A stretch of DNA of 64,000 nt, taken from contig CP014214.1 in the NCBI GenBank assembly GCA_001560915.1, positions 930,001 to 994,000 on the forward strand, read 5' to 3'. The stretch is from a methanogenic archaeon ISO4-H5 (GTDB lineage Archaea > Thermoplasmatota > Thermoplasmata > Methanomassiliicoccales > Methanomethylophilaceae). The translations under genes were made by a program, and so were the position numbers. The notes beneath the pieces were generated by a model that had not been told where the DNA came from, did not search any database, and saw only the letters and a program-made list of their open reading frames with translations. Shown one piece after another: positions 1 to 64,000 of this stretch. Positions within the stretch are counted from its first letter, which is position 1. Each line of letters opens with the position of its first letter.

Positions 1-1656
1 ACCGCCAGCAGGATCGACTTCGGTGTAACTGGTTTTGATAAGAACGATGTCCATTCTGCCGTCATAGTCGAACTCAAAGGGTGGTCATACGGTGTCAGGA
101 AATCCGAGAGCGAGGGCATGGTCTATGCCGACTTCTATCGCCGCGATGTTCTGCACCCCTCCTACCAGGCTTGGAGCTATGCCAACTATCTCAGATACTT
201 CAACAGCGAAGTCGTCGACGGACAGGTCCTGGTGACCCCCTGTGCGTACCTGTACAATTTCTCCCGTGATGCGGGATCCAAGGTTCTGAATGACCCGCAG
301 TACGATTACTACACGCAGAAAGCCGAGGTATTCTACTACGAGGACATGGAATCTTTTTCAGATTTCATCAGGAATCACATTTCGAAACCGGACTCGCTTG
401 CCACTTTGGAGAAGATAGAGAACGGGAAACTGACTGTGTCCTCCTCCCTTCAGAAATCGTTGAAGAGAGTACTTCACGAGAAGGATTTCTTCGCTCCCAT
501 GGACAGGCAGGTCGAAGTATACCAGAAGCTTCTGAGGGGTATCAGGGATTCGTATAATAACCGCATCAAAAGAGTATTCATCGTCAGAGGCGGACCGGGT
601 ACCGGAAAATCGGTTCTTGCATTGAAACTTCTGGCAGAACTCACAGGCGGATATGAGAACAAATTCACCGGGAATCATATAGCGATTCCCACGCTTTATG
701 TGACAAAGACCTCGGCTCCCAGAGACATCTATTCCAAGGAACTGAAGGCTCTTTCCAAAGAGGTAGATGTTAAGTTCCTCTTCAAGGGTGCTTCGTCCTT
801 TGTAGGGGCCGATAAGAACGAATATCCGGCCATACTGGTTGATGAGGCACACCGTTTGACTACCAGATCCTCGCAGTACATCAAAGGCGGTAAGAACCAG
901 GTTATGGAGATTATCAATGCCGCTCTTGCCAGCGTGTTCTTCATCGACGAGGATCAGAATGTGTCCATGCAGGACATAGGCACCATAGATGAGATCGAGA
1001 AATGGGCGAACGAATTCGGAGCGGAGATTGTTACGAACGGATTGGTGCTTTCTACTCAGTTCAGGTGCAGTGGTTCTGGTTTATACATTGCGTGGCTGGA
1101 TAACTTGTTAGGCATTAGAGAATCGAAGGATTTGAACCTGCTCGGAAAGCTGCCCTATGACATTTCGGTTGCGGACACGCCAGAAGATCTAATGAAGAAG
1201 ATCGAACAGAAGAGATCTGAAGGTTTCGATGCACGCATCCTCGCTGGTTATTGCTGGGATTGGAACAGTCAAAACACCAAGGATGGTACTGATTTCAGTC
1301 TGGAAGGAATCGGGGAACAGAGGTGGAATACCGACTATTCCTGGGCCAATAACAGTAAGATGGCTGATGAGATTGGCTGTGTACATACTGGGCAGGGAAT
1401 GGAATTCCAGTATGCAGGAGTAATCATCGGTAAAGATATGGTCTTCCGCAATGGCAAGATTGTTACCTGTCCGGAAGAGAATCATGATAAGGGTGCACTC
1501 GGTGGATGGAAAAAGGATCCTGCCAGAGCTGATAGGATTATTAGGAACATTTACCGCACCTTGATGACGCGTGGGATGGATGGATGCGTTGTGTATTGTT
1601 TGGATGAATCTTTGAGAGAACACATCAAGGAAAAGATTTCAGAAATTGCATATTGA
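1..1656 (+). CDS. PD-(D/E)XK nuclease-helicase fusion, DUF2075 family (5' end outside window)
   Basis: The reading frame is open from the first base, so the gene begins upstream. The first residues read RIDFGVTG followed by VIVELKGW, an Asp...Glu-x-Lys arrangement typical of the PD-(D/E)XK nuclease fold. A superfamily 1-like helicase core follows, with Walker A GGPGTGKS, Walker B LVDEAH, and C-terminal blocks HTGQGMEFQYAG and NIYRTLMTRG that are characteristic of DUF2075 proteins. Such fusions are found in defence islands and are thought to process nucleic acid, but their substrate is not known. It sits directly upstream of the phosphorothioation island. Its base composition looks like the rest of the chromosome rather than the AT-rich genes that follow, so it may be a neighbour rather than part of that system. 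Confidence 0.85.
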   Translation, partial: TASRIDFGVTGFDKNDVHSAVIVELKGWSYGVRKSESEGMVYADFYRRDVLHPSYQAWSYANYLRYFNSEVVDGQVLVTPCAYLYNFSRDAGSKVLNDPQYDYYTQKAEVFYYEDMESFSDFIRNHISKPDSLATLEKIENGKLTVSSSLQKSLKRVLHEKDFFAPMDRQVEVYQKLLRGIRDSYNNRIKRVFIVRGGPGTGKSVLALKLLAELTGGYENKFTGNHIAIPTLYVTKTSAPRDIYSKELKALSKEVDVKFLFKGASSFVGADKNEYPAILVDEAHRLTTRSSQYIKGGKNQVMEIINAALASVFFIDEDQNVSMQDIGTIDEIEKWANEFGAEIVTNGLVLSTQFRCSGSGLYIAWLDNLLGIRESKDLNLLGKLPYDISVADTPEDLMKKIEQKRSEGFDARILAGYCWDWNSQNTKDGTDFSLEGIGEQRWNTDYSWANNSKMADEIGCVHTGQGMEFQYAGVIIGKDMVFRNGKIVTCPEENHDKGALGGWKKDPARADRIIRNIYRTLMTRGMDGCVVYCLDESLREHIKEKISEIAY

Positions 1657-1663
1657 TCGTTAA

Positions 1664-1691
1664 CAATACAAAACGATATTTCGTTGTATTG
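1664..1691. promoter_or_regulatory. Inverted repeat before the AT-rich island
   Basis: CAATACAAAACGA is followed after three bases by TTCGTTGTATTG, near-perfect inverted arms differing by a one-base indel. It lies just after the DUF2075 stop and just before the first island gene, so it could be a terminator stem or an operator. Its position argues against the TTG at 1684 as a start codon and favours ATG at 1705. Confidence 0.4.
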
Positions 1692-1704
1692 CATTTACGC
1701 CATT

Positions 1705-2496
1705 ATGATAACTGTTGTTGGCGAATCGGATGCCATAAAACAAATGGATTTTTCTTCATTTATGAGGTTTGGAACAGCCGTACCAGTTGAAACGAGAGAT
1801 TTCTTCGAGATTTCTAACTTCCGTCCAGGTCATCAAGAAAAAGTAGTTTTATTATTGAACGGCATAGAATATTCTGCCAATCTTCAAAGAGTTGATTCCT
1901 CGAGTAGGGTTACAAGATTGATGTGGAAAAAAGATCTCTGTGATCAATTCAATAAATTATTTCCGAATGCGGTCAAAAACAATAGTTATCCTGTTATGAA
2001 TATCCATAAACGTAACTCACGGTATTATGAATTATCGTTTGAGAAACAGTTTGACGAAGAAGAAATCTCCGATTGTGATAATCACATCTCGTTTGCGACT
2101 AAGCATTTGCTCAATTATACATTTTCTGGGAAAAAGGGACATATTCCAATTAAAGCTGTGAAATCATACTTGGATTTCGATCCAGTTCTTGAATTTGAAA
2201 GAAAAACAGCCCATTTCGAAGGAAAATATATTGTTTTCCTACTATCTGCATTTTCTGATCAGGCAGGAATAATCGGTGTTTGGGATTGTGAACAGGAAAC
2301 CTTGGTACATGTATCTGATGGTTCCTCTGTTTTAGAAGCTACAATATCTGATAATGAGGTGTGGGCATACATGGAAGTTTCATCTTTCGTTATGCCCTGT
2401 AGACGTATGGTTTCACATGTACGCTTTGGTGTAATGAATCCTCGTGACGGTGGAACTGTAATCAAATTTGGTATAATTGGGCCCTCAGAGGACTGA
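1705..2496 (+). CDS. Uncharacterised protein at the head of the phosphorothioation island
   Basis: This 263-residue product is not recognised. ATG at 1705 is chosen because the alternative TTG lies inside an inverted repeat. The N-terminal half contains a GxEYSANLQRV segment followed by RLMWKKDLCDQFNKLFP. That pattern loosely resembles DNA-binding barrels attached to some restriction enzymes, but the likeness is weak. There is no signal peptide, membrane segment or obvious nuclease motif. The gene is AT-rich like its downstream neighbours, is six bases from the next gene and lies on the same strand as dndCDE, so a role in the same defence system (target sensing or regulation) is an inference from position only. 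Confidence 0.6.
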   Translation: MITVVGESDAIKQMDFSSFMRFGTAVPVETRDFFEISNFRPGHQEKVVLLLNGIEYSANLQRVDSSSRVTRLMWKKDLCDQFNKLFPNAVKNNSYPVMNIHKRNSRYYELSFEKQFDEEEISDCDNHISFATKHLLNYTFSGKKGHIPIKAVKSYLDFDPVLEFERKTAHFEGKYIVFLLSAFSDQAGIIGVWDCEQETLVHVSDGSSVLEATISDNEVWAYMEVSSFVMPCRRMVSHVRFGVMNPRDGGTVIKFGIIGPSED

Positions 2497-2501
2497 GTTC
2501 G

Positions 2502-3077
2502 ATGGATAACCCGATAATAATACAACATAACTTTGACGCTAAACAGTTCTCAAAACTATTTGCGATGTATACCTATGGATGTAAGCCATATGATCATTGC
2601 AACAGATGTTTGAAGAAATATTTCAGCAAAAAATTCAACTCTAAAAATCCATTTTTTAATGAAGAAACAAATTTAGAGCTCGATGAATTTTCCAACAAAA
2701 AATGGGATGCAATATATGTTTGTGGAGTGAGGAAAGGTTACTGGAGTGACAAAAAAGAACAGGTTTATCCTCACAATGTTCATTTTGCCATTATTCCGGC
2801 AGTTAGAAAAACCGATTCGTGGGAGTTTGAAAACTGGAAGGTTACTGTACAGAACGGAGTCATCGAACCGGTTCCTTCAGAAAGCCAACTGGATAAAAGG
2901 TTTAGCGATTTTCCTAAAGAATGTACCACCTGTCGTATATATCGCTGGGCAGTCACACATTATAAAAACCAGTTAGATGGGCTAGATATAGAAAAAACAC
3001 GTCGTGACGCAGAAATACACGTATCAAATCATCAAAAATCGGTTAAGATGCGTTTAGAGAAAATTAAAAAAATATGA
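2502..3077 (+). CDS. Uncharacterised Cys-rich protein, possible zinc-binding
   Basis: This 191-residue protein is not recognised. It has a CKPYDHCNRC cluster near residues 27-36 and a CTTC pair near residue 141, which together could bind one zinc ion. The C-terminal 40 residues are strongly charged and probably helical. It starts six bases after the preceding unknown gene, so the two are likely co-transcribed. About 180 bases with an inverted repeat separate it from dndC. DndB, the usual dnd regulator, is missing here, but nothing in this sequence shows a DndB-like fold, so a regulatory role would be speculation. Confidence 0.6.
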   Translation: MDNPIIIQHNFDAKQFSKLFAMYTYGCKPYDHCNRCLKKYFSKKFNSKNPFFNEETNLELDEFSNKKWDAIYVCGVRKGYWSDKKEQVYPHNVHFAIIPAVRKTDSWEFENWKVTVQNGVIEPVPSESQLDKRFSDFPKECTTCRIYRWAVTHYKNQLDGLDIEKTRRDAEIHVSNHQKSVKMRLEKIKKI

Positions 3078-3174
3078 TGTATTTACCTATCAATATAATA
3101 GGTAAAATGTTCAACCTAGAATTTAAAAATGGAATAGGCCGTCAAGATTTGAAAATGATTGATGAGATGAATCT

Positions 3175-3215
3175 TTTGACAACAATGCGGGTTTGTCAAA
3201 GGAGATCTTTTATTT
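3175..3215 (+). promoter_or_regulatory. Candidate promoter/operator for dndCDE
   Basis: TTTGACA at 3175-3181 and TGTCAAA at 3194-3200 form a 7-bp inverted repeat. An AT-rich TTTTATTTATG stretch that could serve as a TATA box follows about 10 bases later, some 45 bases before the dndC start. The placement fits an operator-promoter pair, but the regulator is unknown. Confidence 0.35.
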
Positions 3216-3255
3216 ATGAGAAAGCGATAGGTATCTGATTTGGGATGGGACAAAG

Positions 3256-4554
3256 ATGGTAAATTCGAAAGGCATCATTGCTGAATTACGGGAGGAGTAC
3301 CTGAATAGTACTCGTCCATGGATTATTGGATTTAGCGGTGGAAAAGATTCCAGCTGTTTAATTCAGTTAGTTTATGAAATGCTTAAGAGTTTAAGTCCTA
3401 CTCAACGTACCCATATTGTTCACGTTCTTTCCACAAATACGATGGTTGAAACACCACATGTTGCAATTCGCCTCAAGGACATGTGTGAAAGAATCCAAAA
3501 AGGTGCTGAAAGGGATGGATTGCCCCTTGATGTGAAGCTTTTAAGACCGAAAATCACAGATACATTTTGGGTAAATTTGATTGGTAGAGGTTATCCTTCA
3601 CCCAACAAATGGTTCAGATGGTGTACGAGTCGTTTGAAAATAGAGCCCATGGATAACTATGTTTATGAAAACGTCAAACAAAATGGCGAAGTATTGATAC
3701 TTCTGGGTACCAGGAAGGCTGAAAGTTCTAACCGTAAAAGAAGTCTCGAAAAACATGAGATTGAAGGCACAAAACTTAGAAAACACGGCTCGATTAAAGG
3801 TGCATTTGTATATGCGCCCCTGGAAAACTTATCTACCGAAGAAGTATGGGAGTACCTCAAGACTGAAAATCCGGGTTGGGGTGGAACAAACGAAGAATTG
3901 ATTCGTCTTTATGCCGGCGAATCCTCAGATATTTCATTTATAATGAATTCAGCAGCTCCGCCCTCGGGAACCAGTAGGTTTGGGTGCTGGACATGCACGG
4001 TAGTAGATAAAGATCATGCAATACAGGCACTCATCGATGAAGGTCATACAGAATACATTCCCATGCAAAAATTCAGGGATAAATTGAGGCGCATTCGCGA
4101 TGATCCTGAATACCGTGAACAGTATCGTAAGAATCAGCGTTTGGACAAGTTGTATGACGAATTCTATGCTGTAAAGACTCTTGGCGGAGAGCGTACAGGG
4201 AAAGAAGCATTGGGTCCTTTCAAAATGAGTGTTCGTCACGAATTGTTATCAGAATTATTGCAGATACAGACGGATCTGAGGCAATATGAACCACGTGCTG
4301 AATTGATCACTCCAGAAGAAATCAATGCAATCAAACTTGCTTGGATTTATGACGGTGACAGTACGGATACTCTAGAAGAGATTGTTCATGATCACTCTGG
4401 AAAAACCGATTTAGATAATCTGATTGATCGTCTTCTTGCAGTTGAACATGATATGTCAGATATTTCAAGAAAAATAGGTATTTATGGAAAATTAGAGAAG
4501 GCCATCCGCGAATACACAATAACTACTTTCTCCAACGAGGAGGTTAAAAAATGA
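3256..4554 (+). CDS. dndC: DNA phosphorothioation protein DndC (PAPS-reductase-like)
   Basis: DndC is an ATP pyrophosphatase of the PAPS reductase family that activates the DNA backbone for sulfur insertion. The 432-residue product has the PP-loop SGGKDS at residues 27-32, the family block GYPSPNKWFRWCTSRLK with a conserved Cys, and FGCWTCTVVDKDH in the second half. The cysteines are consistent with the iron-sulfur cluster known in DndC. Its stop overlaps the dndD start by four bases (ATGA), so the two are translationally coupled. The sulfur donor DndA is not in the window, so a housekeeping cysteine desulfurase or a dndA elsewhere must supply sulfur. Confidence 0.92.
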   Translation: MVNSKGIIAELREEYLNSTRPWIIGFSGGKDSSCLIQLVYEMLKSLSPTQRTHIVHVLSTNTMVETPHVAIRLKDMCERIQKGAERDGLPLDVKLLRPKITDTFWVNLIGRGYPSPNKWFRWCTSRLKIEPMDNYVYENVKQNGEVLILLGTRKAESSNRKRSLEKHEIEGTKLRKHGSIKGAFVYAPLENLSTEEVWEYLKTENPGWGGTNEELIRLYAGESSDISFIMNSAAPPSGTSRFGCWTCTVVDKDHAIQALIDEGHTEYIPMQKFRDKLRRIRDDPEYREQYRKNQRLDKLYDEFYAVKTLGGERTGKEALGPFKMSVRHELLSELLQIQTDLRQYEPRAELITPEEINAIKLAWIYDGDSTDTLEEIVHDHSGKTDLDNLIDRLLAVEHDMSDISRKIGIYGKLEKAIREYTITTFSNEEVKK

Positions 4555-6485
4555 TTGTTAACGGACTGACGATTTGTAACATTAGAAACTACGTTGGACC
4601 TGTTGAGATTGATCTGAGTGTTTCGCCGGACAAAAACATACTTCTCATGGGTGGTTTAAATGGGGCAGGAAAAACAACATTCGCAGACTCCATTCGTCTT
4701 TGTCTATATGGACATTCAATTTACGGAAAAGTTATGTCTGAATCGAAATATCAGGAGTTTTTGAATGATTTTTGTACGAATACAATTGATATTTCAGAAG
4801 CGTATATTTCGATGAATATAACCGTCGATGAAGAAAACCCCCCTATGGAAATTGATATAAAACGTTCTTTCAAGAAAACAAAGAATGGATTCAAAGAGTC
4901 ATTATCCCTTAAAAAGGGAGGCTCCTCAGTTGAATTGATTGATGAGAATTATTGGTCATACTACATTGAAAAACTCATCCCGCCCAATGTTTCAAGGTAT
5001 TTCTTTTTTGACGGAGAAAGAGTAAAGGATACGATCGCTTCCGAAGAATCGACAGAATATCTTCAGAATGCAATTAAGGATTTGTCCGGAGTATCCGAGC
5101 TAGAGAATCTCAAAAAAGATTTATTGGAAGTTCATAAAAATATACTTTCAAAAACAAAAAAGAAATCCGACCTTGCCGTGATAGAATCTATACAAGGCCG
5201 GATAGATTATCATATTTCACAAATCGAGATCATCGATGCAAAAATAACCGCAGAGCAAAAAATACTTGATGAATTGAGAACAAAGAAAGTAGACATCAAC
5301 AGCGATCTTTCAAGAATCTCTGGTGCCAACGAATCGAAAAAGAATGCACTTGTTGATTCTCTGAAGGAACTCAATGAAAAGTATTCTGAGGCAGATGAAT
5401 CTATTGTTGATTTCTGTTATAACCGTATGATATATGCTGTAGCATTATCATCACTTGAGCGCACCTTAACTCAGGCGAAAAATGAGAATAAGCATCAGAT
5501 AAGCAGATATTCGATCGAAGTCTTGGAATCGATTTTAAAATCTGGTTCTGCAGATACGATACTGAAACTTGGAAAAAAAGAGTCCGAGAAAGCGATAAAG
5601 AGTTTAATTGATAATATTGGTAGAAGCACGGAAAAAACGCAAGATCCTGTGCTAGATATTTCATTGTCTCGTATTTCTCAGATGGAATCTTTGTTTGTTT
5701 CTAAGGATGAGCTAGAAGAATTTTTGAATAATTTCGAAACACGTGAGAACCTCGCTCACGAAATAAAGAATACTTCTAAAAAGATTGAGAAAATAGAAGA
5801 CGACTCTCTTGCAGAATATGCGGATGAATTAGAGTCTATTAATGAAGAGATGACCAATCATGAGATCGCCATATCTGCATTATCTTCGGAAAAGGAATCA
5901 AATGAGCAAAAAGTACAACAATTGATTAAAGAAAAGACACTTGCTGAACGCTCAGTCGTGCTTGAAGACGTCGATCGTGCGGCTATTACCACTATTGAGA
6001 GTGTCCGTGAATCTTTAACGACTCGTATAGACACAGTTATTTCAAGAGCCCGGGTTTCTCTTGTTAAAGCTATTAATTCAATGTACTCAGTCCTCAAAAA
6101 CAACGAGGACATGGTGAAAGAGATCAAACTATCTGAAAATTATGAATTAGAGGTATACAACTTCGATGACAAATTGCTAAAAATTAATGGGCTATCGGAG
6201 GGGGAAAAAAGCATTCTGATGTATTCTGTAGTTTATGGGTTACATAGTCTATCCCAGCTCCAATTCCCGTTAATAATAGATTCGCCTATTGGTCGCATGG
6301 ACTCGATACATTCTTTCAACCTAGCCAATAGGTTATACCCTTCCGTTTCCAATCAACTTATATTACTGTCACATAACAGGGAAATCGTAGGTTCGATTCA
6401 CGACAAACTACGTCCAGTAATAGCTCGCGAATACATGATTACCAAATACGGCTCACCAAAGATTACTCCAGGATATTTCGACTGA
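4551..6485 (+). CDS. dndD: DNA phosphorothioation ATPase DndD (SMC/Rad50-like)
   Basis: DndD is an SbcC/Rad50-like ATPase needed for phosphorothioation. This 644-residue protein has Walker A GLNGAGKTT at residues 35-43, the family block YFFFDGERVKD, a long central coiled coil rich in Glu, Lys and Leu, an ABC signature LSEGEKS and Walker B PLIIDSPIGRMD near the C-terminus. Length and order match DndD. It overlaps dndC by four bases and is followed after four bases by dndE, so the three form one operon. Confidence 0.92.
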   Translation: MIVNGLTICNIRNYVGPVEIDLSVSPDKNILLMGGLNGAGKTTFADSIRLCLYGHSIYGKVMSESKYQEFLNDFCTNTIDISEAYISMNITVDEENPPMEIDIKRSFKKTKNGFKESLSLKKGGSSVELIDENYWSYYIEKLIPPNVSRYFFFDGERVKDTIASEESTEYLQNAIKDLSGVSELENLKKDLLEVHKNILSKTKKKSDLAVIESIQGRIDYHISQIEIIDAKITAEQKILDELRTKKVDINSDLSRISGANESKKNALVDSLKELNEKYSEADESIVDFCYNRMIYAVALSSLERTLTQAKNENKHQISRYSIEVLESILKSGSADTILKLGKKESEKAIKSLIDNIGRSTEKTQDPVLDISLSRISQMESLFVSKDELEEFLNNFETRENLAHEIKNTSKKIEKIEDDSLAEYADELESINEEMTNHEIAISALSSEKESNEQKVQQLIKEKTLAERSVVLEDVDRAAITTIESVRESLTTRIDTVISRARVSLVKAINSMYSVLKNNEDMVKEIKLSENYELEVYNFDDKLLKINGLSEGEKSILMYSVVYGLHSLSQLQFPLIIDSPIGRMDSIHSFNLANRLYPSVSNQLILLSHNREIVGSIHDKLRPVIAREYMITKYGSPKITPGYFD

Positions 6486-6489
6486 TATC

Positions 6490-6885
6490 ATGTCCAGCAA
6501 ACTAAAACTATCTCAAGAGGCTACAGCGCAGTTAGATTTGCTTTCGAAGGCATTGAATCTGCGTAGAAATATTGTTTGTCGTATCGCAATTGGAATATCG
6601 TTAAATTTGCCTGAGCCCCCTAGCGAAGAATTGGATTCCTCTGGCCAGGAATTTAATCAGTCAACGATTATTGGCACAGATGAACCAATTCTTACTGCAA
6701 TGATCGCAAACCAATATGGAAAACGTATAGACCCTGATAAATTCTTCAGTAAATATATTCGTTTAGAAATTATACGGGGCCTAAGCATCATGGCTAAGAG
6801 ATATGCTCAATTAAATTCTCCCACAGAATTCATGAAAGATATCATTTTAGAAAAGAAAGAAATGAGTTTAGATTGTTCGAGCTAA
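6490..6885 (+). CDS. dndE: DNA phosphorothioation protein DndE
   Basis: DndE is a small protein that binds nicked DNA and is required with DndC and DndD for sulfur modification. The N-terminus reads KLKLSQEATAQLDLL then RRNIVCRIAIGISL, which matches the family's N-terminal helices. At 131 residues it is of normal length. The C-terminal helix contains a Lys/Arg-rich segment suited to DNA contact. It begins four bases after dndD and stops with TAA. The next gene starts about 50 bases later on the same strand. Confidence 0.88.
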   Translation: MSSKLKLSQEATAQLDLLSKALNLRRNIVCRIAIGISLNLPEPPSEELDSSGQEFNQSTIIGTDEPILTAMIANQYGKRIDPDKFFSKYIRLEIIRGLSIMAKRYAQLNSPTEFMKDIILEKKEMSLDCSS

Positions 6886-6937
6886 TTATAACATAGTAGA
6901 CTATTTTTATTCCTTTAGCAGTTGCTACTGGCACAAG

Positions 6938-8569
6938 ATGGAGAAGGGCTCACAAGTGGAAAAAGCGTCCTCCAATAATAGACGGATTAGTACGGTCTTA
7001 AGCAGATGTACTGGTGACTGGTCAAATTTCATCAGTTTAACCTGCTGGAACGTTATTAGGTATCGCAAAGAGTATTATTCAAACGTAGATCGCATCGTCG
7101 AGTATGTTCTCATGGTAACTCATGATGGGCAAGACATAATTCTTAACAAAGAATCTCGCAGACGCCTAATTCAATTGCTGAATAACGAAGAGATTTTGGA
7201 TTTAGCCGATCGTGTTGGCATTAAAAAGACTGAATATCCTTACAAAGCAGTTATCTACAAAAAAATGGATTCTTCAGTTCGGGATGTAATGCTGGATTAT
7301 TTTGATGTTCCCCCCATCCCAGATAATGATGCAGATGATTTACCCAATAAAGAGGATATAGAGGCATCCTATCCACTACATGATTATCAGAAAGATGTAC
7401 TTCTCCGTGGGCTTGCTCTGTATGATAATCCGGCAAATAATAATTTTATGATTCACATGCCCACAGGATCGGGAAAAACTAGAGTTGCTATGAGTTTGAT
7501 CTCCAGAATACTAATAAAATCGGAAAATACTGTCGTTTTATGGTTGGCATATAGTGAAGAATTGTGCGAGCAGGCAGTTTCCGAATTCAAAAAAGCTTGG
7601 GCCCACATTGGAGATCGTTCAATATCCGTTTATCGCTTTTATGGCGATAAGGAGTTCATTGCTCCGAAAGATGGCTTATTCGTGGCTGGACTATCTAAAT
7701 TGTGGAATAAGGCCAAAGATCCAACTTTTATCTCCCATTTTTCTACTAATATCTCTGCAGTTATTTTTGATGAAGCTCATCAATCGTTAGCTCCGACATA
7801 TTACGAAATGTTACAAGCTTTAAAACTGTTCAATCACAAAATACGCTTTATCGGGTTATCTGCCACGCCAGGTAGAACAGATGAACTCGAATATTCACAA
7901 TTATCCGAATTTTTCGGCCATAATAAAGTCACCCTAAGAATCAAAGGCTATGATTCGCCCATAAGATATCTCTACGATGCAGGATATTTAGCAAAACCTG
8001 TTTTTCATCAGGTAGAATATGAATCTGGCGAAAGTGTTATAGATAATACAGACGAACTTGATTACGGAAAGCAAGTACTGAACAAATTGGGAAATGATAC
8101 TAAACGTAATTTTGTCATTATTGATGAAGTTATCAAGTACGTTAAGGTGTATTCCCATAAGCGTATAGTTGTATTTGCTGCGTCCGTCGCTAGTGCAGAA
8201 ATGATATCCGCAATGATTAATCTTAATGGTATTAAGTCACTCGTTTTGACTTCCAATACAGATAAATCTCTGAGAACAAACATTATTGACGAATTCAAAT
8301 CTGACGTAGATTACCCAATTATTTTGTGTAACTACGGTATTTTAACAACGGGTTTTGACGTCCCAAAGATAACTGCCGCTTTCATTGGACGCCCGACAAA
8401 ATCATTAATTCTCTATTCCCAAATGGTGGGTCGTGCATTAAGGGGCACTAGAATGGGCGGTACTGATACAGCGGATTTAGTAATTGTAGTTGATTTAGAT
8501 CTTCCAGGGTCTACAAGCGTAATTAAAGCTTTCGAGGAGTGGAATAATGATGAATGGACTGAACAATGA
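6938..8569 (+). CDS. DEAH-box superfamily 2 helicase of the phosphorothioation island
   Basis: This 543-residue protein carries helicase motif I MPTGSGKT at residues 174-181, motif II DEAH, motif III LSATPG and motif VI QMVGRALRG, with a 170-residue N-terminal extension that I do not recognise. It resembles the translocase subunits of restriction and anti-phage systems. Its start lies just after dndE, and its last 23 bases overlap the start of the GHKL ATPase gene, so the two are coupled. In this context it is probably part of the effector that acts on unmodified DNA. Archaeal DndCDEA-PbeABCD systems use a similar non-DndFGH partner set. I cannot assign it to a specific Pbe subunit from sequence alone. 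Confidence 0.85.
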   Translation: MEKGSQVEKASSNNRRISTVLSRCTGDWSNFISLTCWNVIRYRKEYYSNVDRIVEYVLMVTHDGQDIILNKESRRRLIQLLNNEEILDLADRVGIKKTEYPYKAVIYKKMDSSVRDVMLDYFDVPPIPDNDADDLPNKEDIEASYPLHDYQKDVLLRGLALYDNPANNNFMIHMPTGSGKTRVAMSLISRILIKSENTVVLWLAYSEELCEQAVSEFKKAWAHIGDRSISVYRFYGDKEFIAPKDGLFVAGLSKLWNKAKDPTFISHFSTNISAVIFDEAHQSLAPTYYEMLQALKLFNHKIRFIGLSATPGRTDELEYSQLSEFFGHNKVTLRIKGYDSPIRYLYDAGYLAKPVFHQVEYESGESVIDNTDELDYGKQVLNKLGNDTKRNFVIIDEVIKYVKVYSHKRIVVFAASVASAEMISAMINLNGIKSLVLTSNTDKSLRTNIIDEFKSDVDYPIILCNYGILTTGFDVPKITAAFIGRPTKSLILYSQMVGRALRGTRMGGTDTADLVIVVDLDLPGSTSVIKAFEEWNNDEWTEQ

Positions 8570-10406
8570 ATCTACGAGGAGTTTGTTTTCCGGTGCAAGA
8601 TCGGTGGATGCTATACGCAGTACAGGATATAAACAAACAGGAAATGCGCTTGGTGAATTAGTAGACAATTCCATACAAGCTCAAGCCACCTCGATTAAAA
8701 TAGTAGTTTTAGTGAAACAGGTAAAGAGAGTTAAACGCACGCGTGAAACAATAATGCGCATTGCGGTAATCGATAATGGTACTGGAATGACAATGGATGA
8801 ATTGTATATGGCAGTACTTTTTGGTCAGGGAACTCACTTTAACGAGGAGGGAGGACTTGGAAAATTTGGGGTTGGGCTTCCTCAAGCATCACTTTCACAG
8901 TGTACTAATTTAAAAGTCTGGTCTTGGCAGAATGGATTCGATAATAGTTATAGTACAGGTTACGATTTGAACGATGACAATTGGAGAGAGGGAGGTTTTA
9001 TCGTTTCAAGTGTAGTTGATGATCCTCTTCCAGAGTTATGGAAAAAGTATGTAGATAAGGAGTGCCCTTCAGGAACTATAGTACAATGGTCCAATTTAGA
9101 CAGATTATCTTGTTCCAGTGCTTCCACTTTATTTCAAAACTCTGAGTTTTTGATTGGAAGGATGTATCGTTATTGGATCAATGACAACAAAGTCAAAATT
9201 GATTACATTGCCATCGATTTCGATACAGGTGAAGAGATTTCTAATACTCCTTTCAGGGCCGTAGATCCTTTGTATTTGATGGAAAATACGTCTGATAAAG
9301 ACTTGGGCGCCCCTGTTTATCCAATGTTTAAAGCTAATGCACCAGTAGTGAAAGATATTGAATATAACGGTAAAAAGTCAAGAATTATTATAAAAACTTC
9401 TATTGCCAAAGAAGAGATTTTAAAGCTAGTCAATAAGCAAGACCAGGCGGGCCATAAACCTTATGGAAAACATGCTGCAAAAAACGTTGGATTAAGCATT
9501 GTTAGGGAGGGGAGGGAACTCGAGTTAGATTCTAAGTGGAATGGGTTCCAAACTTCCCGTCGTGATCCGAGAGAAAGGTGGTGGGGAGCAGAAATATCAT
9601 TCGGTAGAGATCTAGACGAATTGTTTGGAGTCACTAACGATAAACAGAGTGCTACTAGCCTCAGCTCAGCTGTTTACGAGTCTTATGATGATTACAAACT
9701 TGACGGGGAATCAATTACTGAAACCAAAGAAAGATTGGCAGAAGAACAACCCCGTTTGAATATTATATTAGATATTGCCAAAGAAATAAGGGATTTAATA
9801 AAAATATTAACTAAAAATGTCCCCATTGAAGATGAATCGAAAGGTCCAAAACAACCCGGTGATGATACCGTTGAAAAGAAAGTAACTGACAAAATTAATA
9901 AGGAAATAGAGAAAAAAGGGCCACAGGGCGAAAGTGATAAGCATCAAGATGTAGATTTAGAGGAGGCAAAACAGGAAATAAAAACAAGTCTTGAGAATTT
10001 TGGAACAAGTCCAGTAGAGATAGACAAACTTTTACAGGGATTTGTTACAACACATTACAAGGTAAGTTTTATCAAACAGGCAATACCGGGGTTGGATGCA
10101 TTCTTTGATGTAAGATCAAATGCCGGACTCCTAATTATTATCCTTAATACTTCACACCCGTTATACAAAGAGCTCTTTTCTTCGTTCGAATATGTTGAGA
10201 ATGGGGAAGATATGCCTCCAAAAGAATTGGCCCAAAAACTTGAGGATACATACGATGCACTCAAGTATCTTTTGGTTTCATGGGCAAGATATGAAGACGT
10301 ATCAATAAAAGATGGTAGAACTGGTCCCACTAGGGCTAGATCTGATTGGGGCAGGATGGCGAGAAAATTAAGAGAGGATGATATTGAATCAGATGATGAT
10401 TTCTGA
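8547..10406 (+). CDS. GHKL ATPase (MORC/Hsp90-like) of the phosphorothioation island
   Basis: The 619-residue protein has a GHKL nucleotide-binding fold at its N-terminus: N-box ELVDNSIQA around residue 37, G1 box DNGTGM at 76-81 and G2 box GKFGVGLPQAS about 30 residues later. A middle domain follows, then a highly charged linker rich in Lys, Glu and Asp, and a C-terminal globular part. MORC-type ATPases act as DNA clamps in prokaryotic defence and eukaryotic silencing. The gene starts inside the helicase gene, and the PLD-like gene begins 11 bases after it. This suggests that helicase, clamp and nuclease work as a complex. Confidence 0.85.
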   Translation: MMNGLNNESTRSLFSGARSVDAIRSTGYKQTGNALGELVDNSIQAQATSIKIVVLVKQVKRVKRTRETIMRIAVIDNGTGMTMDELYMAVLFGQGTHFNEEGGLGKFGVGLPQASLSQCTNLKVWSWQNGFDNSYSTGYDLNDDNWREGGFIVSSVVDDPLPELWKKYVDKECPSGTIVQWSNLDRLSCSSASTLFQNSEFLIGRMYRYWINDNKVKIDYIAIDFDTGEEISNTPFRAVDPLYLMENTSDKDLGAPVYPMFKANAPVVKDIEYNGKKSRIIIKTSIAKEEILKLVNKQDQAGHKPYGKHAAKNVGLSIVREGRELELDSKWNGFQTSRRDPRERWWGAEISFGRDLDELFGVTNDKQSATSLSSAVYESYDDYKLDGESITETKERLAEEQPRLNIILDIAKEIRDLIKILTKNVPIEDESKGPKQPGDDTVEKKVTDKINKEIEKKGPQGESDKHQDVDLEEAKQEIKTSLENFGTSPVEIDKLLQGFVTTHYKVSFIKQAIPGLDAFFDVRSNAGLLIIILNTSHPLYKELFSSFEYVENGEDMPPKELAQKLEDTYDALKYLLVSWARYEDVSIKDGRTGPTRARSDWGRMARKLREDDIESDDDF

Positions 10407-10417
10407 TTAAAACAACC

Positions 10418-11410
10418 GTGATCTCTGTGATACAGATTACCAACATAGCTAGCCATGATATTGGATTGCGTCTGACTGAATACTTCAAAGACTGTGATGA
10501 ACCAATCTATATTATATCCCCGTTTATTGAAATATCCGCACTCGAAAAAATACTGCAAAATGTTGAGACCTCGGAGATATCTATAGTTACAACTTGGAAA
10601 CTATCTGATATAAAGTCTGGGATATCAACTTTAGATTTGTATCCGCTCTGTAAACAAAAAGGTTGGACCCTATATATCAACAATTTAATCCATGCAAAAA
10701 TATATTCGAAATCATTCAAGAATTGCTTCCTAGGAAGTATGAATTGTACAAATAAGGCGCTTTTTAACCCCTTAGGCAATATAGAATGCGTTTATTATAT
10801 GAACATGATGAATGTGGGAAATCGTATTGAATTAAACAAAATAATTGCTGAGTCAATATTGGTAAATGAGACTATCTATCAACAGTACCTTAATAAGATT
10901 GAACAAATTGAAACTGGCGGTATACCAGAAGATGATTTTGAGTTGAACGATCTAAGTCCATACTATGTTTTTCAGTTACCAACTGTTAAAGATCCCCATG
11001 AACTGTGGGAATATATTCAAAATCCCAAATACTTCACAGATGAAGATGCATCATACTGTGAACATGATTTAGCGATTTATACTTCAGGCACTATGGAGTA
11101 TGCCAGTGAATCTGAATTCATAAATGATCTTAAAGATCATTTTTTATCACATCCATTTATTAAAAAAATTGACTCAAAAATCACATACGAAGGAATGCGT
11201 TTCGGCGCATACAAAGAACTTGTTAGGGACATATGTGCCGATGTTCCGGTTCCGTTTGCAAAAGATTTAACTAGGTTTATTCAAAATCTCTACGGTTGGT
11301 TTACAATTATTTTTCCCGAGTTTTACTACATTGATATTCCTGGTTCACATAGTCAATGTTTGCATAAAGTGAAAAGTAAAACAGATGAAACACATAACGT
11401 TGTCAGATAA
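10418..11410 (+). CDS. PLD-like nuclease of the phosphorothioation island
   Basis: The N-terminal 120 residues look like a phospholipase D-type nuclease domain: a strand EPIYIISPFIE, then HAKIYSK with His92 and Lys94, followed by FLGSMNCTNKALF. The classic HxKx4D motif lacks its Asp, as in many HKD-related restriction nucleases that need only the HxK pair and a downstream Asn. The remaining 200 residues are not recognised. The suggested start is GTG at 10418, 11 bases after the GHKL gene. It is the last gene of the AT-rich run and the most likely DNA-cutting component, which is an inference. Confidence 0.75.
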   Translation: MISVIQITNIASHDIGLRLTEYFKDCDEPIYIISPFIEISALEKILQNVETSEISIVTTWKLSDIKSGISTLDLYPLCKQKGWTLYINNLIHAKIYSKSFKNCFLGSMNCTNKALFNPLGNIECVYYMNMMNVGNRIELNKIIAESILVNETIYQQYLNKIEQIETGGIPEDDFELNDLSPYYVFQLPTVKDPHELWEYIQNPKYFTDEDASYCEHDLAIYTSGTMEYASESEFINDLKDHFLSHPFIKKIDSKITYEGMRFGAYKELVRDICADVPVPFAKDLTRFIQNLYGWFTIIFPEFYYIDIPGSHSQCLHKVKSKTDETHNVVR

Positions 11411-11474
11411 AATAAGCTGTTTAGGTATACAATTTGAGATACGATTATCCCCCAGAATAAGATGATCCATCTTT

Positions 11475-11891
11475 TTAAAATTTCTTAGCCATGCATACCA
11501 TTCCGGGCCTCTGGCAGCACGGACACGCACCAGCGAATTCGAACCCCAATCTATCACAGGTAACGAAGTTCCTTCCTCCGGAATCGATGGAATTCACAGT
11601 GATTCCGTAAGATCCCTTATTAGCAGCCATTGCCGAAACGGATCTGATGAGCCTCTCCTCGGTATCTTCCGGAGCTCCTTCGACTGCATGCAAAAGGATA
11701 ATCCTGAACTCCGATCCCGTCTTATAGACAGCAATTCCCACAGCCTTTCCATCATCCTTTGCAATGACAGAATCAGCATCGTCATAAGGTCCGCCGTAAG
11801 AGATTCCTTCGGATTCGCAGTGCATCCTGTAATCCTCCATGAGCTCCTTCTTCAGGTCGGGATTGTTCTCTCCGCCTACGATGCTTACCAT
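11475..11891 (-). CDS. Small GNAT-like protein with a Cys-rich tail
   Basis: This 138-residue protein has features of the GNAT acyltransferase fold: a central strand GKAVGIAVYKTG, then FRIILLHAVEGAPEDTEERLIRSV resembling the acyl-CoA-binding helix region, and a later strand CDRLGFEFAG. The C-terminus carries CPCCQRPGMVC, an unusual Cys cluster. The family match is tentative. It lies on the opposite strand to the defence run and ends with TAA about 65 bases from the PLD-like gene. Confidence 0.5.
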   Translation of the reverse strand: MVSIVGGENNPDLKKELMEDYRMHCESEGISYGGPYDDADSVIAKDDGKAVGIAVYKTGSEFRIILLHAVEGAPEDTEERLIRSVSAMAANKGSYGITVNSIDSGGRNFVTCDRLGFEFAGACPCCQRPGMVCMAKKF

Positions 11892-12017
11892 GATATACCA
11901 CGGAAATTACTTGGGCATTTAATACATTTCTTGAAGTCGAAAAGGGTATTTGTTCAAGCAATGCCCGACAGGATCTGCTAATGTCAGAGCTGGGATAACT
12001 TGCAAACCTGGACTGGG

Positions 12018-12663
12018 TCAATCCGCACAGGCATCGCACACATTCTTAAGCCAATTATCGAAGTGCTTGCACTCAGAACGAATCTGATCGAGAGTGATAT
12101 GCTCTAACAGTTTTCTCGTATGGATCATCTTCGATTTCGTGTATTTCGGTATTATCGCATCCAATCTTTTGGAAGGTAAGGTATTGACGTCAGTGTTGAT
12201 CAACTCTGGTCCTTTCGCTTGTTGGACGATCTTCCTAATGTTCGCGGGCGATTTCTTCCCATATGATAGGAATGCTTCAGGGTTACAGTATAGGAAAGCT
12301 TCGAATTCATGCAATTCGAAATTCATTATCAAGTTAGACAGACCGATATCCTTCTCTATTGCATGCTCCCGGGCAGTTACAGAGTCATAAATCGTTCCTG
12401 AGGTATCATATCAAATGGCAGACCGAACACCGGAGAATAATCTATCAATGTGGTGACGTGTTCGCTGGGGTGTTCATTACAGATGTTCATCAGTTCACGT
12501 TTGACCTGATTATATTAAGCAATCCCACCTTTATTCCCTCCGATTCCTCTGGCGGCCATTATGGTATAAACGGAGATGCCACGGCAACTTAGGAATGGGG
12601 CGAGGGGTTTTTCCACGAATTTTTTTCTGTATGTCCTTCGCAATATATGTACAGCCTGCTCAC
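12018..12663 (-). pseudogene. Decayed DUF4276 protein
   Basis: Read from GTG at 12663, the product starts SRLYIYCEGHTEKKFVEKPLAPF, the typical DUF4276 N-terminus. It reaches KGGIA, then meets an in-frame TAA before YNQVKREL. Further on, the frame shifts near 12405-12420, after FGLPFD, into the frame encoding YDSVTAREHAIEKDIG and HEFEAFLYCNPEAF, which is the conserved C-terminal half. The GTG overlaps the stop of the upstream ATPase (GTGA), so the two were once a coupled pair. DUF4276 proteins are TOPRIM-like and commonly accompany AAA ATPases in defence loci. With one nonsense codon and one frameshift the gene is almost certainly inactive. Confidence 0.8.
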
Positions 12664-13742
12664 GGTTGACCCCCGAAGACATTCATTTTCCATACAGTAC
12701 TCAATTCATATTCTCTGAGCCATTCTTTCAGCCTTTCGGAAGAAAGACGAGAATAGACGGAACCGTCGGAAGTCAATTCGGTAACGATTACATCGTCCGC
12801 GTCGAAATTGTCGAGAAGTTCAGTGGACTGAGTAGATATTATGAGCTGTTTTTCGGAAGACACCATGTGCACAAGTTCCGCAAAGACGGCGATTGCGTGG
12901 GGGTGTAGACCCAATTCCGGTTCGTCAAGGATGATCGTGGTAGGCTGTAGTGTGGAAGGTTGCAGGAGTAACGTCGCCAGGCATATGAATCTGAGTGTAC
13001 CGTCAGATAGCAGATTGACGCCGAAAACCTCGTCCTGTCCGACCTGCTTCCACCTGAGACGGACAATCTCCGCATTTTCTGCATTGGGTTCCAATATGAA
13101 ATCGTCAAAATACGGCGCCACCATTTTCACTACGTCAACAATGTCCTTGTAAGATTCTGGGTAGGATTGCTTTAGCATATAAAGAAAAGGTGCTAGATTA
13201 GATGCATCGTGGTGTAAGGATACTGTGTCGGATAGCATCCCGACTTGTTTCATCCCTGCGGTAGGAGTGGTATCATGAAAATGGTATACCCTCCACTTTT
13301 TGGCAGCCAGTACGGGTTTAACATAAGGTTCGATGTTATTGGGGACACCATTTTCGAACTCGGACTCATATCCGAACGGGGTTCTCGGAACATTCCAATG
13401 TCCCCCACTCCACCCATAAAATTCGTGTTTGAAAACTAGATTGCCTGCATCGTTGGGGACTAGTTTGAAACCGTAGGAATTATAATTGAAGAAAAACTCC
13501 ATTTCTATATAATTAGTGGTTTTCAGCCCGCCATATACAAGAGCGGGCAAACCAGCTTTTCCTACTACTTCCTGCAGTTTCTTATCGATAATGTTCTGCA
13601 AGAATTATAATGCAGAGATAAAGTTGGATTTGCCGGACCCGTTGGGACCGATCAGGATATTGATGTCGTGCAATTCAATTGTGGAGTCCTTGATGGATTT
13701 GAAACCATGAATCTTCACACTCCTAAGTTTGACATCTTCCAT
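12660..13742 (-). pseudogene. AAA ATPase partner of DUF4276, interrupted by a nonsense codon
   Basis: From ATG at 13742 the frame encodes FKSIKDSTIELHDINILIGP and Walker A NGSGKSNFISAL, then a TAA at 13605-13607. The same frame then runs on as FLQNIIDKKLQEVVGK for 313 residues, with Walker B TIILDEPELGLHP and an ABC-type D-loop region. Only one codon is damaged, so a single substitution (for example from AAA or GAA) would explain it. The interruption is TAA, not TAG, so pyrrolysine readthrough cannot rescue it. A downstream start would lack Walker A and could not bind ATP. Confidence 0.82.
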
Positions 13743-13971
13743 TTTATCTATCTCCGCTGTAAATCATTAGAGTAATTGCTGTAATTGACTTATGAGCAAT
13801 CAAAGTTACCTATGATATAACCTTCTATGATTACGTTCTCATCACAGGTATGGTTACCACGTTAGAGTGGTTAACATTGGTTATCTATAATTAATAAAGT
13901 AAATAAGTTAACTATAACAATTAATAATGCTATGTCGAATAACTGAAATATCATCAATCTTTCCTTGATTT

Positions 13972-15012
13972 ATGGAGACCGATGTCGTCATAATCGGAAG
14001 CGGACCCGCAGGTTCTTCCGCCGCTTATCATCTGCGTAATACCGGCCTCAGAGTAATCCTCATCGAACGTCTCTCAGACAATCAATTCCAAAGATACCAC
14101 CGTATCTGCGGAGCCGGAGTATCCTCCCATTCCCTCAAAGGCCTCGATATCCAGAAAGAAGAGATCCTTAACGATGTCCACGCCCTCCGCGTAAGATTCC
14201 CCGGAGACCATTCCGTCAATATCAAGATTAAAGGACACACCATCGACCGTCCCGCCCTTCTCTTACGTTTAAGACGCGAAGCATTGGAAAAAGGAGTCCA
14301 ATTCATAAGAGATTCCGTTATATCCATCGAGGAAGACCAAGGATATCTCCTGAAACTGAATAATTCCGAGGATGTCCTTACCAAATACCTCATCGGCGCC
14401 GACGGAGCTTACTCCATTGTAAGGAAGCAGCTCTTCAAAACCACCCCGCAGATCATGATGAAGGTCGAAGAATATCATTCCGATAACAAAACTGAGGAAG
14501 GAATCCTCGATTTCGTCATGTCAGAGAGATACGCACACTTCTACCAATGGTATTTCCCTTACAGGGACGGAAGATGTACCGGAGCCATCAACGGATACGC
14601 AGAGAAAGAAGAGAACTCCGTACGCGGTGCAAGGACCATTCCTCTCGGTTGGGTCCCCGAGATCGTCAAAGGAAACGCCTTCCTGATCGGGGATGCCGCA
14701 GGCATGCCCAATCCCATGACTGCCGGAGGACTCCGTACCGCTTTCCTTTCCGCAGAAGCAGCTGTCAGAGCGATTATTAAAGATAACCCTCAATCTTATC
14801 AAAAGTGGTGGGAGCATTCGAAGATGTCCGATCGCAGATTCTCCAAGGCGCAGAAGGCCTTCGAGGAAATGTCCGACGAGGATCTCGCTGAGTTCGCGAG
14901 GTACTTCACCATGAAAGGGATCTGGAGGAACGGTTTCATCTCCTTCCTTCATCACCCGAAGCAATTGTGGCTCTACCTCGGATGCCTCATGAGTTACCGT
15001 CACGGATGGTAA
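13972..15012 (+). CDS. Geranylgeranyl reductase family FAD-dependent oxidoreductase
   Basis: The 346-residue protein starts with a Rossmann dinucleotide-binding motif GSGPAGSSAAYHL and has the second FAD motif GDAAGMPNPMTAGGLRTAF typical of geranylgeranyl and digeranylgeranylglycerophospholipid reductases, which saturate isoprenoid chains of archaeal membrane lipids. An RHLICGAGVSS-like region follows the first motif (HRICGAGVSS). It is somewhat short for the lipid enzyme, so an isoprenoid or tetrapyrrole-type substrate cannot be excluded. The gene stands alone between AT-rich intergenic regions. Confidence 0.82.
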   Translation: METDVVIIGSGPAGSSAAYHLRNTGLRVILIERLSDNQFQRYHRICGAGVSSHSLKGLDIQKEEILNDVHALRVRFPGDHSVNIKIKGHTIDRPALLLRLRREALEKGVQFIRDSVISIEEDQGYLLKLNNSEDVLTKYLIGADGAYSIVRKQLFKTTPQIMMKVEEYHSDNKTEEGILDFVMSERYAHFYQWYFPYRDGRCTGAINGYAEKEENSVRGARTIPLGWVPEIVKGNAFLIGDAAGMPNPMTAGGLRTAFLSAEAAVRAIIKDNPQSYQKWWEHSKMSDRRFSKAQKAFEEMSDEDLAEFARYFTMKGIWRNGFISFLHHPKQLWLYLGCLMSYRHGW

Positions 15013-15992
15013 GATTTTTCGGGGCATTTTTTGCTCTGTAAGTTAATGTATAATTAATTAAGTTAATTGCTTTACTATTACAATTAATTATACACTACAA
15101 TATTGATGCTAATTACAACAGATTTTTGGATGTTTTTTGAAAGCTTTTTCATCATCTTCATGAACATTCTTTGGATCTCTCTCGACGTGTCCGATTTTCC
15201 TCTTGCTGCATTACTCTCTTTCAAAGAAGTCGATTTTTCTCGATTTCGAGTCGAAATTTTTTGCACGGAAACGGCCCTAAAATCGAATAACTCTATTCAA
15301 CACTAGTATCAATACGTTTTGAACTTAAAATCGATTTAAACTGCGTTTCTGTGCAAATAACGGAAGATCGGATTTTTGGCTTATTTTTGCTTTGTTTCCG
15401 GCATCTTTTCTTTCTGTAATATGTTAAAAAATAAGTAAATAACGTATTTTGCTTAATTTATATCAGATATGAAATGCGATGTAATGATAAGGAGTAAAAC
15501 CCCATTTTTGCACTCTGTTTTTGATGTCATTTTCATATGTGCAATAAATTATTTGAGTTAAGTATTATACTTAATTAATATCAATTACCATCATTACAAT
15601 CAAAAACACAGTGCAAACATCAAAAAACAATCGATTTTTGATTTACAATGCATTTTTACCCCAAAATCCTACCTAAAAAATTCTGTTTCAAAAGTTTCAG
15701 CCTAAAACGAGATCGATTTCCGGGAGAATTTTTGTCGGTATTCGGGGAACCGTCGTTGACGGGTTTTGTATATACTTTTCTGAAAAGTATACATTTTTTC
15801 ATCAATTTTCCCCTTTTTCCTCATTTTTATCCCAAAATCAATGCAATTCCTATGGATTCACTCAATCTTTCCACATATATTATTAATTAACTAAATAACT
15901 TAATTTACACAATTAATTGCGAATAGGGATTCAGTGGCAAAAATACTCTACGAGTACTCTCGAAAATGAGCTATCAGGGTAGCGCTCCTTGA
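15013..15992. other. Long AT-rich intergenic region with several palindromes, no gene seen
   Basis: No reading frame here looks like a real protein. The stretch contains a 13-bp perfect inverted repeat (TGTATAATTAATT at 15047-15059 and its complement at 15082-15094). It also contains a palindrome TTAAGTATTATACTTAA near 15558-15574, and TATACTTTTC/GAAAAGTATA around 15771-15791. These resemble the palindromes that precede the AAA_14 ATPase genes nearby, so the region may hold the leftover control regions of lost genes. Confidence 0.5.
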
Positions 15993-17213
15993 TCATAGAA
16001 CAAAACCATCTCCCAAGAGGAAATCATTGACCAGGTTTAATCTCTTGATTCCATTGTTGCTGAGGGTAAGTGGATCCATGGAAATGATGTACTTGGGAAA
16101 ACCATCCCTCATAGCTAGCAATGGTTCCTCTTCCCGTTTGACGACTTCGGAGTCCGGCATCAGATATGCTACCTGAACATACGCCTTCCTCATTCCGTCA
16201 GAAACGACAAAATCGATCTCCGCTTTACCTTTCCTTCCGACCAGTACAGAATATCCCCTCGATATGAGTTCGTTGTAGACGACGTTCTCTATCAGCATGC
16301 CATAGTCCAACTTGTCCTTTTTGCCCGAAACAAAAGTATGAAGAGCCAAATCAGCAAGATAGCTCTTGTAATGGATCTTCAGGACCTTCTTTCCCATGAC
16401 ATCATACATCATACATTTCGAGGCGATGTTGCTGGAGAATATCTCATTAAGATATTTTCTGACTGTATCCTTCTTGGTGGGGGAATCCTGTTTCGAAACA
16501 AAGTCGGTTATTGAGTCTATACTGATCTCCTGACTAGGTATCGATGAAATGAAAGCTATCAATCTTTCGAGAAGTTCCCTGTTTCTTACATTTCCCCTTT
16601 TAAGGATGTCTTTCTTGATGATCTCCTCTAGAATGGCAAAAACGTATCTCTCCTGTGCAGATACGGCGGGATAATCAAATCTTTTAGGCATCCCTCCGTA
16701 AATGAGGTAATCGGTGAAATCAGATTGGACATTAATTGGGATATTGTTTTGTCTGCGGTACTCTTCGACCTCCGAGAATGAGAACGGCAGGATTCTGAAC
16801 TCGATGTACCTACCGGTCAATTTGGTTGTGAGTTCGCTGGACAGCAGATATGAGTTACTTCCGGTAATGAATACCGAAACGTCTTTTTTGCGATAGGACT
16901 CCACAACAGTTTCGAATCCCTCTACATTCTGGACCTCGTCAATGAAAAGGTACTTTTTCTTTTCACTGCCGGAGAAAGACTCTTCGATAACGCTGCGAAG
17001 CAGTTCGGGTGTCGTTACATTTTCGTAGATGTCCTCATCCAGATCCAAATAGACTATCGAAACATCTCCTGAATTGCGAGCATCATCAGCAATCTGTTTC
17101 ATAATCGTGGATTTCCCGCATCTCCTTATTCCTGAAAGGACCTTTATAATGCCCCCGTCGTGTATGAACGGATCGATTACTGCAAGGTATTTGGTACGCT
17201 TCAATTCTATCAT
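15993..17213 (-). CDS. AAA_14/DUF4143 ATPase
   Basis: This is an AAA+ ATPase of the archaeal-bacterial AAA_14 family with a C-terminal DUF4143 nuclease-like domain. It has Walker A SGIRRCGKSTIM, Walker B YLFIDEVQ and sensor-like FITGSNS. The C-terminal part contains GRKGKAEIDFVVSDG, in the style of a restriction-endonuclease-like DUF4143 core (Glu/Asp...). ATG at 17213 begins MIELKRTKYL, which fits family N-termini; an in-frame ATG at 17240 would add nine residues. The function of this family is unknown. Its promoter region is filled with palindromes (17241-17299). Confidence 0.85.
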   Translation of the reverse strand: MIELKRTKYLAVIDPFIHDGGIIKVLSGIRRCGKSTIMKQIADDARNSGDVSIVYLDLDEDIYENVTTPELLRSVIEESFSGSEKKKYLFIDEVQNVEGFETVVESYRKKDVSVFITGSNSYLLSSELTTKLTGRYIEFRILPFSFSEVEEYRRQNNIPINVQSDFTDYLIYGGMPKRFDYPAVSAQERYVFAILEEIIKKDILKRGNVRNRELLERLIAFISSIPSQEISIDSITDFVSKQDSPTKKDTVRKYLNEIFSSNIASKCMMYDVMGKKVLKIHYKSYLADLALHTFVSGKKDKLDYGMLIENVVYNELISRGYSVLVGRKGKAEIDFVVSDGMRKAYVQVAYLMPDSEVVKREEEPLLAMRDGFPKYIISMDPLTLSNNGIKRLNLVNDFLLGDGFVL

Positions 17214-17240
17214 GACATAACATAGAACGTGTTTACTCAT

Positions 17241-17299
17241 AAATAACCTTTTTGTGATATTCGCTAAGGGGTTATTTTTTGAATTTTACAAAAAATAAC
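17241..17299. repeat. Palindromes upstream of the AAA_14 ATPase
   Basis: AAATAACC at 17241-17248 is complemented by GGTTATTT at 17270-17277, and GTTATTTTTTG at 17271-17281 is perfectly complemented by CAAAAAATAAC at 17289-17299. The two repeats share the central arm, so alternative pairings are possible. They lie immediately before the start of the ATPase gene and probably overlap its promoter. Confidence 0.65.
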
Positions 17300-17344
17300 A
17301 CCGTTCAAATAATTACAAAGGTGTTTTTTCAATGATGCCGATAA

Positions 17345-17638
17345 TCACGGACCCCGTGAAGTAAGAGGTATAACATATACACCGTCTTCCCTCCGATACG
17401 CCGCAGAGATCGTCCCGCAAATTTCGCTAAGAATTCCGGGAGCCTGCCATTAGAATCGTCACGAATCAGGGACTCGATTGTTTTCAGTGATTCGGCACCG
17501 TCATCGATTTCTCCAGCTCCGATGCTGAAGCATGACGGTAGTTTTTCCTAGCCTCATGCCGGCGATTACCTTGACAAGATCGGTTTTCCCTGAGGCATCA
17601 TCGAGGATTTACAGATAATCCTGTCTAATTATCTCCAA
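17345..17638 (-). pseudogene. Remnant of another AAA_14 ATPase
   Basis: Read on the minus strand from TTG at 17638, the sequence encodes EIIRQDYL, a TAA, then ILDDASGKTDLVKVIAGMR and GKTTVMLQ. This is a clear AAA_14 N-terminus with a damaged Walker A (residues between Arg and Gly missing). The frame is lost just after. A short downstream piece, AAYRREDGVYVIPL, resembles a family C-terminus, suggesting an internal deletion. It is preceded by its own palindromes at 17628-17693. Confidence 0.55.
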
Positions 17639-17693
17639 AATTTTCGAGATAATTTGTAATCACATAAATTTTCTCGAAAAAATTAGAGAAAAT
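17628..17693. repeat. Two 8-bp palindromes upstream of the ATPase remnant
   Basis: ATTATCTC (17628-17635) pairs with GAGATAAT (17646-17653), and ATTTTCTC (17668-17675) pairs with GAGAAAAT (17686-17693). The arms are similar to each other, as expected for repeated binding sites of one dimeric protein. They sit at the 5' side of the decayed ATPase. Confidence 0.6.
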
Positions 17694-17729
17694 CTAAGAC
17701 ACTATGAGCAAACTATTCAGACACCGCGC

Positions 17730-18587
17730 TCAGTTAATGATGTATGAGGAACCATCCGCTCCCTTGTTGACAGTCTCGAAGGGGACGTTCTTACTGAGGA
17801 GCTTCTGCTGGATCACGCTGGCATGCACAGCAACGCCGGTGTTGAGGAACTGGTGTTCGACGAAGTCCTGTCCGTTGTCAGTCACATGGGGAGCGAATCC
17901 CAAAGGAAGGTGCTGCGTCCTGACCTGCATTCCCATCACCACACCGTTCACATCGAAGACCGGTCCTCCGGACTGTCCCCTCATGCCGGGGGTGGAGGTC
18001 TCGATCTGTTTGATGAGGATGTTGTCGCCTATCTTCTGCATCAGGGTGCGGGTGTAGATCCCATCGTTGGGGAAGGGCACCAGGTTCCTGACGTTCTGGT
18101 CGAGGACGAAGTTGTTGTTGATGAACTGCGGTTCGAGTTTGACGAAGGGGAAACCGATCCTGCAGAGACTGGTACCTATCTTGAGCGAATCGGCATCTCC
18201 GAAGACGGCAACGTTCTGAAGGAAATTGGCCGGCACGTTCTCCAGCTTCACGGCTGCGATATCAGCATCCATGAAGAGGTGGACCTGTGATTCCCTGATG
18301 CCGTCGAATCCCCACCAAATGGAGTGGTTGGTGATCCATTTGGGATCCATCTGAGCCTGATTCTGGCTGTCGGTTCCTTTTCTCTTGTTGTATTCCTCCA
18401 TATGCTGTTTGTCGTAGAGGAACTTCTGATACTGCTGGAAGACGTGGGCCGCGGTGAGTGCCCATCCGTCCCTGCTGATGAAGAAATATGTCGCTACGTT
18501 GGAACTCAGGCTTCCATCCACGGTGCGGGTGGAGACCACCAGCGGGTGGGTGAACTTCATTGCTGTCTCACAGGCTTTAGCGAACAT
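17730..18587 (-). CDS. Trypsin-like serine protease
   Basis: The 285-residue protein has a chymotrypsin-fold catalytic triad: His in LTAAHVF, Asp in DADIAAVKL and the nucleophile Ser in GMRGQSGGPVFD. It lacks an evident signal peptide or PDZ domain, so it is probably a cytoplasmic single-domain peptidase of the S1/trypsin_2 type. The C-terminal part (NTGVAVHASVIQQKLLSK) is typical of bacterial trypsin-like peptidases. It sits between an ATPase remnant and an intact ATPase with no clear operon link. Confidence 0.85.
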   Translation of the reverse strand: MFAKACETAMKFTHPLVVSTRTVDGSLSSNVATYFFISRDGWALTAAHVFQQYQKFLYDKQHMEEYNKRKGTDSQNQAQMDPKWITNHSIWWGFDGIRESQVHLFMDADIAAVKLENVPANFLQNVAVFGDADSLKIGTSLCRIGFPFVKLEPQFINNNFVLDQNVRNLVPFPNDGIYTRTLMQKIGDNILIKQIETSTPGMRGQSGGPVFDVNGVVMGMQVRTQHLPLGFAPHVTDNGQDFVEHQFLNTGVAVHASVIQQKLLSKNVPFETVNKGADGSSYIIN

Positions 18588-18648
18588 GTTTGACCCGAAT
18601 GCTTTTCTGTTATTAGATTGTGTCCCGTTTTCCGTTAACCGCGCATAT

Positions 18649-19911
18649 TCAGGGACCGAGACATCCTATCGGCACGACCAGAACACCGTTGTCAGTCACG
18701 GATACGTATCCGGTAGAGATCAACACCATCATGAAGGACGGTTCCCTGCCGCCGTTTTCTACCACGAGGTCCCGCAGTCTGAGGAGGTTGCTTTCCCCTT
18801 CAGGGATGTCTCCTGCCCCCATCTTCACCTCTATCGCACCCCATCTGCCGTCACGGAGCTCCACAATGGTATCCACCTCTAGATCGTTGGAGTCATGATA
18901 ATGTCTGACTTTACCTCCGAGAGGTTCCGCGTAGACCCTGAGATCCCTTACGCAGAGGGATTCGAAGAAGAATCCGAAGGTCTTCATATCGGACATCAGT
19001 CTCCTGCCGTCAAGGCCGAGAGCGGCTGCGGCGAGGGATGGGTCCACCAGATGTCTCTTAGGGGTGGCCCTTATCGCTGTCTTCGATCTTACATTATGCG
19101 ACCATGCGGGCACATCTTCGATGATGAACAGTCTGGTGAGCGAATCGATGTATTCCTCGACGGTGGTCTGGGATACCAAACGATCGCTGGAAATAACATC
19201 CTGGATGATCGATTTCATGGATGCCATGGTAGAGACGTTCCTGGCGTAGGAACGCATCAGCCGATCCACCGCCTCTATGTTCTTCTTCTTGCCGTCAACT
19301 TTGAACACATCAATCCCGATTGTGGCGTTATAGTAGTTCATGACCACATCCTGAGCATACTCACGGTCTATCCGCACACTTCTCGGCCAACCGCCTCTGA
19401 TTGTCAGATACGCTATGTCGGACAGTGTATGCTTGGATTTCCCTGAAATGTCGTGATGGCCATCGAAGAGTGACTCGAGGGATACGGAACCGTTCGAGTC
19501 TCCTGATTCGAATAGTGACATCGGACGCATACGCATAGGCGCAATCCTATCTACTCCGGAATGACTGTATCCATCTTCCTTAGGAACGGATGATCCTGTG
19601 AGGATGAATTCTCCCATCGAATCACTGATATCCACTTCGTTTCTCACTGCATCCCAGAGAGAAGGGACCTCACCCCATTCATCGAGAAGGATGGGCCTGT
19701 TCGTTTTGAAGAGTTCAGAAGGTTTGGTTGCTGCCAGCATCCTCAGCGATACATTCTCTGGATCCTGCAACCGGTATTCGGTACGGCATTGACGTGCCCC
19801 AGTAGTGCTTTTTCCACATCCTTTCGGTCCGGTAATGTGTACCGCACCAGTAGTATGGAGCATCCTTTCCAACACCCTGTCCGCGATACGGGGCATGTAT
19901 CCGTTTTTCAT
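18649..19911 (-). CDS. AAA_14/DUF4143 ATPase
   Basis: A 420-residue ATPase with Walker A TGPKGCGKSTT, Walker B PILLDEWGEVP and sensor FILTGSSVP. It has the conserved ending DLEVDTIVELRDGRWGAIEVKMG, which is the restriction-endonuclease-like signature of DUF4143 (Asp...Glu-Val-Lys). The ORF starts at ATG 19911, right next to a 23-bp tandem repeat array that must contain its promoter. The role of the family is unknown. Confidence 0.85.
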   Translation of the reverse strand: MKNGYMPRIADRVLERMLHTTGAVHITGPKGCGKSTTGARQCRTEYRLQDPENVSLRMLAATKPSELFKTNRPILLDEWGEVPSLWDAVRNEVDISDSMGEFILTGSSVPKEDGYSHSGVDRIAPMRMRPMSLFESGDSNGSVSLESLFDGHHDISGKSKHTLSDIAYLTIRGGWPRSVRIDREYAQDVVMNYYNATIGIDVFKVDGKKKNIEAVDRLMRSYARNVSTMASMKSIIQDVISSDRLVSQTTVEEYIDSLTRLFIIEDVPAWSHNVRSKTAIRATPKRHLVDPSLAAAALGLDGRRLMSDMKTFGFFFESLCVRDLRVYAEPLGGKVRHYHDSNDLEVDTIVELRDGRWGAIEVKMGAGDIPEGESNLLRLRDLVVENGGREPSFMMVLISTGYVSVTDNGVLVVPIGCLGP

Positions 19912-19941
19912 AATAATACAATGAAATCCTAGTATTTAATT

Positions 19942-20030
19942 ACTATTAATTATAGTAATTTTTTACTATAATTATTGGTAATTTTTTACTATAATTGTTG
20001 GTAATTTTTTTACAATTATTATCGAGATTC
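19942..20030. repeat. 23-bp tandem repeat array upstream of the ATPase
   Basis: ACTATTAATTATAG at 19942, ACTATAATTATTGG at 19965, ACTATAATTGTTGG at 19988 and ACAATTATTATCG at 20012 form about four units with a period of 23-24 bases, each followed by a T-run. Each unit contains an imperfect dyad (TTAC...GGTAA). The array fills the space between the ATPase start and the 3' end of a decayed gene. Confidence 0.75.
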
Positions 20031-20360
20031 AGTAGTGAACAAAGACGGTGTTTCATCCAATCCAGCCAATACTCTCCCGCTGACGAGGATCACCTCGTTT
20101 TTTTTCTGCAAACTCAACCAGTTCCTCTTCGAATCCCAATGCGGAGAACAGCACGAATGTAACATTCTCGCGGAAGCCCGCCGCTTTTGCTCTGGACACC
20201 AAAGTGTTGTATGCGCCGAACCCCGTGGGTTTTCTGCTGAATTTGCATTCACCTAATATCGTATGGATAAGGCCGTTTCCATCGGCGACTTTGGCCACGA
20301 CATTGATGTCTGCATCGGTGTCATCGACCCTTCCCCACCACTGGCCGCGTTCGATGACTA
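20019..20360 (-). pseudogene. 3' remnant of an archaeal-type ATPase (DUF234 tail)
   Basis: On the minus strand this encodes VIERGQWWGRVDDTDADINVV, then ILGECKF and FRENVTFVLFSALGFEEELVEFAEKK, the DUF234-like C-terminal domain of archaeal AAA ATPases (Asp...Glu-Cys-Lys nuclease-like core). The frame then slips in a run of eight A/T bases at about 20098-20105; in the next frame it continues NEVILVSGRVLAGLDE. The ATPase domain is missing upstream, where three 27-bp palindromic repeats begin. So the gene is both truncated and frameshifted. Confidence 0.7.
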
Positions 20361-20363
20361 AAG

Positions 20364-20444
20364 AATTGATTTGAAATCAATTTCTAAACTAATTGATTTG
20401 AAATCAATTTCCAAACTAATTGTTTATGAAACAATTAATCAAGC
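20364..20444. repeat. Three 27-bp tandem repeats, each a 19-bp palindrome
   Basis: AATTGATTTGAAATCAATT occurs at 20364-20382 and again at 20391-20409. AATTGTTTATGAAACAATT follows at 20418-20436, giving an exact 27-base period with the spacer TTCTAAACT or TTCCAAACT. The third copy has changed both arms symmetrically, so the palindrome is kept although the sequence differs. The array abuts the truncated end of the ATPase remnant. Confidence 0.85.
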
Positions 20445-20490
20445 AAACAAATGGTTACGAGTGCGGCCGTTCTCCCCCCGGCCTTGGGAT

Positions 20491-21006
20491 TCACTCGTCG
20501 TTCAGAGCATTGATCAGTTCGGGTTCCGAAAGCACAATCTTTCCGATGATGGCAAGGAAATCCTCATTCTGGGCGATGATGCTCAGCACCAGAGGGTTGT
20601 CCAGTGCGGCCCTTCCGATCTTGACGTACTTGCCGACCACGAGTTCCTTCGCGTAGGAGGTCTTCAGGGCCATGGCGTTCTGTTCGTCGGCCAGGTCGGA
20701 TTCGCTCAGGGAGGGCAGGTAGAAATCGTTGTAGATACCGACCATCCTCTCGGGAAGAGAGGCGATGTCGTACAGGTCGCCGGTGAAATCCACGTTCCCG
20801 TCGATGAGGTCGTCCACGATCGATTTGTATCCCTTGATATCGTTCTTCAGGAACTCAATGAGCCCTTCGTAAAGTTCTGCATCCTCGGGAGAAGCCCCCG
20901 AGGATTTCCCAATGAGATCGTCGATCTCCATATACTTGCGTCCGATGACGGTACGCATGAGCCTGACTTGGCTCTCCACATCCATTTTCCCATCCATGGT
21001 TCGCAC
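20491..21006 (-). CDS. Hypothetical acidic protein
   Basis: This 171-residue product is not recognised. It is rich in Asp, Glu and Leu, appears mostly helical, and has no signal peptide, membrane segment or metal-binding motif. The first in-frame ATG codons are at residues 1, 4 and 8, so the exact start is open. Codon use and GC content match chromosomal housekeeping genes, unlike the AT-rich array just upstream of its stop. Confidence 0.65.
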   Translation of the reverse strand: MRTMDGKMDVESQVRLMRTVIGRKYMEIDDLIGKSSGASPEDAELYEGLIEFLKNDIKGYKSIVDDLIDGNVDFTGDLYDIASLPERMVGIYNDFYLPSLSESDLADEQNAMALKTSYAKELVVGKYVKIGRAALDNPLVLSIIAQNEDFLAIIGKIVLSEPELINALNDE

Positions 21007-21145
21007 CAGCAGGTTTCCCTGCGTTTTACCCTATGTGGTTCATGTTTAAAAAACTATTTTTCTTTATAAAGAAATGAAAGAAAACCGCATAAATCGAAGA
21101 AAAACGATGGTTTCCGGCGGTATCCAGGACCGCCGGGAAGAAGGG

Positions 21146-21781
21146 TCAGTAGACCTTGTCGTGAGGCACTATCCTGGGGATTTTTCCGCAGAAGGGACAT
21201 TTGTCGAGGACGATCTCATTGCCTTCTTCGTCGGCACCGAAGAGCTTGGGTCCCTCGAAGGTATCGTCGGCGTAGATGTCCTTGTTCCTCACGGCGTCGA
21301 GCATGGGCTTGCAGCAACAGGCCTCGATGTCTACATCGGAGATATCAAGATTGAGGATGGGCCTCGCATTGATGTTGGCGTTCCTCTGGGCGTCGATCTT
21401 GTCCTCTATACGGTCCGCATCGGTGTCGGCACCGCTGAAGTTGGCCGCCACACAGAATGCCATCATCTTCAGAGCCTGATAGAGATCCTGTTCCACACCT
21501 TTCCCGTATTCGTACATGAGCGCGAGATGGTAGATCGAATTGACATCCATCTTGGCGGCAGTCTTGGAGATTAGCTCGAAGGCCTTCTGATAATCGGTCT
21601 CCACACCGTCGCCGTTCAGATAGAGAATCCCCAGGTCCCTTACGGCAGGCAGATAATCCATGTCCGCCGCTTCCTTAAGCATGGCAGCACCTTTCGCGCT
21701 GTCCTGTATCACACCGTTGCCTACGACGTATGCGATGCCGGTGTTGTAAAGCTGTTCGGGACTCTTCTCTGAATCGCTCAT
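21146..21781 (-). CDS. Sel1-repeat protein with C-terminal zinc-binding tail
   Basis: Repeats such as NTGIAYVVGNGVIQDSAKGAAMLKEAA and DLGILYLNGDGVETDYQKAFELISKAA-like units in the first 110 residues are Sel1-type TPR repeats, which form helical scaffolds for protein-protein contact. The C-terminus changes to a Cys-containing region, CCCKP and KCPFCGK, likely a zinc site. It lies 25 bases downstream of another Sel1 gene and is probably in the same operon. The partner protein is unknown. Confidence 0.82.
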   Translation of the reverse strand: MSDSEKSPEQLYNTGIAYVVGNGVIQDSAKGAAMLKEAADMDYLPAVRDLGILYLNGDGVETDYQKAFELISKTAAKMDVNSIYHLALMYEYGKGVEQDLYQALKMMAFCVAANFSGADTDADRIEDKIDAQRNANINARPILNLDISDVDIEACCCKPMLDAVRNKDIYADDTFEGPKLFGADEEGNEIVLDKCPFCGKIPRIVPHDKVY

Positions 21782-21806
21782 GGGGGCTGAATCGGGGAGG
21801 TAGGAT

Positions 21807-22715
21807 TTAACTACTTTCTATGCTGGCCAGCGCCTCGGCGGCCTCCTTGTGGCCGTTGTCGGCCGCCAGCTTGAGCCATTTCCTGGCCTCCTTGAGGTTC
21901 TTGGAGGTGCCGAAACCCTCAGCGTAGAAGCATCCGACCGCGAACATGGAGTCAACGATACCGAACGAAGCGGCCCTCAGGAACCACTCAAAGGACTGTT
22001 TCTCGTCCTTCCTGAGCCCCGGGCCCCCCTGGTAGTACAGGACCCCCAAACGGTCCATAGCGGGCGAATCTCCCTGCCTGGCGGCCATCTCGTAGAACTC
22101 CTTCGCCTTTCCGAAGTCGACGGCACAGCCGGAACCGGTCTCGTAGCAGGTTCCCGTCTGATATTGGGCGTTCATGTTGCCGGAATTGGCGGCGTTCTTG
22201 AACAGTTTGAACGCTTTCGTCTCATCCTTCTCCACGCCGAGACCGTTCATGTAGAGGTATGCAAGGGAATTCCTGGCCTCAGGATCCCCGGACTGGGCTG
22301 CGGTGCGGAATTCCTCAGCGGCCTTGGAATAATCCTGCTCCACACCGATTCCGTCCATGTAGGCCAATCCGGTGTACAGATGTCCTTCGGGAAGACCTGC
22401 ATCGCGTGCCGCTCCGATATACTCCCAAGCTCTATCCTTGTCAAGATTCAGGTATTCACCTTCGAAATAGAGCTGTACCAACAGGATCTTGGCATCTGGA
22501 TTGCCTTGTGCGGCGGACTTCTCCAGAAGATCGTATCCTTTCTCCTTGTCCATCTCGACAGCATGGCCGAAAACATATGCCATGCCGAGTGCGAACATGC
22601 CTGCGCTGTCGCCTTTGGAAGCGAGTTCCTTCACCTCCGCGAGTGAGACTTCTACCTCGCCGGAATCGGTTTCCATGACGAAAAGCTTGTCTTTCTCATT
22701 ATCGGCGGGGTTCAT
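21807..22715 (-). CDS. Sel1-repeat protein
   Basis: The 302-residue protein consists almost entirely of Sel1-like repeats of about 36 residues: ALGMAYVFGHAVEMDKEKGYDLLE, LAYMDGIGVEQDYSKAAEEF, LAYLYMNGLGVEKDETKAFKLF and several more. No signal peptide is present, so it is probably a cytoplasmic scaffold. It starts at ATG 22715 with an inverted repeat (TAAGTAA/TTACTTA, 22770-22789) in the promoter region. Confidence 0.9.
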   Translation of the reverse strand: MNPADNEKDKLFVMETDSGEVEVSLAEVKELASKGDSAGMFALGMAYVFGHAVEMDKEKGYDLLEKSAAQGNPDAKILLVQLYFEGEYLNLDKDRAWEYIGAARDAGLPEGHLYTGLAYMDGIGVEQDYSKAAEEFRTAAQSGDPEARNSLAYLYMNGLGVEKDETKAFKLFKNAANSGNMNAQYQTGTCYETGSGCAVDFGKAKEFYEMAARQGDSPAMDRLGVLYYQGGPGLRKDEKQSFEWFLRAASFGIVDSMFAVGCFYAEGFGTSKNLKEARKWLKLAADNGHKEAAEALASIESS

Positions 22716-22869
22716 AGCTCAGTAACCCCGCTGAAAAATTAAAATGTTTGTGGTTCATTAATTATTGCATAAGTAACGTTTTTTACTTAACTAATTGTAT
22801 ATAACAAAATAATACATATCAATATTCGTGTCCTTTGACCGATAGGATTTGGGCAAACGACTACACACA

Positions 22870-24102
22870 TCAAATGGAGGTTACCGGCAATGCGTAAACT
22901 CCTTCTCTGATAGGATACATTTTTTCTGTCAGACACAGGATCCCTCTAGCAGTTATAGGATACTGAGTGGGAATCCCTTTTACAATTGCTTTAATGTCGT
23001 TCCAGCCGAACTGTGTAGCTGATTTACACTCAATCAATGAAACCTGCCCATCCTTAATCATCACCAGATCTATCTCAGCATCGTTGCTGTCGCGGTAATA
23101 GTAAAACGGGGAGTCGAGTTTGGCGTTACGATACGTCTTCAACACCTCATTCACAAGAAATGTTTCCACCATCGGACCTTTGAGATACCCTGCGATGAGA
23201 CTCTGGACGTCCAATACTCTAGCTAGATAACATGCTAAACCTGTATCCCAAAAGTATAATTTGGGTCTCTTGATCAACCGTTTAACCGTTGAACGATCGG
23301 AATACGGCTGAAGCAGGTGGATGATGTCACCCGCTATCAATACTGAAATCCATGATTTCACTGTCTTCCCATCAATGCCGATATTCGAAGCGATTGTTTC
23401 ATAATTCAGCTCCTGTCCTGTCAATGAAGCTAAAAGTTGCATGAACGAATGGAACTTCTCCTTGTTTTGAACGTTAATTATCTCCGATACGTCTCTGTCG
23501 ATATAAGTGTCAACATAATCGGAATAGAATTCCTGCGTTGTCAGTTCCTTTTCGACTTCTGGTTCGGGGTAACAGCCTCTCAGAACCCTTTCAAAGAATT
23601 CCGATGCATTGATGGTTTTCTCGGCGGAACGTTTGGCCGCCTCGGTTATGGACATACTGAAAGGTATCTCTTCTCTGCCTAACATTTCGCTGAGGCTCAA
23701 AGGGGACATATTCAATATGGATATCCTCCCAGCCAGCGAATCCGAGATACCTTCCATGAGTTTGTATGCCTGACTGCCGGTGACGACGAACATTCCACGA
23801 TTGTCCTTGCCTTCTGTAACTGCACGGTCAATCACAGATTCCATTGATTCCAGGAGTGCAGGGGCATATTGGACTTCGTCGACTATCAAGGGTGCGGGAT
23901 GCATTTGTAGAAAAAGTTCTGGATCTGACCTAGCCATCGATCTGTCGTTTTTATCCCTTAAGGATACGTATTCGAATCCTAATTCATCCCGTAGTTTTAG
24001 GCAAAGTGTAGTTTTTCCAACCTGACGGGCTCCCGTTATTAGCGTGACCGGTCTGAGTTTGATGCTATGGAGAATCTGTTTGTAGATTGTTCTCTCTATC
24101 AC
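22870..24102 (-). CDS. AAA_14/DUF4143 ATPase
   Basis: A 410-residue ATPase with Walker A TGARQVGKTTL, Walker B LIVDEVQYAP, sensor VVTGSQAY and the DUF4143 core DSNDAEIDLVMIKDGQVSLIECK, with the Asp...Glu-Cys-Lys pattern of a restriction-endonuclease-like fold. This is the standard AAA_14-DUF4143 architecture. A TATA-like sequence (ATATATAAATT on the minus strand near 24106-24116) and the 19-bp palindrome at 24137-24155 precede it. The cellular role is unknown. Confidence 0.88.
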   Translation of the reverse strand: MIERTIYKQILHSIKLRPVTLITGARQVGKTTLCLKLRDELGFEYVSLRDKNDRSMARSDPELFLQMHPAPLIVDEVQYAPALLESMESVIDRAVTEGKDNRGMFVVTGSQAYKLMEGISDSLAGRISILNMSPLSLSEMLGREEIPFSMSITEAAKRSAEKTINASEFFERVLRGCYPEPEVEKELTTQEFYSDYVDTYIDRDVSEIINVQNKEKFHSFMQLLASLTGQELNYETIASNIGIDGKTVKSWISVLIAGDIIHLLQPYSDRSTVKRLIKRPKLYFWDTGLACYLARVLDVQSLIAGYLKGPMVETFLVNEVLKTYRNAKLDSPFYYYRDSNDAEIDLVMIKDGQVSLIECKSATQFGWNDIKAIVKGIPTQYPITARGILCLTEKMYPIREGVYALPVTSI

Positions 24103-24136
24103 GATATATAAATTAACTTTCGATTATTTATGTATT

Positions 24137-24155
24137 TTCGGAATTGGATTCCGAA
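24137..24155. promoter_or_regulatory. Palindrome upstream of the third ATPase
   Basis: TTCGGAATTGGATTCCGAA is a 19-bp near-perfect palindrome lying just upstream of the TATA-like box of the ATPase gene that starts at 24102, the right place for an operator. Similar arms (ATTCCGAAAA/TTTTCGGAAT) occur in the repeat at 28160 and 28384. Confidence 0.55.
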
Positions 24156-24221
24156 TTTGCATAAAATTACCTACCCGTATGGGAGTTTTCGGAACTGAAC
24201 AAACCCATCCGGGCAGTAAAA

Positions 24222-24848
24222 TCAACTCTTGGCCATGCGGTGCAGGGTCTTCAGCTTGCGTTCCATCTCCTCGTATTCGGGATAAAGGCGTTCCTGACGC
24301 TGGAATTCCGCATCATGGGGACGGCGGTTGAAGGGACGGTATCCCTGACGGAGATGCAGACATTCGTGGAACACGACGTAATCAAGGAGTTCCTCGGGAA
24401 CGTTCGGGTCATCGAATACTGAGGAAATCACCACAATGCGGAACATCTGGGCACAGTATCCGAGTTTGGTGCGGTTGCTGCCCGTGGTCCAGGAGAAGAT
24501 CGTATTGTCGATATCCTTGTCCCTGAGAAGCCCCCTATCAAGAAGTCTCTGCACCGAATCGTATAGGTTGCGATATTTTCCCGTGTCCGAGCGTGTCAGT
24601 CTGCGGGACCTTTTGAAGTATATGGGGCGCTTGCGGAGGATGAAATCCTCGGAACGCATGTAATCCATGTACTCGTCGCCGAAGACGTGGCGTCCTCCGA
24701 AGATGTAGGTGGAAGCACCCTTGAGGAACTGCTCCAGGACAATGTCAGGAGCATCATCGAGATAGTCGGAGACGTAGATCCACATGGAGGTCCCCCGGAA
24801 TTTCCATTTGAAGTTGAATTCCTTGGTGGATATGAATCCCGCTTCCAT
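24222..24848 (-). CDS. SprT/YgjP-like zinc metallopeptidase
   Basis: The 208-residue protein has the zinc-binding HExxH motif as HECLH in YVVFHECLHLRQGYRP, followed by a second His in HDAEFQRQERLYPEY, the pattern of SprT-like and YgjP-like gluzincin peptidases. The N-terminal half is basic and may bind nucleic acid. Members of this group act on DNA-protein crosslinks in some organisms, but the substrate here is not known. It is 71 bases from the ygiQ-like gene upstream on the same strand. Confidence 0.75.
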   Translation of the reverse strand: MEAGFISTKEFNFKWKFRGTSMWIYVSDYLDDAPDIVLEQFLKGASTYIFGGRHVFGDEYMDYMRSEDFILRKRPIYFKRSRRLTRSDTGKYRNLYDSVQRLLDRGLLRDKDIDNTIFSWTTGSNRTKLGYCAQMFRIVVISSVFDDPNVPEELLDYVVFHECLHLRQGYRPFNRRPHDAEFQRQERLYPEYEEMERKLKTLHRMAKS

Positions 24849-24918
24849 TATCGTATAACCGCGGGATGAGAAAACGGATGCCGCTATCGCCTTCAGGCGT
24901 GGATCGTTCGCGATCGTT

Positions 24919-26604
24919 TCATTTCCTCCTGTTCACAAGGTCCTTCTGCTTCTGCTTCAGCTGCGGAACGTGCTCAGACCATACGTTACGAGTGTCGTTA
25001 AGGTCCCTGCGGGTATAATACATCAATGTCGAAACTGTTGAAGGCGTAGGGGTGAAGATCTGAATCTGCTCCGGATTGGTACGCAGTTCGTTATGTGCGA
25101 AACGCCCCAGTTCCTCCATACTGCGGTTGCCGCATCCGGGGTGGGCCGCCATGAAATAATAGGTCAGGAACTGTTTCTTTCCCTGTCTCTCGTTGGATTC
25201 GTCGAACATGTCCTTGAAATCCAGGAGGACATTCGGTCCGGGCTTGCCCATGAGGGCCAGGACCTCATGGTTCACATGTTCGGGAGCGAGTTTGAGCTGT
25301 CCGGAGACATGATCCTTCACAATGCAGTCGACATAATCCTGTCCGTGCTCCCGGTCGAAGATAACCATGTCGTGCCTTATACCGGATGTGACGAAGACCT
25401 TCTTCACCCCGGGTATGGATTTGATCCTGTCCAACAGCCCGATCTGACCGGAGTGGTCTATCTTCAGGGAAGGACATGGACGGGGATAGAGGCATCTGCG
25501 GTCCCTGCAGGCACCGTCCTTCAGTTTCTTTTTGCATTCGATGCCGTACATGTTGGCGGTCGGCCCGCCGACGTCGTAGATATAGCCGTTGAAACCCGGT
25601 TTGGAGGCTATCCTCTCCGCCTCCCTGACGATGGAATCGGGACTGCGGGATACGACGGTCCTGCCCTGATGGACGGCGATGGCGCAGAAGGAGCATTCCC
25701 CGTAGCATCCGCGGTGGGAGGTGATGGAGTTCTTGATGGTATCCATGGCCTTCACGATGCCGTTTTTGGCGTAATAGGGGTGTACCGCGTCCTCGTAATC
25801 GTATTCGTATATCCTGTCCAATTCCTCTGAGGTAAGCAGCCTCTGAGGAGGGTTCTGGACCAGGAACCTGTCTCCGTGGGCCTGGCAGAGTCCCTTGGCG
25901 GTCAGGGGATCGCAATTATGATAGAATGTGCGGAAGGCCTTGATGAACTGCTTGGAATCGTACCTGCAGTCCTCGAAAGAAGGAATGACATCATATCCTT
26001 CGCGGGGTTCTTTGGAGATGTAGCAGATTCCGCGGATATCATGCCAGTCCTTGCCGTCCCTCAGAGCGCGGGCCAGTTCCGCATTGGAAAGTTCGGCCAT
26101 GCCATATGTAATGATGTCGGCCTTAGCGTCGAAAAGGACCGATCTGCGGAGAGAATCCGACCAGGCGTCGTAATGTACGATACGCCTGAGGCTCGCTTCG
26201 ATACCGCCGAGGACAATGGGCACGCCCTTGGAATAGCGGCGGATGAGGTTGGAGTATGCTATGCAAGCACGGTCAGGGCGTCTGTTATTCAGCCCGCCGG
26301 GAGTGAAATCGTCGTCCTTGCGGAACTTGTTGGTGGGGGTGTAGTTGGCCACCATGGAATCGACGCATCCGGAACTGACGGACCAGAACAGTCTGGGAGT
26401 ACCGAGACGCAGGATATCCCTGTCGGAGTCGGTATCGGGCTGGCAGATGATTCCCACGCGGAAGCCTTCGGCGATGAGATGGTGTCCGATCACGGCGCTT
26501 CCGTTGTACGCGGAATCGATGTAGGTGTCCCCGGAAACGAGGATCACATCGAGTGAGTCCCAGCCCCTGGCCGAGACCTCTGCCGCCGTGGTCGGTATGA
26601 ACAT
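24919..26604 (-). CDS. ygiQ: YgiQ family radical SAM protein
   Basis: The 561-residue protein has the radical SAM cluster motif CYGECSFC (CxxxCxxC) after NSITSHRG near the middle, the YgiQ N-terminus with WDSLDVILVSGDTYID, and the conserved GGIEASLRRIVHYDAWSD. The segment FVTSGIRHDM and LKLAPEHVNHEVL complete the family pattern. YgiQ proteins are widespread, and their reaction is not established. ATG 26604 lies about 35 bases from the left inverted repeat of the tnpB element. Confidence 0.92.
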   Translation of the reverse strand: MFIPTTAAEVSARGWDSLDVILVSGDTYIDSAYNGSAVIGHHLIAEGFRVGIICQPDTDSDRDILRLGTPRLFWSVSSGCVDSMVANYTPTNKFRKDDDFTPGGLNNRRPDRACIAYSNLIRRYSKGVPIVLGGIEASLRRIVHYDAWSDSLRRSVLFDAKADIITYGMAELSNAELARALRDGKDWHDIRGICYISKEPREGYDVIPSFEDCRYDSKQFIKAFRTFYHNCDPLTAKGLCQAHGDRFLVQNPPQRLLTSEELDRIYEYDYEDAVHPYYAKNGIVKAMDTIKNSITSHRGCYGECSFCAIAVHQGRTVVSRSPDSIVREAERIASKPGFNGYIYDVGGPTANMYGIECKKKLKDGACRDRRCLYPRPCPSLKIDHSGQIGLLDRIKSIPGVKKVFVTSGIRHDMVIFDREHGQDYVDCIVKDHVSGQLKLAPEHVNHEVLALMGKPGPNVLLDFKDMFDESNERQGKKQFLTYYFMAAHPGCGNRSMEELGRFAHNELRTNPEQIQIFTPTPSTVSTLMYYTRRDLNDTRNVWSEHVPQLKQKQKDLVNRRK

Positions 26605-26707
26605 GAATCAGTCTATAGAAACTCGATTTAAAGAAATATGGTACTATAACGAAGTGTGTGGAAATCGATTGGTTGATTGAGTTGTCTTTTGGTCAATCAG
26701 ATTTCAG

Positions 26708-26758
26708 TTTCGGTCACTTTCGGTACTTTCGGTGACCTCCCCCTGTGAACTTTATATA
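26708..26758 (+). promoter_or_regulatory. Left end and promoter of the first tnpB, shared with the second
   Basis: This stretch contains three CTTTCGGT-like direct repeats, a GACCTCCCCCT block and the TATA box CTTTATATA, about 25 bases before the tnpB start. Nearly the same 51 bases occur, reverse-complemented, before the second tnpB at 39133-39183. Conservation outside the coding region marks it as the element's functional left end. Confidence 0.75.
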
Positions 26759-26782
26759 CTTCTAAACAACGTATGTCAAACG

Positions 26783-28048
26783 ATGCCATATCGTACCGTG
26801 AAGATTCAGCTCTTCCCTAAACCCGAACAGGAGAAGAAGCTCTTACTGACCCTGCATGCCTGCAGGGCCACCTACAACGATCTCAACGAGTACTGCAGGG
26901 ACTTCACTAAAAGATACGATGAATGGCGCGAGAGCATGGGTGTACAAGAGGGCGATGATGCTTCGCTGTACGAAACGGATACCAACCCTCTTCCGAGATT
27001 CCCTTCGGAATTCGAACTAGTTACCAAAGCGGGAGAGTTCAGGGAGATCAATCTCTGGAGGAGAGAGGCATACAGCGTGGCCGTAAGGGAGGTCGGATGC
27101 AGGATACACAGGGCATACCAGCGTTGGTTCGATTCTCTGGTCGATGATTCTTCCGCAGGTCTGCCGAGATTTAGATCGGAAGGAAAGTACGATTCGTTCA
27201 CTTACCCTGCTTATGAACAATACTACTTGGATACCCAAGGATTATTCAAGGGAAAGAAACCGCGCATGTTCCTCGGAGGCGTAGGCTGGGTAAGGGCTTC
27301 CAATAACAGCATCATCAAAAGAGTTCCCACTAATTGCATGAAACAGGCTGTGGTATCCAGGAAGAAGATGGGAAAATCCAACAAATGGTACATCACGATC
27401 TTCTGCGAATGTCTCGAGATACCCGACAATCGTACCTGGTACATGGATGCGGAAACTCCCGACCCCGTTGGTCTCGACCTGGGTGCCAGGAGAGTGGCAA
27501 CACTCACAGACGGCACGGTGGTCGAGAACCACCGTACCATGAGGAAGAACGAGAAGAGGATGGCGAAGATTCAGCGCAAGATCTCCAAGGCCGAGGAAGG
27601 TTCGGAGGAACGCAGGAAATATCTGGGTCATATGAATCATCTCCTGAAGAGGATCGAAGACAGCAAGAACGATCTTCTGCAGAAAGCCACGAGATCGATT
27701 GTTCAGAATCGCACGAAAATCTTCGTGGAGGACCTTTCCGTCAGAGATCTCCTCGATCTCCAAGACAACAAAGAAACAAGGAAACTGTTCCGCGATGCGA
27801 GCGCGGGGACGTTCATGAGACTGCTCAGATACAAGGGGGAGGAAACCGGGTCTGAGATAGTTCCAGTGAATCCCGCCTACACGAGCAGGATCTGCACCAA
27901 ATGCGGAAGGCTGAACGAGCCGTTCAGCGAAGAGACCTTCCATTGCAGATTCTGCGGTTTCACCAAACACCGTGACGACAACGCATGCGAGAACGTACTT
28001 AGACGCGGGATGGGGTTCGACATCCTTGGCACGTCACCGATTGCCTGA
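26783..28048 (+). CDS. tnpB: TnpB-type RNA-guided nuclease (IS1341/IS605 OrfB)
   Basis: The 421-residue protein begins MPYRTVKIQLFPKPEQEKKL, the TnpB N-terminus. RuvC-like catalytic residues are present: Asp in GLDLGARRVATL, Glu in FVEDLSVRDL and Asp in KHRDDNACENV. A four-Cys zinc finger, CTKCGR and CRFCG, sits between the last two. ATG 26783 is preferred over upstream starts because it follows the TATA box at leaderless distance. TnpB proteins are guided by a right-end RNA (omega RNA). All catalytic residues are intact, so the nuclease may be active. Confidence 0.92.
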   Translation: MPYRTVKIQLFPKPEQEKKLLLTLHACRATYNDLNEYCRDFTKRYDEWRESMGVQEGDDASLYETDTNPLPRFPSEFELVTKAGEFREINLWRREAYSVAVREVGCRIHRAYQRWFDSLVDDSSAGLPRFRSEGKYDSFTYPAYEQYYLDTQGLFKGKKPRMFLGGVGWVRASNNSIIKRVPTNCMKQAVVSRKKMGKSNKWYITIFCECLEIPDNRTWYMDAETPDPVGLDLGARRVATLTDGTVVENHRTMRKNEKRMAKIQRKISKAEEGSEERRKYLGHMNHLLKRIEDSKNDLLQKATRSIVQNRTKIFVEDLSVRDLLDLQDNKETRKLFRDASAGTFMRLLRYKGEETGSEIVPVNPAYTSRICTKCGRLNEPFSEETFHCRFCGFTKHRDDNACENVLRRGMGFDILGTSPIA

Positions 28049-28159
28049 ATTACCGAGGCGGAAGCCGAAGTGCGAAAAAACTGTGACGGGTGTGAGAATT
28101 CATTTCCACACACTTCGTTATAGTACCTAGATTTCCTGCTGGATCCCCACAGTTTCTGA

Positions 28160-28374
28160 ATTCCGAAAAAATGTGACATGTAACAAATTTTCGGAATAGG
28201 AATCCGAGAAGACGGATCAGAGCGCCATGCGCATGACGTTATCGTTGCGGATGACGCCGTCACCAATCATCTGCAGACAGCGGTAGTAATCGGTCATACC
28301 TTCACGGAGGTAGGCTTTGAAGGCCCTCTGGTTGTGATAGTACACGTTAAGATAGACTTCTGAGCATCCTTTCT
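28160..28374. repeat. Upstream copy of a tandem 215-base duplication
   Basis: This block, starting with ATTCCGAAAA and its inverted complement TTTTCGGAAT at 28188-28197, is repeated 224 bases later at 28384-28598. The two copies differ at scattered positions, so the duplication is not fresh. The copy carries the tail of the GNAT gene. Confidence 0.85.
28217..28374 (-). pseudogene. Duplicated 3' tail of the GNAT acetyltransferase gene
   Basis: On the minus strand this encodes the last 50 or so residues of the acetyltransferase at 28441-28929, ending in the same RNDNVMRMAL-type sequence and stop. The homology ends abruptly at 28374, where the preceding codons of the full gene are missing. It has no start of its own and cannot be functional. 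Confidence 0.85.
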
Positions 28375-28383
28375 CGCTCCTCT

Positions 28384-28598
28384 ATTCCGAAAAAATGTGA
28401 CATGTAACAAATTTTCGGAATAGGGATCCGAGAAGACGGTTCAGAGCGCCATGCGCATGACGTAATCGTTGCGGATGACGCCGTCGCCGATCATCTGTAG
28501 ACAGCGGTAGTAATCGGTCATCCCCGCCCTAACGTAGGCTTTGAAGGCCCTCTGGTTGTGATAGTACACGTTGAGGTAGACTTCTGAGCATCCATTCT
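28384..28598. repeat. Downstream copy of the tandem duplication
   Basis: This copy spans the palindromic element (ATTCCGAAAA at 28384-28393, TTTTCGGAAT at 28412-28421) and the 3' third of the intact GNAT gene. The inner bases GTGACATGTAAC also form a dyad, so the whole 38-base element is an extended palindrome, possibly a terminator or protein-binding site at the gene's 3' end. Confidence 0.85.
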
Positions 28599-28929
28599 CG
28601 CGGGCTATGTCGAACATGCTGAGGAGTGCCTCGTGACCCAATCCCTTGCCTCTGAAACGGGGTTCCAGGTACAGTTTGTTGATGTAGAACCTGCCGTCGT
28701 CCTGGATGTGGTAAGAATAGAGCCCCAGGCGTTCGCCGTCCTTGTAGACGTATCCGAACTCGTAGCCGTGAGAGATGGATTCCCTGATGGCATCAGGATT
28801 GGTCCAGGCGGAGAAGATGTACTCCGCCTCCTCAGGAGGCATGAGCGGATCGAACACCTCGTGCCAAATCGGGTGCAGATAAGATGACAGTTCCTCGGCG
28901 TCCTGAGGACCCTTCCTTTCGAATTCCAT
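28441..28929 (-). CDS. GNAT family N-acetyltransferase
   Basis: The 162-residue protein has the GNAT acetyl-CoA-binding motif A as LYLEPRFRGKGLGHEALLSMFDIAREN (consensus R/QxxGxG/A as RGKGLG) and the C-terminal strand SEVYLNVYYHNQRAFKAYVRAGM. It probably acetylates a small molecule or a protein N-terminus; the acceptor is unknown. It is about 40 bases downstream of the EamA transporter gene stop and on the same strand. Its 3' end is duplicated downstream. Confidence 0.9.
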   Translation of the reverse strand: MEFERKGPQDAEELSSYLHPIWHEVFDPLMPPEEAEYIFSAWTNPDAIRESISHGYEFGYVYKDGERLGLYSYHIQDDGRFYINKLYLEPRFRGKGLGHEALLSMFDIARENGCSEVYLNVYYHNQRAFKAYVRAGMTDYYRCLQMIGDGVIRNDYVMRMAL

Positions 28930-28968
28930 CGGGTAGGAATCCGTTCTCAGGTACTAATAGTTCTGCGG

Positions 28969-29901
28969 TCAACGGCTCCGTGATTTCCTGGCCTGGCGTT
29001 CCATCCTCATCCGCCTGATGTCGACATTCATCACCACGATGGACAACGGAATCAATGCCATGCCGATGAAGTTCAGGAGCCCCAGACTCTCGCCGTAGAT
29101 GATGTATCCCACGATGACAGCCGAAGGGACCTCCAGGATGCCTATGAGATTGGCCGTGACCGGCGAGAGGTACTTGAGGGAATACACCTGGAGGTAATAG
29201 GGGATCAGGGACATCAGCAGGGCCATACCCAGGATGTCCATTATCACATGGTCGGAAACGACCTTGCCGGGTATTGAGAACACATCAGAAAACGGCAAAG
29301 ACACCAATGCTGCCGTGAGGAACACGTAGAGTATCACTGTGTTACCCGAATAACCCCTGTTCATCAGCAGTTTGTTGCCTACGGTATATCCCGCGAAGGT
29401 CACTCCGGCAATAGCCGCAAAGCTTATTCCCAGGAGATCGAAATCCACGTCCTCCGACAGGACCCCCGTGACGAGAATGCACCCGACGAACGCCATGCAG
29501 ACGGCGAGCACCTTTCTGGCGGTGATGACCTCGCTGAAGAGTATCATGCAGAAGAGCAGCACCCAATAGGGGGAGGTCATCTGCAATACGGTGGACAGAG
29601 ACAGATGGATGCGGATCTGGGCCTCGAAGAGGAAGAAATCCGACAGGATCCTGATGGCCCCGATGAACACGAACAGCCACAGGTCCTTCTTCTTCACAGC
29701 GAAGCTGGAACGGTCGAATATAGCTAGGAGGACAGCCAGCACGATCCCGCCGATGAGCATGCGGATGAAGGCGGTCTGCATGGCGGTGAAACCGTCCGCG
29801 GCGAGGTTCCTGGTGTACATACCGATGAAACCCCATATGGCCGCCGAAAAAGTCATGGCGGCGACTGCGGAACCTGCTTTGCTGTCCATGAAAGACCTCA
29901 T
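28969..29901 (-). CDS. EamA/DMT family transporter
   Basis: The 310-residue product has about ten hydrophobic segments, beginning with AVAAMTFSAAIWGFIGMYT, in the two-repeat EamA arrangement. Such proteins export metabolites or amino acids. The start ATG at 29901 overlaps the stop of the upstream zinc-ribbon gene (ATGA), which supports it over longer alternatives that run into that gene. The C-terminus is basic (RRMRMERQARKSRSR) and cytoplasmic. Confidence 0.85.
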   Translation of the reverse strand: MRSFMDSKAGSAVAAMTFSAAIWGFIGMYTRNLAADGFTAMQTAFIRMLIGGIVLAVLLAIFDRSSFAVKKKDLWLFVFIGAIRILSDFFLFEAQIRIHLSLSTVLQMTSPYWVLLFCMILFSEVITARKVLAVCMAFVGCILVTGVLSEDVDFDLLGISFAAIAGVTFAGYTVGNKLLMNRGYSGNTVILYVFLTAALVSLPFSDVFSIPGKVVSDHVIMDILGMALLMSLIPYYLQVYSLKYLSPVTANLIGILEVPSAVIVGYIIYGESLGLLNFIGMALIPLSIVVMNVDIRRMRMERQARKSRSR

Positions 29902-30488
29902 TCGTCGAATACAGGCCTGATGGCGCGGAGCCTCAGGGTGCAGAGGAATCCGCACAGAAGGAAGTAGAATCCGTTCAGGTTCCCGATTCCGCACAGTCCG
30001 CCCATGATGATGGTGGACGCCAGACAGGAGTAGAATGATACGTTGAAGTAGCGCCTCTTGAGAAGGGTTGCGAGGCTGACCGCGGCGGCGGCACAGCTGC
30101 TCACGAAGAGGGCGAGTTCGAAGGGAACGACCTTACCCAGACCCAGGATGCCGTTCAGAGACTCGACGTAACCTCCCATGACGGAAAACAGCGCAATGGA
30201 AAGGATGGCGGACAGGACAACCCAGATTATGAGCATGAAGACGGTGAAGGACCTGTTGCTCTCGAGGATCTGCTGCTGGAGGTTCTGTGCCATCTCGGCA
30301 TAGGCCTGCTGCGCCCTCTGGATCTGCTCCGCCTGAGCTTCCGCCTGCGAATCAGTGCGGATGTTCGCACTGCCGGTGGTGGAACGCGGTTCCGCACGGT
30401 ATTGGCGTCCGCAGCGGGGACAGAATCCGTAATCCTCAAAGAACTGGTAGCCGCATTCGATGCAGTATCTACCTTCACTTGCTTCCAT
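29898..30488 (-). CDS. Membrane protein with N-terminal zinc ribbon
   Basis: From ATG 30488 the 196-residue protein begins MEASEGRYCIECGYQF, then FCPRCGRQY, a two-CxxC zinc ribbon. A Gln/Ala-rich helical linker and four hydrophobic segments follow (FMLIIWVVLSAILSIALF; FELALFVSSCAAAAVSLA; CLASTIIMGGLCGIG; FYFLLCGFLCTL). A longer upstream reading overlaps the divergent tldD gene and is rejected. It is coupled to the EamA transporter downstream by a four-base overlap. The function is unknown. Confidence 0.75.
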   Translation of the reverse strand: MEASEGRYCIECGYQFFEDYGFCPRCGRQYRAEPRSTTGSANIRTDSQAEAQAEQIQRAQQAYAEMAQNLQQQILESNRSFTVFMLIIWVVLSAILSIALFSVMGGYVESLNGILGLGKVVPFELALFVSSCAAAAVSLATLLKRRYFNVSFYSCLASTIIMGGLCGIGNLNGFYFLLCGFLCTLRLRAIRPVFDE

Positions 30489-30582
30489 CGTAACTTCATG
30501 GGGATTTTTCCTAAAAATAGGTAACGATGGAAGAGCGTTAAATCCCTGTTCGGGATTGTCGTCACCATAACAGGTGATTCGA

Positions 30583-31992
30583 ATGCAGCAGATGCAGATG
30601 CAGGATGCCTCGGCGATGCAGGATACCCTCGCCAAGGCGGTTTCGAGGATGCAGGACCTCGGTGCGGAGTTCGCGGATGCCAAATCCCAGACCGTGAGGA
30701 CGGCCGGAGTCAGTTCCATCAACGGAGGCCTGAGGCAGCTCGTAAGGAAGAGCGTGGGAGGTGTCTGTGTCAGGGCTTGGATCGGCGGCAGATGGGGATA
30801 TGGCAACGTCTCCTCCTTCGACAGCAGGGCCGTGATGCAGGCGGCGGAGGAAGCCGTGAAGAATGCCGCAGGAGACAGGAAATCCGATCTGAAACTGGAG
30901 CCCTCGTCGGTAGTGAAGCACATGAAGGCACAGGTCAAGATACATCCTGACACGATCGATCTCGATGACAAGATCGAAGTGGCCCGCACCCTCGACAGGG
31001 CCCAGACCATCGACGAACGCATCGTAAACAGCATCGGCAGCTATTCGGAGGAGATCAAAGACAACTGCCTCGTCAATTCCGCAGGTTCGGATCTTTCCTG
31101 GCAGGAGGTCAGGACCCTCGCCCGTGCCATGTCAATAGCTTCCGACGGGACTTCTATGGAACGCTACTACGACGGTCCCGACAGCACCAAGGGATTCGAG
31201 GTAATCAGGGAGACCGACCTTGAGGCTTTGGGACACAGGACCGCAGAGGAAGCCATCAAATCTCTCTCCGCAGTAAGGTGTCCATCCGGGAATCTTACGG
31301 TGGTCTCCGACCCCATGATCACCGGCCTGCTGGCACATGAAGCGATGGGACACGCATCGGAGGGTGACGAGATCACCAAGAAGAGGTCCTTCCTGACCGG
31401 CATGTGCGGAAAGAGGGCTGCCTCCGACATAGTGAGCATGTACGATAACGGAACCGTTCCCGGAGCCCACGGAAGCATCCCCTTCGATGATGAGGGAACA
31501 CCTTCGTCCTGCACCAAGATCATCGACCACGGAGTCTACACCGGATACATGCACACCCTCGAGACCGCTTCCCAGCTGGGAGTGGCACCCACCGGCAACG
31601 GAAGGGCCGAGAACTTCGGCAAGAGGCATTGGGTCAGGATGACCAACACCTACTTCGGTCCCGGCGAATGGGACAAGGACGAGCTTATCGCCGAGACCAA
31701 GGACGGTATCCTCACCGACAAGATGGTCAGCGGTATGGAAGACCCCGTCGGAGGCTGCTTCGAGGCCAAAGCACTTCGCGGCTACCTCGTGAAGAACGGA
31801 GAGGTGCAGGGACTAGTCAAATCGTTCACCCTGACCGGGAAATCCGTGGATATCCTGTGCACCGTGGATGCCCTGTCGGACCAGGTAATCCTCGACGGAG
31901 GAATGTGCGGAAAGGGCATCGAAGATTGGGTAAGAGTATCATCGGGAGGGCCGTACATGCGTGCCCGCATGATTGTGGGGGGAGGCCAGTGA
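30583..31992 (+). CDS. tldD: TldD metalloprotease subunit
   Basis: TldD and TldE form a heterodimeric zinc protease that degrades or trims unfolded and modified peptides. This protein has the metal motif HEAMGHASEGD (HExxxH) and the block GSIPFDDEGTPSSCTKIIDHG typical of TldD. ATG 30583 is preceded by AGGTGATT, a good ribosome binding site, so the GTG at 30574 is less likely. Its stop overlaps the start of tldE (GTGA). The catalytic residues are intact. Confidence 0.92.
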   Translation: MQQMQMQDASAMQDTLAKAVSRMQDLGAEFADAKSQTVRTAGVSSINGGLRQLVRKSVGGVCVRAWIGGRWGYGNVSSFDSRAVMQAAEEAVKNAAGDRKSDLKLEPSSVVKHMKAQVKIHPDTIDLDDKIEVARTLDRAQTIDERIVNSIGSYSEEIKDNCLVNSAGSDLSWQEVRTLARAMSIASDGTSMERYYDGPDSTKGFEVIRETDLEALGHRTAEEAIKSLSAVRCPSGNLTVVSDPMITGLLAHEAMGHASEGDEITKKRSFLTGMCGKRAASDIVSMYDNGTVPGAHGSIPFDDEGTPSSCTKIIDHGVYTGYMHTLETASQLGVAPTGNGRAENFGKRHWVRMTNTYFGPGEWDKDELIAETKDGILTDKMVSGMEDPVGGCFEAKALRGYLVKNGEVQGLVKSFTLTGKSVDILCTVDALSDQVILDGGMCGKGIEDWVRVSSGGPYMRARMIVGGGQ

Positions 31993-33326
31993 CCGGCTAC
32001 ATCGGCGAGAAGGCCATGCAGGCCCTGAAGAACTACGATCAGTCCGAAGTCTACGTATCGGACACCGTGGTGAACACGGTCTACATCGACAACTCCGAGA
32101 TCAGCAACGTGGAGACCAAACACGATGTGGGAATGATGTTCAGGATGACCAAAGGCGGAAAATCGGGAAAAGCTTCCGTGACGCTCAGCGGCCCCGATGC
32201 GGAATCGGAATGCATCTCCATGGCGGATTCCGTTTTGAAGTTCTCTCCCGTTGAAGAAGACCTCAATCCGTTCTCATATCCGTCGCAGGCCAAGATATCC
32301 CAGCCCGATATCTTCGACAGGAAAGTCGAGAACATCACCGCCGACGAACTCAGGGAGCTCGCCAAACGTGTGATCTCCGCATGTTCCGACTTCAAAGATG
32401 CCAAAGTGACCATTCCCCGCGCTCAGATCAGGGTGGCCACAACCAGCACCCATACACTGAATTCCAACGGTGTGGATACCGAGCACAGGAGCACCCTCGT
32501 CTACGGACATTTCACCTCGATGTGCGTCAGGGAGCACCCCGGAGAGGGCATCGAATTCTTCCACGGCACCCATCTCGACATGGATCCGGAGGCTATCGGC
32601 AGCAGTATCGCATCCAAAGCGTACAATGCAGCGGTCTGCACCGAATTCAAAGGCCACAGGAAGATGTCGATGGTACTCACGCCTCAGGAAGGCTCTGAGA
32701 TGCTGTTCTCATCCGTGGGCGATGCCATCGACGGAGAGAACGTCAAGTACGGAAGGAGCAGGTGGAAGGATTCCGTTGGTCAGGAGGTCGCTTCGTCGGC
32801 CCTTAACATCTGCGACGACCCCACCTCCAATGCTCCCCTGTCCTGCGTATTCGATGATGAAGGAACCGCCACCGAGAAGCGCCCCATCGTAGAGAACGGT
32901 GTCCTCAGGGGATTCCTCCGCGACACCTTCTGCGGAAACAGCACGGGAAACGGCATGAGGAGGTCCAGCGTAGAGGCCCAGGGGGCTTACGAGAGGACTC
33001 CTGTCATCAAACCGCTCAACCTCACCGTGAAACCGGGAAGGTACTCCTTCGACGAGATCGTATCCCAGCTTGACGATGCCATCATTGTCGAAAAGTTCGC
33101 CAGCCCCGAGGCCGACGGACTGACGGGAAGATTCGGACTGAACGTCAGATGCGGACACATTGTGCACAACGGGGAGATAACCGGCACCGTGAACAACGCT
33201 CTTCTGATGGGCAACATGTACGACTGTGTCAGGAACATCTCGATGATAGGCAACGATTCCAAGCAGACCGGAGTCGTGAATCTGCCTACCATATGCTATG
33301 AGGGGACCGACATCACAGGCAACTGA
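31989..33326 (+). CDS. tldE: TldE (PmbA-like) protease partner subunit
   Basis: From GTG 31989 the 445-residue product has the PmbA/TldE features AKVTIPRAQIRVATTSTHTLNSNG and SCVFDDEGTATEKRPIVENGVLRGFLRDTFCG. It lacks the HExxxH motif, as expected for the non-catalytic TldE partner. The GTG overlaps the tldD stop by four bases, so the two subunits are made together. It ends 63 bases before a surface-protein gene. Confidence 0.9.
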   Translation: MTGYIGEKAMQALKNYDQSEVYVSDTVVNTVYIDNSEISNVETKHDVGMMFRMTKGGKSGKASVTLSGPDAESECISMADSVLKFSPVEEDLNPFSYPSQAKISQPDIFDRKVENITADELRELAKRVISACSDFKDAKVTIPRAQIRVATTSTHTLNSNGVDTEHRSTLVYGHFTSMCVREHPGEGIEFFHGTHLDMDPEAIGSSIASKAYNAAVCTEFKGHRKMSMVLTPQEGSEMLFSSVGDAIDGENVKYGRSRWKDSVGQEVASSALNICDDPTSNAPLSCVFDDEGTATEKRPIVENGVLRGFLRDTFCGNSTGNGMRRSSVEAQGAYERTPVIKPLNLTVKPGRYSFDEIVSQLDDAIIVEKFASPEADGLTGRFGLNVRCGHIVHNGEITGTVNNALLMGNMYDCVRNISMIGNDSKQTGVVNLPTICYEGTDITGN

Positions 33327-33389
33327 GCCCCCATACCAATAGAAAAACGCTTTATTGCGCGCGGGTATAGAGGACGTGAGGAGACCGTC

Positions 33390-34646
33390 ATGATGGCGAA
33401 AGGAACGATGATACTCGTATTTGCGGCAGTATTTGCCGCAGCATTCGGTTTCATCGCCATGTCGGATACTTCGGATGCCGCACCCGTAGTCGGACCCGAC
33501 GATTGCCAATACGAGCTGAACGGTACGGAGGCCACTTTCCTCAAGTCTCCCGAAGGTGCCGTTTCTGTCGATGTCCCGGATACTGTGACCATTGACAATG
33601 TCGAGTATACAGTAACCGCGATAGGACCCGAAGCGGTACCCCCCAGTGCTTACGTCCTGACGATAGGTATGAATGTGAAGACCATCGACAGTTCCGCACT
33701 CGACCGGACTAACAAACTCGAAATGATCACGGCCGATACCGAGTACTTCTCAGATCAAGGAGGAATCCTGTACACTGCTGACCATTCCAAACTGGTCTTC
33801 TATCCTCAGAGCAAGACGAATGACACCCCATACATCTCGAACGATGTCAAAGAGATCGGTGAGAAAGCATTCTCCTATGCAGATGCAGTGACTAAAATTG
33901 AAATACCCGAAAGCGTGACACACATCGGCGCATATGCATTTCAATTCTGCACCCAACTGACCACCGTCACACTTCCGGCAGGACTTACCGAACTCGGTGA
34001 TTATGCATTTAGGGGGTGTTTCGATCTCGTGGAAATACCGGAACTTCCAGAATCCTTGAATTCCATCGGTGAGAACGTATTCAAGGATTGTACCAAACTC
34101 CAGATCGTGGACATTCCCGAAAGTATTACCGCAATCAAAGCTTCGGCTTTCAGCGGATGTAAAGGCATATCCTGCGTTTCCATAGCCGAAGGCGTCAGTG
34201 TGGATCCTGCCGCCTTCCCCGGTTTCATGTTTTATGCAACAGATGGTACTGAGCTTACTGGCAATGGCCTGGCGGGCATTCTCTTCTACGGTTCTGGTAC
34301 CGAAACCAAGCTCTATGATTCCCGCACTGGTTTCACCATTACTTTCGATAACGGATCGGATTGGGTCTCTTCGAAGAAGATGACCACGACCGCAGACGGA
34401 AAACTGCCGTCCTTCCCGGAGTACGAGGGATTCCTCTCGAAGTCTCACGCATGGTATGACAGCAAAGGCGAAATGGTGGATGAGAATACGGTCTTCACCG
34501 AGGACTGCACCCTTCATAGCAGCCATACGAAACCTGATGACCCGTCTGACACCAAACCCGACAATCTGCTTATAGGAGCTGTCGTCATCGCAGGATTGGT
34601 GGCATTGATCCTTGTCACCATCATCTATTCGCCGAAGCGTATGTGA
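33390..34646 (+). CDS. BspA-like leucine-rich-repeat surface protein
   Basis: The 418-residue protein has a signal peptide (ILVFAAVFAAAFGFIAMS). LRR_5/BspA-type repeats follow, such as VTKIEIPESVTHIGAYAFQFCTQL, TVTLPAGLTELGDYAFRGCFDL and IPESITAIKASAFSGCKGI. It ends with a single C-terminal membrane anchor LLIGAVVIAGLVALILVTIIY and a short basic tail. BspA-like proteins serve as adhesins in gut and host-associated microbes. The gene stops exactly where the convergent neighbour's stop begins (TGATCA). Confidence 0.88.
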   Translation: MMAKGTMILVFAAVFAAAFGFIAMSDTSDAAPVVGPDDCQYELNGTEATFLKSPEGAVSVDVPDTVTIDNVEYTVTAIGPEAVPPSAYVLTIGMNVKTIDSSALDRTNKLEMITADTEYFSDQGGILYTADHSKLVFYPQSKTNDTPYISNDVKEIGEKAFSYADAVTKIEIPESVTHIGAYAFQFCTQLTTVTLPAGLTELGDYAFRGCFDLVEIPELPESLNSIGENVFKDCTKLQIVDIPESITAIKASAFSGCKGISCVSIAEGVSVDPAAFPGFMFYATDGTELTGNGLAGILFYGSGTETKLYDSRTGFTITFDNGSDWVSSKKMTTTADGKLPSFPEYEGFLSKSHAWYDSKGEMVDENTVFTEDCTLHSSHTKPDDPSDTKPDNLLIGAVVIAGLVALILVTIIYSPKRM

Positions 34647-35447
34647 TCAGTGCATCGCATTGATGTTCTGGTCTGCGGGTTTCCTGCCTTCGGAGAACAT
34701 CTCCTTGATTCTTCCGAAGATCTCCGACGAGAATCCTGCCCACCATTCGGGATCGTAACCGGTAAAACGCATGGTGATCTGCCCGGGTTTGTATCCGATG
34801 GAAACGCTGTCCTGGGAATCGACATCTTTGACGGCGGGACCCGGAACCTCTCTGAACCTGGAGAATACATCGTATTTCAGGAAGATGTCCTGCAGGGATT
34901 CCCAATCCCCGTCAGTCATGAAATAGGTCCCGTCCTGGTCGTACCTATCGAAGAGATTGTAAAAAGTGAACGTCCTTTCCATGTAATCGGCGATAACGAT
35001 GGGGCAGGCTTCTCCTTTCTGTTCCACGACGGTGAAGTTCCTGAAATCGGGGATTCCGGGTTCGAGCTGCCTGCGCTTCATCCTCATGAAGGCGATCATA
35101 TCCTTTTTGAAGGACTCGAACTCGCGGGGGAACTTGTTGTATCCCTCGGTGAGGGTGTGCTTGCCGAGGACATGGATCTCGAGAGACCAGATGGCCCCGT
35201 CCTCGACCGAGTCGTTGACATAGGCGGCATCCCACTTGTCTGCGTGAGCCTCCTCGATGATCATCATGAGCTTGTCCCAATCCCCTTCATCCATGATGTA
35301 ATCCCAGCGGAAGTCGGGAATGGTATCCTCCATGCCGAAGAAACCGTAGCAGCGCAACAGGAGCTTGCCTGTGCTCTTCTCGGCTGCGACCTGTATGCAG
35401 TGGGTCTTCTCCTGGAAAACGAAATTGAAGCGGAGGATATCGCTCAT
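34647..35447 (-). CDS. Hypothetical protein
   Basis: The start ATG at 35447 gives a 266-residue protein that I cannot assign. It appears to be a soluble mixed alpha-beta protein. Two paired segments, MDEGDWDKLMMIIEEA and MTDGDWESLQDIFLKYD, suggest an internal duplication of about 100 residues. It has no signal peptide or cofactor motif. The stop is back-to-back with that of the BspA-like gene. Confidence 0.7.
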   Translation of the reverse strand: MSDILRFNFVFQEKTHCIQVAAEKSTGKLLLRCYGFFGMEDTIPDFRWDYIMDEGDWDKLMMIIEEAHADKWDAAYVNDSVEDGAIWSLEIHVLGKHTLTEGYNKFPREFESFKKDMIAFMRMKRRQLEPGIPDFRNFTVVEQKGEACPIVIADYMERTFTFYNLFDRYDQDGTYFMTDGDWESLQDIFLKYDVFSRFREVPGPAVKDVDSQDSVSIGYKPGQITMRFTGYDPEWWAGFSSEIFGRIKEMFSEGRKPADQNINAMH

Positions 35448-35546
35448 GCACGTTAATCGAAACATGAGTATATAAATGGAACCTGGTTGTTTTGTATCGG
35501 AGTTGGAATCGTCCAGTTCATATAGTGTCGCACATATCACCCCGAC

Positions 35547-36938
35547 GTGACCGAAGCGTATGATGAATCGTATCAGAGGAAACTCCTCATCGCAGTCTGT
35601 CTTGCGACGGTCATCACACCTTTGATGAGCACCATGATGAACCTCTCCCTGATATCGATCGGAGAGGATTTCGGAGTGGGTTCTCACGCTCAGGCTTATG
35701 TGAACACCGTGTTCCTGCTCGGATCGGTGGTCAGCATGGTCCCGGCCGCCAAATTTGCCAGTATCCGCGGTATGAAGAAGGTGTTCCTGCTCGGTCTCTG
35801 CATCTGCATGGGAGCCAGCATCCTATCCATCCTGAGCCCCGAATTCTGGTTCCTCCTCCTGATGAGATTCACCATCGGTTTCGGTTCTGCCATGCTGGCG
35901 GTCACATCAGTCGCCATGCTGACCTATGTCTTCCCCGTTACGCATCGCGGGAAGGTGTTGGGAATCAACACTACCTTCGTATACCTGGCTCTATCGGTAG
36001 GGCCCACCATAGGCGGTGTCATAACAGATACCCTCGGGTGGAGGGCAATCTTCGGTCTGATCTTCATCCTCAGCCTGGGGGCAGCGGCTTACATGGTAAG
36101 GCTGGAGGGGGAGATAATCCCCATGCCGGGAGAGGGTATGGACTGGTCCGGTTCCGTTCTCTGGGGAACTATGATCGTGGTCCTTATGATGGGATTCGTC
36201 AACATAACCCAACCCTGGGGACCATACCTGGTCATCGCAGGCACCCTGCTTCTCATTGCGGTATGGTGGCATCTCAGACACAGCGACAAACCCGTGCTCA
36301 GCGTGGGTATGTTCCACCACCGCCTGTTCACCCGTTCATGCGTAGCGGCTTTCCTGAACTATGGTTCATCGTACTGCATCGCGTTCTTCCTTTCGCTGTA
36401 TCTTCAGAGTGTCGGAAAGATGACCGCCACTGAGGCGGGAATCGTCATGCTCGTACAGCCCCTCTTCCAGGTGCTCCTCACCATGAAGATGGGAGAACTC
36501 TCGGACAGGATGAACAACAAGATCATCCTGCCGATGCTCGGTTCGCTGGTAACGGGACTCGGAATGGCCCTGTTTATCCTGCTGAGAGTCGATTTCGATC
36601 TGTATTACACCATAGCGGTCATGGCCACCTGCGGTATCGGACTTGCCATGTTCTCCGCTCCGAACAATTCGCTCATTATGTCATCCGTACCGGGACCGCT
36701 CAAAGGAGAGGCCTCCGGAATGCTGGCCGTTGTCCGCCAGAGCGGCATGATGATCTCCATGAGCATGGCGATGGCCTCCATCGCGATAGTGATGGGTTCC
36801 ATGGACAATCTGGGGCCCGACACCCTCGGTTCCTTCGTGGCCGCGATGCACATGACCTTCACGGTATGTCTGTTGATGAACATACTCTGCTTCATTCTCT
36901 GTGCGATCAAGATCAGCCCCGACACGGAACTGAGCTGA
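35547..36938 (+). CDS. MFS transporter, multidrug (EmrB/QacA-like, DHA2-type)
   Basis: The 463-residue protein has about 14 hydrophobic segments and an MFS motif A-like loop (KFASIRGMKKVFLLG) after the second. An MTF(I/V)GFGSAM-like segment and the DHA2-type motif C region GPTIGGVITDTLGWRAIF are also present. This family exports drugs or organic compounds by proton antiport. The start is GTG 35547. The stop is directly abutted by the convergent neighbour's stop in TGATCA. Confidence 0.88.
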   Translation: MTEAYDESYQRKLLIAVCLATVITPLMSTMMNLSLISIGEDFGVGSHAQAYVNTVFLLGSVVSMVPAAKFASIRGMKKVFLLGLCICMGASILSILSPEFWFLLLMRFTIGFGSAMLAVTSVAMLTYVFPVTHRGKVLGINTTFVYLALSVGPTIGGVITDTLGWRAIFGLIFILSLGAAAYMVRLEGEIIPMPGEGMDWSGSVLWGTMIVVLMMGFVNITQPWGPYLVIAGTLLLIAVWWHLRHSDKPVLSVGMFHHRLFTRSCVAAFLNYGSSYCIAFFLSLYLQSVGKMTATEAGIVMLVQPLFQVLLTMKMGELSDRMNNKIILPMLGSLVTGLGMALFILLRVDFDLYYTIAVMATCGIGLAMFSAPNNSLIMSSVPGPLKGEASGMLAVVRQSGMMISMSMAMASIAIVMGSMDNLGPDTLGSFVAAMHMTFTVCLLMNILCFILCAIKISPDTELS

Positions 36939-37775
36939 TCAGTGCCTGGACTGGACACGGGCTGCCTTCTGTTTGGCGACGTTCTCCTGAACAAGAGAGA
37001 AGAAGATGACGTTGTGGACCGGGACCATGGCGGTGATGATGGGCACTTTGTAGTACATGAAAAGAGGCCATCTCGCGAAATACGAAACGGGTACGGAATA
37101 ACCTTCTGCGATCTGCCACTCCCCGCTCTCGGTCAGGTCTCCGGGATTCTCAAAGGCGTACCTGAAGTCGGAGTAGACCTCGCCCTTGTCACGGATGGCC
37201 TTCTCCACCGAGAGGATCTCGTCGGCGACCTGGAGCATGCGGTCGTGTCCGGCGGCGAGTTCCATCTGAACGATGAGGTAGTTCCTGCCTGGCAGTAAAA
37301 CATGGTCGTGTACAGCCTCGTAGAAGGGATCCACGGCCTCGAGGACCTTCAGCAGGTCCTCAGATACCTCCATAGGGTCGAATAGGCCTCCGTGGGCACT
37401 GAGATAGGCGTTGATGGCTTCCACATCCTCCCTGCGGGAGGTGGCTCCGCTGAAGGTAGGGGTCTTGCCGGTGCGGTCGAACTCCCCCAGGGCCTGCGCA
37501 ACCAAATCGATGGAACGGAGCATCGATTTGGTGAAGAGATCCGTTATCTTAGATTCGAAACCGAAACCTGCGAGGAACTCGCGGCAGTCATCCTTGAGGA
37601 GCTGCACATAGCGGTCATAGAAATCGGCTGACAGGGGTTCTCCGGCGGATACCGCATCGAGCGCTGCCTTCATGTGATGGGCGCATCTCTTGAAGTTCAC
37701 CGAGCGGTAATGGGATTCGCTCCTCTCGAGGATGTTCCTAACGGTCTCCGGCAGCCAACTCTGTTCCTCAGCCAT
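36939..37775 (-). CDS. Hypothetical protein
   Basis: A 278-residue protein of unknown function, mostly helical by appearance, with segments such as ERSESHYRSVNFKRCAHHMKAAL in the N-terminal quarter. A hydrophobic stretch near the C-terminus (PVSYFARWPLFMYYKVPIITAM) could associate with the membrane but is not a clear transmembrane helix. There is no metal-binding or catalytic motif. It begins at ATG 37775 and lies next to the second tnpB element. Confidence 0.65.
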   Translation of the reverse strand: MAEEQSWLPETVRNILERSESHYRSVNFKRCAHHMKAALDAVSAGEPLSADFYDRYVQLLKDDCREFLAGFGFESKITDLFTKSMLRSIDLVAQALGEFDRTGKTPTFSGATSRREDVEAINAYLSAHGGLFDPMEVSEDLLKVLEAVDPFYEAVHDHVLLPGRNYLIVQMELAAGHDRMLQVADEILSVEKAIRDKGEVYSDFRYAFENPGDLTESGEWQIAEGYSVPVSYFARWPLFMYYKVPIITAMVPVHNVIFFSLVQENVAKQKAARVQSRH

Positions 37776-37829
37776 CTTATCGTATCGTGAACCGTAACGC
37801 CGTATTTATAGCCCGAGTTCGTCAGTTAT

Positions 37830-37925
37830 CAACGAGATGACTGTCGCACTACTGTGCCGGTGCACCTCGGGGCGCCCGGCTATTCCGTCCCTTAGAGCCG
37901 GGACAGGGATGGCCGGCCCATCCCT
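37830..37925 (-). ncRNA. Candidate omega (right-end) RNA of the second TnpB
   Basis: Reading on the minus strand across the tnpB stop, CCCGGCT (37896-37902) pairs with AGCCGGG (37875-37881) around a 13-base loop. A second GC-rich arm with GGTGCACC follows at about 37857-37864. TnpB guide RNAs start inside the gene's 3' end and finish at the element border, which is this position. The exact ends cannot be read from sequence. Confidence 0.4.
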
Positions 37926-39109
37926 TGGATCTTCAGCCTGAGGGCACGTTGGAATACGTTGCGGGATGCATTCACGTCCCGGTCCTCCGTGTACCCGCAG
38001 TGCGGGCACTCATGCACCCTTATGCTAAGACCCTTCTTCACCATGCTTCCGCATTTCGAGCACAGCTGCGACGTATCCTTGGGAGGCACAAGGATTATCT
38101 CGCGACCGGCGCTCGAAGCCTTGTCCTTTATCCTTCTGGTTAGTGCTCCCAGGGATGCGTCGTTGTATCCGTTGGTCATGAACCTGTTCTCCGATTTATT
38201 GCGCAGGGCCTTGACCGACAGATTCTCCATCCCGATGAAATCGTGGTTCTTCACGATGTACGCCGAGATGTTCTCTATGTTGTTCTTCCTGTGGTTCTCT
38301 ATCTTCCCGTATGTGTGATTGAGTTTCGTCTGTAACTTATTGTAATGCTCGGAGCCGTACAGGGCACAGCTCATCTGCTTCTGGATTTTGGCGACCTTCT
38401 TGTACATCCTGCTGAAAATGCGGTCGTTAGGGAATTTGGTGCCGTCGGAAAGGGCGGCGATATTGGAGATGCCCAGATCCACACCCACGGGTCCTTTAAC
38501 AGGGTCAGTGTAGGGCTTGGGTGTCTCCTCGTAGGTTATGCAGGCGTAGTACTCGCAGTGGCTGCCCATGTCCTTCCGTTTGATCGTACAGGTCTTGATC
38601 TTCCCGTCGATCCTTGTCTCCTGGTTATAGCACCTGATGAGCCCGGGGACTTTCCCCAGCCTCAGCATGCGCCTCTTCTTCCCGTTGCGCTTTTCGGTCA
38701 CTATGGAGAAATCCCTCTTGTACACAGGGTAGGTGTATGATCCCGAACCCCCTCCAGTACGGAATCTGGGGAAGTGGTCACCGCGCATCCAGAACCTGTA
38801 AGGTTCGAAGGTCAGCGTCCCGCCTTCTCTCTTGTGGGTATCCAAAGTTTTCTTGCAGGCCCGGAAGACCTGCACGGAGGTGGCCATGAAGGTCATAGCC
38901 AACGCTTCCCCGAGGAATGGCGAATTGTTCCTCATTTTGGTGGTGAGCTTGTTCAGGTCGAACACCGAAGGCAGTTCGTCGGTTTTATTGTACACCTGCT
39001 TGCAAGCGGTCACCAAAGCATTGAAGACGTAGCGGTTTGCCTCGATATTGTGATCAATCACCTTCCTCTGAGCGGAATTCGGTTCGATGCGTACCTTCAG
39101 CGTCTTCAT
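37892..39109 (-). CDS. tnpB: TnpB-type RNA-guided nuclease (IS1341/IS605 OrfB)
   Basis: From ATG 39109 the 405-residue protein begins MKTLKVRIEPNSAQRKVID and has Asp in GVDLGISNIAALSDG, Glu in FIGMENLSVKAL and Asp in EDRDVNASRNV. The zinc finger CSKCGS and CPHCG precedes the last Asp. All RuvC catalytic residues are present. It is only distantly similar to the first TnpB in the window, yet shares its left-end DNA. An ATG 12 bases upstream is possible but leaves the promoter too close. Confidence 0.92.
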   Translation of the reverse strand: MKTLKVRIEPNSAQRKVIDHNIEANRYVFNALVTACKQVYNKTDELPSVFDLNKLTTKMRNNSPFLGEALAMTFMATSVQVFRACKKTLDTHKREGGTLTFEPYRFWMRGDHFPRFRTGGGSGSYTYPVYKRDFSIVTEKRNGKKRRMLRLGKVPGLIRCYNQETRIDGKIKTCTIKRKDMGSHCEYYACITYEETPKPYTDPVKGPVGVDLGISNIAALSDGTKFPNDRIFSRMYKKVAKIQKQMSCALYGSEHYNKLQTKLNHTYGKIENHRKNNIENISAYIVKNHDFIGMENLSVKALRNKSENRFMTNGYNDASLGALTRRIKDKASSAGREIILVPPKDTSQLCSKCGSMVKKGLSIRVHECPHCGYTEDRDVNASRNVFQRALRLKIQGMGRPSLSRL

Positions 39110-39132
39110 GCGTGAAATCACGTGATGTCGGC

Positions 39133-39183
39133 TATATAAAGTTAAGAGGGGGAGGTCGCCGAAAATACCGAAAGTGACCGAAA
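39133..39183 (-). promoter_or_regulatory. Left end and promoter of the second tnpB
   Basis: On the minus strand this reads as repeated TTTCGGT units, GACCTCCCCCT and a TATATA box, ending about 25 bases before ATG 39109. It matches 26708-26758 with only a few differences, although the two tnpB proteins have diverged strongly. Confidence 0.75.
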
Positions 39184-39616
39184 GTGAAGGGATTTTCCTG
39201 TTTTTGTCATTTTTTGCCCATCCTGAGAATAACCCTCCCCTCCTCTTCCGTCCGTCAGGCCGAGAATCTGCACGACCGGACTCTTCTCCGTACGGGCGGT
39301 CTCGCCGTTATTCCGGTATTGTTCATACGTCTGAAACCAGCTTCGTTCTCACTTAGCGAATCGGTATACCCAGACCGTTGAAATCAGGCCCGTTACGGAG
39401 AAAATTCCCATCGTTTTTGGTGCTTTTGACAGGCATTCCGTTCTCACTTAACTGAAATCGGCCCGGATACCGTTCATGAACTCCTCAGGAATCTCCCGAA
39501 AGCGATAACTGAGAACGAGACCGACCCATCCGGAAACCGTATTTCTTCCCAAAATCTGTCGGAGTTTCCTCCATAAATGTCGAACTCAAGATATAGTGCG
39601 TCTGCGATGGACATGC
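39184..39616. other. Intergenic region with GTTCTCACTTA repeats, no gene seen
   Basis: No convincing gene is present. GTTCTCACTTAGCGAATCGG occurs near 39343-39362 and GTTCTCACTTAACTGAAATCGG near 39430, with an inverted relative (CGATAACTGAGAACG) near 39505. These could be binding sites or worn element ends; the evidence is limited to the repeats themselves. Confidence 0.4.
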
Positions 39617-40141
39617 ATGTCGCAGCCCGACCTCGTGGTGAAGATGACTCCCAAAGAGAAGACCGCATTGGCCAAGACCTGCAAGGCCGTCCTCTCGATG
39701 AAACAGGAGAATCCTGAGGTCAGGCCCGTGAGCTTCTTCACCGATTGCATCGAAGGCGAGTTCGACAAACTCGGTTGGGTCGTCGTGCCTCCGGTCATGA
39801 GGGAATCGAAAGGACCTTCCGACAGGGTGTTCACCCGTAATGCTTCCTGGGATGAGGACCAGCTCGGTGCCACCAGGGATAACGAACAGCTCTACCGCGT
39901 GAAGGACGGTGTCGAACAGCGCAGGGTCGGAGGTGTCTGGGTCAAGAGCCTCGGAGTCACCACCGGAAAGAGTTCCATATCCGCCCACGTCCACATCTTC
40001 GGACACAAGGACGGCATCGTCAGGGAGAGTCTCGGTTACATCGAGACTTACACTTCGGCTGATGAATACATCCTCGCGGTGCACACCAAATACGGTCCCG
40101 TGCCCAGAAAGATCAGGGTCGTGACGGAAGGCTCAGATTGA
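39617..40141 (+). CDS. Hypothetical protein
   Basis: ATG 39617 gives a 174-residue protein starting MSQPDLVVKMTPKEKTAL. It is rich in charged residues with a beta-rich second half (GKSSISAHVHIFGHKDGIVRESLGYIETYTS). No family is recognised. Its last nine bases overlap the end of the convergent flavin reductase gene. Confidence 0.65.
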   Translation: MSQPDLVVKMTPKEKTALAKTCKAVLSMKQENPEVRPVSFFTDCIEGEFDKLGWVVVPPVMRESKGPSDRVFTRNASWDEDQLGATRDNEQLYRVKDGVEQRRVGGVWVKSLGVTTGKSSISAHVHIFGHKDGIVRESLGYIETYTSADEYILAVHTKYGPVPRKIRVVTEGSD

Positions 40142-40666
40142 TTTCCCCATCCTGTAAGCCTGCTCCTCGAAATCGGTTCCTTTGAGACTCTCGGGATCCG
40201 GGACGTTGTAGGCGTTGACCATACCGATCTTCTCGCATCCCCAGTACTCGATGAGGGAATCGAACTGTTTGACGGCTGCACAGGTGGTGGATAGTTTTTC
40301 CTCTGCGGCGGCGGTGATGAGACCGATCTTCGGCTTATTCTCCATGAAAACCTTGTCGAAGCTGAAGAAACGGTCCATGACCAGTTTCATCTGCGCCGTG
40401 ACCCCTGCATAATAGATGGATGACACGAATACTATGGCCTCGGCTTTCCTGACAGCTTCCTCGACCTTGTGCATGTCGTCGGTCCATACGCATACGCCGT
40501 GGCGGAGACAGTTGTTGCAGGCGATGCAGGGATTGATCTTGAGACGGGCGCAGTCCACCGTCTCGATATCGTGACCGGCCTCTGTGGCTCCCTTCCTGAA
40601 AGCGTCAGCGAGTTTCGAGGATGTTCCATTGGGATGGGGGCTGCCGGTGAGCACGAGTATCTTCAT
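40133..40666 (-). CDS. NADPH-dependent FMN reductase / iron-sulfur flavoprotein-like
   Basis: From ATG 40666 the 177-residue protein starts KILVLTGSPHPNGTSSKLADAF, the flavodoxin-like FMN phosphate-binding loop of the NADPH-dependent FMN reductase family. It has CIACNNCLRHGVCVWTDDM, a compact four-Cys motif as in iron-sulfur flavoproteins of archaea, then IVFVSSIYYAGVTAQMKLVMDRFFSF. It probably transfers electrons between FMN and an iron-sulfur cluster. Longer upstream starts would run into the TPR gene's promoter and are rejected. Confidence 0.85.
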   Translation of the reverse strand: MKILVLTGSPHPNGTSSKLADAFRKGATEAGHDIETVDCARLKINPCIACNNCLRHGVCVWTDDMHKVEEAVRKAEAIVFVSSIYYAGVTAQMKLVMDRFFSFDKVFMENKPKIGLITAAAEEKLSTTCAAVKQFDSLIEYWGCEKIGMVNAYNVPDPESLKGTDFEEQAYRMGKSI

Positions 40667-40751
40667 ACGTAGCAGATGTCCGATATCGCTTAAAGCGGTT
40701 TTCCCAAACGGGGTTCTATGACGTTTTATACGGGTGCATCCATGAAGGTTC

Positions 40752-41663
40752 ATGCGTTCTTCCGATGCACACCTGGAAAAGGCCCTTGACGAGTACAACG
40801 CCAAGGTCTCCGAACTCGAGGATGGTAACGATATGCCTGCGCTGCTTGATGCATACATCAACCGCGGCTGCGTACTCTCGATGCTTGATTCCACGGTGTC
40901 CGCCATATCGGACTTCGACAGCGCCATCGACATCATCGATGAGCTCGAAGAGAACGGTACCGCAGTGGATCCGGGATGCATCTTCAAGGTATACACCTCT
41001 CGCGGAGAACTGATGAGCGACGGTACCGGACACGACATGAGCCAGGATTACAAAAAGGCGGCAGAGGTACTTGACAAATTGGAGCCCGGCTGCAGATATT
41101 ACGACGTCAGGAACCTGGTAACCGCATGCCTTACCTGTGCCCATGACCTCATCGATGCGGAACTGCCCGATTATGCGGTCCCGTTCCTCGAGAAGGCCCT
41201 GAAATATCTCGATCCGGCAGGAGATATCCCCTCCCGCAACAGATATACCGAGACCAAGAACCTCCTCGGTCAGGCACTGGTGGATTCCGATCCCGACCGC
41301 GCCTTCGAAGAGTTCTCGGACGCACTGAAAGTAGCCGATTCCCTCTACACCTCGGCCGAGCTCGAAGACGAGAGCCAGATCGTTATTTCCCTGTACTTCT
41401 TGGGGGAGATATGCCGCGACACCGACCGCAGCAAGGACAAGTACCTATTCTACCGCGAGGAGGCTATCCGCGTGATGGAGGAGATGAAAGCCTGCGGTAC
41501 CCTCGACGACGAGGAACTCCTTTCAGATCTCCATGGAGAGGTCGCCGGGATTTACATGGGAAAAGGCGACATGGCCACCGCCGAAAAGCATCTGCTCAAA
41601 CAGGTCTCGTACAACCTGAACGGCTCCACGGAGTACATGCGGGACAACGGCATCGATCACTGA
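40752..41663 (+). CDS. TPR-repeat protein
   Basis: The 303-residue protein has helical repeats with TPR-like spacing: LLDAYINRGCVLSMLDSTVSAISDFDSAIDII, FKVYTSRGELMSDGTGHDMSQDYKKAAEVLDKL and FEEFSDALKVADSLYTSAELEDESQIVISLYFLGEICRD. It has no signal peptide. TPR proteins are protein-interaction scaffolds; the partner is unknown. It overlaps the convergent Sel1 gene by seven bases at its 3' end. Confidence 0.8.
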   Translation: MRSSDAHLEKALDEYNAKVSELEDGNDMPALLDAYINRGCVLSMLDSTVSAISDFDSAIDIIDELEENGTAVDPGCIFKVYTSRGELMSDGTGHDMSQDYKKAAEVLDKLEPGCRYYDVRNLVTACLTCAHDLIDAELPDYAVPFLEKALKYLDPAGDIPSRNRYTETKNLLGQALVDSDPDRAFEEFSDALKVADSLYTSAELEDESQIVISLYFLGEICRDTDRSKDKYLFYREEAIRVMEEMKACGTLDDEELLSDLHGEVAGIYMGKGDMATAEKHLLKQVSYNLNGSTEYMRDNGIDH

Positions 41664-42382
41664 TCGGAGTTCTTCAGTTCGGTGTAAGTCTTCAGGAGCT
41701 CGGCCGCTTCCTGATGGCCGGCCTCGGCTGCCTTCTTAAGCCATTTGGCAGCCTCGCGCTCGTTGTTCTTGGTTCCCTTGCCGTCGCCGTACATCACTCC
41801 CAGGGAGTACATGGCATCGGCGTATCCGTTCTTGGCGGCGAGCTCGTACCACCTGAGGGCCTGGGCATAATCCTGTGCGGTACCGACCCCTTCCTCATAG
41901 CAGACTCCGAGGTTGTACTGGGCTGTGATGTGACCCTTGTCACCGGCCTTGAGGAACCATTTGAACGCCTCCGATTCCGATTTCTTGGCACCGTAACCGT
42001 TCATGCAGAAAGTACCCACGGTGTACTGTGCCAGAGGGTATCCCGCCTCGGCCGAGGTGAGCACAAGGTTGTAGGCATAATCGTCGTTCCTCTTGACGCC
42101 CTCTCCGAGATGGTACGCAAGACCCAGATTGTACTGTGCGCGGAAGTTTCCGCGGTCGGCGGCACGTCCCCACCACTCCACGGCCTTGGAACGGTTCTCG
42201 GTGGTTCCGAGACCGTCATGATACATCATGCCGGTGGCGTACATGGCCTCGACATGGCCCGCCTCAGCGGCACGGAGGAAGCTCTTGAATGCGGACTTGT
42301 ACTCCTTGTGGTCATAGGCACGCTTGCCTTCAGAATAATCCTTGGAGCCGTCGCCGGAACTCTTCCTGCCGAAACCGAACAT
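41657..42382 (-). CDS. Sel1-repeat protein
   Basis: This 241-residue protein contains five or six Sel1 repeats (YATGMMYHDGLGTTENRSKAVEWW, YNLGLAYHLGEGVKRNDDYAYNLV, YNLGVCYEEGVGTAQDYAQALRWY, YSLGVMYGDGKGTKNNEREAAKWL) after a short charged N-terminus, MFGFGRKSSGDGSKD. It is a cytoplasmic scaffold of unknown partner and belongs to the same expanded family as the genes at 21146 and 21807. Confidence 0.9.
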   Translation of the reverse strand: MFGFGRKSSGDGSKDYSEGKRAYDHKEYKSAFKSFLRAAEAGHVEAMYATGMMYHDGLGTTENRSKAVEWWGRAADRGNFRAQYNLGLAYHLGEGVKRNDDYAYNLVLTSAEAGYPLAQYTVGTFCMNGYGAKKSESEAFKWFLKAGDKGHITAQYNLGVCYEEGVGTAQDYAQALRWYELAAKNGYADAMYSLGVMYGDGKGTKNNEREAAKWLKKAAEAGHQEAAELLKTYTELKNSDQ

Positions 42383-42406
42383 ACAGAGCGATAGTCGCCT
42401 GCGGAT

Positions 42407-42946
42407 TTATACCTTTGACTGGAAGAGGATACCGCAGTAGTTACCGTCGAAGTTCCTGGAAGTGCAATTGATGTACAGGAACTCGAGGGCGGAGATGGTG
42501 GCCACCCCGCAGACCAGATAGACCACGACATCGAGATCCAAAATCCTCAGCAGGAAAGGTGAAAGGAAAAGGAACAGGCCGGCCGCCTTGTTGAAGTAGG
42601 TGTGGACGAAACCGGGCTCGGAGAACCTGCCGGAGCCGATTCCTATTGAAACCAATCTCATGGCGGCGATGGCGGCTATCCACCAGATCATCCACTGCTC
42701 CCAATCGAGATTGGGGATGAGACACAGCAGGAGAACTACAGCCAGAACCGCATCGCAGCTGCTGTCGAGAGCTTTCCCATAACTCGAGATACCGAACCTG
42801 CGGGCCAGGAAACCGTCCACCAGGTCGGTGGAAGCTATCAGTGTGAAAGCGATGAGGAATTCGTCGGATAAAGGTTCCAATAACAACAGCAGTAACGATG
42901 CTGCTGCCCTCGATACGGAAAGGATATCGGGAACCTTGAACTCCAT
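42407..42946 (-). CDS. CDP-alcohol phosphatidyltransferase
   Basis: The 179-residue membrane protein carries the family motif D-x2-DG-x2-AR-x8-G-x3-D-x3-D, read as DLVDGFLARR, then GKALDSSCD. Several hydrophobic segments follow. In archaea this family attaches polar head groups (serine, inositol phosphate, glycerol phosphate) to CDP-archaeol. The head group cannot be told from sequence. The start is ATG 42946, and the stop is TAA. Confidence 0.88.
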   Translation of the reverse strand: MEFKVPDILSVSRAAASLLLLLLEPLSDEFLIAFTLIASTDLVDGFLARRFGISSYGKALDSSCDAVLAVVLLLCLIPNLDWEQWMIWWIAAIAAMRLVSIGIGSGRFSEPGFVHTYFNKAAGLFLFLSPFLLRILDLDVVVYLVCGVATISALEFLYINCTSRNFDGNYCGILFQSKV

Positions 42947-43025
42947 AAAGGCTGATATGTGTATGAATTAATACGTTTTCGAGCGAACCGTCTTCTTTTT
43001 AAAGCCGTAGGGACATGATTGAGTT

Positions 43026-44189
43026 ATGTTAAGCCCGCTGGATGTGCCTGATTCCTTCACTCTGAGTTCTGTGACAGGGATTTTCGAAATGCAGCGCATA
43101 TCCGCGACCGAATTCGAGGGCAAGGCCAATTCCTTTGTGCTCGACATAGACCTCGTGGTCCGTTCCGATGCCACATCGGTTACCGCCGCCCTTTCCGGGG
43201 ATGTGGGAAGGGAGAGCTTCGGTACGGTCTCCACCGAAGGGAAGGTGTCCTTCTTCGGGGATGTGCTCTCGGTCATCTCCTCATGGGTCGATCACGTGGC
43301 GGCGGAGACGATCGAGGATTATGCGTCTGATGTCAAATATCTCGACACACCCGACGGAAGGATAGCCTACTGGGGCTACAACACCCACCTGAGCGGGGTT
43401 CCCGCGGTATTCGTCCACGGCGGACCGGGCGGCGACAGTAATCCCGTGAAAGCCCGCAGGCTGATGCTTGACAGACCTGTCTACCTATTCGATCAGATGG
43501 GCTGCGGTATGTCCGACCCGATTAAGGATTTCGATGCCTGGAACATTAACGATTACATCAGGCAGATGGATTCCGTCATCTCCGAGATAACAGACGGAAA
43601 GGTCATCCTCATCGGAGCCTCATGGGGTGCAGGACTGAGCCTCGCCTACGCATCATCGACCGATTACAGGAGGGTCGCGGGCATGATCCTGATCTCCCCC
43701 TTCCTGAGTACCGCGAAGTGGAACGAGGACATCGATGCCAACCTCCGCTCCATGGGCGGCGATCATCTCTCTGTGGTCGAGAAAGCCAGAAAAGACGGCG
43801 TTTTCACCGAGGAATTCTTCCGGACTCTGGAGGAATACAACGCGAGATTCCTGTTCTCGCGGAAGGAGTTCCGGCCTTATGCATTGGTATCCGCAAGGGA
43901 AGAGCCCAACGAGACATTCAGAAGACTGTGCGGACCCAACGATTTCGTGACCGACGGGAAACTGATGGATTTCGACGTATCGGACAGGCTCTCCGAGATA
44001 GACGTACCGACGCTCCTCATGTGCGGGGACAGCGACGAGGTCACCATCCCCCGCATAATGGAATATTACAAGTCGGTCAAAGGTGCCAGACTCTCCATCA
44101 TAGCCCATGCCGGACATGTGCTTGCTCTGGAACAGTTCGATCAATACGCCTATGCGATCAGAGCGTTCTTAGAGGAGAACGATTTCTGA
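43026..44189 (+). CDS. Alpha/beta hydrolase, proline iminopeptidase-like
   Basis: The 387-residue protein has an N-terminal 105-residue domain I do not recognise, then an alpha/beta hydrolase fold. Visible parts are the oxyanion region FVHGGPGG, nucleophile elbow GASWGAG with catalytic Ser, the acid in MCGDSDEV and the His in AHAGHVLALEQ. The core resembles proline iminopeptidases and related aminopeptidases (S33). The N-terminal extension is an oddity that may govern substrate access. Confidence 0.85.
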   Translation: MLSPLDVPDSFTLSSVTGIFEMQRISATEFEGKANSFVLDIDLVVRSDATSVTAALSGDVGRESFGTVSTEGKVSFFGDVLSVISSWVDHVAAETIEDYASDVKYLDTPDGRIAYWGYNTHLSGVPAVFVHGGPGGDSNPVKARRLMLDRPVYLFDQMGCGMSDPIKDFDAWNINDYIRQMDSVISEITDGKVILIGASWGAGLSLAYASSTDYRRVAGMILISPFLSTAKWNEDIDANLRSMGGDHLSVVEKARKDGVFTEEFFRTLEEYNARFLFSRKEFRPYALVSAREEPNETFRRLCGPNDFVTDGKLMDFDVSDRLSEIDVPTLLMCGDSDEVTIPRIMEYYKSVKGARLSIIAHAGHVLALEQFDQYAYAIRAFLEENDF

Positions 44190-44236
44190 ACAATTCGGCG
44201 AGAGATTTATAACCGAAAAATCGTGATATACGGGGT

Positions 44237-51755: not shown

Positions 51756-52289
51756 ATGAACGGCGGTGCCGATATCACAGGAAGACTCATCCTCGCTCTG
51801 GGGAGCACCATGGGGTTGAGGAGATCGGAGATCGCCGATATCTCCCTCGCGGACATCCACGGTGACATGATCATCATCAACGGAAAAGGTCACGGTGATT
51901 ATGGGAAGAGAAGCGAAGCCTACATCCCCGACAGGACTAAGAAGATTCTGGAGGAATACCTTGATTACCGGAAGACTCTGATCGGGGAGACGGACCGCTC
52001 CGAAGGGAAGCTCTTACTCCGCAACAGCAAGAAGAAAGGCACCCCGATGGACTTCAATGCCGTAGGCTACGCAGTGAAGAAGCTGGCCAGGAACGCCGAT
52101 GTGAATGCGAGCTGCCACACTCTGAGAAGACTGTTCTGTACGAATCTCGCCGAGGACAACCCGCTGGAAGTCGTGAAAGCGAGCATGAGACACTCGTTCG
52201 TCTCCACGACTGTGGACCACTACCTGACGGCGAGACCGAACCAAAAGAGGGCCGCGGTGAACGGAGCGGCGGATAAACTCTTCAACTAA
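51756..52289 (+). pseudogene. N-terminally truncated tyrosine recombinase (integrase)
   Basis: The 177-residue reading frame keeps the catalytic domain of a phage-type/Xer integrase: Arg in TMGLRRSEIADI, Lys and GKGHGDYGK region, HTLRR with His and Arg, the second His in MRHSFVSTTV and Tyr in VDHYLTA. The N-terminal SAM-like DNA-binding domain is missing; the frame is closed by a TAA only 33 bases upstream of the ATG. It is therefore a decayed integrase, unless it works as an unusual short form. Confidence 0.75.
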
Positions 52290-52354
52290 ACTATTTAATT
52301 TTTGAAACCTCTTTCATCCTTCACGGAATCAAGCATTTCGTGATGGTGAACAGC

Positions 52355-52376
52355 CCCGCCCCCAAAAGGAGGCGGG
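52355..52376. terminator. GC-rich hairpin between integrase remnant and ADH synthase
   Basis: CCCGCC (52355-52360) pairs with GGCGGG (52371-52376) around CCCAAAAGGA. It lies between two convergent genes and may end transcription of either. There is no long T-run, so the call is moderate. Confidence 0.5.
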
Positions 52377-52397
52377 AAGATTGTTCTCTGTATGGGA

Positions 52398-53195
52398 TCA
52401 GTTCTTAAGGTGAGCCTCGAAAGCCTCTTTCGCGGTGAAACCCTTGAGACAGATATCGCTGATGGCAGCCATGATCCCCTGGACATCCCTGTGCTGGAAT
52501 ACGTTCCTGCCGATGGACACCCCGTGTCCTCCGGCTTGAAGTGAGTCAGCCACCATGTTCAGGATATCCATGTCCGAATCCATCTTGGGACCTCCGGCTA
52601 TGACGACAGGGACCTGTGCGCCCTCGCAGACCCTGGAGAAGGAGTCGATGTCGCCGGTGTAGGAACACTTGACGATATCCGCTCCGAGCTCCGCACCCAC
52701 CCTCGCGGCGTGGGCAACAGCCGTGGGATCGAAGGAATCCTTGATGGAGGGGCCGCGGGGGTAGGTCATGGCGATCAGGGGCATTCCCCAGTCCATGCAT
52801 TTGGAGGAAACCATTCCCGCATCCTGAAGCATCTGAGGCTCGTCCTGAGCTCCGACGTTGATGTGAACGGAGATCGCATCGGCTCCGAGCTTGAGACCAT
52901 CTTCTACGGATGCGACGAGGACCTTGCTCTGGGAATTCACACCAATATCGGTTGAAGCGGAAAGATGTAGGATAAGTCCCACATCATGACCGGATTCCCT
53001 ATGACCCAGAGGGACCATTCCTTTATGCATGAGGACTGCGGTTGCCCCTCCGATAGAGACATCGTTGACTGTCTTTTTGAAATTGATGAGACCGGGGATG
53101 GGGCCGACGCTGATTCCGTGGTCCATAGGAACTATGACGCAGTTCCCGGTGTTGCGGTCCATGATCCTTTCCATCCTGACGAATTTTCCGAACAT
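52398..53195 (-). CDS. 2-amino-3,7-dideoxy-D-threo-hept-6-ulosonate synthase
   Basis: This 265-residue protein belongs to the DeoC/FbaB-type aldolases (GNCVIVPMDHGISVGPIPGL; GGATAVLMHKGMV; SKVLVASVEDGLKLGADAISVHINVG; VPVVIAGGPKMDSD). In archaea it makes the first intermediate of the alternative route to shikimate and aromatic amino acids. The active-site Lys and Tyr/Glu environment (VKCSYTGD) is present. The start is ATG 53195. Confidence 0.88.
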   Translation of the reverse strand: MFGKFVRMERIMDRNTGNCVIVPMDHGISVGPIPGLINFKKTVNDVSIGGATAVLMHKGMVPLGHRESGHDVGLILHLSASTDIGVNSQSKVLVASVEDGLKLGADAISVHINVGAQDEPQMLQDAGMVSSKCMDWGMPLIAMTYPRGPSIKDSFDPTAVAHAARVGAELGADIVKCSYTGDIDSFSRVCEGAQVPVVIAGGPKMDSDMDILNMVADSLQAGGHGVSIGRNVFQHRDVQGIMAAISDICLKGFTAKEAFEAHLKN

Positions 53196-53296
53196 GATTA
53201 TCAGTATCCGTGTTGTGTGCTAACACTTGTCACGGTAAATCTGATATAAATATTTCACGGGCACAAAACCAGAAAAAGATAGAATTGGTTTGATAC

Positions 53297-53315
53297 CCGG
53301 GGCCAGGGGCCCCGG
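53297..53315 (-). terminator. GC-rich hairpin after cardiolipin synthase
   Basis: CCGGGGCC (53297-53304), loop AGG and GGCCCCGG (53308-53315) form an eight-pair stem nine bases from the stop codon of the minus-strand synthase gene, consistent with a terminator. Confidence 0.7.
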
Positions 53316-53323
53316 AAATAGTT

Positions 53324-54757
53324 TCAGGAAAGTCCGCTGAAAAGCCTGGAGAACGAAACCTTCAGGACGTCGTATCCGCTGATGTTCTCGTAATCCTCGC
53401 AGGTGTATTCGGTACAGTACTTCAGATCCTCCTTGAAGGCCTCGTCCATCTGACGTCCGAGCTCTTTGGAGAGGATGACCGCGTTGGTCTCGAAGTTGAG
53501 AACCAGGGACCTGTCGTCGAAGTTGGCGGATCCTACGGAACAGTACTCTCCGTCGACCACCATGGTCTTCGAGTGCACGAAACCGCGGTTGTACATGTAC
53601 ACCTTCACACCGTTGCCCATAACGGAGTACGCGCTGCTGATGTTGCACCAGAACACGAACATGTGGTCGGGCTTGTCAGGGATGATCACTTTCACATCCA
53701 CACCGTTGGCGGCCGCCACGGAAAGGGCATCCTGCAGCGAATCGTCGGGGATGAAGTACGGAGAATGGAGGTAGACGCTCTTCTTGGCGTTCCTGATGAG
53801 ATTCAGGTACTCCAGCCTGACAGGGTTGAAGTCTGCCACGTCGGGCCCTCCTGAAACGGTGAGGACCTTGGCATCGCCGGTGGAACCGTAATCGGTCCTG
53901 CCATAGTAGTCCGGGAGCTTCTCCGGGGGACATAGGGCGCGCTTGGTCGCGTATTCCCAATCCATCTGGAACCTGGCCTGCAGGGGCTTGACAGCATCTC
54001 CGGAGATCCTCACGGCGGTGTCCCTCCAGAATCCCAGAGGTCCCTTTCCTAAGTATTCGTCGCCGATGTTGAATCCTCCGCAATATGCAATAGTACCGTC
54101 GATGATTCCGATCTTCCTGTGGTTACGGTTGTTCTTCTTGGGGCTCAGGATCAGCCAGAGAACCTTGTGGAACACGGCGAAGCTTCCTCCGGCGGCCTTG
54201 AACCTGCGGATGGCCTTCTTGGGTCCCTTACCCACACCGAAATCGTCGGTGAGGAGCTTGACCTCGACACCCTCGCCCACCTTCTGGATGAGGATGTCCA
54301 TGAGCTCGTTACCGAGCTCATCGTTCCTGATGATGTAATATTCCAGGTGAATGTACCTCTTGGCGTTCCTCAGGTCCTGGTAAAGGTCCCTGAACTTATC
54401 CTCGCCGAGAGTGTAGAGTTTCACATCGTTATTGTCCGAGTATCCCAATCCTCCGATGTTGAGGATGGTCTCGGCGAACCTGCGGTATTCGGGGTCCTCC
54501 GATGCAGAGACGGAGTCCTTGTTCTGAGAGATGACGTCGTCAATTTTGTCATCGTTCATTCCCTTGATCTTGAACTTCTGGTCGGAGTAGAACGTCTGTC
54601 CCAGCACGATGTAGAGGATGAATCCCAAAATCGGCAGGAAGAAGAGCACCAGCGCCCACATGAGGATCTTCGAGGGATTGTTCCTCTCGGAGAAGAACAG
54701 GACCAGCAGGAAGACCACATCAGCCATGCAGATGAGCTGTGTGAACCAGTCGATCAT
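53324..54757 (-). CDS. cls: Cardiolipin synthase (PLD family)
   Basis: The 477-residue protein has two N-terminal membrane helices (QLICMADVVFLLVLFFSE; LMWALVLFFLPILGFILYIVLG) and two complete HKD motifs: HRKIGIIDG in the first half and HSKTMVVDG in the second, each HxKx4D. It should condense archaeal phospholipids into cardiolipin-like lipids. The start overlaps the stop of the upstream membrane-protein gene by four bases. This is a distinct enzyme from the PLD-like nuclease at 10418. Confidence 0.92.
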   Translation of the reverse strand: MIDWFTQLICMADVVFLLVLFFSERNNPSKILMWALVLFFLPILGFILYIVLGQTFYSDQKFKIKGMNDDKIDDVISQNKDSVSASEDPEYRRFAETILNIGGLGYSDNNDVKLYTLGEDKFRDLYQDLRNAKRYIHLEYYIIRNDELGNELMDILIQKVGEGVEVKLLTDDFGVGKGPKKAIRRFKAAGGSFAVFHKVLWLILSPKKNNRNHRKIGIIDGTIAYCGGFNIGDEYLGKGPLGFWRDTAVRISGDAVKPLQARFQMDWEYATKRALCPPEKLPDYYGRTDYGSTGDAKVLTVSGGPDVADFNPVRLEYLNLIRNAKKSVYLHSPYFIPDDSLQDALSVAAANGVDVKVIIPDKPDHMFVFWCNISSAYSVMGNGVKVYMYNRGFVHSKTMVVDGEYCSVGSANFDDRSLVLNFETNAVILSKELGRQMDEAFKEDLKYCTEYTCEDYENISGYDVLKVSFSRLFSGLS

Positions 54758-55365
54758 GCCTTCACCCCCATGTCTGTCCTGACGCCGCTGTCAAGGATCA
54801 AGGTAAGCATGAAGAAGGCGATCAGAACGTTGGCGATGTTCTCCGCGTACTGCCAGTAGTTGTTGGCAGGCAGCAGGGCGTTGATGAGCATCAGTGCGAA
54901 GGCGATCACAAGGATGGCCCAGACAATCTTCTTTCCGGTTCCCTTCTTTCCGTTCGCGACGGATTTCGAGATGAGCACAAGGAAGATTGACAGTACTATA
55001 GTGATTATCGTCACGTAGATACCAGCATCGGGATCGTTGGTGTACAGGTACACGGAGAGCCCGGCAGTAATACCGTCAACCAGGGTGCACAGTCCGATGG
55101 TGAGTACGTAACGGCGCAGAACATCGAGACGGGTCCTCTTCTGGGACATGACTCTGTGTGCGTTCAGTAAGTAAATGGCAGCACTAATCAGACTGCCGAA
55201 ACCGATGACGTAGCAGAAACCGCTTTTATCGGTGATTGTCTCCGGATAGCCCGTCAGAGTTTCTACTTGCGATCCCTGTAGGACCAGGATTGCTTCGACC
55301 AGATACAGGATCGCAGCAATCCAAAATACGACTCCAATGGACCGTGTGTCTTGGAAGAACATCAT
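54754..55365 (-). CDS. Membrane protein, partner of cls
   Basis: The 203-residue protein has about six hydrophobic segments (GVVFWIAAILYLVEAILVL, GFCYVIGFGSLISAAIYLL, YVLTIGLCTLVDGITAGLSVYLY, IYVTIITIVLSIFLVLISK, IVWAILVIAFALMLINALL, NIANVLIAFFMLTLIL). It is coupled to cardiolipin synthase by a four-base overlap, so a membrane-lipid function is plausible but unproven. The family is not recognised. Confidence 0.7.
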   Translation of the reverse strand: MMFFQDTRSIGVVFWIAAILYLVEAILVLQGSQVETLTGYPETITDKSGFCYVIGFGSLISAAIYLLNAHRVMSQKRTRLDVLRRYVLTIGLCTLVDGITAGLSVYLYTNDPDAGIYVTIITIVLSIFLVLISKSVANGKKGTGKKIVWAILVIAFALMLINALLPANNYWQYAENIANVLIAFFMLTLILDSGVRTDMGVKA

Positions 55366-55431
55366 GGAACATCACTAAGACCCAGAACGGAATATTAGTT
55401 TATAAAATGGGATGTGAACCGGTATGAGAGT

Positions 55432-56295
55432 TCAGTCCTTCTTCGGATAATTGTGGGTTCCGCTGTGGGTCATGAGCTGTATCTTCCTCTCGATGGATGA
55501 AGGAAGGCAAGCTGTGGCGAACCTGCTGGTGCTGGTCATGGCCATGGCGAACTTGTCGAGGATATTCTTCTCCTTCCCGATGACGTAGTTCGTGTGCTTC
55601 CGGATGCCATCCAGGAATCCGTCGAGATCGTCGGCCTCCTGACAGGTGATGACGCGCCCCAGCTCATGGAGCATGTGCCCGTCTGATCCCCCGGTATATC
55701 CGAGACCGAAGTCGTCAGCCACTTTCTTGGCCTCCTCGTTCTCGGACCTGAACATCCCGCTGCAGATTACCTCATAAGAATCGAAACGCGGGACGATATC
55801 CTTCTTCAGGATGCCTTTCCTCACGGCCTTCTCCACGCCTTTCACGGAAACAAGATACCCCAGAGGGTGAGCGGCAGACACGACGCAGTTGACACCTTCC
55901 AGGGAATCGAGGATCCATTCGGTTCCTTTGTCGATTGCCAGCCAACGGCTCTTGTGGATGTATGGTTCGGTGTATTTCTTCCAGTATTCCTGCATCTCGT
56001 CAGCCGAGTAGAAATACACGAGGATGTGGGGGCCGTCCCAAGCACTAATCTCGACTCCCGGGACCACGAAGACTCCCTTTTCCTTGGCGATTTCCAGAGC
56101 TTCCAGGGAACCGCCGATGAGGTTGTGGTCAGTGACCGCAAGTCCTACGTTCCTCTTCTTGGCGAGGGATACTGCCCTCCTCACGGATGTGTAGGAATCG
56201 GAGTAACGGGTATGGAAATGCATATCCGCGCAGAGGGTCCCCTCGGGAATACTGTCCCCTCTGGGATATCTGAATGTGACCCTCTCCGAATCCAT
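55432..56295 (-). CDS. PHP-domain phosphoesterase
   Basis: The 287-residue protein (ATG 56295) has the PHP motif HFHTRYSDS (HxH...D), then AVTDHN, VVPGVEISAW, and a C-terminal TGGSDGHMLHELG with further metal-binding residues. PHP proteins use three metals to cleave phosphoesters. The substrate could be a nucleotide or sugar phosphate. The extra N-terminal 11 residues of a longer frame are not needed. The tRNA-Ala lies just upstream. Confidence 0.88.
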   Translation of the reverse strand: MDSERVTFRYPRGDSIPEGTLCADMHFHTRYSDSYTSVRRAVSLAKKRNVGLAVTDHNLIGGSLEALEIAKEKGVFVVPGVEISAWDGPHILVYFYSADEMQEYWKKYTEPYIHKSRWLAIDKGTEWILDSLEGVNCVVSAAHPLGYLVSVKGVEKAVRKGILKKDIVPRFDSYEVICSGMFRSENEEAKKVADDFGLGYTGGSDGHMLHELGRVITCQEADDLDGFLDGIRKHTNYVIGKEKNILDKFAMAMTSTSRFATACLPSSIERKIQLMTHSGTHNYPKKD

Positions 56296-56337
56296 CGCAT
56301 CTCCTCCTGCAGTTAATAGACTCACCAAAATAAATAG

Positions 56338-56414
56338 TGGTGGACACGGCGAGATTCGAACTCGCGGCTTCGTCCTTGCGAAGGACGCACGCTACCGGAC
56401 TGCGTCACGTGCCC
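56338..56414 (-). tRNA. tRNA-Ala (anticodon CGC), CCA encoded
   Basis: The minus strand folds into a full cloverleaf: acceptor GGGCACG/CGTGTCC with a G3-U70 pair, the alanine identity element, anticodon stem CGTCC/GGACG with loop TTCGCAA (anticodon CGC) and a T-arm GCGAGTTCGAATCTCGC. The 3' CCA is encoded. A TATA-like sequence lies upstream near 56448-56457. The call is secure. Confidence 0.95.
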
Positions 56415-56428
56415 AGTTAAAACCGGTA

Positions 56429-56446
56429 GTCCCCCATTAGGGGGAC
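56429..56446 (-). terminator. Hairpin between the repeat-protein gene and the tRNA
   Basis: GTCCCCC (56429-56435), loop ATTA and GGGGGAC (56440-56446) form a perfect seven-pair stem 13 bases beyond the stop of the gene at 56459. It is likely a terminator for that gene, or a separator for the tRNA promoter. Confidence 0.6.
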
Positions 56447-56458
56447 GTTATAAAAGAC

Positions 56459-56734
56459 TTATTCTTTGACGATGGTCCAAGCGATGATTCCGCCTGCGAA
56501 TGGACCCTTGTAGATTTTGTCGCCTTCTACAGTGTAAGCGGGCTGAGCATTGATGTAGATGTGCTGCTCGTCGAAGGTACATGCACTGATACCGCCGCCG
56601 AACGGACCCTGATATACGGTGTTGCCGACGATAGTATACTGAACGGTTCCCTGCGAATAGACCTTGTCCCCTTCGATCTCGTAAGCGGGTGCTGCTTTCA
56701 CGTTGTCAGAATTGTACAGACAGATTTTGCTCAT
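56459..56734 (-). CDS. Small repeat protein of unknown function
   Basis: The 91-residue product consists of short repeats: AYEIEGDKVYSQGTVQYTI, NTVYQGPFGGGISACTF, AYTVEGDKIYKGPFAGGIIAWTI. The units Y.GPF.GG and EGDK.Y recur two or three times, suggesting a small beta-propeller blade or solenoid. No family is recognised. It lies between the tRNA and the deoxyribosyltransferase gene, divergent from the latter. Confidence 0.75.
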   Translation of the reverse strand: MSKICLYNSDNVKAAPAYEIEGDKVYSQGTVQYTIVGNTVYQGPFGGGISACTFDEQHIYINAQPAYTVEGDKIYKGPFAGGIIAWTIVKE

Positions 56735-56818
56735 GCCTACGGGTAATATTTAACACGTTAAAAAATCAGTCACGAAAGAAAAAAATGCATGCGTCGTATT
56801 ATCCCCGACGGTGACCCC

Positions 56819-57277
56819 ATGCGCGCATACATCGCCGGACCGCTCTTCTGCCAAGCCGAGAGAGAATACAACCTGAGACTCAAAGAAAGCCTGGCAGAAT
56901 TCTCTATCGAAGCGATCCTTCCTCAGGACAGCGACATACTCTTCGAAGCTGAAAAGATGGGCGACAGCGCATATGCGGCAGAAGCTGCGAAAAAGATATT
57001 CGAAAGGGATCTGGCACTTCTGGAATCCTGCGATGTCCTGGTCATCAATCTCGACGGCAGAGTACCCGACGAGGGGGCTTGTGTGGAACTGGGTTACGCC
57101 TATGCAAAGGGCATCTCGGCATACGGAATAAAAACGGATGTCAGGGTTTCCGAATTCGGTATCGACAACATGATGATAGCGGGCATGCTCGGAGACCGCA
57201 TCGCTCACACTCCCGAGGACCTGGCAAAAATGATTCTCCGCGGCCCCGATGATGGGATTCACGTGTCTCAGGACTAA
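56819..57277 (+). CDS. Nucleoside 2-deoxyribosyltransferase-like protein
   Basis: From ATG 56819 the 152-residue protein starts MRAYIAGPLFCQAEREYN and has the family pattern IFERDLALLESCDVLVINLDGRVPDEGACVELGYAYAKG, with the catalytic Glu region (EGACVELG). These enzymes exchange or hydrolyse deoxyribonucleoside bases in nucleotide salvage. It is followed by the sufCB operon's operator region after about a dozen bases. Confidence 0.85.
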   Translation: MRAYIAGPLFCQAEREYNLRLKESLAEFSIEAILPQDSDILFEAEKMGDSAYAAEAAKKIFERDLALLESCDVLVINLDGRVPDEGACVELGYAYAKGISAYGIKTDVRVSEFGIDNMMIAGMLGDRIAHTPEDLAKMILRGPDDGIHVSQD

Positions 57278-57304
57278 TTTAGGTGACACCTAAAATTTAT
57301 AAAC
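57278..57304 (+). promoter_or_regulatory. DtxR-type palindrome and TATA box before sufCB
   Basis: TTTAGGTGACACCTAAA (57278-57294) is a 17-bp perfect palindrome with TTAGG half-sites, as in DtxR/IdeR iron-repressor boxes. A TATA box (TTTATAAAC at 57296-57304) follows directly, about 25 bases before the sufC ATG. The arrangement suggests repression of sufCB when iron is plentiful. The regulator itself is not in the window. Confidence 0.65.
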
Positions 57305-57326
57305 AGCATGCCCGATTCGGGGTTAT

Positions 57327-58055
57327 ATGTCACTTCTCGAAATACAAGACCTGCATGTAGAAGCGGGCGGCAGGGAAATCCTCAAAGGGGTCACGATGAA
57401 CCTCGAAGAAGGGGAGACCTGTGTCCTGTTCGGTCCTAACGGTTCGGGCAAATCCACTCTTCTGGCCACCATCATGGGTTACGGAATGACCACCGTCACC
57501 TCCGGTAAGATCTTCTTCAAAGGCAAGAACATCACCCACATGACCGTGGACCAGCGCGCCAAGCTCGGCATCGGCATGATGATGCAGAGGCCCCCGAACG
57601 TGGTCGGAGTCACCCTCGGCAATCTGGTGGCCGCCACTGCCAAGAACGGCAAGGGAACCGTCGGAAAGGAGAAGGAATTCAAGATGCAGGACTTCATGGA
57701 CCGTGACGTCAACGTCGGTTTCTCCGGCGGAGAGATCAAGAGGTCCGAGCTGCTCCAGCTCTCCGCACAGTCACCCGACTTCGTCATGCTCGACGAACCC
57801 GAGTCCGGAGTGGACCTCGAGAACATCGGTCTCATCGGCAGGAAGGTCCACGAGCTCATCTACGGCACCGAGGAAGGAGAAGAGAGGACCAAGGAGGTAT
57901 CCGCCTTCGTCATCACCCACACCGGTCAGATCATGGATTACATCGGTGCCGACAAGGCATTCGTGCTCATCCACGGCAAAATCGCCAGGGAAGGCGATCC
58001 CCAGGAAATCCTTGAGGATATCAAGAACAACGGTTACGGAGTTGAGGACGAATGA
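57327..58055 (+). CDS. sufC: SufC Fe-S cluster assembly ATPase
   Basis: The 242-residue ABC ATPase has Walker A FGPNGSGKST, signature SGGEIKRSELLQ and Walker B FVMLDEPESGVD with the SufC-typical Glu/Ser after the aspartate. It also has the H-loop in VITHTG. SufC powers the SufBC scaffold that builds iron-sulfur clusters. Its stop overlaps the sufB start by four bases, a coupled pair. It is preceded by a DtxR-like palindrome. Confidence 0.95.
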   Translation: MSLLEIQDLHVEAGGREILKGVTMNLEEGETCVLFGPNGSGKSTLLATIMGYGMTTVTSGKIFFKGKNITHMTVDQRAKLGIGMMMQRPPNVVGVTLGNLVAATAKNGKGTVGKEKEFKMQDFMDRDVNVGFSGGEIKRSELLQLSAQSPDFVMLDEPESGVDLENIGLIGRKVHELIYGTEEGEERTKEVSAFVITHTGQIMDYIGADKAFVLIHGKIAREGDPQEILEDIKNNGYGVEDE

Positions 58056-59269
58056 CTCACATCGACGAGAACGAAGTGAAGAAGGCACTCGACAAGAAGG
58101 CCGCCTACGGAGAGGATATCGACCTCAACAGGTACACCGAAGGTGACTACGAGGTCGAGCAGATCGAGAACATCACCGACACCCCTGAGGACCTCAGGAA
58201 GAAGATGATCAACGTCGGTGTCGAGGCCGACGACGAAGGCAAGGACGGAACCATCCTGTTCATCGACAACGCCATGAGCCACTGCTCCAACAAGGCACAG
58301 GAAGGACTCATCATGATGCCCGTCCAGAAAGCCCTCGAAACGTACTCCTGGGTCAAGGACTACTTCTGGACCGCCATGGACCCCACCAAGGACAAGTTCA
58401 CCGCCAAAACATACCAGGAGAAGTCGGACGGTTACTTCGTCTATGTGAAGCCCGGATACCACCTCAGGATGCCTGTGCAGACCTGTATGATGCTGTCCAA
58501 GGACAAGTCCATCCAGAACCTCCACAACATCATCATCGTGGACGACAACGCCTCCTGCGACATGGTCACCGGATGCACCACCGTCCACCACGCCAACGAT
58601 GCGCTGCACGTCGGTGTCTCCGAGATGTTCATCGGCAACAACTCTTCGTTATCCTTCACCATGATCCACAGCTGGGGACAGCAGACCGCTGTCAGGCCCA
58701 GGACCAACGTCATCATGGGCAAGAACTCCAACTACACCAACAACTACGTCGTGCTGGACCCCGTCGGAAGCATCCAGTCCTTCCCCAACGCCTACCTCAA
58801 CGGAGAGGGCGCCAGGTGCAGTTTCAACACCATGTGCATCGCGCACGAGAACTCCAACATCGACACCGGAGGATGCGCTGTACTCAACGCACCCAACACC
58901 GGTGCGGAGATCATCAGCAGGAACATCTCCTACGGCGGTAAGATGATCGCCAGAGGAAAGCTCGTCGGAAACGCTCCCGGAGCCAAGGCTCACCTCGAGT
59001 GCAAATCCATCATCCTCAAGGACGGCGGAATCACCCATGCCATCCCCGAGCTGGAAGCCAGCTGCGCAGACGTCGAGATGACTCACGAGGCCGCCGTCGG
59101 AAAGATTGCTCAGGAGCAGATCGATTATCTGATGACCCGCGGTCTCTCCCAGGACGAGGCTGTTTCCATGATCGTCCGCGGATTCCTCGTAGGAGGTATC
59201 AGGGGACTCCCCACCAACCTCCAGGCGGAGATCGACGCAGCCATCGAGAAAGCCAACGAAGGCGACTGA
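58052..59269 (+). CDS. sufB: SufB Fe-S cluster scaffold
   Basis: The 405-residue protein has the SufB/SufD core (GYHLRMPVQTCMML, NIIIVDDNASCDMVTGCTTVH, GISYGGKMIARGKL-like region and RGLSQDEAVSMIVRGFL), all characteristic of the family's beta-helix. In archaea a two-gene sufCB operon is sufficient. The ATG overlaps the sufC stop. It probably carries clusters to iron-sulfur enzymes such as the radical SAM and DndC proteins in this window, which is an inference. Confidence 0.92.
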   Translation: MTHIDENEVKKALDKKAAYGEDIDLNRYTEGDYEVEQIENITDTPEDLRKKMINVGVEADDEGKDGTILFIDNAMSHCSNKAQEGLIMMPVQKALETYSWVKDYFWTAMDPTKDKFTAKTYQEKSDGYFVYVKPGYHLRMPVQTCMMLSKDKSIQNLHNIIIVDDNASCDMVTGCTTVHHANDALHVGVSEMFIGNNSSLSFTMIHSWGQQTAVRPRTNVIMGKNSNYTNNYVVLDPVGSIQSFPNAYLNGEGARCSFNTMCIAHENSNIDTGGCAVLNAPNTGAEIISRNISYGGKMIARGKLVGNAPGAKAHLECKSIILKDGGITHAIPELEASCADVEMTHEAAVGKIAQEQIDYLMTRGLSQDEAVSMIVRGFLVGGIRGLPTNLQAEIDAAIEKANEGD

Positions 59270-59280
59270 AACCATCATTC

Positions 59281-59301
59281 CTGAGGGGGTTCACCCCTTA
59301 G
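59281..59301 (+). terminator. Terminator hairpin after sufB
   Basis: CTGAGGGG (59281-59288) and CCCCTTAG (59294-59301) pair with one G-U around GTTCA, a stem 11 bases after the sufB stop, followed by T-rich sequence (TTTCTTT). Confidence 0.65.
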
Positions 59302-59340
59302 GATCATTACTTTCTTTGACAATTCAAATGAGGTAAAACC

Positions 59341-61866
59341 TCACTCTTTCGGAGCATCTGGCTCATTCGATTCTTCGGTGCCCGGGACTTCCTCTGCGGA
59401 GGTGTGCTCGTTTAATCTGAAGAGCTCGGGCTCCTTCATCCTGATCCTTATGAACAGGGCGCAGAGAACGAAGGTTCCGATGACACTTGCGACGAGGATC
59501 CAAACCATCGCCTTCTCGAGCAGGCCCTTCTCCTCCGAGGCGGGAACCAGGTCCTTGGACAGGTTGAGGCTGCCGAGTTCCTTCGAGACAGCGTTGCCCT
59601 GAGAGTCGACGTAGGTGGCGGAGATCTTCTGCAGGAGTGCCGCTGCCTTGACGCCGTGCCTAAGCTCTGCAGAGATCTTCTTCACTTCAAGTTCCATATC
59701 GGAGATAGAGGTGCGGAGTGCGGTGCGGTTATCTGTGTAAACAGACAGTGAACCGACCTCCATCGCCAGCCTGGTCTCCAGAGAGAAATCCTTCTGGGAC
59801 AGCAGGAACGGGACGTGTACGGCACCTGTTGTGGCGATATCGAATCCGTCGAGGTCGAGCTTTCCGCGGCTGAGGGACAGGGTGGAAACTCCCGCATCGG
59901 CCTGAACGCTAATACCGTAGTACTGAAGCTCGAATGTCCAGGGAAGGTTCATGTTGAGTGTGAATGCGATATTGCTTCCGAACTCGAATTCGAATGACAT
60001 CGAACCGTCATGGGATTTCAGGAGCAGATCGAGAGCTCCCGAAGGTTCTGCATATGTCTTGTGCAGCTCTGCGGTGAAGCTGTGGCCGATGTAGTTGAGT
60101 CTTCCGGAGAGGGTGGTGGTCTTCCTGATCTCGGAATGGTCGAGGGACACCATCATGGTGGAATCCGGAGGAGTTGTGGCGGAGGCCTGCTTATCGGTGA
60201 ACGAGACAGTTCCGTCGTTGATGGGATAGGATAGCGAGAACCCGGAGTAATTCACACTGATCTCCGCGTGTGCATCAGAGGTGAAATCGGATCCGGTTAT
60301 CAGGAAATCGATGCACTGGGACATGGATCCTGAGCTCTCGATGTACAATCCTGTCCTGCCGAGAGTGATCGTGGCGTTATGGCCGGCGAGAGGAACAGAA
60401 CCGCTGAACGAGGTGCATTCCGCAGCCATGGTGTAAAGCTTCTGCGTATTGGTGCTCAGCACCACCGAAATCGACTCGGAGGATGCGTCATTCACACCGT
60501 CCCCGTTGTTATCCAACGTGAATGAATCCGCCTTGAGATCGAACCTATTACTGCTGTCTAGAAGGTGCTGGATGAGCTTGGTACCGGTCCTGGAATACAT
60601 CATGGTGAAACTCTTGAGTTCGAGATCCTCGGTCGTCAAACGGAGATTGTTGAATGAAATGTTCGAAGTCAGTGAGCCGGAGGTCTCCTTTTGGACTATG
60701 AGCGATCCCACAGTGACTTCCATGCTCAATTCCAGGTGGCGGTCCAGATCGAATCTGGTGAATACCGCACTGGTCGTGGTCACAGTATAGACGGTATCTC
60801 CGTCATGTGCGACAGCTTTGAGATACTCTGCCCCGTCGTAATCTATGGAGAATGAAAGATCGGTAAGTGTCTTGGAAGTTTCCAAGCTGCGGTCGTTAAT
60901 TGTACATGACCCAGCAGTGATTTTCAGATCCTCGAGCCAATCGGGGCTGGTGCCCTCAACGCCCCTGAGGGTGATAATGAAGAGGGTGCGGATATTGATG
61001 TTCGTGTCAATCGAGATGTCCTTCATGACGGTGCTGCTGTCCTCTTTGCCGCCGATGGTCTTGACCGTATCCATCTCGCTTACGGTTGCGGTGATGTGGG
61101 CCATCTTGGTAGTCGCAATGGAGGCCTGACCGCCGGTAACCTGCTTCAGTGTCACGATGCTCGTCATTTCGGATTCGGTGTAAATGGAGGTAATCTTCAC
61201 GGTATCGAGTGTTCCCAATGTCACGTCAGCACTGCCTGCAGAGACGTGGATATTACCTGATATCGTCTTGTCCTTATCACCTGCATCCACTTCGATGGTC
61301 TTGGTGGAGACTAGCTTGGTTCCGTCATAGACCGAACCGGTGTACTTGAAAGCGGAGAAACCGACGATACGCGCGATATCGTCGCCGCTAGCCTCCTGAT
61401 ACATCTTGAAGTCGGTGATCTCCATCTTGGAATCCGTCCAGCTGGCGGAAAGCACCGTGCCGGCATTGGCAAAGCTCACCGCAGGTTCAGTCTGCGAGGA
61501 GGTACCCGAAAAAACCGCAGTGCCGTTGAAGGTATATTCGACGGGATGGGAGAATCCGGGAATGAGTGTGCCGAATATCGTGAGAGAGGTGTTCTCTCCC
61601 ACGGAGATCTTACCGGCTGTACAGGTTATTTCTGCTGCTCCCAGGAATATCACACAAGAATTCGCTCCGATGGACCAGGTGAATGAGCCGATATTGATCA
61701 TGGCTCCGTCCTCGATAGTGATCGTACTGTTATCGGGATAGGTCACATCCTCGGTGAATTCTGACGGAACGGCCGGAGTTTCAGCATCTGATGAGGGAGA
61801 CAGTACGGAGAAAGCTGTCAGCGTACATAACAGCAGGACGATTGCCACGGGGATTCTGCGATTCAT
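59341..61866 (-). CDS. Large secreted/anchored surface protein
   Basis: The 841-residue protein has a signal peptide (RRIPVAIVLLLCTLTAFSVLS), a very long Ser/Thr-rich, beta-rich extracellular part and one C-terminal membrane helix (AMVWILVASVIGTFVLCALFIRI) with a short acidic cytoplasmic tail. No repeat unit or known adhesin domain is evident. Its N-terminus overlaps the stop of the MFS gene by four bases, so transporter and surface protein are made together, an unusual pairing. Confidence 0.8.
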   Translation of the reverse strand: MNRRIPVAIVLLLCTLTAFSVLSPSSDAETPAVPSEFTEDVTYPDNSTITIEDGAMINIGSFTWSIGANSCVIFLGAAEITCTAGKISVGENTSLTIFGTLIPGFSHPVEYTFNGTAVFSGTSSQTEPAVSFANAGTVLSASWTDSKMEITDFKMYQEASGDDIARIVGFSAFKYTGSVYDGTKLVSTKTIEVDAGDKDKTISGNIHVSAGSADVTLGTLDTVKITSIYTESEMTSIVTLKQVTGGQASIATTKMAHITATVSEMDTVKTIGGKEDSSTVMKDISIDTNINIRTLFIITLRGVEGTSPDWLEDLKITAGSCTINDRSLETSKTLTDLSFSIDYDGAEYLKAVAHDGDTVYTVTTTSAVFTRFDLDRHLELSMEVTVGSLIVQKETSGSLTSNISFNNLRLTTEDLELKSFTMMYSRTGTKLIQHLLDSSNRFDLKADSFTLDNNGDGVNDASSESISVVLSTNTQKLYTMAAECTSFSGSVPLAGHNATITLGRTGLYIESSGSMSQCIDFLITGSDFTSDAHAEISVNYSGFSLSYPINDGTVSFTDKQASATTPPDSTMMVSLDHSEIRKTTTLSGRLNYIGHSFTAELHKTYAEPSGALDLLLKSHDGSMSFEFEFGSNIAFTLNMNLPWTFELQYYGISVQADAGVSTLSLSRGKLDLDGFDIATTGAVHVPFLLSQKDFSLETRLAMEVGSLSVYTDNRTALRTSISDMELEVKKISAELRHGVKAAALLQKISATYVDSQGNAVSKELGSLNLSKDLVPASEEKGLLEKAMVWILVASVIGTFVLCALFIRIRMKEPELFRLNEHTSAEEVPGTEESNEPDAPKE

Positions 61867-63383
61867 AATGTCTTCTCCCTCCCTACGAGAAGCAGAGCGG
61901 TCGGAATCGCAACCACGGCGAATATGGCCGCACCTGCAATCAGAGCAACGGCGGCTCCGTCGGCGAATATGTTGGCAATGTCAAGGTCAAGGCCGGGGAT
62001 CATCATAATGACATCCCTCAGGGGCGTGACCAGCAGGTTGGCGAGTCCGGTATCTGAAGGAAGACTCACCGGCAGGACCGAATTCCAGTAATCGATGGTG
62101 GCTCCGATTTTGTCCTTCATGTAAACGTTGGTGATCAGCGTGTAGAAGTTGTAACCGAGCCACAGGGCGACCGTACGGTACATGATGGCGAACGAGATGT
62201 AGGCCCCGTTGTTGTCATGGTTGGTACGGTTCTGAATGGTTGCATTGAGCATGGAAACCAGACATCCGATGGCAAGACCCAGAAGGAACAGATGCAGTGC
62301 AAACATGAACGACGGGTCCTCGGGTTTCACCAGGAGCATGGAGACCAATGCGATAGGTGAAAGTACTGCACTCAACAGGAGCCACGGGAGGTGTCCGGTC
62401 TCGTCGATCTTCTCGGATATCGCGATAGCCGTGGTGGCAGCACCCAGGACCATGATGATGAAGAACGGTGCCGCCTCGAGGACGGACATCTGGTATGTGA
62501 AGAGGGCGATCTTCACCATGCATCCCACGGCACCCATATCGATGGCACCGAGCAGGATGATGAAAATCATCGAGCCCACCATCAATCTTCCGCCGTGCAG
62601 TTTGCGGTGGAAGACGGAGTGGGGATTCTTCACCTCGATGAAGAGGAACAGAAGGAACAGGACCAGGATCAGCATGTATCCTCCCATTGCTTCAATAGAA
62701 TAGGGGGACCATTCGGCACTGATCTTCTGCAGGAAGTACACAAAGAATCCTGCCCAAACGGACAGCACGATGGCGCCGGGAATGTCGGCCTTCATGGTGC
62801 TTGTCTCACCATGTGCCAGGATGTCCATGGCAGGGCGGGTGATGAGCGCCTGCAGGAAGGCAAGGGCCCAGAAGACGGGCTGCCATCCGATGGTATCCAC
62901 CGCTGCCCTTCCGGCGAAGATACCGGCGAGCATTCCAAGACCGAAACCGAGGGACATGATTCCGTTGGCGGTGTACCTGAACTTCTTGTTGGGCACGTCG
63001 AAGTAGATCTGCGCGATGCATGTGATGATGACGAATCCGGCACCGAATCCCTGGAAGGCCCTCAGGGCAACGAAGACATCCATCCTGGTGCACAGAGCGC
63101 ATAACATCGTGAAAACGACGAAGATGACCGAACCCAGCAGATAGGGCTGCTTCCTGCCCCACCTGTCGATGAGACAGGCACATAGAGCCATAGAAGCGCA
63201 TTCACCGGCTACGAATGCGGGGAATGTCCATGCGTAAAGCGTGGAAGGAAAGGCATTGAGCTCGAACATCAGATCGAATGAGATCACCTGAGTGAAAGCA
63301 GCGGGAACACAGACGAAGAACGTGCTGAACGACAGAAGGAACAGCGAAGGGAACTTCGCTTTCAACTCGGGATCCAAAGACAT
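61863..63383 (-). CDS. MFS transporter
   Basis: The 506-residue protein has 12-14 hydrophobic segments and the MFS motif A-like loop CLIDRWGRKQPYLLGS (GxxxDRxGRR-type, with Asp and Arg). It starts SLDPELKAKFPSLFLLSFSTFF. The substrate is unknown. It is translationally coupled to the large surface protein. A TATA-like sequence lies just upstream near 63395-63410. Confidence 0.85.
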   Translation of the reverse strand: MSLDPELKAKFPSLFLLSFSTFFVCVPAAFTQVISFDLMFELNAFPSTLYAWTFPAFVAGECASMALCACLIDRWGRKQPYLLGSVIFVVFTMLCALCTRMDVFVALRAFQGFGAGFVIITCIAQIYFDVPNKKFRYTANGIMSLGFGLGMLAGIFAGRAAVDTIGWQPVFWALAFLQALITRPAMDILAHGETSTMKADIPGAIVLSVWAGFFVYFLQKISAEWSPYSIEAMGGYMLILVLFLLFLFIEVKNPHSVFHRKLHGGRLMVGSMIFIILLGAIDMGAVGCMVKIALFTYQMSVLEAAPFFIIMVLGAATTAIAISEKIDETGHLPWLLLSAVLSPIALVSMLLVKPEDPSFMFALHLFLLGLAIGCLVSMLNATIQNRTNHDNNGAYISFAIMYRTVALWLGYNFYTLITNVYMKDKIGATIDYWNSVLPVSLPSDTGLANLLVTPLRDVIMMIPGLDLDIANIFADGAAVALIAGAAIFAVVAIPTALLLVGREKTL

Positions 63384-63632
63384 TGACTGCCTGATTTTGC
63401 GCGTGTATATGAGCGTTTCCAGATTTCACATCAAATACCGCCAATCTGGAAAAGAAACTGTTCCGGGCCTAGAGATTATTTTCACATGCTGGCTCTTTTA
63501 CTGACTCCGTGCCCTCCGTATCGGAACGAACCGGAATCACGATTCCAAATCAAAAGCCCTTTTCGACCCCCGCCCCTTTTATATCGCTGACCGTATCTGG
63601 CAACCATTGGGCCCTTGGCCGAGGCGATTGAA
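63384..63632. promoter_or_regulatory. Divergent promoter region
   Basis: The region separates the MFS/surface-protein operon from phosphoglycerate mutase. A TATA box TTTTATATC at about 63577-63585 and a ribosome-site-like GAGGCGAT at 63621-63628 precede the mutase ATG. No separate gene is visible. Confidence 0.55.
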
Positions 63633-64000
63633 ATGAAGCAGCTGGTACTGATCAGACACGGAGAGAGCGAATGGAACAAACTCAACCTTTTCACCGGATG
63701 GACCGATGTCGAGCTCTCCGAGAAGGGCTGGGAAGAGGCCAGGGCCGCCGGAAAACTCATGAAAGAGGAAGGATTCGATTTCGACCTCTGCCTCACATCC
63801 TATCTGAAGAGGGCCATCCACACCGCCCAGACCGCACTCTGCGAGATGGAGCTCGACTGGATCCCCATGGAGAAGCACTGGGAACTCAACGAGAGGCATT
63901 ACGGTGCACTCCAGGGTCTCAACAAGGCCGAGACCGCCGAGAAGTACGGAGAGGAACAGGTAACCCTCTGGAGGAGGTCCTACGACGTCTGTCCTCCCGC
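63633..64000 (+). CDS. gpmA: Phosphoglycerate mutase, 2,3-BPG-dependent type (3' end outside window)
   Basis: The visible 122 residues contain the catalytic His motif [10 protein letters not shown], the substrate motif [34 protein letters not shown] with the conserved ERHYG block, and [14 protein letters not shown], all matching dPGM-type phosphoglycerate mutase of glycolysis. The start is ATG 63633, preceded by a TATA box and a GAGGCGAT site. The window ends within the gene. Confidence 0.93.

What the first reader, a model, noticed from the sequence alone, without database searches (positions are those of the whole stretch)
1664..11410. Phosphorothioation system with a helicase-GHKL-PLD effector in place of DndFGH
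dndC, dndD and dndE are intact and coupled, but the next three genes encode a DEAH helicase, a MORC-like GHKL ATPase and an HxK PLD-type nuclease instead of DndF, DndG and DndH. Helicase and GHKL overlap by 23 bases and the PLD gene follows by 11, so they form a unit. The archaeal DndCDEA-PbeABCD system is the nearest described plan I know of. I cannot confirm that each gene matches a Pbe subunit, and two head genes are unrecognised.
Basis: partly seen in the sequence, partly recalled or inferred. Interest (0 to 1): 0.85.

Follow-up and report, generated by a model that had tools for sequence, protein, structure and literature searches.

The report
Sulfur-DNA defence with borrowed effector
A methane-making archaeon pairs the Dnd genes that put sulfur into its DNA backbone with a helicase, an ATPase and a nuclease that in bacteria usually sit beside a different sulfur-writing system, which points to an apparently undescribed antiviral module that is swapped between the two.

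Summary
In detail: dndC-dndD-dndE (3256-6885) are followed on the same strand by an SF2 helicase, a MORC-like GHKL ATPase and a PLD-fold protein (6938-11410), with the stated 23-base overlap and 11-base gap. The Pbe interpretation does not hold: no PbeA fusion, no PbeC found; a Pbe-type locus in the same phylum (G240) shows the contrast. The helicase-GHKL-PLD triad ("HGP", my label) belongs to a bacterial family beside the other phosphorothioate (PT) writer, SspBCD: 60 of the 80 best GHKL relatives have at least two Ssp genes within about 10 kb, and all 12 close plasmid homologues of the GHKL share a plasmid with SspB. It does not match SspFGH. The Dnd-linked cases seen are archaeal: the window, UBA71 (same six genes, effector first) and, in scattered form, G248; with two long rows dropped the archaeal GHKLs form one branch. 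Most likely HGP restricts DNA lacking PT: helicase and GHKL track DNA, PLD cuts, PT spares self. That polarity is inferred, not shown. The two head genes lie 178 bases before dndC and are probably not part. HGP could account for some sspBCD loci published without a known effector.

The parts
3256..4554 (+). dndC, PAPS-reductase-like sulfurtransferase of the PT writer
   Evidence: TIGR03183 380 bits over the 290.4 cut-off; PP-loop SGGKDS and C123, C244, C247 invariant in 3 archaeal DndC rows
4551..6485 (+). dndD, ABC ATPase of the PT writer (not PbeC)
   Evidence: TIGR03185 328 bits over the 245.85 cut-off; no CxC motif, unlike PbeC of L117; PADLOC model PDLC02734 'PbeC' scores 1453.9 bits over 630 of 630 positions, read here as a DndD misfiled in that library
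6490..6885 (+). dndE
   Evidence: PF08870 61.5 bits, over cut-off; TIGR03184 49.4, under its cut-off of 71.85
6938..8569 (+). HGP helicase: SF2, RadD/SauUSI-like
   Evidence: ResIII and Helicase_C; RadD 6jde 1.4e-18 and SauUSI 7clg 3.2e-15 in the PDB; motifs I, II, III, VI present in the window row
8547..10406 (+). HGP GHKL ATPase, MORC-like, with S5 domain and C-terminal extension
   Evidence: HATPase_c_3 6.6e-20; N-box, G1, G2 motifs; MORC2 in the PDB by family profile over the ATP-binding part only; Foldseek matches Hsp90, SMCHD1, MutL, MORC2
10418..11410 (+). HGP PLD protein: single-HKD PLD fold, presumed nuclease, plus helical C-terminal domain
   Evidence: H, K, S, N, N, E invariant in 40 rows; HxK..GSxN pattern in 62 of 64 family members; fold: SauUSI Z 15.4, Nuc 13.0, BfiI 12.6, NgoAVII R 11.0, but also FAM83B 13.3
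3078..3255 (+). 178-base gap upstream of dndC, possible start of the writer-effector transcription unit
   Evidence: sequence; promoter not tested
1684..2496 (+). head gene 1 (270 aa), probably NOT part of the system
   Evidence: no match in the UBA71 locus; its N-terminal half has relatives in 4 other genomes of the order, one at the end of a GmrSD-type protein; a fifth, weak match is to its C-terminal half
2502..3077 (+). head gene 2 (191 aa), probably NOT part of the system
   Evidence: no relative in the other 146 genomes of the order searched; 178 bases from dndC

Best explanation
A phosphorothioate-based defence system. DndC, DndD and DndE, with sulfur from a cysteine desulfurase encoded elsewhere, place PT at some motif in host DNA. 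The effector is a three-protein module (helicase, GHKL, PLD; 'HGP') that in bacteria usually sits beside the other PT writer, SspBCD. Proposed action: helicase and GHKL load on and track DNA with ATP; if they do not meet PT marks the single-HKD PLD protein, probably as a dimer, cuts or nicks; PT on self DNA stops or releases the complex. Shown by computation: gene content, intact motifs, predicted folds, linkage to both PT writers, recurrence of the Dnd pairing in a second archaeon with rearranged gene order. Inferred: that the three proteins form a complex, that the PLD protein is a nuclease, that PT is read, and that absence of PT is what triggers cutting.
For: Triad architecture: helicase next to GHKL in 76 of the 80 best relatives (of 444 found), PLD next to it in 57, all three in 53. 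PT linkage: 60 of 80 loci hold at least two of SspB, SspC, SspD, 1 of 80 (UBA71) holds DndCDE; of the other 19 genomes 8 have SspB outside the held neighbourhood and 4 more have DndC, so 73 of 80 genomes show a PT-writer gene. Plasmids: 17 records match a bacterial GHKL at 1e-30; the 12 close ones are all among the records with SspB (95 of 72,556; 60 listed). Phylum: the 3 of 389 genomes with a strong family GHKL match are all among the 5 of 389 with a DndC match; chance about 1e-6 by my hypergeometric arithmetic, which ignores kinship. UBA71 has the same six genes in effector-first order. SspB was found in 0 of 389 phylum genomes with a query that found it in 8 of 19 others, so in these archaea the module goes with Dnd. 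PLD and helicase both match the restriction enzyme SauUSI, where they are one chain. Two strong Aminotran_5 genes, candidate cysteine desulfurases, lie elsewhere in the genome.
Against: No experiment. 7 of 80 genomes showed neither SspB nor DndC; four are Chloroflexi whose pair lacks PLD (which would fit loss of a nuclease where PT is absent, but is one clade). DndC elsewhere in the genome, as in the three Microcoleus-type loci, need not serve the module. In 20 of 80 loci no PLD follows on the same strand although sequence is held; 10 of these are Nostoc and kin, 9 of them with at least two Ssp genes, and in that group the helicase frame is often short: motif I is missing in 15 of 80 helicase rows, 8 of them there and 7 from Streptomyces-type loci. 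The HKD aspartate is serine in the window (D in 45, other residues in 17 of 62). PLD folds are not all nucleases: FAM83B scores Z 13.3. G248's version is scattered: its family GHKL is split over two contig ends and stands apart from the helicase, and its gene in the dndE place has no family match. With the two longest rows kept, the archaeal GHKLs do not join in the tree. Published SspFGH was not held off by a Dnd PT mark (PMC8092258, parts 1-3 of 5 read), so moving an effector between writers is not trivial.
Confidence: 0.6

Rival explanations
1. PT-sensing rather than PT-sparing: as with SspE and apparently Pbe, the effector is active only when host PT is present and harmless without it.
For: SspE works this way, and Pbe needs PT while loss of dndCDEA gave no apparent growth defect (PMC8092258; PMC6459918, passages). 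Nothing in the sequence fixes the polarity.
Against: The translocase-plus-nuclease plan is nearer to DndFGH and SspFGH, which harm unmodified DNA. The four Chloroflexi genomes in which neither SspB nor DndC was found also lack PLD: weak, one clade.
Confidence: 0.25
2. DndCDE-PbeABCD variant, with PbeA split into helicase and PLD.
For: The helicase matches PbeA models (2.3e-20) and PADLOC's best model for the DndD is named PbeC; the helicase also matches TIGR04095, a PT-linked restriction enzyme, at 41.7 bits (cut-off 600).
Against: The best PbeA match covers the helicase core only. PbeA and PbeC of L117 give no BLAST hit to any window ORF of 60 aa or more. GHKL is not in Pbe; the DndD lacks CxC. 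The PLD-helicase neighbour of the UBA71 locus is a type IV (SauUSI-type) enzyme, 740 bits, against 116 bits for PbeA.
Confidence: 0.03
3. Two neighbouring but unrelated systems: solitary DndCDE and a MORC-type restriction set that happen to share an island.
For: Defence islands collect unrelated systems; MORC and paraMORC operons with helicases and HKD or other nucleases were described with DNA methylases (PMC2292703, parts 1-3 of 4 read).
Against: Same pairing in UBA71 with rearranged order and, scattered, in G248; the family's linkage to PT writers in bacteria.
Confidence: 0.1

Closest known systems
SspABCD-SspFGH
   Same: Three-gene effector beside a PT writer; its writer SspBCD is the kind most HGP triads sit beside
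   Different: SspF, SspG, SspH are other proteins: PADLOC models for all three hit in L015, none among the rows shown for the window or UBA71 triad
DndCDEA-PbeABCD (archaea)
   Same: DndCDE writer in an archaeon, no DndFGH in the locus, SF2 helicase and HKD-type protein
   Different: Pbe: helicase and HKD fused, second CxC ABC ATPase with its own DndE, no GHKL
DndBCDE-DndFGH
   Same: Dnd writer followed by a three-gene effector
   Different: No DndF, DndG or DndH among the matches shown for the locus; no DndB match in the window
MORC/paraMORC restriction operons (Iyer 2008)
   Same: GHKL+S5 ATPase with an SF2 helicase and sometimes an HKD nuclease
   Different: Described with DNA methylases; PT not mentioned in the parts read. 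Figure 2 not visible, so this triad may be drawn there; Anabaena variabilis is among its species, and Trichormus variabilis (same organism, recalled) carries the triad on a plasmid
SauUSI
   Same: PLD nuclease and SF2 helicase, nearest solved structure for the PLD fold and among the nearest for the helicase
   Different: One polypeptide, and a type IV enzyme that cuts modified DNA (recalled)
DISARM
   Same: helicase and PLD gene
   Different: no DUF1998 match in the nine proteins scanned; PLD matches DrmC only at 8e-6

Membership tests
Dnd PT writer | DndC | tested here: met
   TIGR03183 380 of 290.4 bits
Dnd PT writer | DndD | tested here: met
   TIGR03185 328 of 245.85 bits
Dnd PT writer | DndE | tested here: met
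   PF08870 61.5 of 25 bits; the narrower TIGR03184 is under its cut-off
Dnd PT writer | cysteine desulfurase (DndA or IscS) | tested here: inconclusive
   not in the locus; two strong Aminotran_5 genes elsewhere (374 and 290 bits), a family wider than desulfurases; their use for PT not tested
Dnd PT writer | PT in native DNA | not testable with these tools
   needs iodine cleavage or LC-MS
PbeABCD | PbeA: HKD nuclease fused to SF2 helicase | tested here: not met
   separate genes; best PbeA match confined to the helicase core; no BLAST hit of L117 PbeA in the window
PbeABCD | PbeC: second ABC ATPase, CxC type | tested here: not met
   no BLAST hit of L117 PbeC to window or L002 ORFs; of nine locus proteins only DndD hits PbeC models, and it passes TIGR03185 and has no CxC
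PbeABCD | PbeB and PbeD | not tested
   not identified in L117 either: its 173-aa gene had no PADLOC hit
SspFGH | SspF, SspG, SspH homologues | tested here: not met
   none among the PADLOC rows for the triads (window helicase list cut at 25 of 34, UBA71 list complete to 1e-5); positive control L015 hits all three
SspE / DndI | GmrSD_N-GmrSD_C (DUF262-DUF1524) architecture | tested here: not met
   no GmrSD match in the nine proteins; the same models ring in L145
DndFGH | DndF, DndG, DndH homologues in the locus | tested here: not met
   none among the PADLOC and NCBIfam rows shown for the locus (helicase lists cut at 25)
DndFGH | DndH-like gene elsewhere in the genome | tested here: inconclusive
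   TIGR03237 no match, but its control rang nowhere
MORC ATPases | GHKL with S5 motif GhXhhpXXRhl | tested here: inconclusive
   GhXhhpXXR in 87 of 87 rows, but the next residue in the window is E, not hydrophobic
HGP triad (this report) | helicase, GHKL and PLD of these families, adjacent, same strand | tested here: met
HGP triad (this report) | PT writer adjacent | tested here: met
   DndCDE in the window; among the 80 best relatives 60 Ssp and 1 Dnd

The most novel reading that the evidence does not exclude
HGP is a widespread, so far unnamed class of phosphorothioate effector that accepts marks made by either PT writer, single-strand Ssp or double-strand Dnd: a reader of the backbone sulfur itself or one easily retuned. 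It supplies the missing effector for part of the sspBCD loci reported as orphans, and in archaea it was joined to Dnd at least once.
Probability: 0.5. Interest if true: 0.85.

Novelty: new variant of a known kind. Interest (0 to 1): 0.72.

Why it matters
PMC8092258 (parts 1-3 of 5 read) reports that 2,211 of 2,678 sspBCD sets had neither sspE nor sspFGH and asks whether further restriction partners exist; HGP is a concrete candidate for some of them. A module found with both PT writers also makes a direct test possible: does an effector read the motif, the strandedness or the sulfur? It would correct a library entry that appears to file this DndD as PbeC, and it ties MORC-type ATPases, whose eukaryotic relatives act on chromatin, to a backbone mark in prokaryotes.

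Tried and rejected
Pbe membership: rejected (see membership test). SspFGH: considered when the bacterial neighbours proved to be Ssp genes; rejected because the published SspF-SspH differ and PADLOC finds them in L015, not in the triads. In L015 and L123 a divergent helicase-GHKL pair goes with a third gene outside the PLD family; L015 stands beside SspFGH and its helicase has lost the DEAH and SATP motifs. I do not count these two as HGP, although they are 2 of the 12 close GHKL plasmids. DndH elsewhere in the genome: silent control, inconclusive. Phage records: one weak partial match among 50,697. Specificity region: helicase N-terminus and PLD C-terminus have the lowest identity between Dnd- and Ssp-linked rows (2 against 48), but the cross/within ratios (0.63-0.80) do not single one out. 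PLD C-terminal domain: the structure comparison mainly spans residues 1-180, so its fold was not settled. Plasmid neighbourhoods were opened for 13 hits; H14 and H19 are distant GHKLs in other settings. In the order, 7 of 147 genomes match the GHKL, five of them only in part at 33-52 bits. The tree with all 87 rows did not join the archaeal rows; dropping L016 and L043, chosen for branch length, did; the G248 row is a fragment from one contig. The helicase tree warns of long branches and odd composition, the window's row included. The profile models for DndD and DndE made here do not find PbeC of L117, so they do not test for Pbe; BLAST and PADLOC do. Literature: open-access full text only; ten searches; no listed title or abstract start described a helicase-GHKL-PLD effector with Ssp or Dnd, which is not proof of absence; figures and supplements were not seen. 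On re-checking I lowered the main confidence from 0.7 to 0.6 so that it agrees with the stated odds on polarity.
Full report
What is there. Window 3256-11410 carries six + strand genes, dndC-dndD-dndE-helicase-GHKL-PLD, with gaps or overlaps of -4, 4, 52, -23 and 11 bases. DndC and DndD pass the curated NCBIfam cut-offs; DndE passes Pfam's but not TIGR03184's. The genome is one contig of 1,937,883 bases; methanogenic archaeon ISO4-H5 has a published chromosome of 1,937,882 bp (PMC5011839, passages) and a relative with the same module is a named Methanomassiliicoccaceae archaeon, UBA71, so the host is very probably ISO4-H5. That paper's text has no hit for 'Dnd' or 'restriction'. The locus is AT-rich, 36.5-38.5% G+C in the 2-kb windows that lie within it, against 54% for the published genome, as expected of an acquired island.

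The two head genes. They end 178 bases before dndC and have no match in the UBA71 locus. Head 2 has no relative in the other 146 genomes of the order searched. The N-terminal half of head 1 recurs in 4 others, and a fifth matches its C-terminal half weakly (7.8e-4); in one the half is the tail of a GmrSD_N-GmrSD_C protein, the architecture that DndI and SspE have as DUF262-DUF1524 (PMC11662687, passages; the equation of these names with GmrSD is recalled). I leave both genes outside the system.

What the effector is. A search of 72,556 plasmids with the window GHKL found 45 records, 19 with at least 80% of the query. Of the first six opened, five have a DEAD/DEAH helicase and a phospholipase D family protein on either side and one or more Ssp-type genes (DUF4007/SspB, SspC, PAPS reductase/SspD, cysteine desulfurase) nearby; the sixth, L015, lacks PLD and stands beside SspFGH. 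An alignment of 8 GHKLs (window, UBA71, six plasmids) found 444 relatives in the genome collection; the best 80 were kept (the window's own genome is left out by the tool). With profile models made here, the helicase adjoins GHKL in 76 of 80, PLD in 57 of 80, all three in 53 of 80; 60 of 80 loci have at least two of SspB, SspC, SspD, 3 have one, 16 none, and one, UBA71, has DndCDE instead. Of the 53 complete triads 45 have at least two Ssp genes. Of the 19 loci without two neighbouring writer genes, 8 genomes have SspB beyond the held stretch and 6 have DndC over the cut-off, 4 of these without SspB. Seven have neither: four Chloroflexi whose pair lacks PLD, and L027, L061, L086, which have PLD and lie on short contigs of metagenome assemblies. 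The converse test on plasmids: 17 records match a bacterial GHKL at 1e-30; the 12 close ones (38-65% identity, 87-100% of the query) are all among the records with SspB (95 of 72,556; 60 listed). Two of the 12 are Trichormus near-copies and two are the PLD-less L015 and L123. Of the other five, one is in the listed SspB rows, Treponema has an annotated DUF4007 gene and three are in neither. In viral contigs 4 of 6 relatives have SspB, SspC and SspD.

It is not a described PT effector as far as I could test. PADLOC finds SspF, SspG and SspH in L015 and PbeA and PbeC (the latter at 1e-14) in L117, but gives the window and UBA71 triads only partial matches to helicase cores (PbeA models among them), to the MzaB GHKL domain and weakly to PLD proteins. 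The helicase also matches TIGR04095, a PT-linked restriction enzyme, at 41.7 of 600 bits. PADLOC's best model for the window DndD is named PbeC (1453.9 bits over 630 of 630 positions); since this protein passes TIGR03185 and has no CxC I read this as a misfiled DndD.

The Dnd pairing. UBA71 (L010, L017) has helicase-GHKL-PLD-dndC-dndD-dndE, the effector in front, at 49% (GHKL), 45% (helicase) and 27% (PLD) identity to the window. Divergent from it stands a type IV, SauUSI-type enzyme (740 bits). G248, another family of the phylum, has dndC, dndD and a 140-aa gene in the dndE place without a family match; divergent from them, beyond a D12-class methyltransferase, lie a family helicase, a second GHKL-type protein and a PLD-SNF2-type protein, with the family GHKL split over two contig ends. 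In 389 genomes of the phylum, six match the GHKL profile at 1e-20, but three only weakly (85-98 bits; G000 and G073 score 845 and 856, the two pieces of G248 343 and 280); the three strong ones, G000, G073 and G248, are all among the five with a DndC match at 1e-30, of which three pass the cut-off and G248 (285.6) just misses it. The fourth, G240, has a Pbe-type set with PbeA and a CxC PbeC; PbeB and PbeD were not identified. The fifth, G458, is a partial match. SspB was found in 0 of 389. In the GHKL tree of 85 rows the four archaeal proteins, L027 of unknown writer included, are one side of a branch (SH-aLRT 100); with L016 and L043 kept they are not joined and the Dnd label needs two changes. 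In the helicase tree the three Dnd-linked rows are one side with support 89, under the 95 line. The simplest reading is one transfer between writers with archaeal spread; the direction is not rooted. Only 80 of 444 relatives were examined, so Dnd pairings outside archaea are not excluded.

How it may work. PLD protein: the model (pLDDT 89) matches SauUSI (Z 15.4, 2.8 A over 150 residues), Nuc (13.0), BfiI (12.6) and the NgoAVII R protein (11.0), but also FAM83B (13.3); His, Lys, Ser, Asn, Asn and Glu are invariant in 40 rows, while the Asp of HKD is Ser here. A single HKD half-site implies a dimer (inference from Nuc and BfiI, recalled). Helicase: the four motifs tested are present in the window; closest solved proteins RadD and SauUSI. 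SauUSI unites in one chain what are two genes here. GHKL: MORC2 by sequence profile over the ATP-binding part, Hsp90, SMCHD1, MutL and MORC2 by fold; the ATP-binding motifs are intact. For MORC-type ATPases in restriction operons DNA looping between recognition and cleavage sites was proposed (PMC2292703). I therefore propose tracking or clamping by helicase and GHKL, and cutting by PLD where no PT is met. Published polarity differs among PT effectors: DndFGH, DndI and SspFGH harm cells without PT, SspE and Pbe do not. Nothing in the sequence decides this for HGP; I put about 0.6 on PT-sparing.

Novelty. Known: Dnd writers, SF2 plus HKD nucleases near Dnd genes as fusions (PMC10853773, section 17 read), MORC-helicase-nuclease operons (PMC2292703). 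Apparently not in print, within the listings of ten open-access searches: the helicase-GHKL-PLD triad as partner of SspBCD, and its pairing with DndCDE. The main text of PMC10853773 holds no 'GHKL', 'MORC', 'MutL' or 'HATPase'. Hence new variant of a known kind: PT-based defence with a new effector class.

Noticed in passing
window 118-1656 (full gene L002:11779-13656): Just upstream of the head genes lies a DUF2075-type (SLFN-g3) helicase, 625 aa with the part before the window; it and the head genes may form a separate defence unit.
   Followed up: partly
window 1684-2496 and L145:1501-3303: The N-terminal half of head gene 1 resembles the C-terminal end of a GmrSD_N-GmrSD_C protein in a genome of the same genus.
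   Followed up: partly
PADLOC model PDLC02734: The library model named PbeC matches this DndD over its whole length at 1454 bits; it could make automatic pipelines call the locus Pbe.
   Followed up: yes
L111:1237-9668 (G248): A mixed archaeal island: PLD-SNF2-type protein, a second HATPase_c_3 protein, an HGP-family helicase and a D12-class methyltransferase beside dndC-dndD, possibly a further effector variant.
   Followed up: partly
L015:5705-17968 and L123:8397-12847: Divergent helicase-GHKL pairs with a third non-PLD gene in Agrobacterium (beside SspFGH) and Aminobacter (near SspBCD); the Agrobacterium helicase has lost key motifs.
   Followed up: partly
L028, L033, L034, L039 (Chloroflexi): Helicase-GHKL pairs without PLD, in genomes where neither SspB nor DndC was found; the neighbours scanned in L028 are sugar and copper genes.
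   Followed up: partly
L029, L041, L046, L048, L050, L053, L057, L059 (Nostoc and kin): Helicase frames without motif I beside Ssp genes, and no PLD found: possibly decaying copies of the module.
   Followed up: no
L117 (G240): A Dnd locus with PbeA and a CxC PbeC in another Thermoplasmatota genome, useful as a reference for Pbe in this phylum.
   Followed up: yes
L010:12039-14864 (UBA71): A 941-aa PLD-ResIII-DUF3427 protein, type IV restriction enzyme by PADLOC (740 bits), stands divergent from the UBA71 triad next to a Nudix-like gene (label by eye); a type IV enzyme beside a PT system may be meaningful.
   Followed up: partly
L002:1199-2923: About 9 kb upstream of the window start lies a 574-aa AAA_23 ATPase with a CPIC (CxxC) motif; no link to the system was seen.
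   Followed up: no

What the first reader, a model, noticed from the sequence alone, without database searches (positions are those of the whole stretch)
26640..28127. TnpB nuclease enclosed by 26-bp perfect inverted repeats
IS605-type tnpB elements normally end in hairpins without inverted repeats. Here exact 26-base repeats lie outside the tnpB left end, so either an older palindromic element captured tnpB, or a new element type uses TnpB as its cargo or homing nuclease.
Basis: partly seen in the sequence, partly recalled or inferred. Interest (0 to 1): 0.7.

Follow-up and report, generated by a model that had tools for sequence, protein, structure and literature searches.

The report
TnpB nuclease riding ISL3-type transposon ends
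In rumen-type methanogenic archaea, an RNA-guided DNA-cutting gene (tnpB, ancestor of CRISPR Cas12) sits inside a small transposon with the ends of an unrelated transposase family, and the right-hand repeat appears to double as part of its guide RNA, an arrangement described so far only for its eukaryotic cousins, the Fanzors.

Summary
Window 26640-28127 is a 1,488-bp unit with 26-bp perfect terminal inverted repeats (TIRs) around one intact tnpB. It is not an IS200/IS605 element. Five copies share these TIRs in the genome, a sixth has a variant TIR, and all six carry tnpB. Four copies have exact 8-bp target-site duplications (TSDs) and one a 7-bp duplication; the window copy has none. The same TIR and an 8-bp TSD flank a true ISL3-family IS in a related genus. 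The unit is best read as a transposase-less ISL3-type cassette carrying tnpB and moved in trans. Related TnpBs in this archaeal family sit in about ten other TIR types with 8-bp TSDs; only 1 of 20 TnpBs from outside the family does. TnpB is under purifying selection (dN/dS 0.09-0.18), keeps its RuvC triad, and its last 90 codons show suppressed synonymous change, as expected if they encode an omegaRNA. In most TIR types the right TIR pairs with an upstream arm, which ISL3 IS ends do not, so the TIR seems built into the omegaRNA. Guided cleavage of the uninserted site is inferred; no conserved TAM was found. [quoted passage not shown] this would be an exception.

The parts
26640..26665 (+). left TIR, ISL3-type (fits GG[CT][CT]CT-N10-G[AT]GTGG apart from position 4)
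26674..26699 (+). left subterminal hairpin TGATTGA...TCAATCA, conserved in the A-type copies
26712..26737 (+). GGTCAC...GTGACC inverted repeat with TTTCGG repeats upstream of the promoter; shared with other tnpB elements of this genome
26751..26758 (+). archaeal TATA-like box TTTATATA about 25 bp before the tnpB start
   Evidence: sequence, (function inferred)
26783..28048 (+). tnpB, 421 aa, RuvC triad D232/E316/D398 and CxxC...CxxC zinc finger intact
   Evidence: dN/dS
27773..28045 (+). last ~90 codons with strongly reduced synonymous divergence: proposed omegaRNA-coding overlap
28008..28025 (+). hairpin GGATG-GGGTTCGA-CATCC; loop GGTTC complementary to the terminal GAACC of sister copies (proposed pseudoknot; the window copy ends GTACC, one mismatch)
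28081..28124 (+). right-end hairpin: upstream arm 28081-28094 pairs with the right TIR
28102..28127 (-). right TIR, exact inverse of the left TIR
28128..28147 (+). first ~20 bases outside the element: expected guide segment if the omegaRNA scaffold ends at the TIR
   Evidence: inference from TnpB/Fanzor precedent; not tested

Best explanation
It is an ISL3-type mobile insertion cassette: the TIRs of an ISL3-family transposon, no transposase gene, and tnpB as the only gene. SHOWN by sequence: TIRs, 8-bp TSDs at sister copies, a matching ISL3 IS in a relative, conserved TnpB, and a right-end fold that uses the TIR. INFERRED: (1) an ISL3 DDE transposase supplied in trans cuts at the TIRs and inserts the unit with an 8-bp staggered cut; (2) tnpB is transcribed from the TATA-like box, and the 3' end of its transcript, closed by a hairpin whose 3' arm is the right TIR and by a loop-to-terminus pseudoknot, is the omegaRNA scaffold; (3) the guide is the sequence just outside the right TIR, so each insertion is reprogrammed to its own site; (4) TnpB cuts uninserted copies of that site, and repair from an inserted chromosome copy spreads or restores the element. 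Steps 1-2 are supported indirectly; steps 3-4 rest on precedent. The confidence given is for the cassette reading with step 1; I would put about 0.6 on step 2 and 0.4 on steps 3-4.
For: Copies and TSDs in the own genome: B CGTATTTG, C ATGAAGGT, D GGTCACTT, F GTTACTCG (8/8), E GTATCTA (7 bp). ISL3 IS with the same TIR in G033, TSD CTAACCAT; other ISL3 ISs of the family share GG[CT][CT]CT-N10-G[AT]GTGG and 8-bp TSDs. RUG10898 copy joins an A-type left TIR to an F-type right TIR, TSD TAGCGCGG. Same architecture with TnpBs of about 25-38% identity in G016, G090, G057, G059, G052, G074, G077 and one more own-genome locus; shuffled best sum at most 22-23 against 25-32 observed. dN/dS 0.09-0.18; pS 0.084 in the last 90 codons vs 0.382 elsewhere, 0 of 20,000 permutations, while pN stays ordinary. 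Right TIR pairs with its upstream arm: median -15.0 kcal/mol against -4.3 at left ends and -5.3 at ISL3 IS ends; one per family, p=9e-6; arms swapped between families pair worse, 0 of 20,000. No Y1 TnpA found in the own genome, 2 of 102 in the family.
Against: The window copy has no TSD. No ISL3 with this exact TIR was found in the own genome; its two ISL3 copies have a related but different TIR. No TAM-like motif left of the TSD or within it in 14 insertions, which weakens the homing step. The right-hairpin pairing is not above shuffles in G016, own14k, G59 and G74 taken singly, and several pseudoknots are only 3 bp. The synonymous-site drop is weak in the G090 copies. No expression data. Rfam has no matching family.
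Confidence: 0.8

Rival explanations
1. TnpB is a passive or host-serving passenger: the ISL3 cassette moves and keeps tnpB for another reason (regulation, defence), with no role in element retention.
For: No TAM-like motif at insertion sites. In one genus a TnpB sits at a single orthologous locus with conserved flanks, suggesting possible domestication in this family.
Against: Catalytic triad kept and dN/dS 0.09-0.18 across mobile copies; the omegaRNA-like 3' constraint runs up to the element end.
Confidence: 0.15
2. An ordinary IS605-type tnpB inserted into an ISL3-type MITE, so that the TIR unit and the tnpB unit are two separate elements.
For: A ~52-bp upstream module is shared with other tnpB elements of the genome, as if tnpB arrived with part of an IS605-like left end.
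Against: All six own-genome copies contain tnpB and no empty MITE was found; TSDs lie outside the TIRs; the right-end fold fuses the TIR with the putative omegaRNA. It may describe the origin, not the present element.
Confidence: 0.07
3. A standard IS200/IS605 or IS1341 element with fortuitous flanking repeats.
For: TnpB belongs to the guided_TnpB family.
Against: TIRs at the ends of five copies plus 8-bp TSDs; TnpB-only IS605-type elements lack TIRs and TSDs (PMC3627910); no Y1 transposase found in the genome.
Confidence: 0.02
4. TnpB is itself the transposase of a new TIR element.
For: tnpB is the only gene in the unit.
Against: The TIR and TSD length match ISL3 ISs that have their own DDE transposase; different TIR types (A-type, F-type) carry nearly the same TnpB, so TnpB does not appear to read the TIR.
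Confidence: 0.03

Closest known systems
Fanzor1 / Fanzor2* elements in eukaryotic DDE-type transposons (PMC3627910, PMC10711439)
   Same: TnpB-type nuclease as sole gene of a non-autonomous TIR/TSD transposon; TIR, and there TSD too, predicted inside the guide-RNA scaffold.
   Different: Archaeal TnpB, ISL3-type ends, a proposed pseudoknot to the terminus; RNA not measured here.
ISL3-family insertion sequences
   Same: TIR with GG[CT][CT]CT-N10-G[AT]GTGG and 8-bp TSD as in the ISL3 ISs of this archaeal family.
   Different: No transposase; carries tnpB; right TIR folds back on an upstream arm, which ISL3 IS ends do not.
Mobile insertion cassettes (MICs; passenger gene between IS ends, no transposase; from own knowledge)
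   Same: Same architecture.
   Different: Passenger is an RNA-guided nuclease whose guide RNA appears to use the IS end.
IS200/IS605 and IS1341 TnpB elements
   Same: TnpB family, omegaRNA-like 3' end of the gene, hairpin near the right end.
   Different: TIRs, 8-bp TSDs, no TnpA found in the genome, no conserved insertion-site motif.

Membership tests
TnpB RNA-guided nucleases | guided_TnpB family match, RuvC D/E/D and zinc finger | tested here: met
   NF040570 193.9 bits vs cut-off 100; D232, E316, D398 and cysteines invariant in five rows; match to ISDra2 TnpB 8bf8 E=1e-20
TnpB RNA-guided nucleases | omegaRNA overlapping the 3' end of tnpB and the right end | tested here: inconclusive
   synonymous-site suppression and conserved right-end fold; no RNA data
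IS200/IS605 family | no TIRs, no TSDs | tested here: not met
   26-bp TIRs, 8-bp TSDs at sister copies
IS200/IS605 family | Y1 TnpA in the element or genome | tested here: not met
   PF01797: none in the own genome, 2 of 102 family genomes
ISL3 family | ISL3-type TIR | tested here: met
   same TIR as the ISL3 IS in G033 apart from scattered substitutions; shared fixed-spacing motif
ISL3 family | 8-bp TSD | tested here: met
   B, C, D, F and the RUG10898 copy 8/8; not visible at the window copy
ISL3 family | encodes an ISL3 (PF01610 / NF033550) transposase | tested here: not met
   only tnpB in the unit; two ISL3 transposases elsewhere in the genome. Hence ISL3-type non-autonomous cassette, not an ISL3 IS
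ISL3 family | mobilised by an ISL3 transposase | not testable with these tools
   needs a transposition assay
Fanzor-like DDE-transposon association | TIR included in the guide-RNA scaffold | tested here: inconclusive
   right TIR pairs with an upstream arm in most families, ISL3 controls do not; RNA ends unknown

The most novel reading that the evidence does not exclude
In Methanomethylophilaceae, which have almost no TnpA, TnpB elements changed over to DDE transposases and wrote the captured TIR into their omegaRNA, a prokaryotic counterpart of the Fanzor1 association. About ten TIR types carry such TnpBs. TnpB would then act as an RNA-guided retention or drive module for DDE transposons.
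Probability: 0.5. Interest if true: 0.82.

Novelty: new variant of a known kind. Interest (0 to 1): 0.7.

Why it matters
The literature at hand says prokaryotic TnpBs occur only in IS200/605 and IS607 and asks why, while Fanzors spread through many transposon families (PMC10711439). These archaeal cassettes are a case where TnpB lives with DDE-type ends, with several diverged copies in one complete genome, so the question of what TnpB does for a cut-and-paste element, and how a guide RNA adapts to new transposon ends, becomes directly testable.

Tried and rejected
Chance repeat: rejected. Autonomous partner with the same TIR in the own genome: none found within 3 mismatches; its two ISL3 ISs have a different TIR sub-type. 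TAM search in left flanks, TSDs and right flanks of 14 insertions: no convincing motif. Rfam scan of the locus: nothing. TIR search for the GGCTTTGAGGAAA type in six genomes: no autonomous IS found. Solo TIRs in G022 and G023: contig ends or remnants, not informative. Literature for TnpB with ISL3, mobile insertion cassette, passenger gene, TIR/TSD: no prior report in the open-access library; ISfinder and subscription papers were not searchable. Empty-site search in relatives was not run; the TSDs and the reading frame restored across the C junction stand in for it.

Full report
1. Observation. Window 26640-28127 is bounded by exact 26-bp inverted repeats and holds one gene, tnpB, 26783-28048. 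Shuffled windows contain no such repeat even with three mismatches. TnpB matches guided_TnpB (NF040570), Pfam OrfB_IS605 and Cas12f1-like_TNB and solved ISDra2 TnpB.

2. Copies in the genome. The TIR occurs at ten ends in the 1.94-Mb genome, forming five units, all with tnpB: A (window), B 269810-271297, C 1293430-1294916, D 1890197-1893626 and E 708544-710030. A sixth unit, F (1881527-1883011), carries a 90%-identical TnpB between a different TIR, GGTTCTTTGACGAATTGAGTGGG. B, C, D and F have exact 8-bp TSDs and E a 7-bp one; A has none. D is interrupted by a group II intron. Removing element C and one TSD copy restores an uninterrupted 211-codon frame across the junction.

3. Whose ends? In the related genome G033 the same TIR, GGTTCTCTAACGAAGTGTGTGGA, with TSD CTAACCAT, encloses a 415-aa ISL3 transposase (NF033550, 246 bits over a cut-off of 180). 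ISL3 ISs of this archaeal family share GG[CT][CT]CT-N10-G[AT]GTGG at fixed spacing and 8-bp TSDs (read by eye), as do the tnpB units. The own genome has two identical ISL3 ISs, but with a different TIR. No Y1 TnpA was found in the own genome, and only 2 of 102 family genomes have one. The unit is therefore read as an ISL3-type cassette without transposase.

4. Generality. A TIR-plus-TSD scan around TnpB loci, with a shuffled null whose best sum is 22-23, gives sums of 25-32 for B, C, D, F, the RUG10898 copy, G016 (two), G090, G057, G059 (two), G052, G074, G077 and another own-genome locus at 14 kb. TIR sequences differ between these groups; not all are recognisably ISL3-like, and for those the mobilising transposase is unknown. 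Of 20 TnpB loci from outside the family, only one (L155) passes. The RUG10898 copy has an A-type left and an F-type right end, so ends appear to recombine.

5. Is TnpB working? Pairwise dN/dS is 0.09-0.18 among seven copies (the D copy was compared with its intron left out). Over the last 90 codons pS is 0.084 against 0.382 elsewhere (0 of 20,000 permutations), while amino-acid change there is ordinary, which argues for an RNA-level constraint rather than gene conversion. In G090 copies the effect is weak.

6. The right TIR as RNA. The right TIR can pair with an arm just upstream in nearly all units. Median pairing energy is -15.0 kcal/mol at right ends, -4.3 at left ends and -5.3 at ISL3 IS ends; with one unit per family, p=9e-6. 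Swapping arms between families weakens pairing (own mean -15.6, swapped -9.4; 0 of 20,000 permutations). Singly, G016, own14k, G59 and G74 do not exceed shuffles. A hairpin about 110 nt upstream has a loop complementary to the last bases of the element: 5 bp in D, E, F, G21, G22 and 7 bp in G77, but only 3 bp in several families. This suggests, without proving, that the omegaRNA scaffold ends at the element terminus.

7. Mechanism. Trans-mobilisation by an ISL3 transposase is the best reading of TIRs and TSDs. The guide would be the right flank, so TnpB would be aimed at the uninserted site. Against this, no TAM-like motif stands out among 14 insertions, either before or inside the TSD. The retention or drive role is thus inferred from TnpB and Fanzor precedent.

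8. Known context. TnpB-only elements are described as lacking TIRs and TSDs (PMC3627910). Fanzors sit in TIR/TSD transposons with TIR and TSD predicted in the guide-RNA scaffold, and the authors ask why TnpBs are found only with IS200/605 and IS607 (PMC10711439). No report of TnpB in ISL3-type ends was found in the open-access library; closed sources were not searchable.

9. Limits. Many related genomes are draft assemblies; TIR families were defined by eye from scan output; no RNA or transposition data exist here.

Noticed in passing
L090, L135, L139 (G059), L091 (G055), L096 (G057): An in-frame TAG lies at the identical position DRD-TAG-NAAC, right after the third RuvC aspartate, in five TnpBs of three genomes; these archaea may read TAG as pyrrolysine (from own knowledge), so a TnpB with Pyl beside its active site is possible.
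   Followed up: partly
L011 about 2565-4510: Copy D: a group II intron (maturase TIGR04416, RF02001) sits inside tnpB on the opposite strand, so tnpB is broken there.
   Followed up: partly
window 28160-28601: Tandem 218-bp duplication (93%) of the 3' end of a GNAT acetyltransferase gene with its hairpin, directly right of the element.
   Followed up: no
window 37808-39590 (minus strand) and L114, L116, L117: A second tnpB family in this genome; units of about 1.78 kb end in CTTGAGTTCGACATTTAT / ATAACTGTCGAACTCGGG, a possible TIR with a 7/8 TSD at one copy.
   Followed up: partly
L093, L094, L095, L098: A TnpB at the same locus with conserved flanks in four species of another genus, possibly domesticated.
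   Followed up: no
L155 (G172): TnpB outside the family with TIR TCCGTCGGAATGACGGAATCGGTG and TSD ATCATGAT: possibly an independent capture; its right TIR does not pair upstream.
   Followed up: partly
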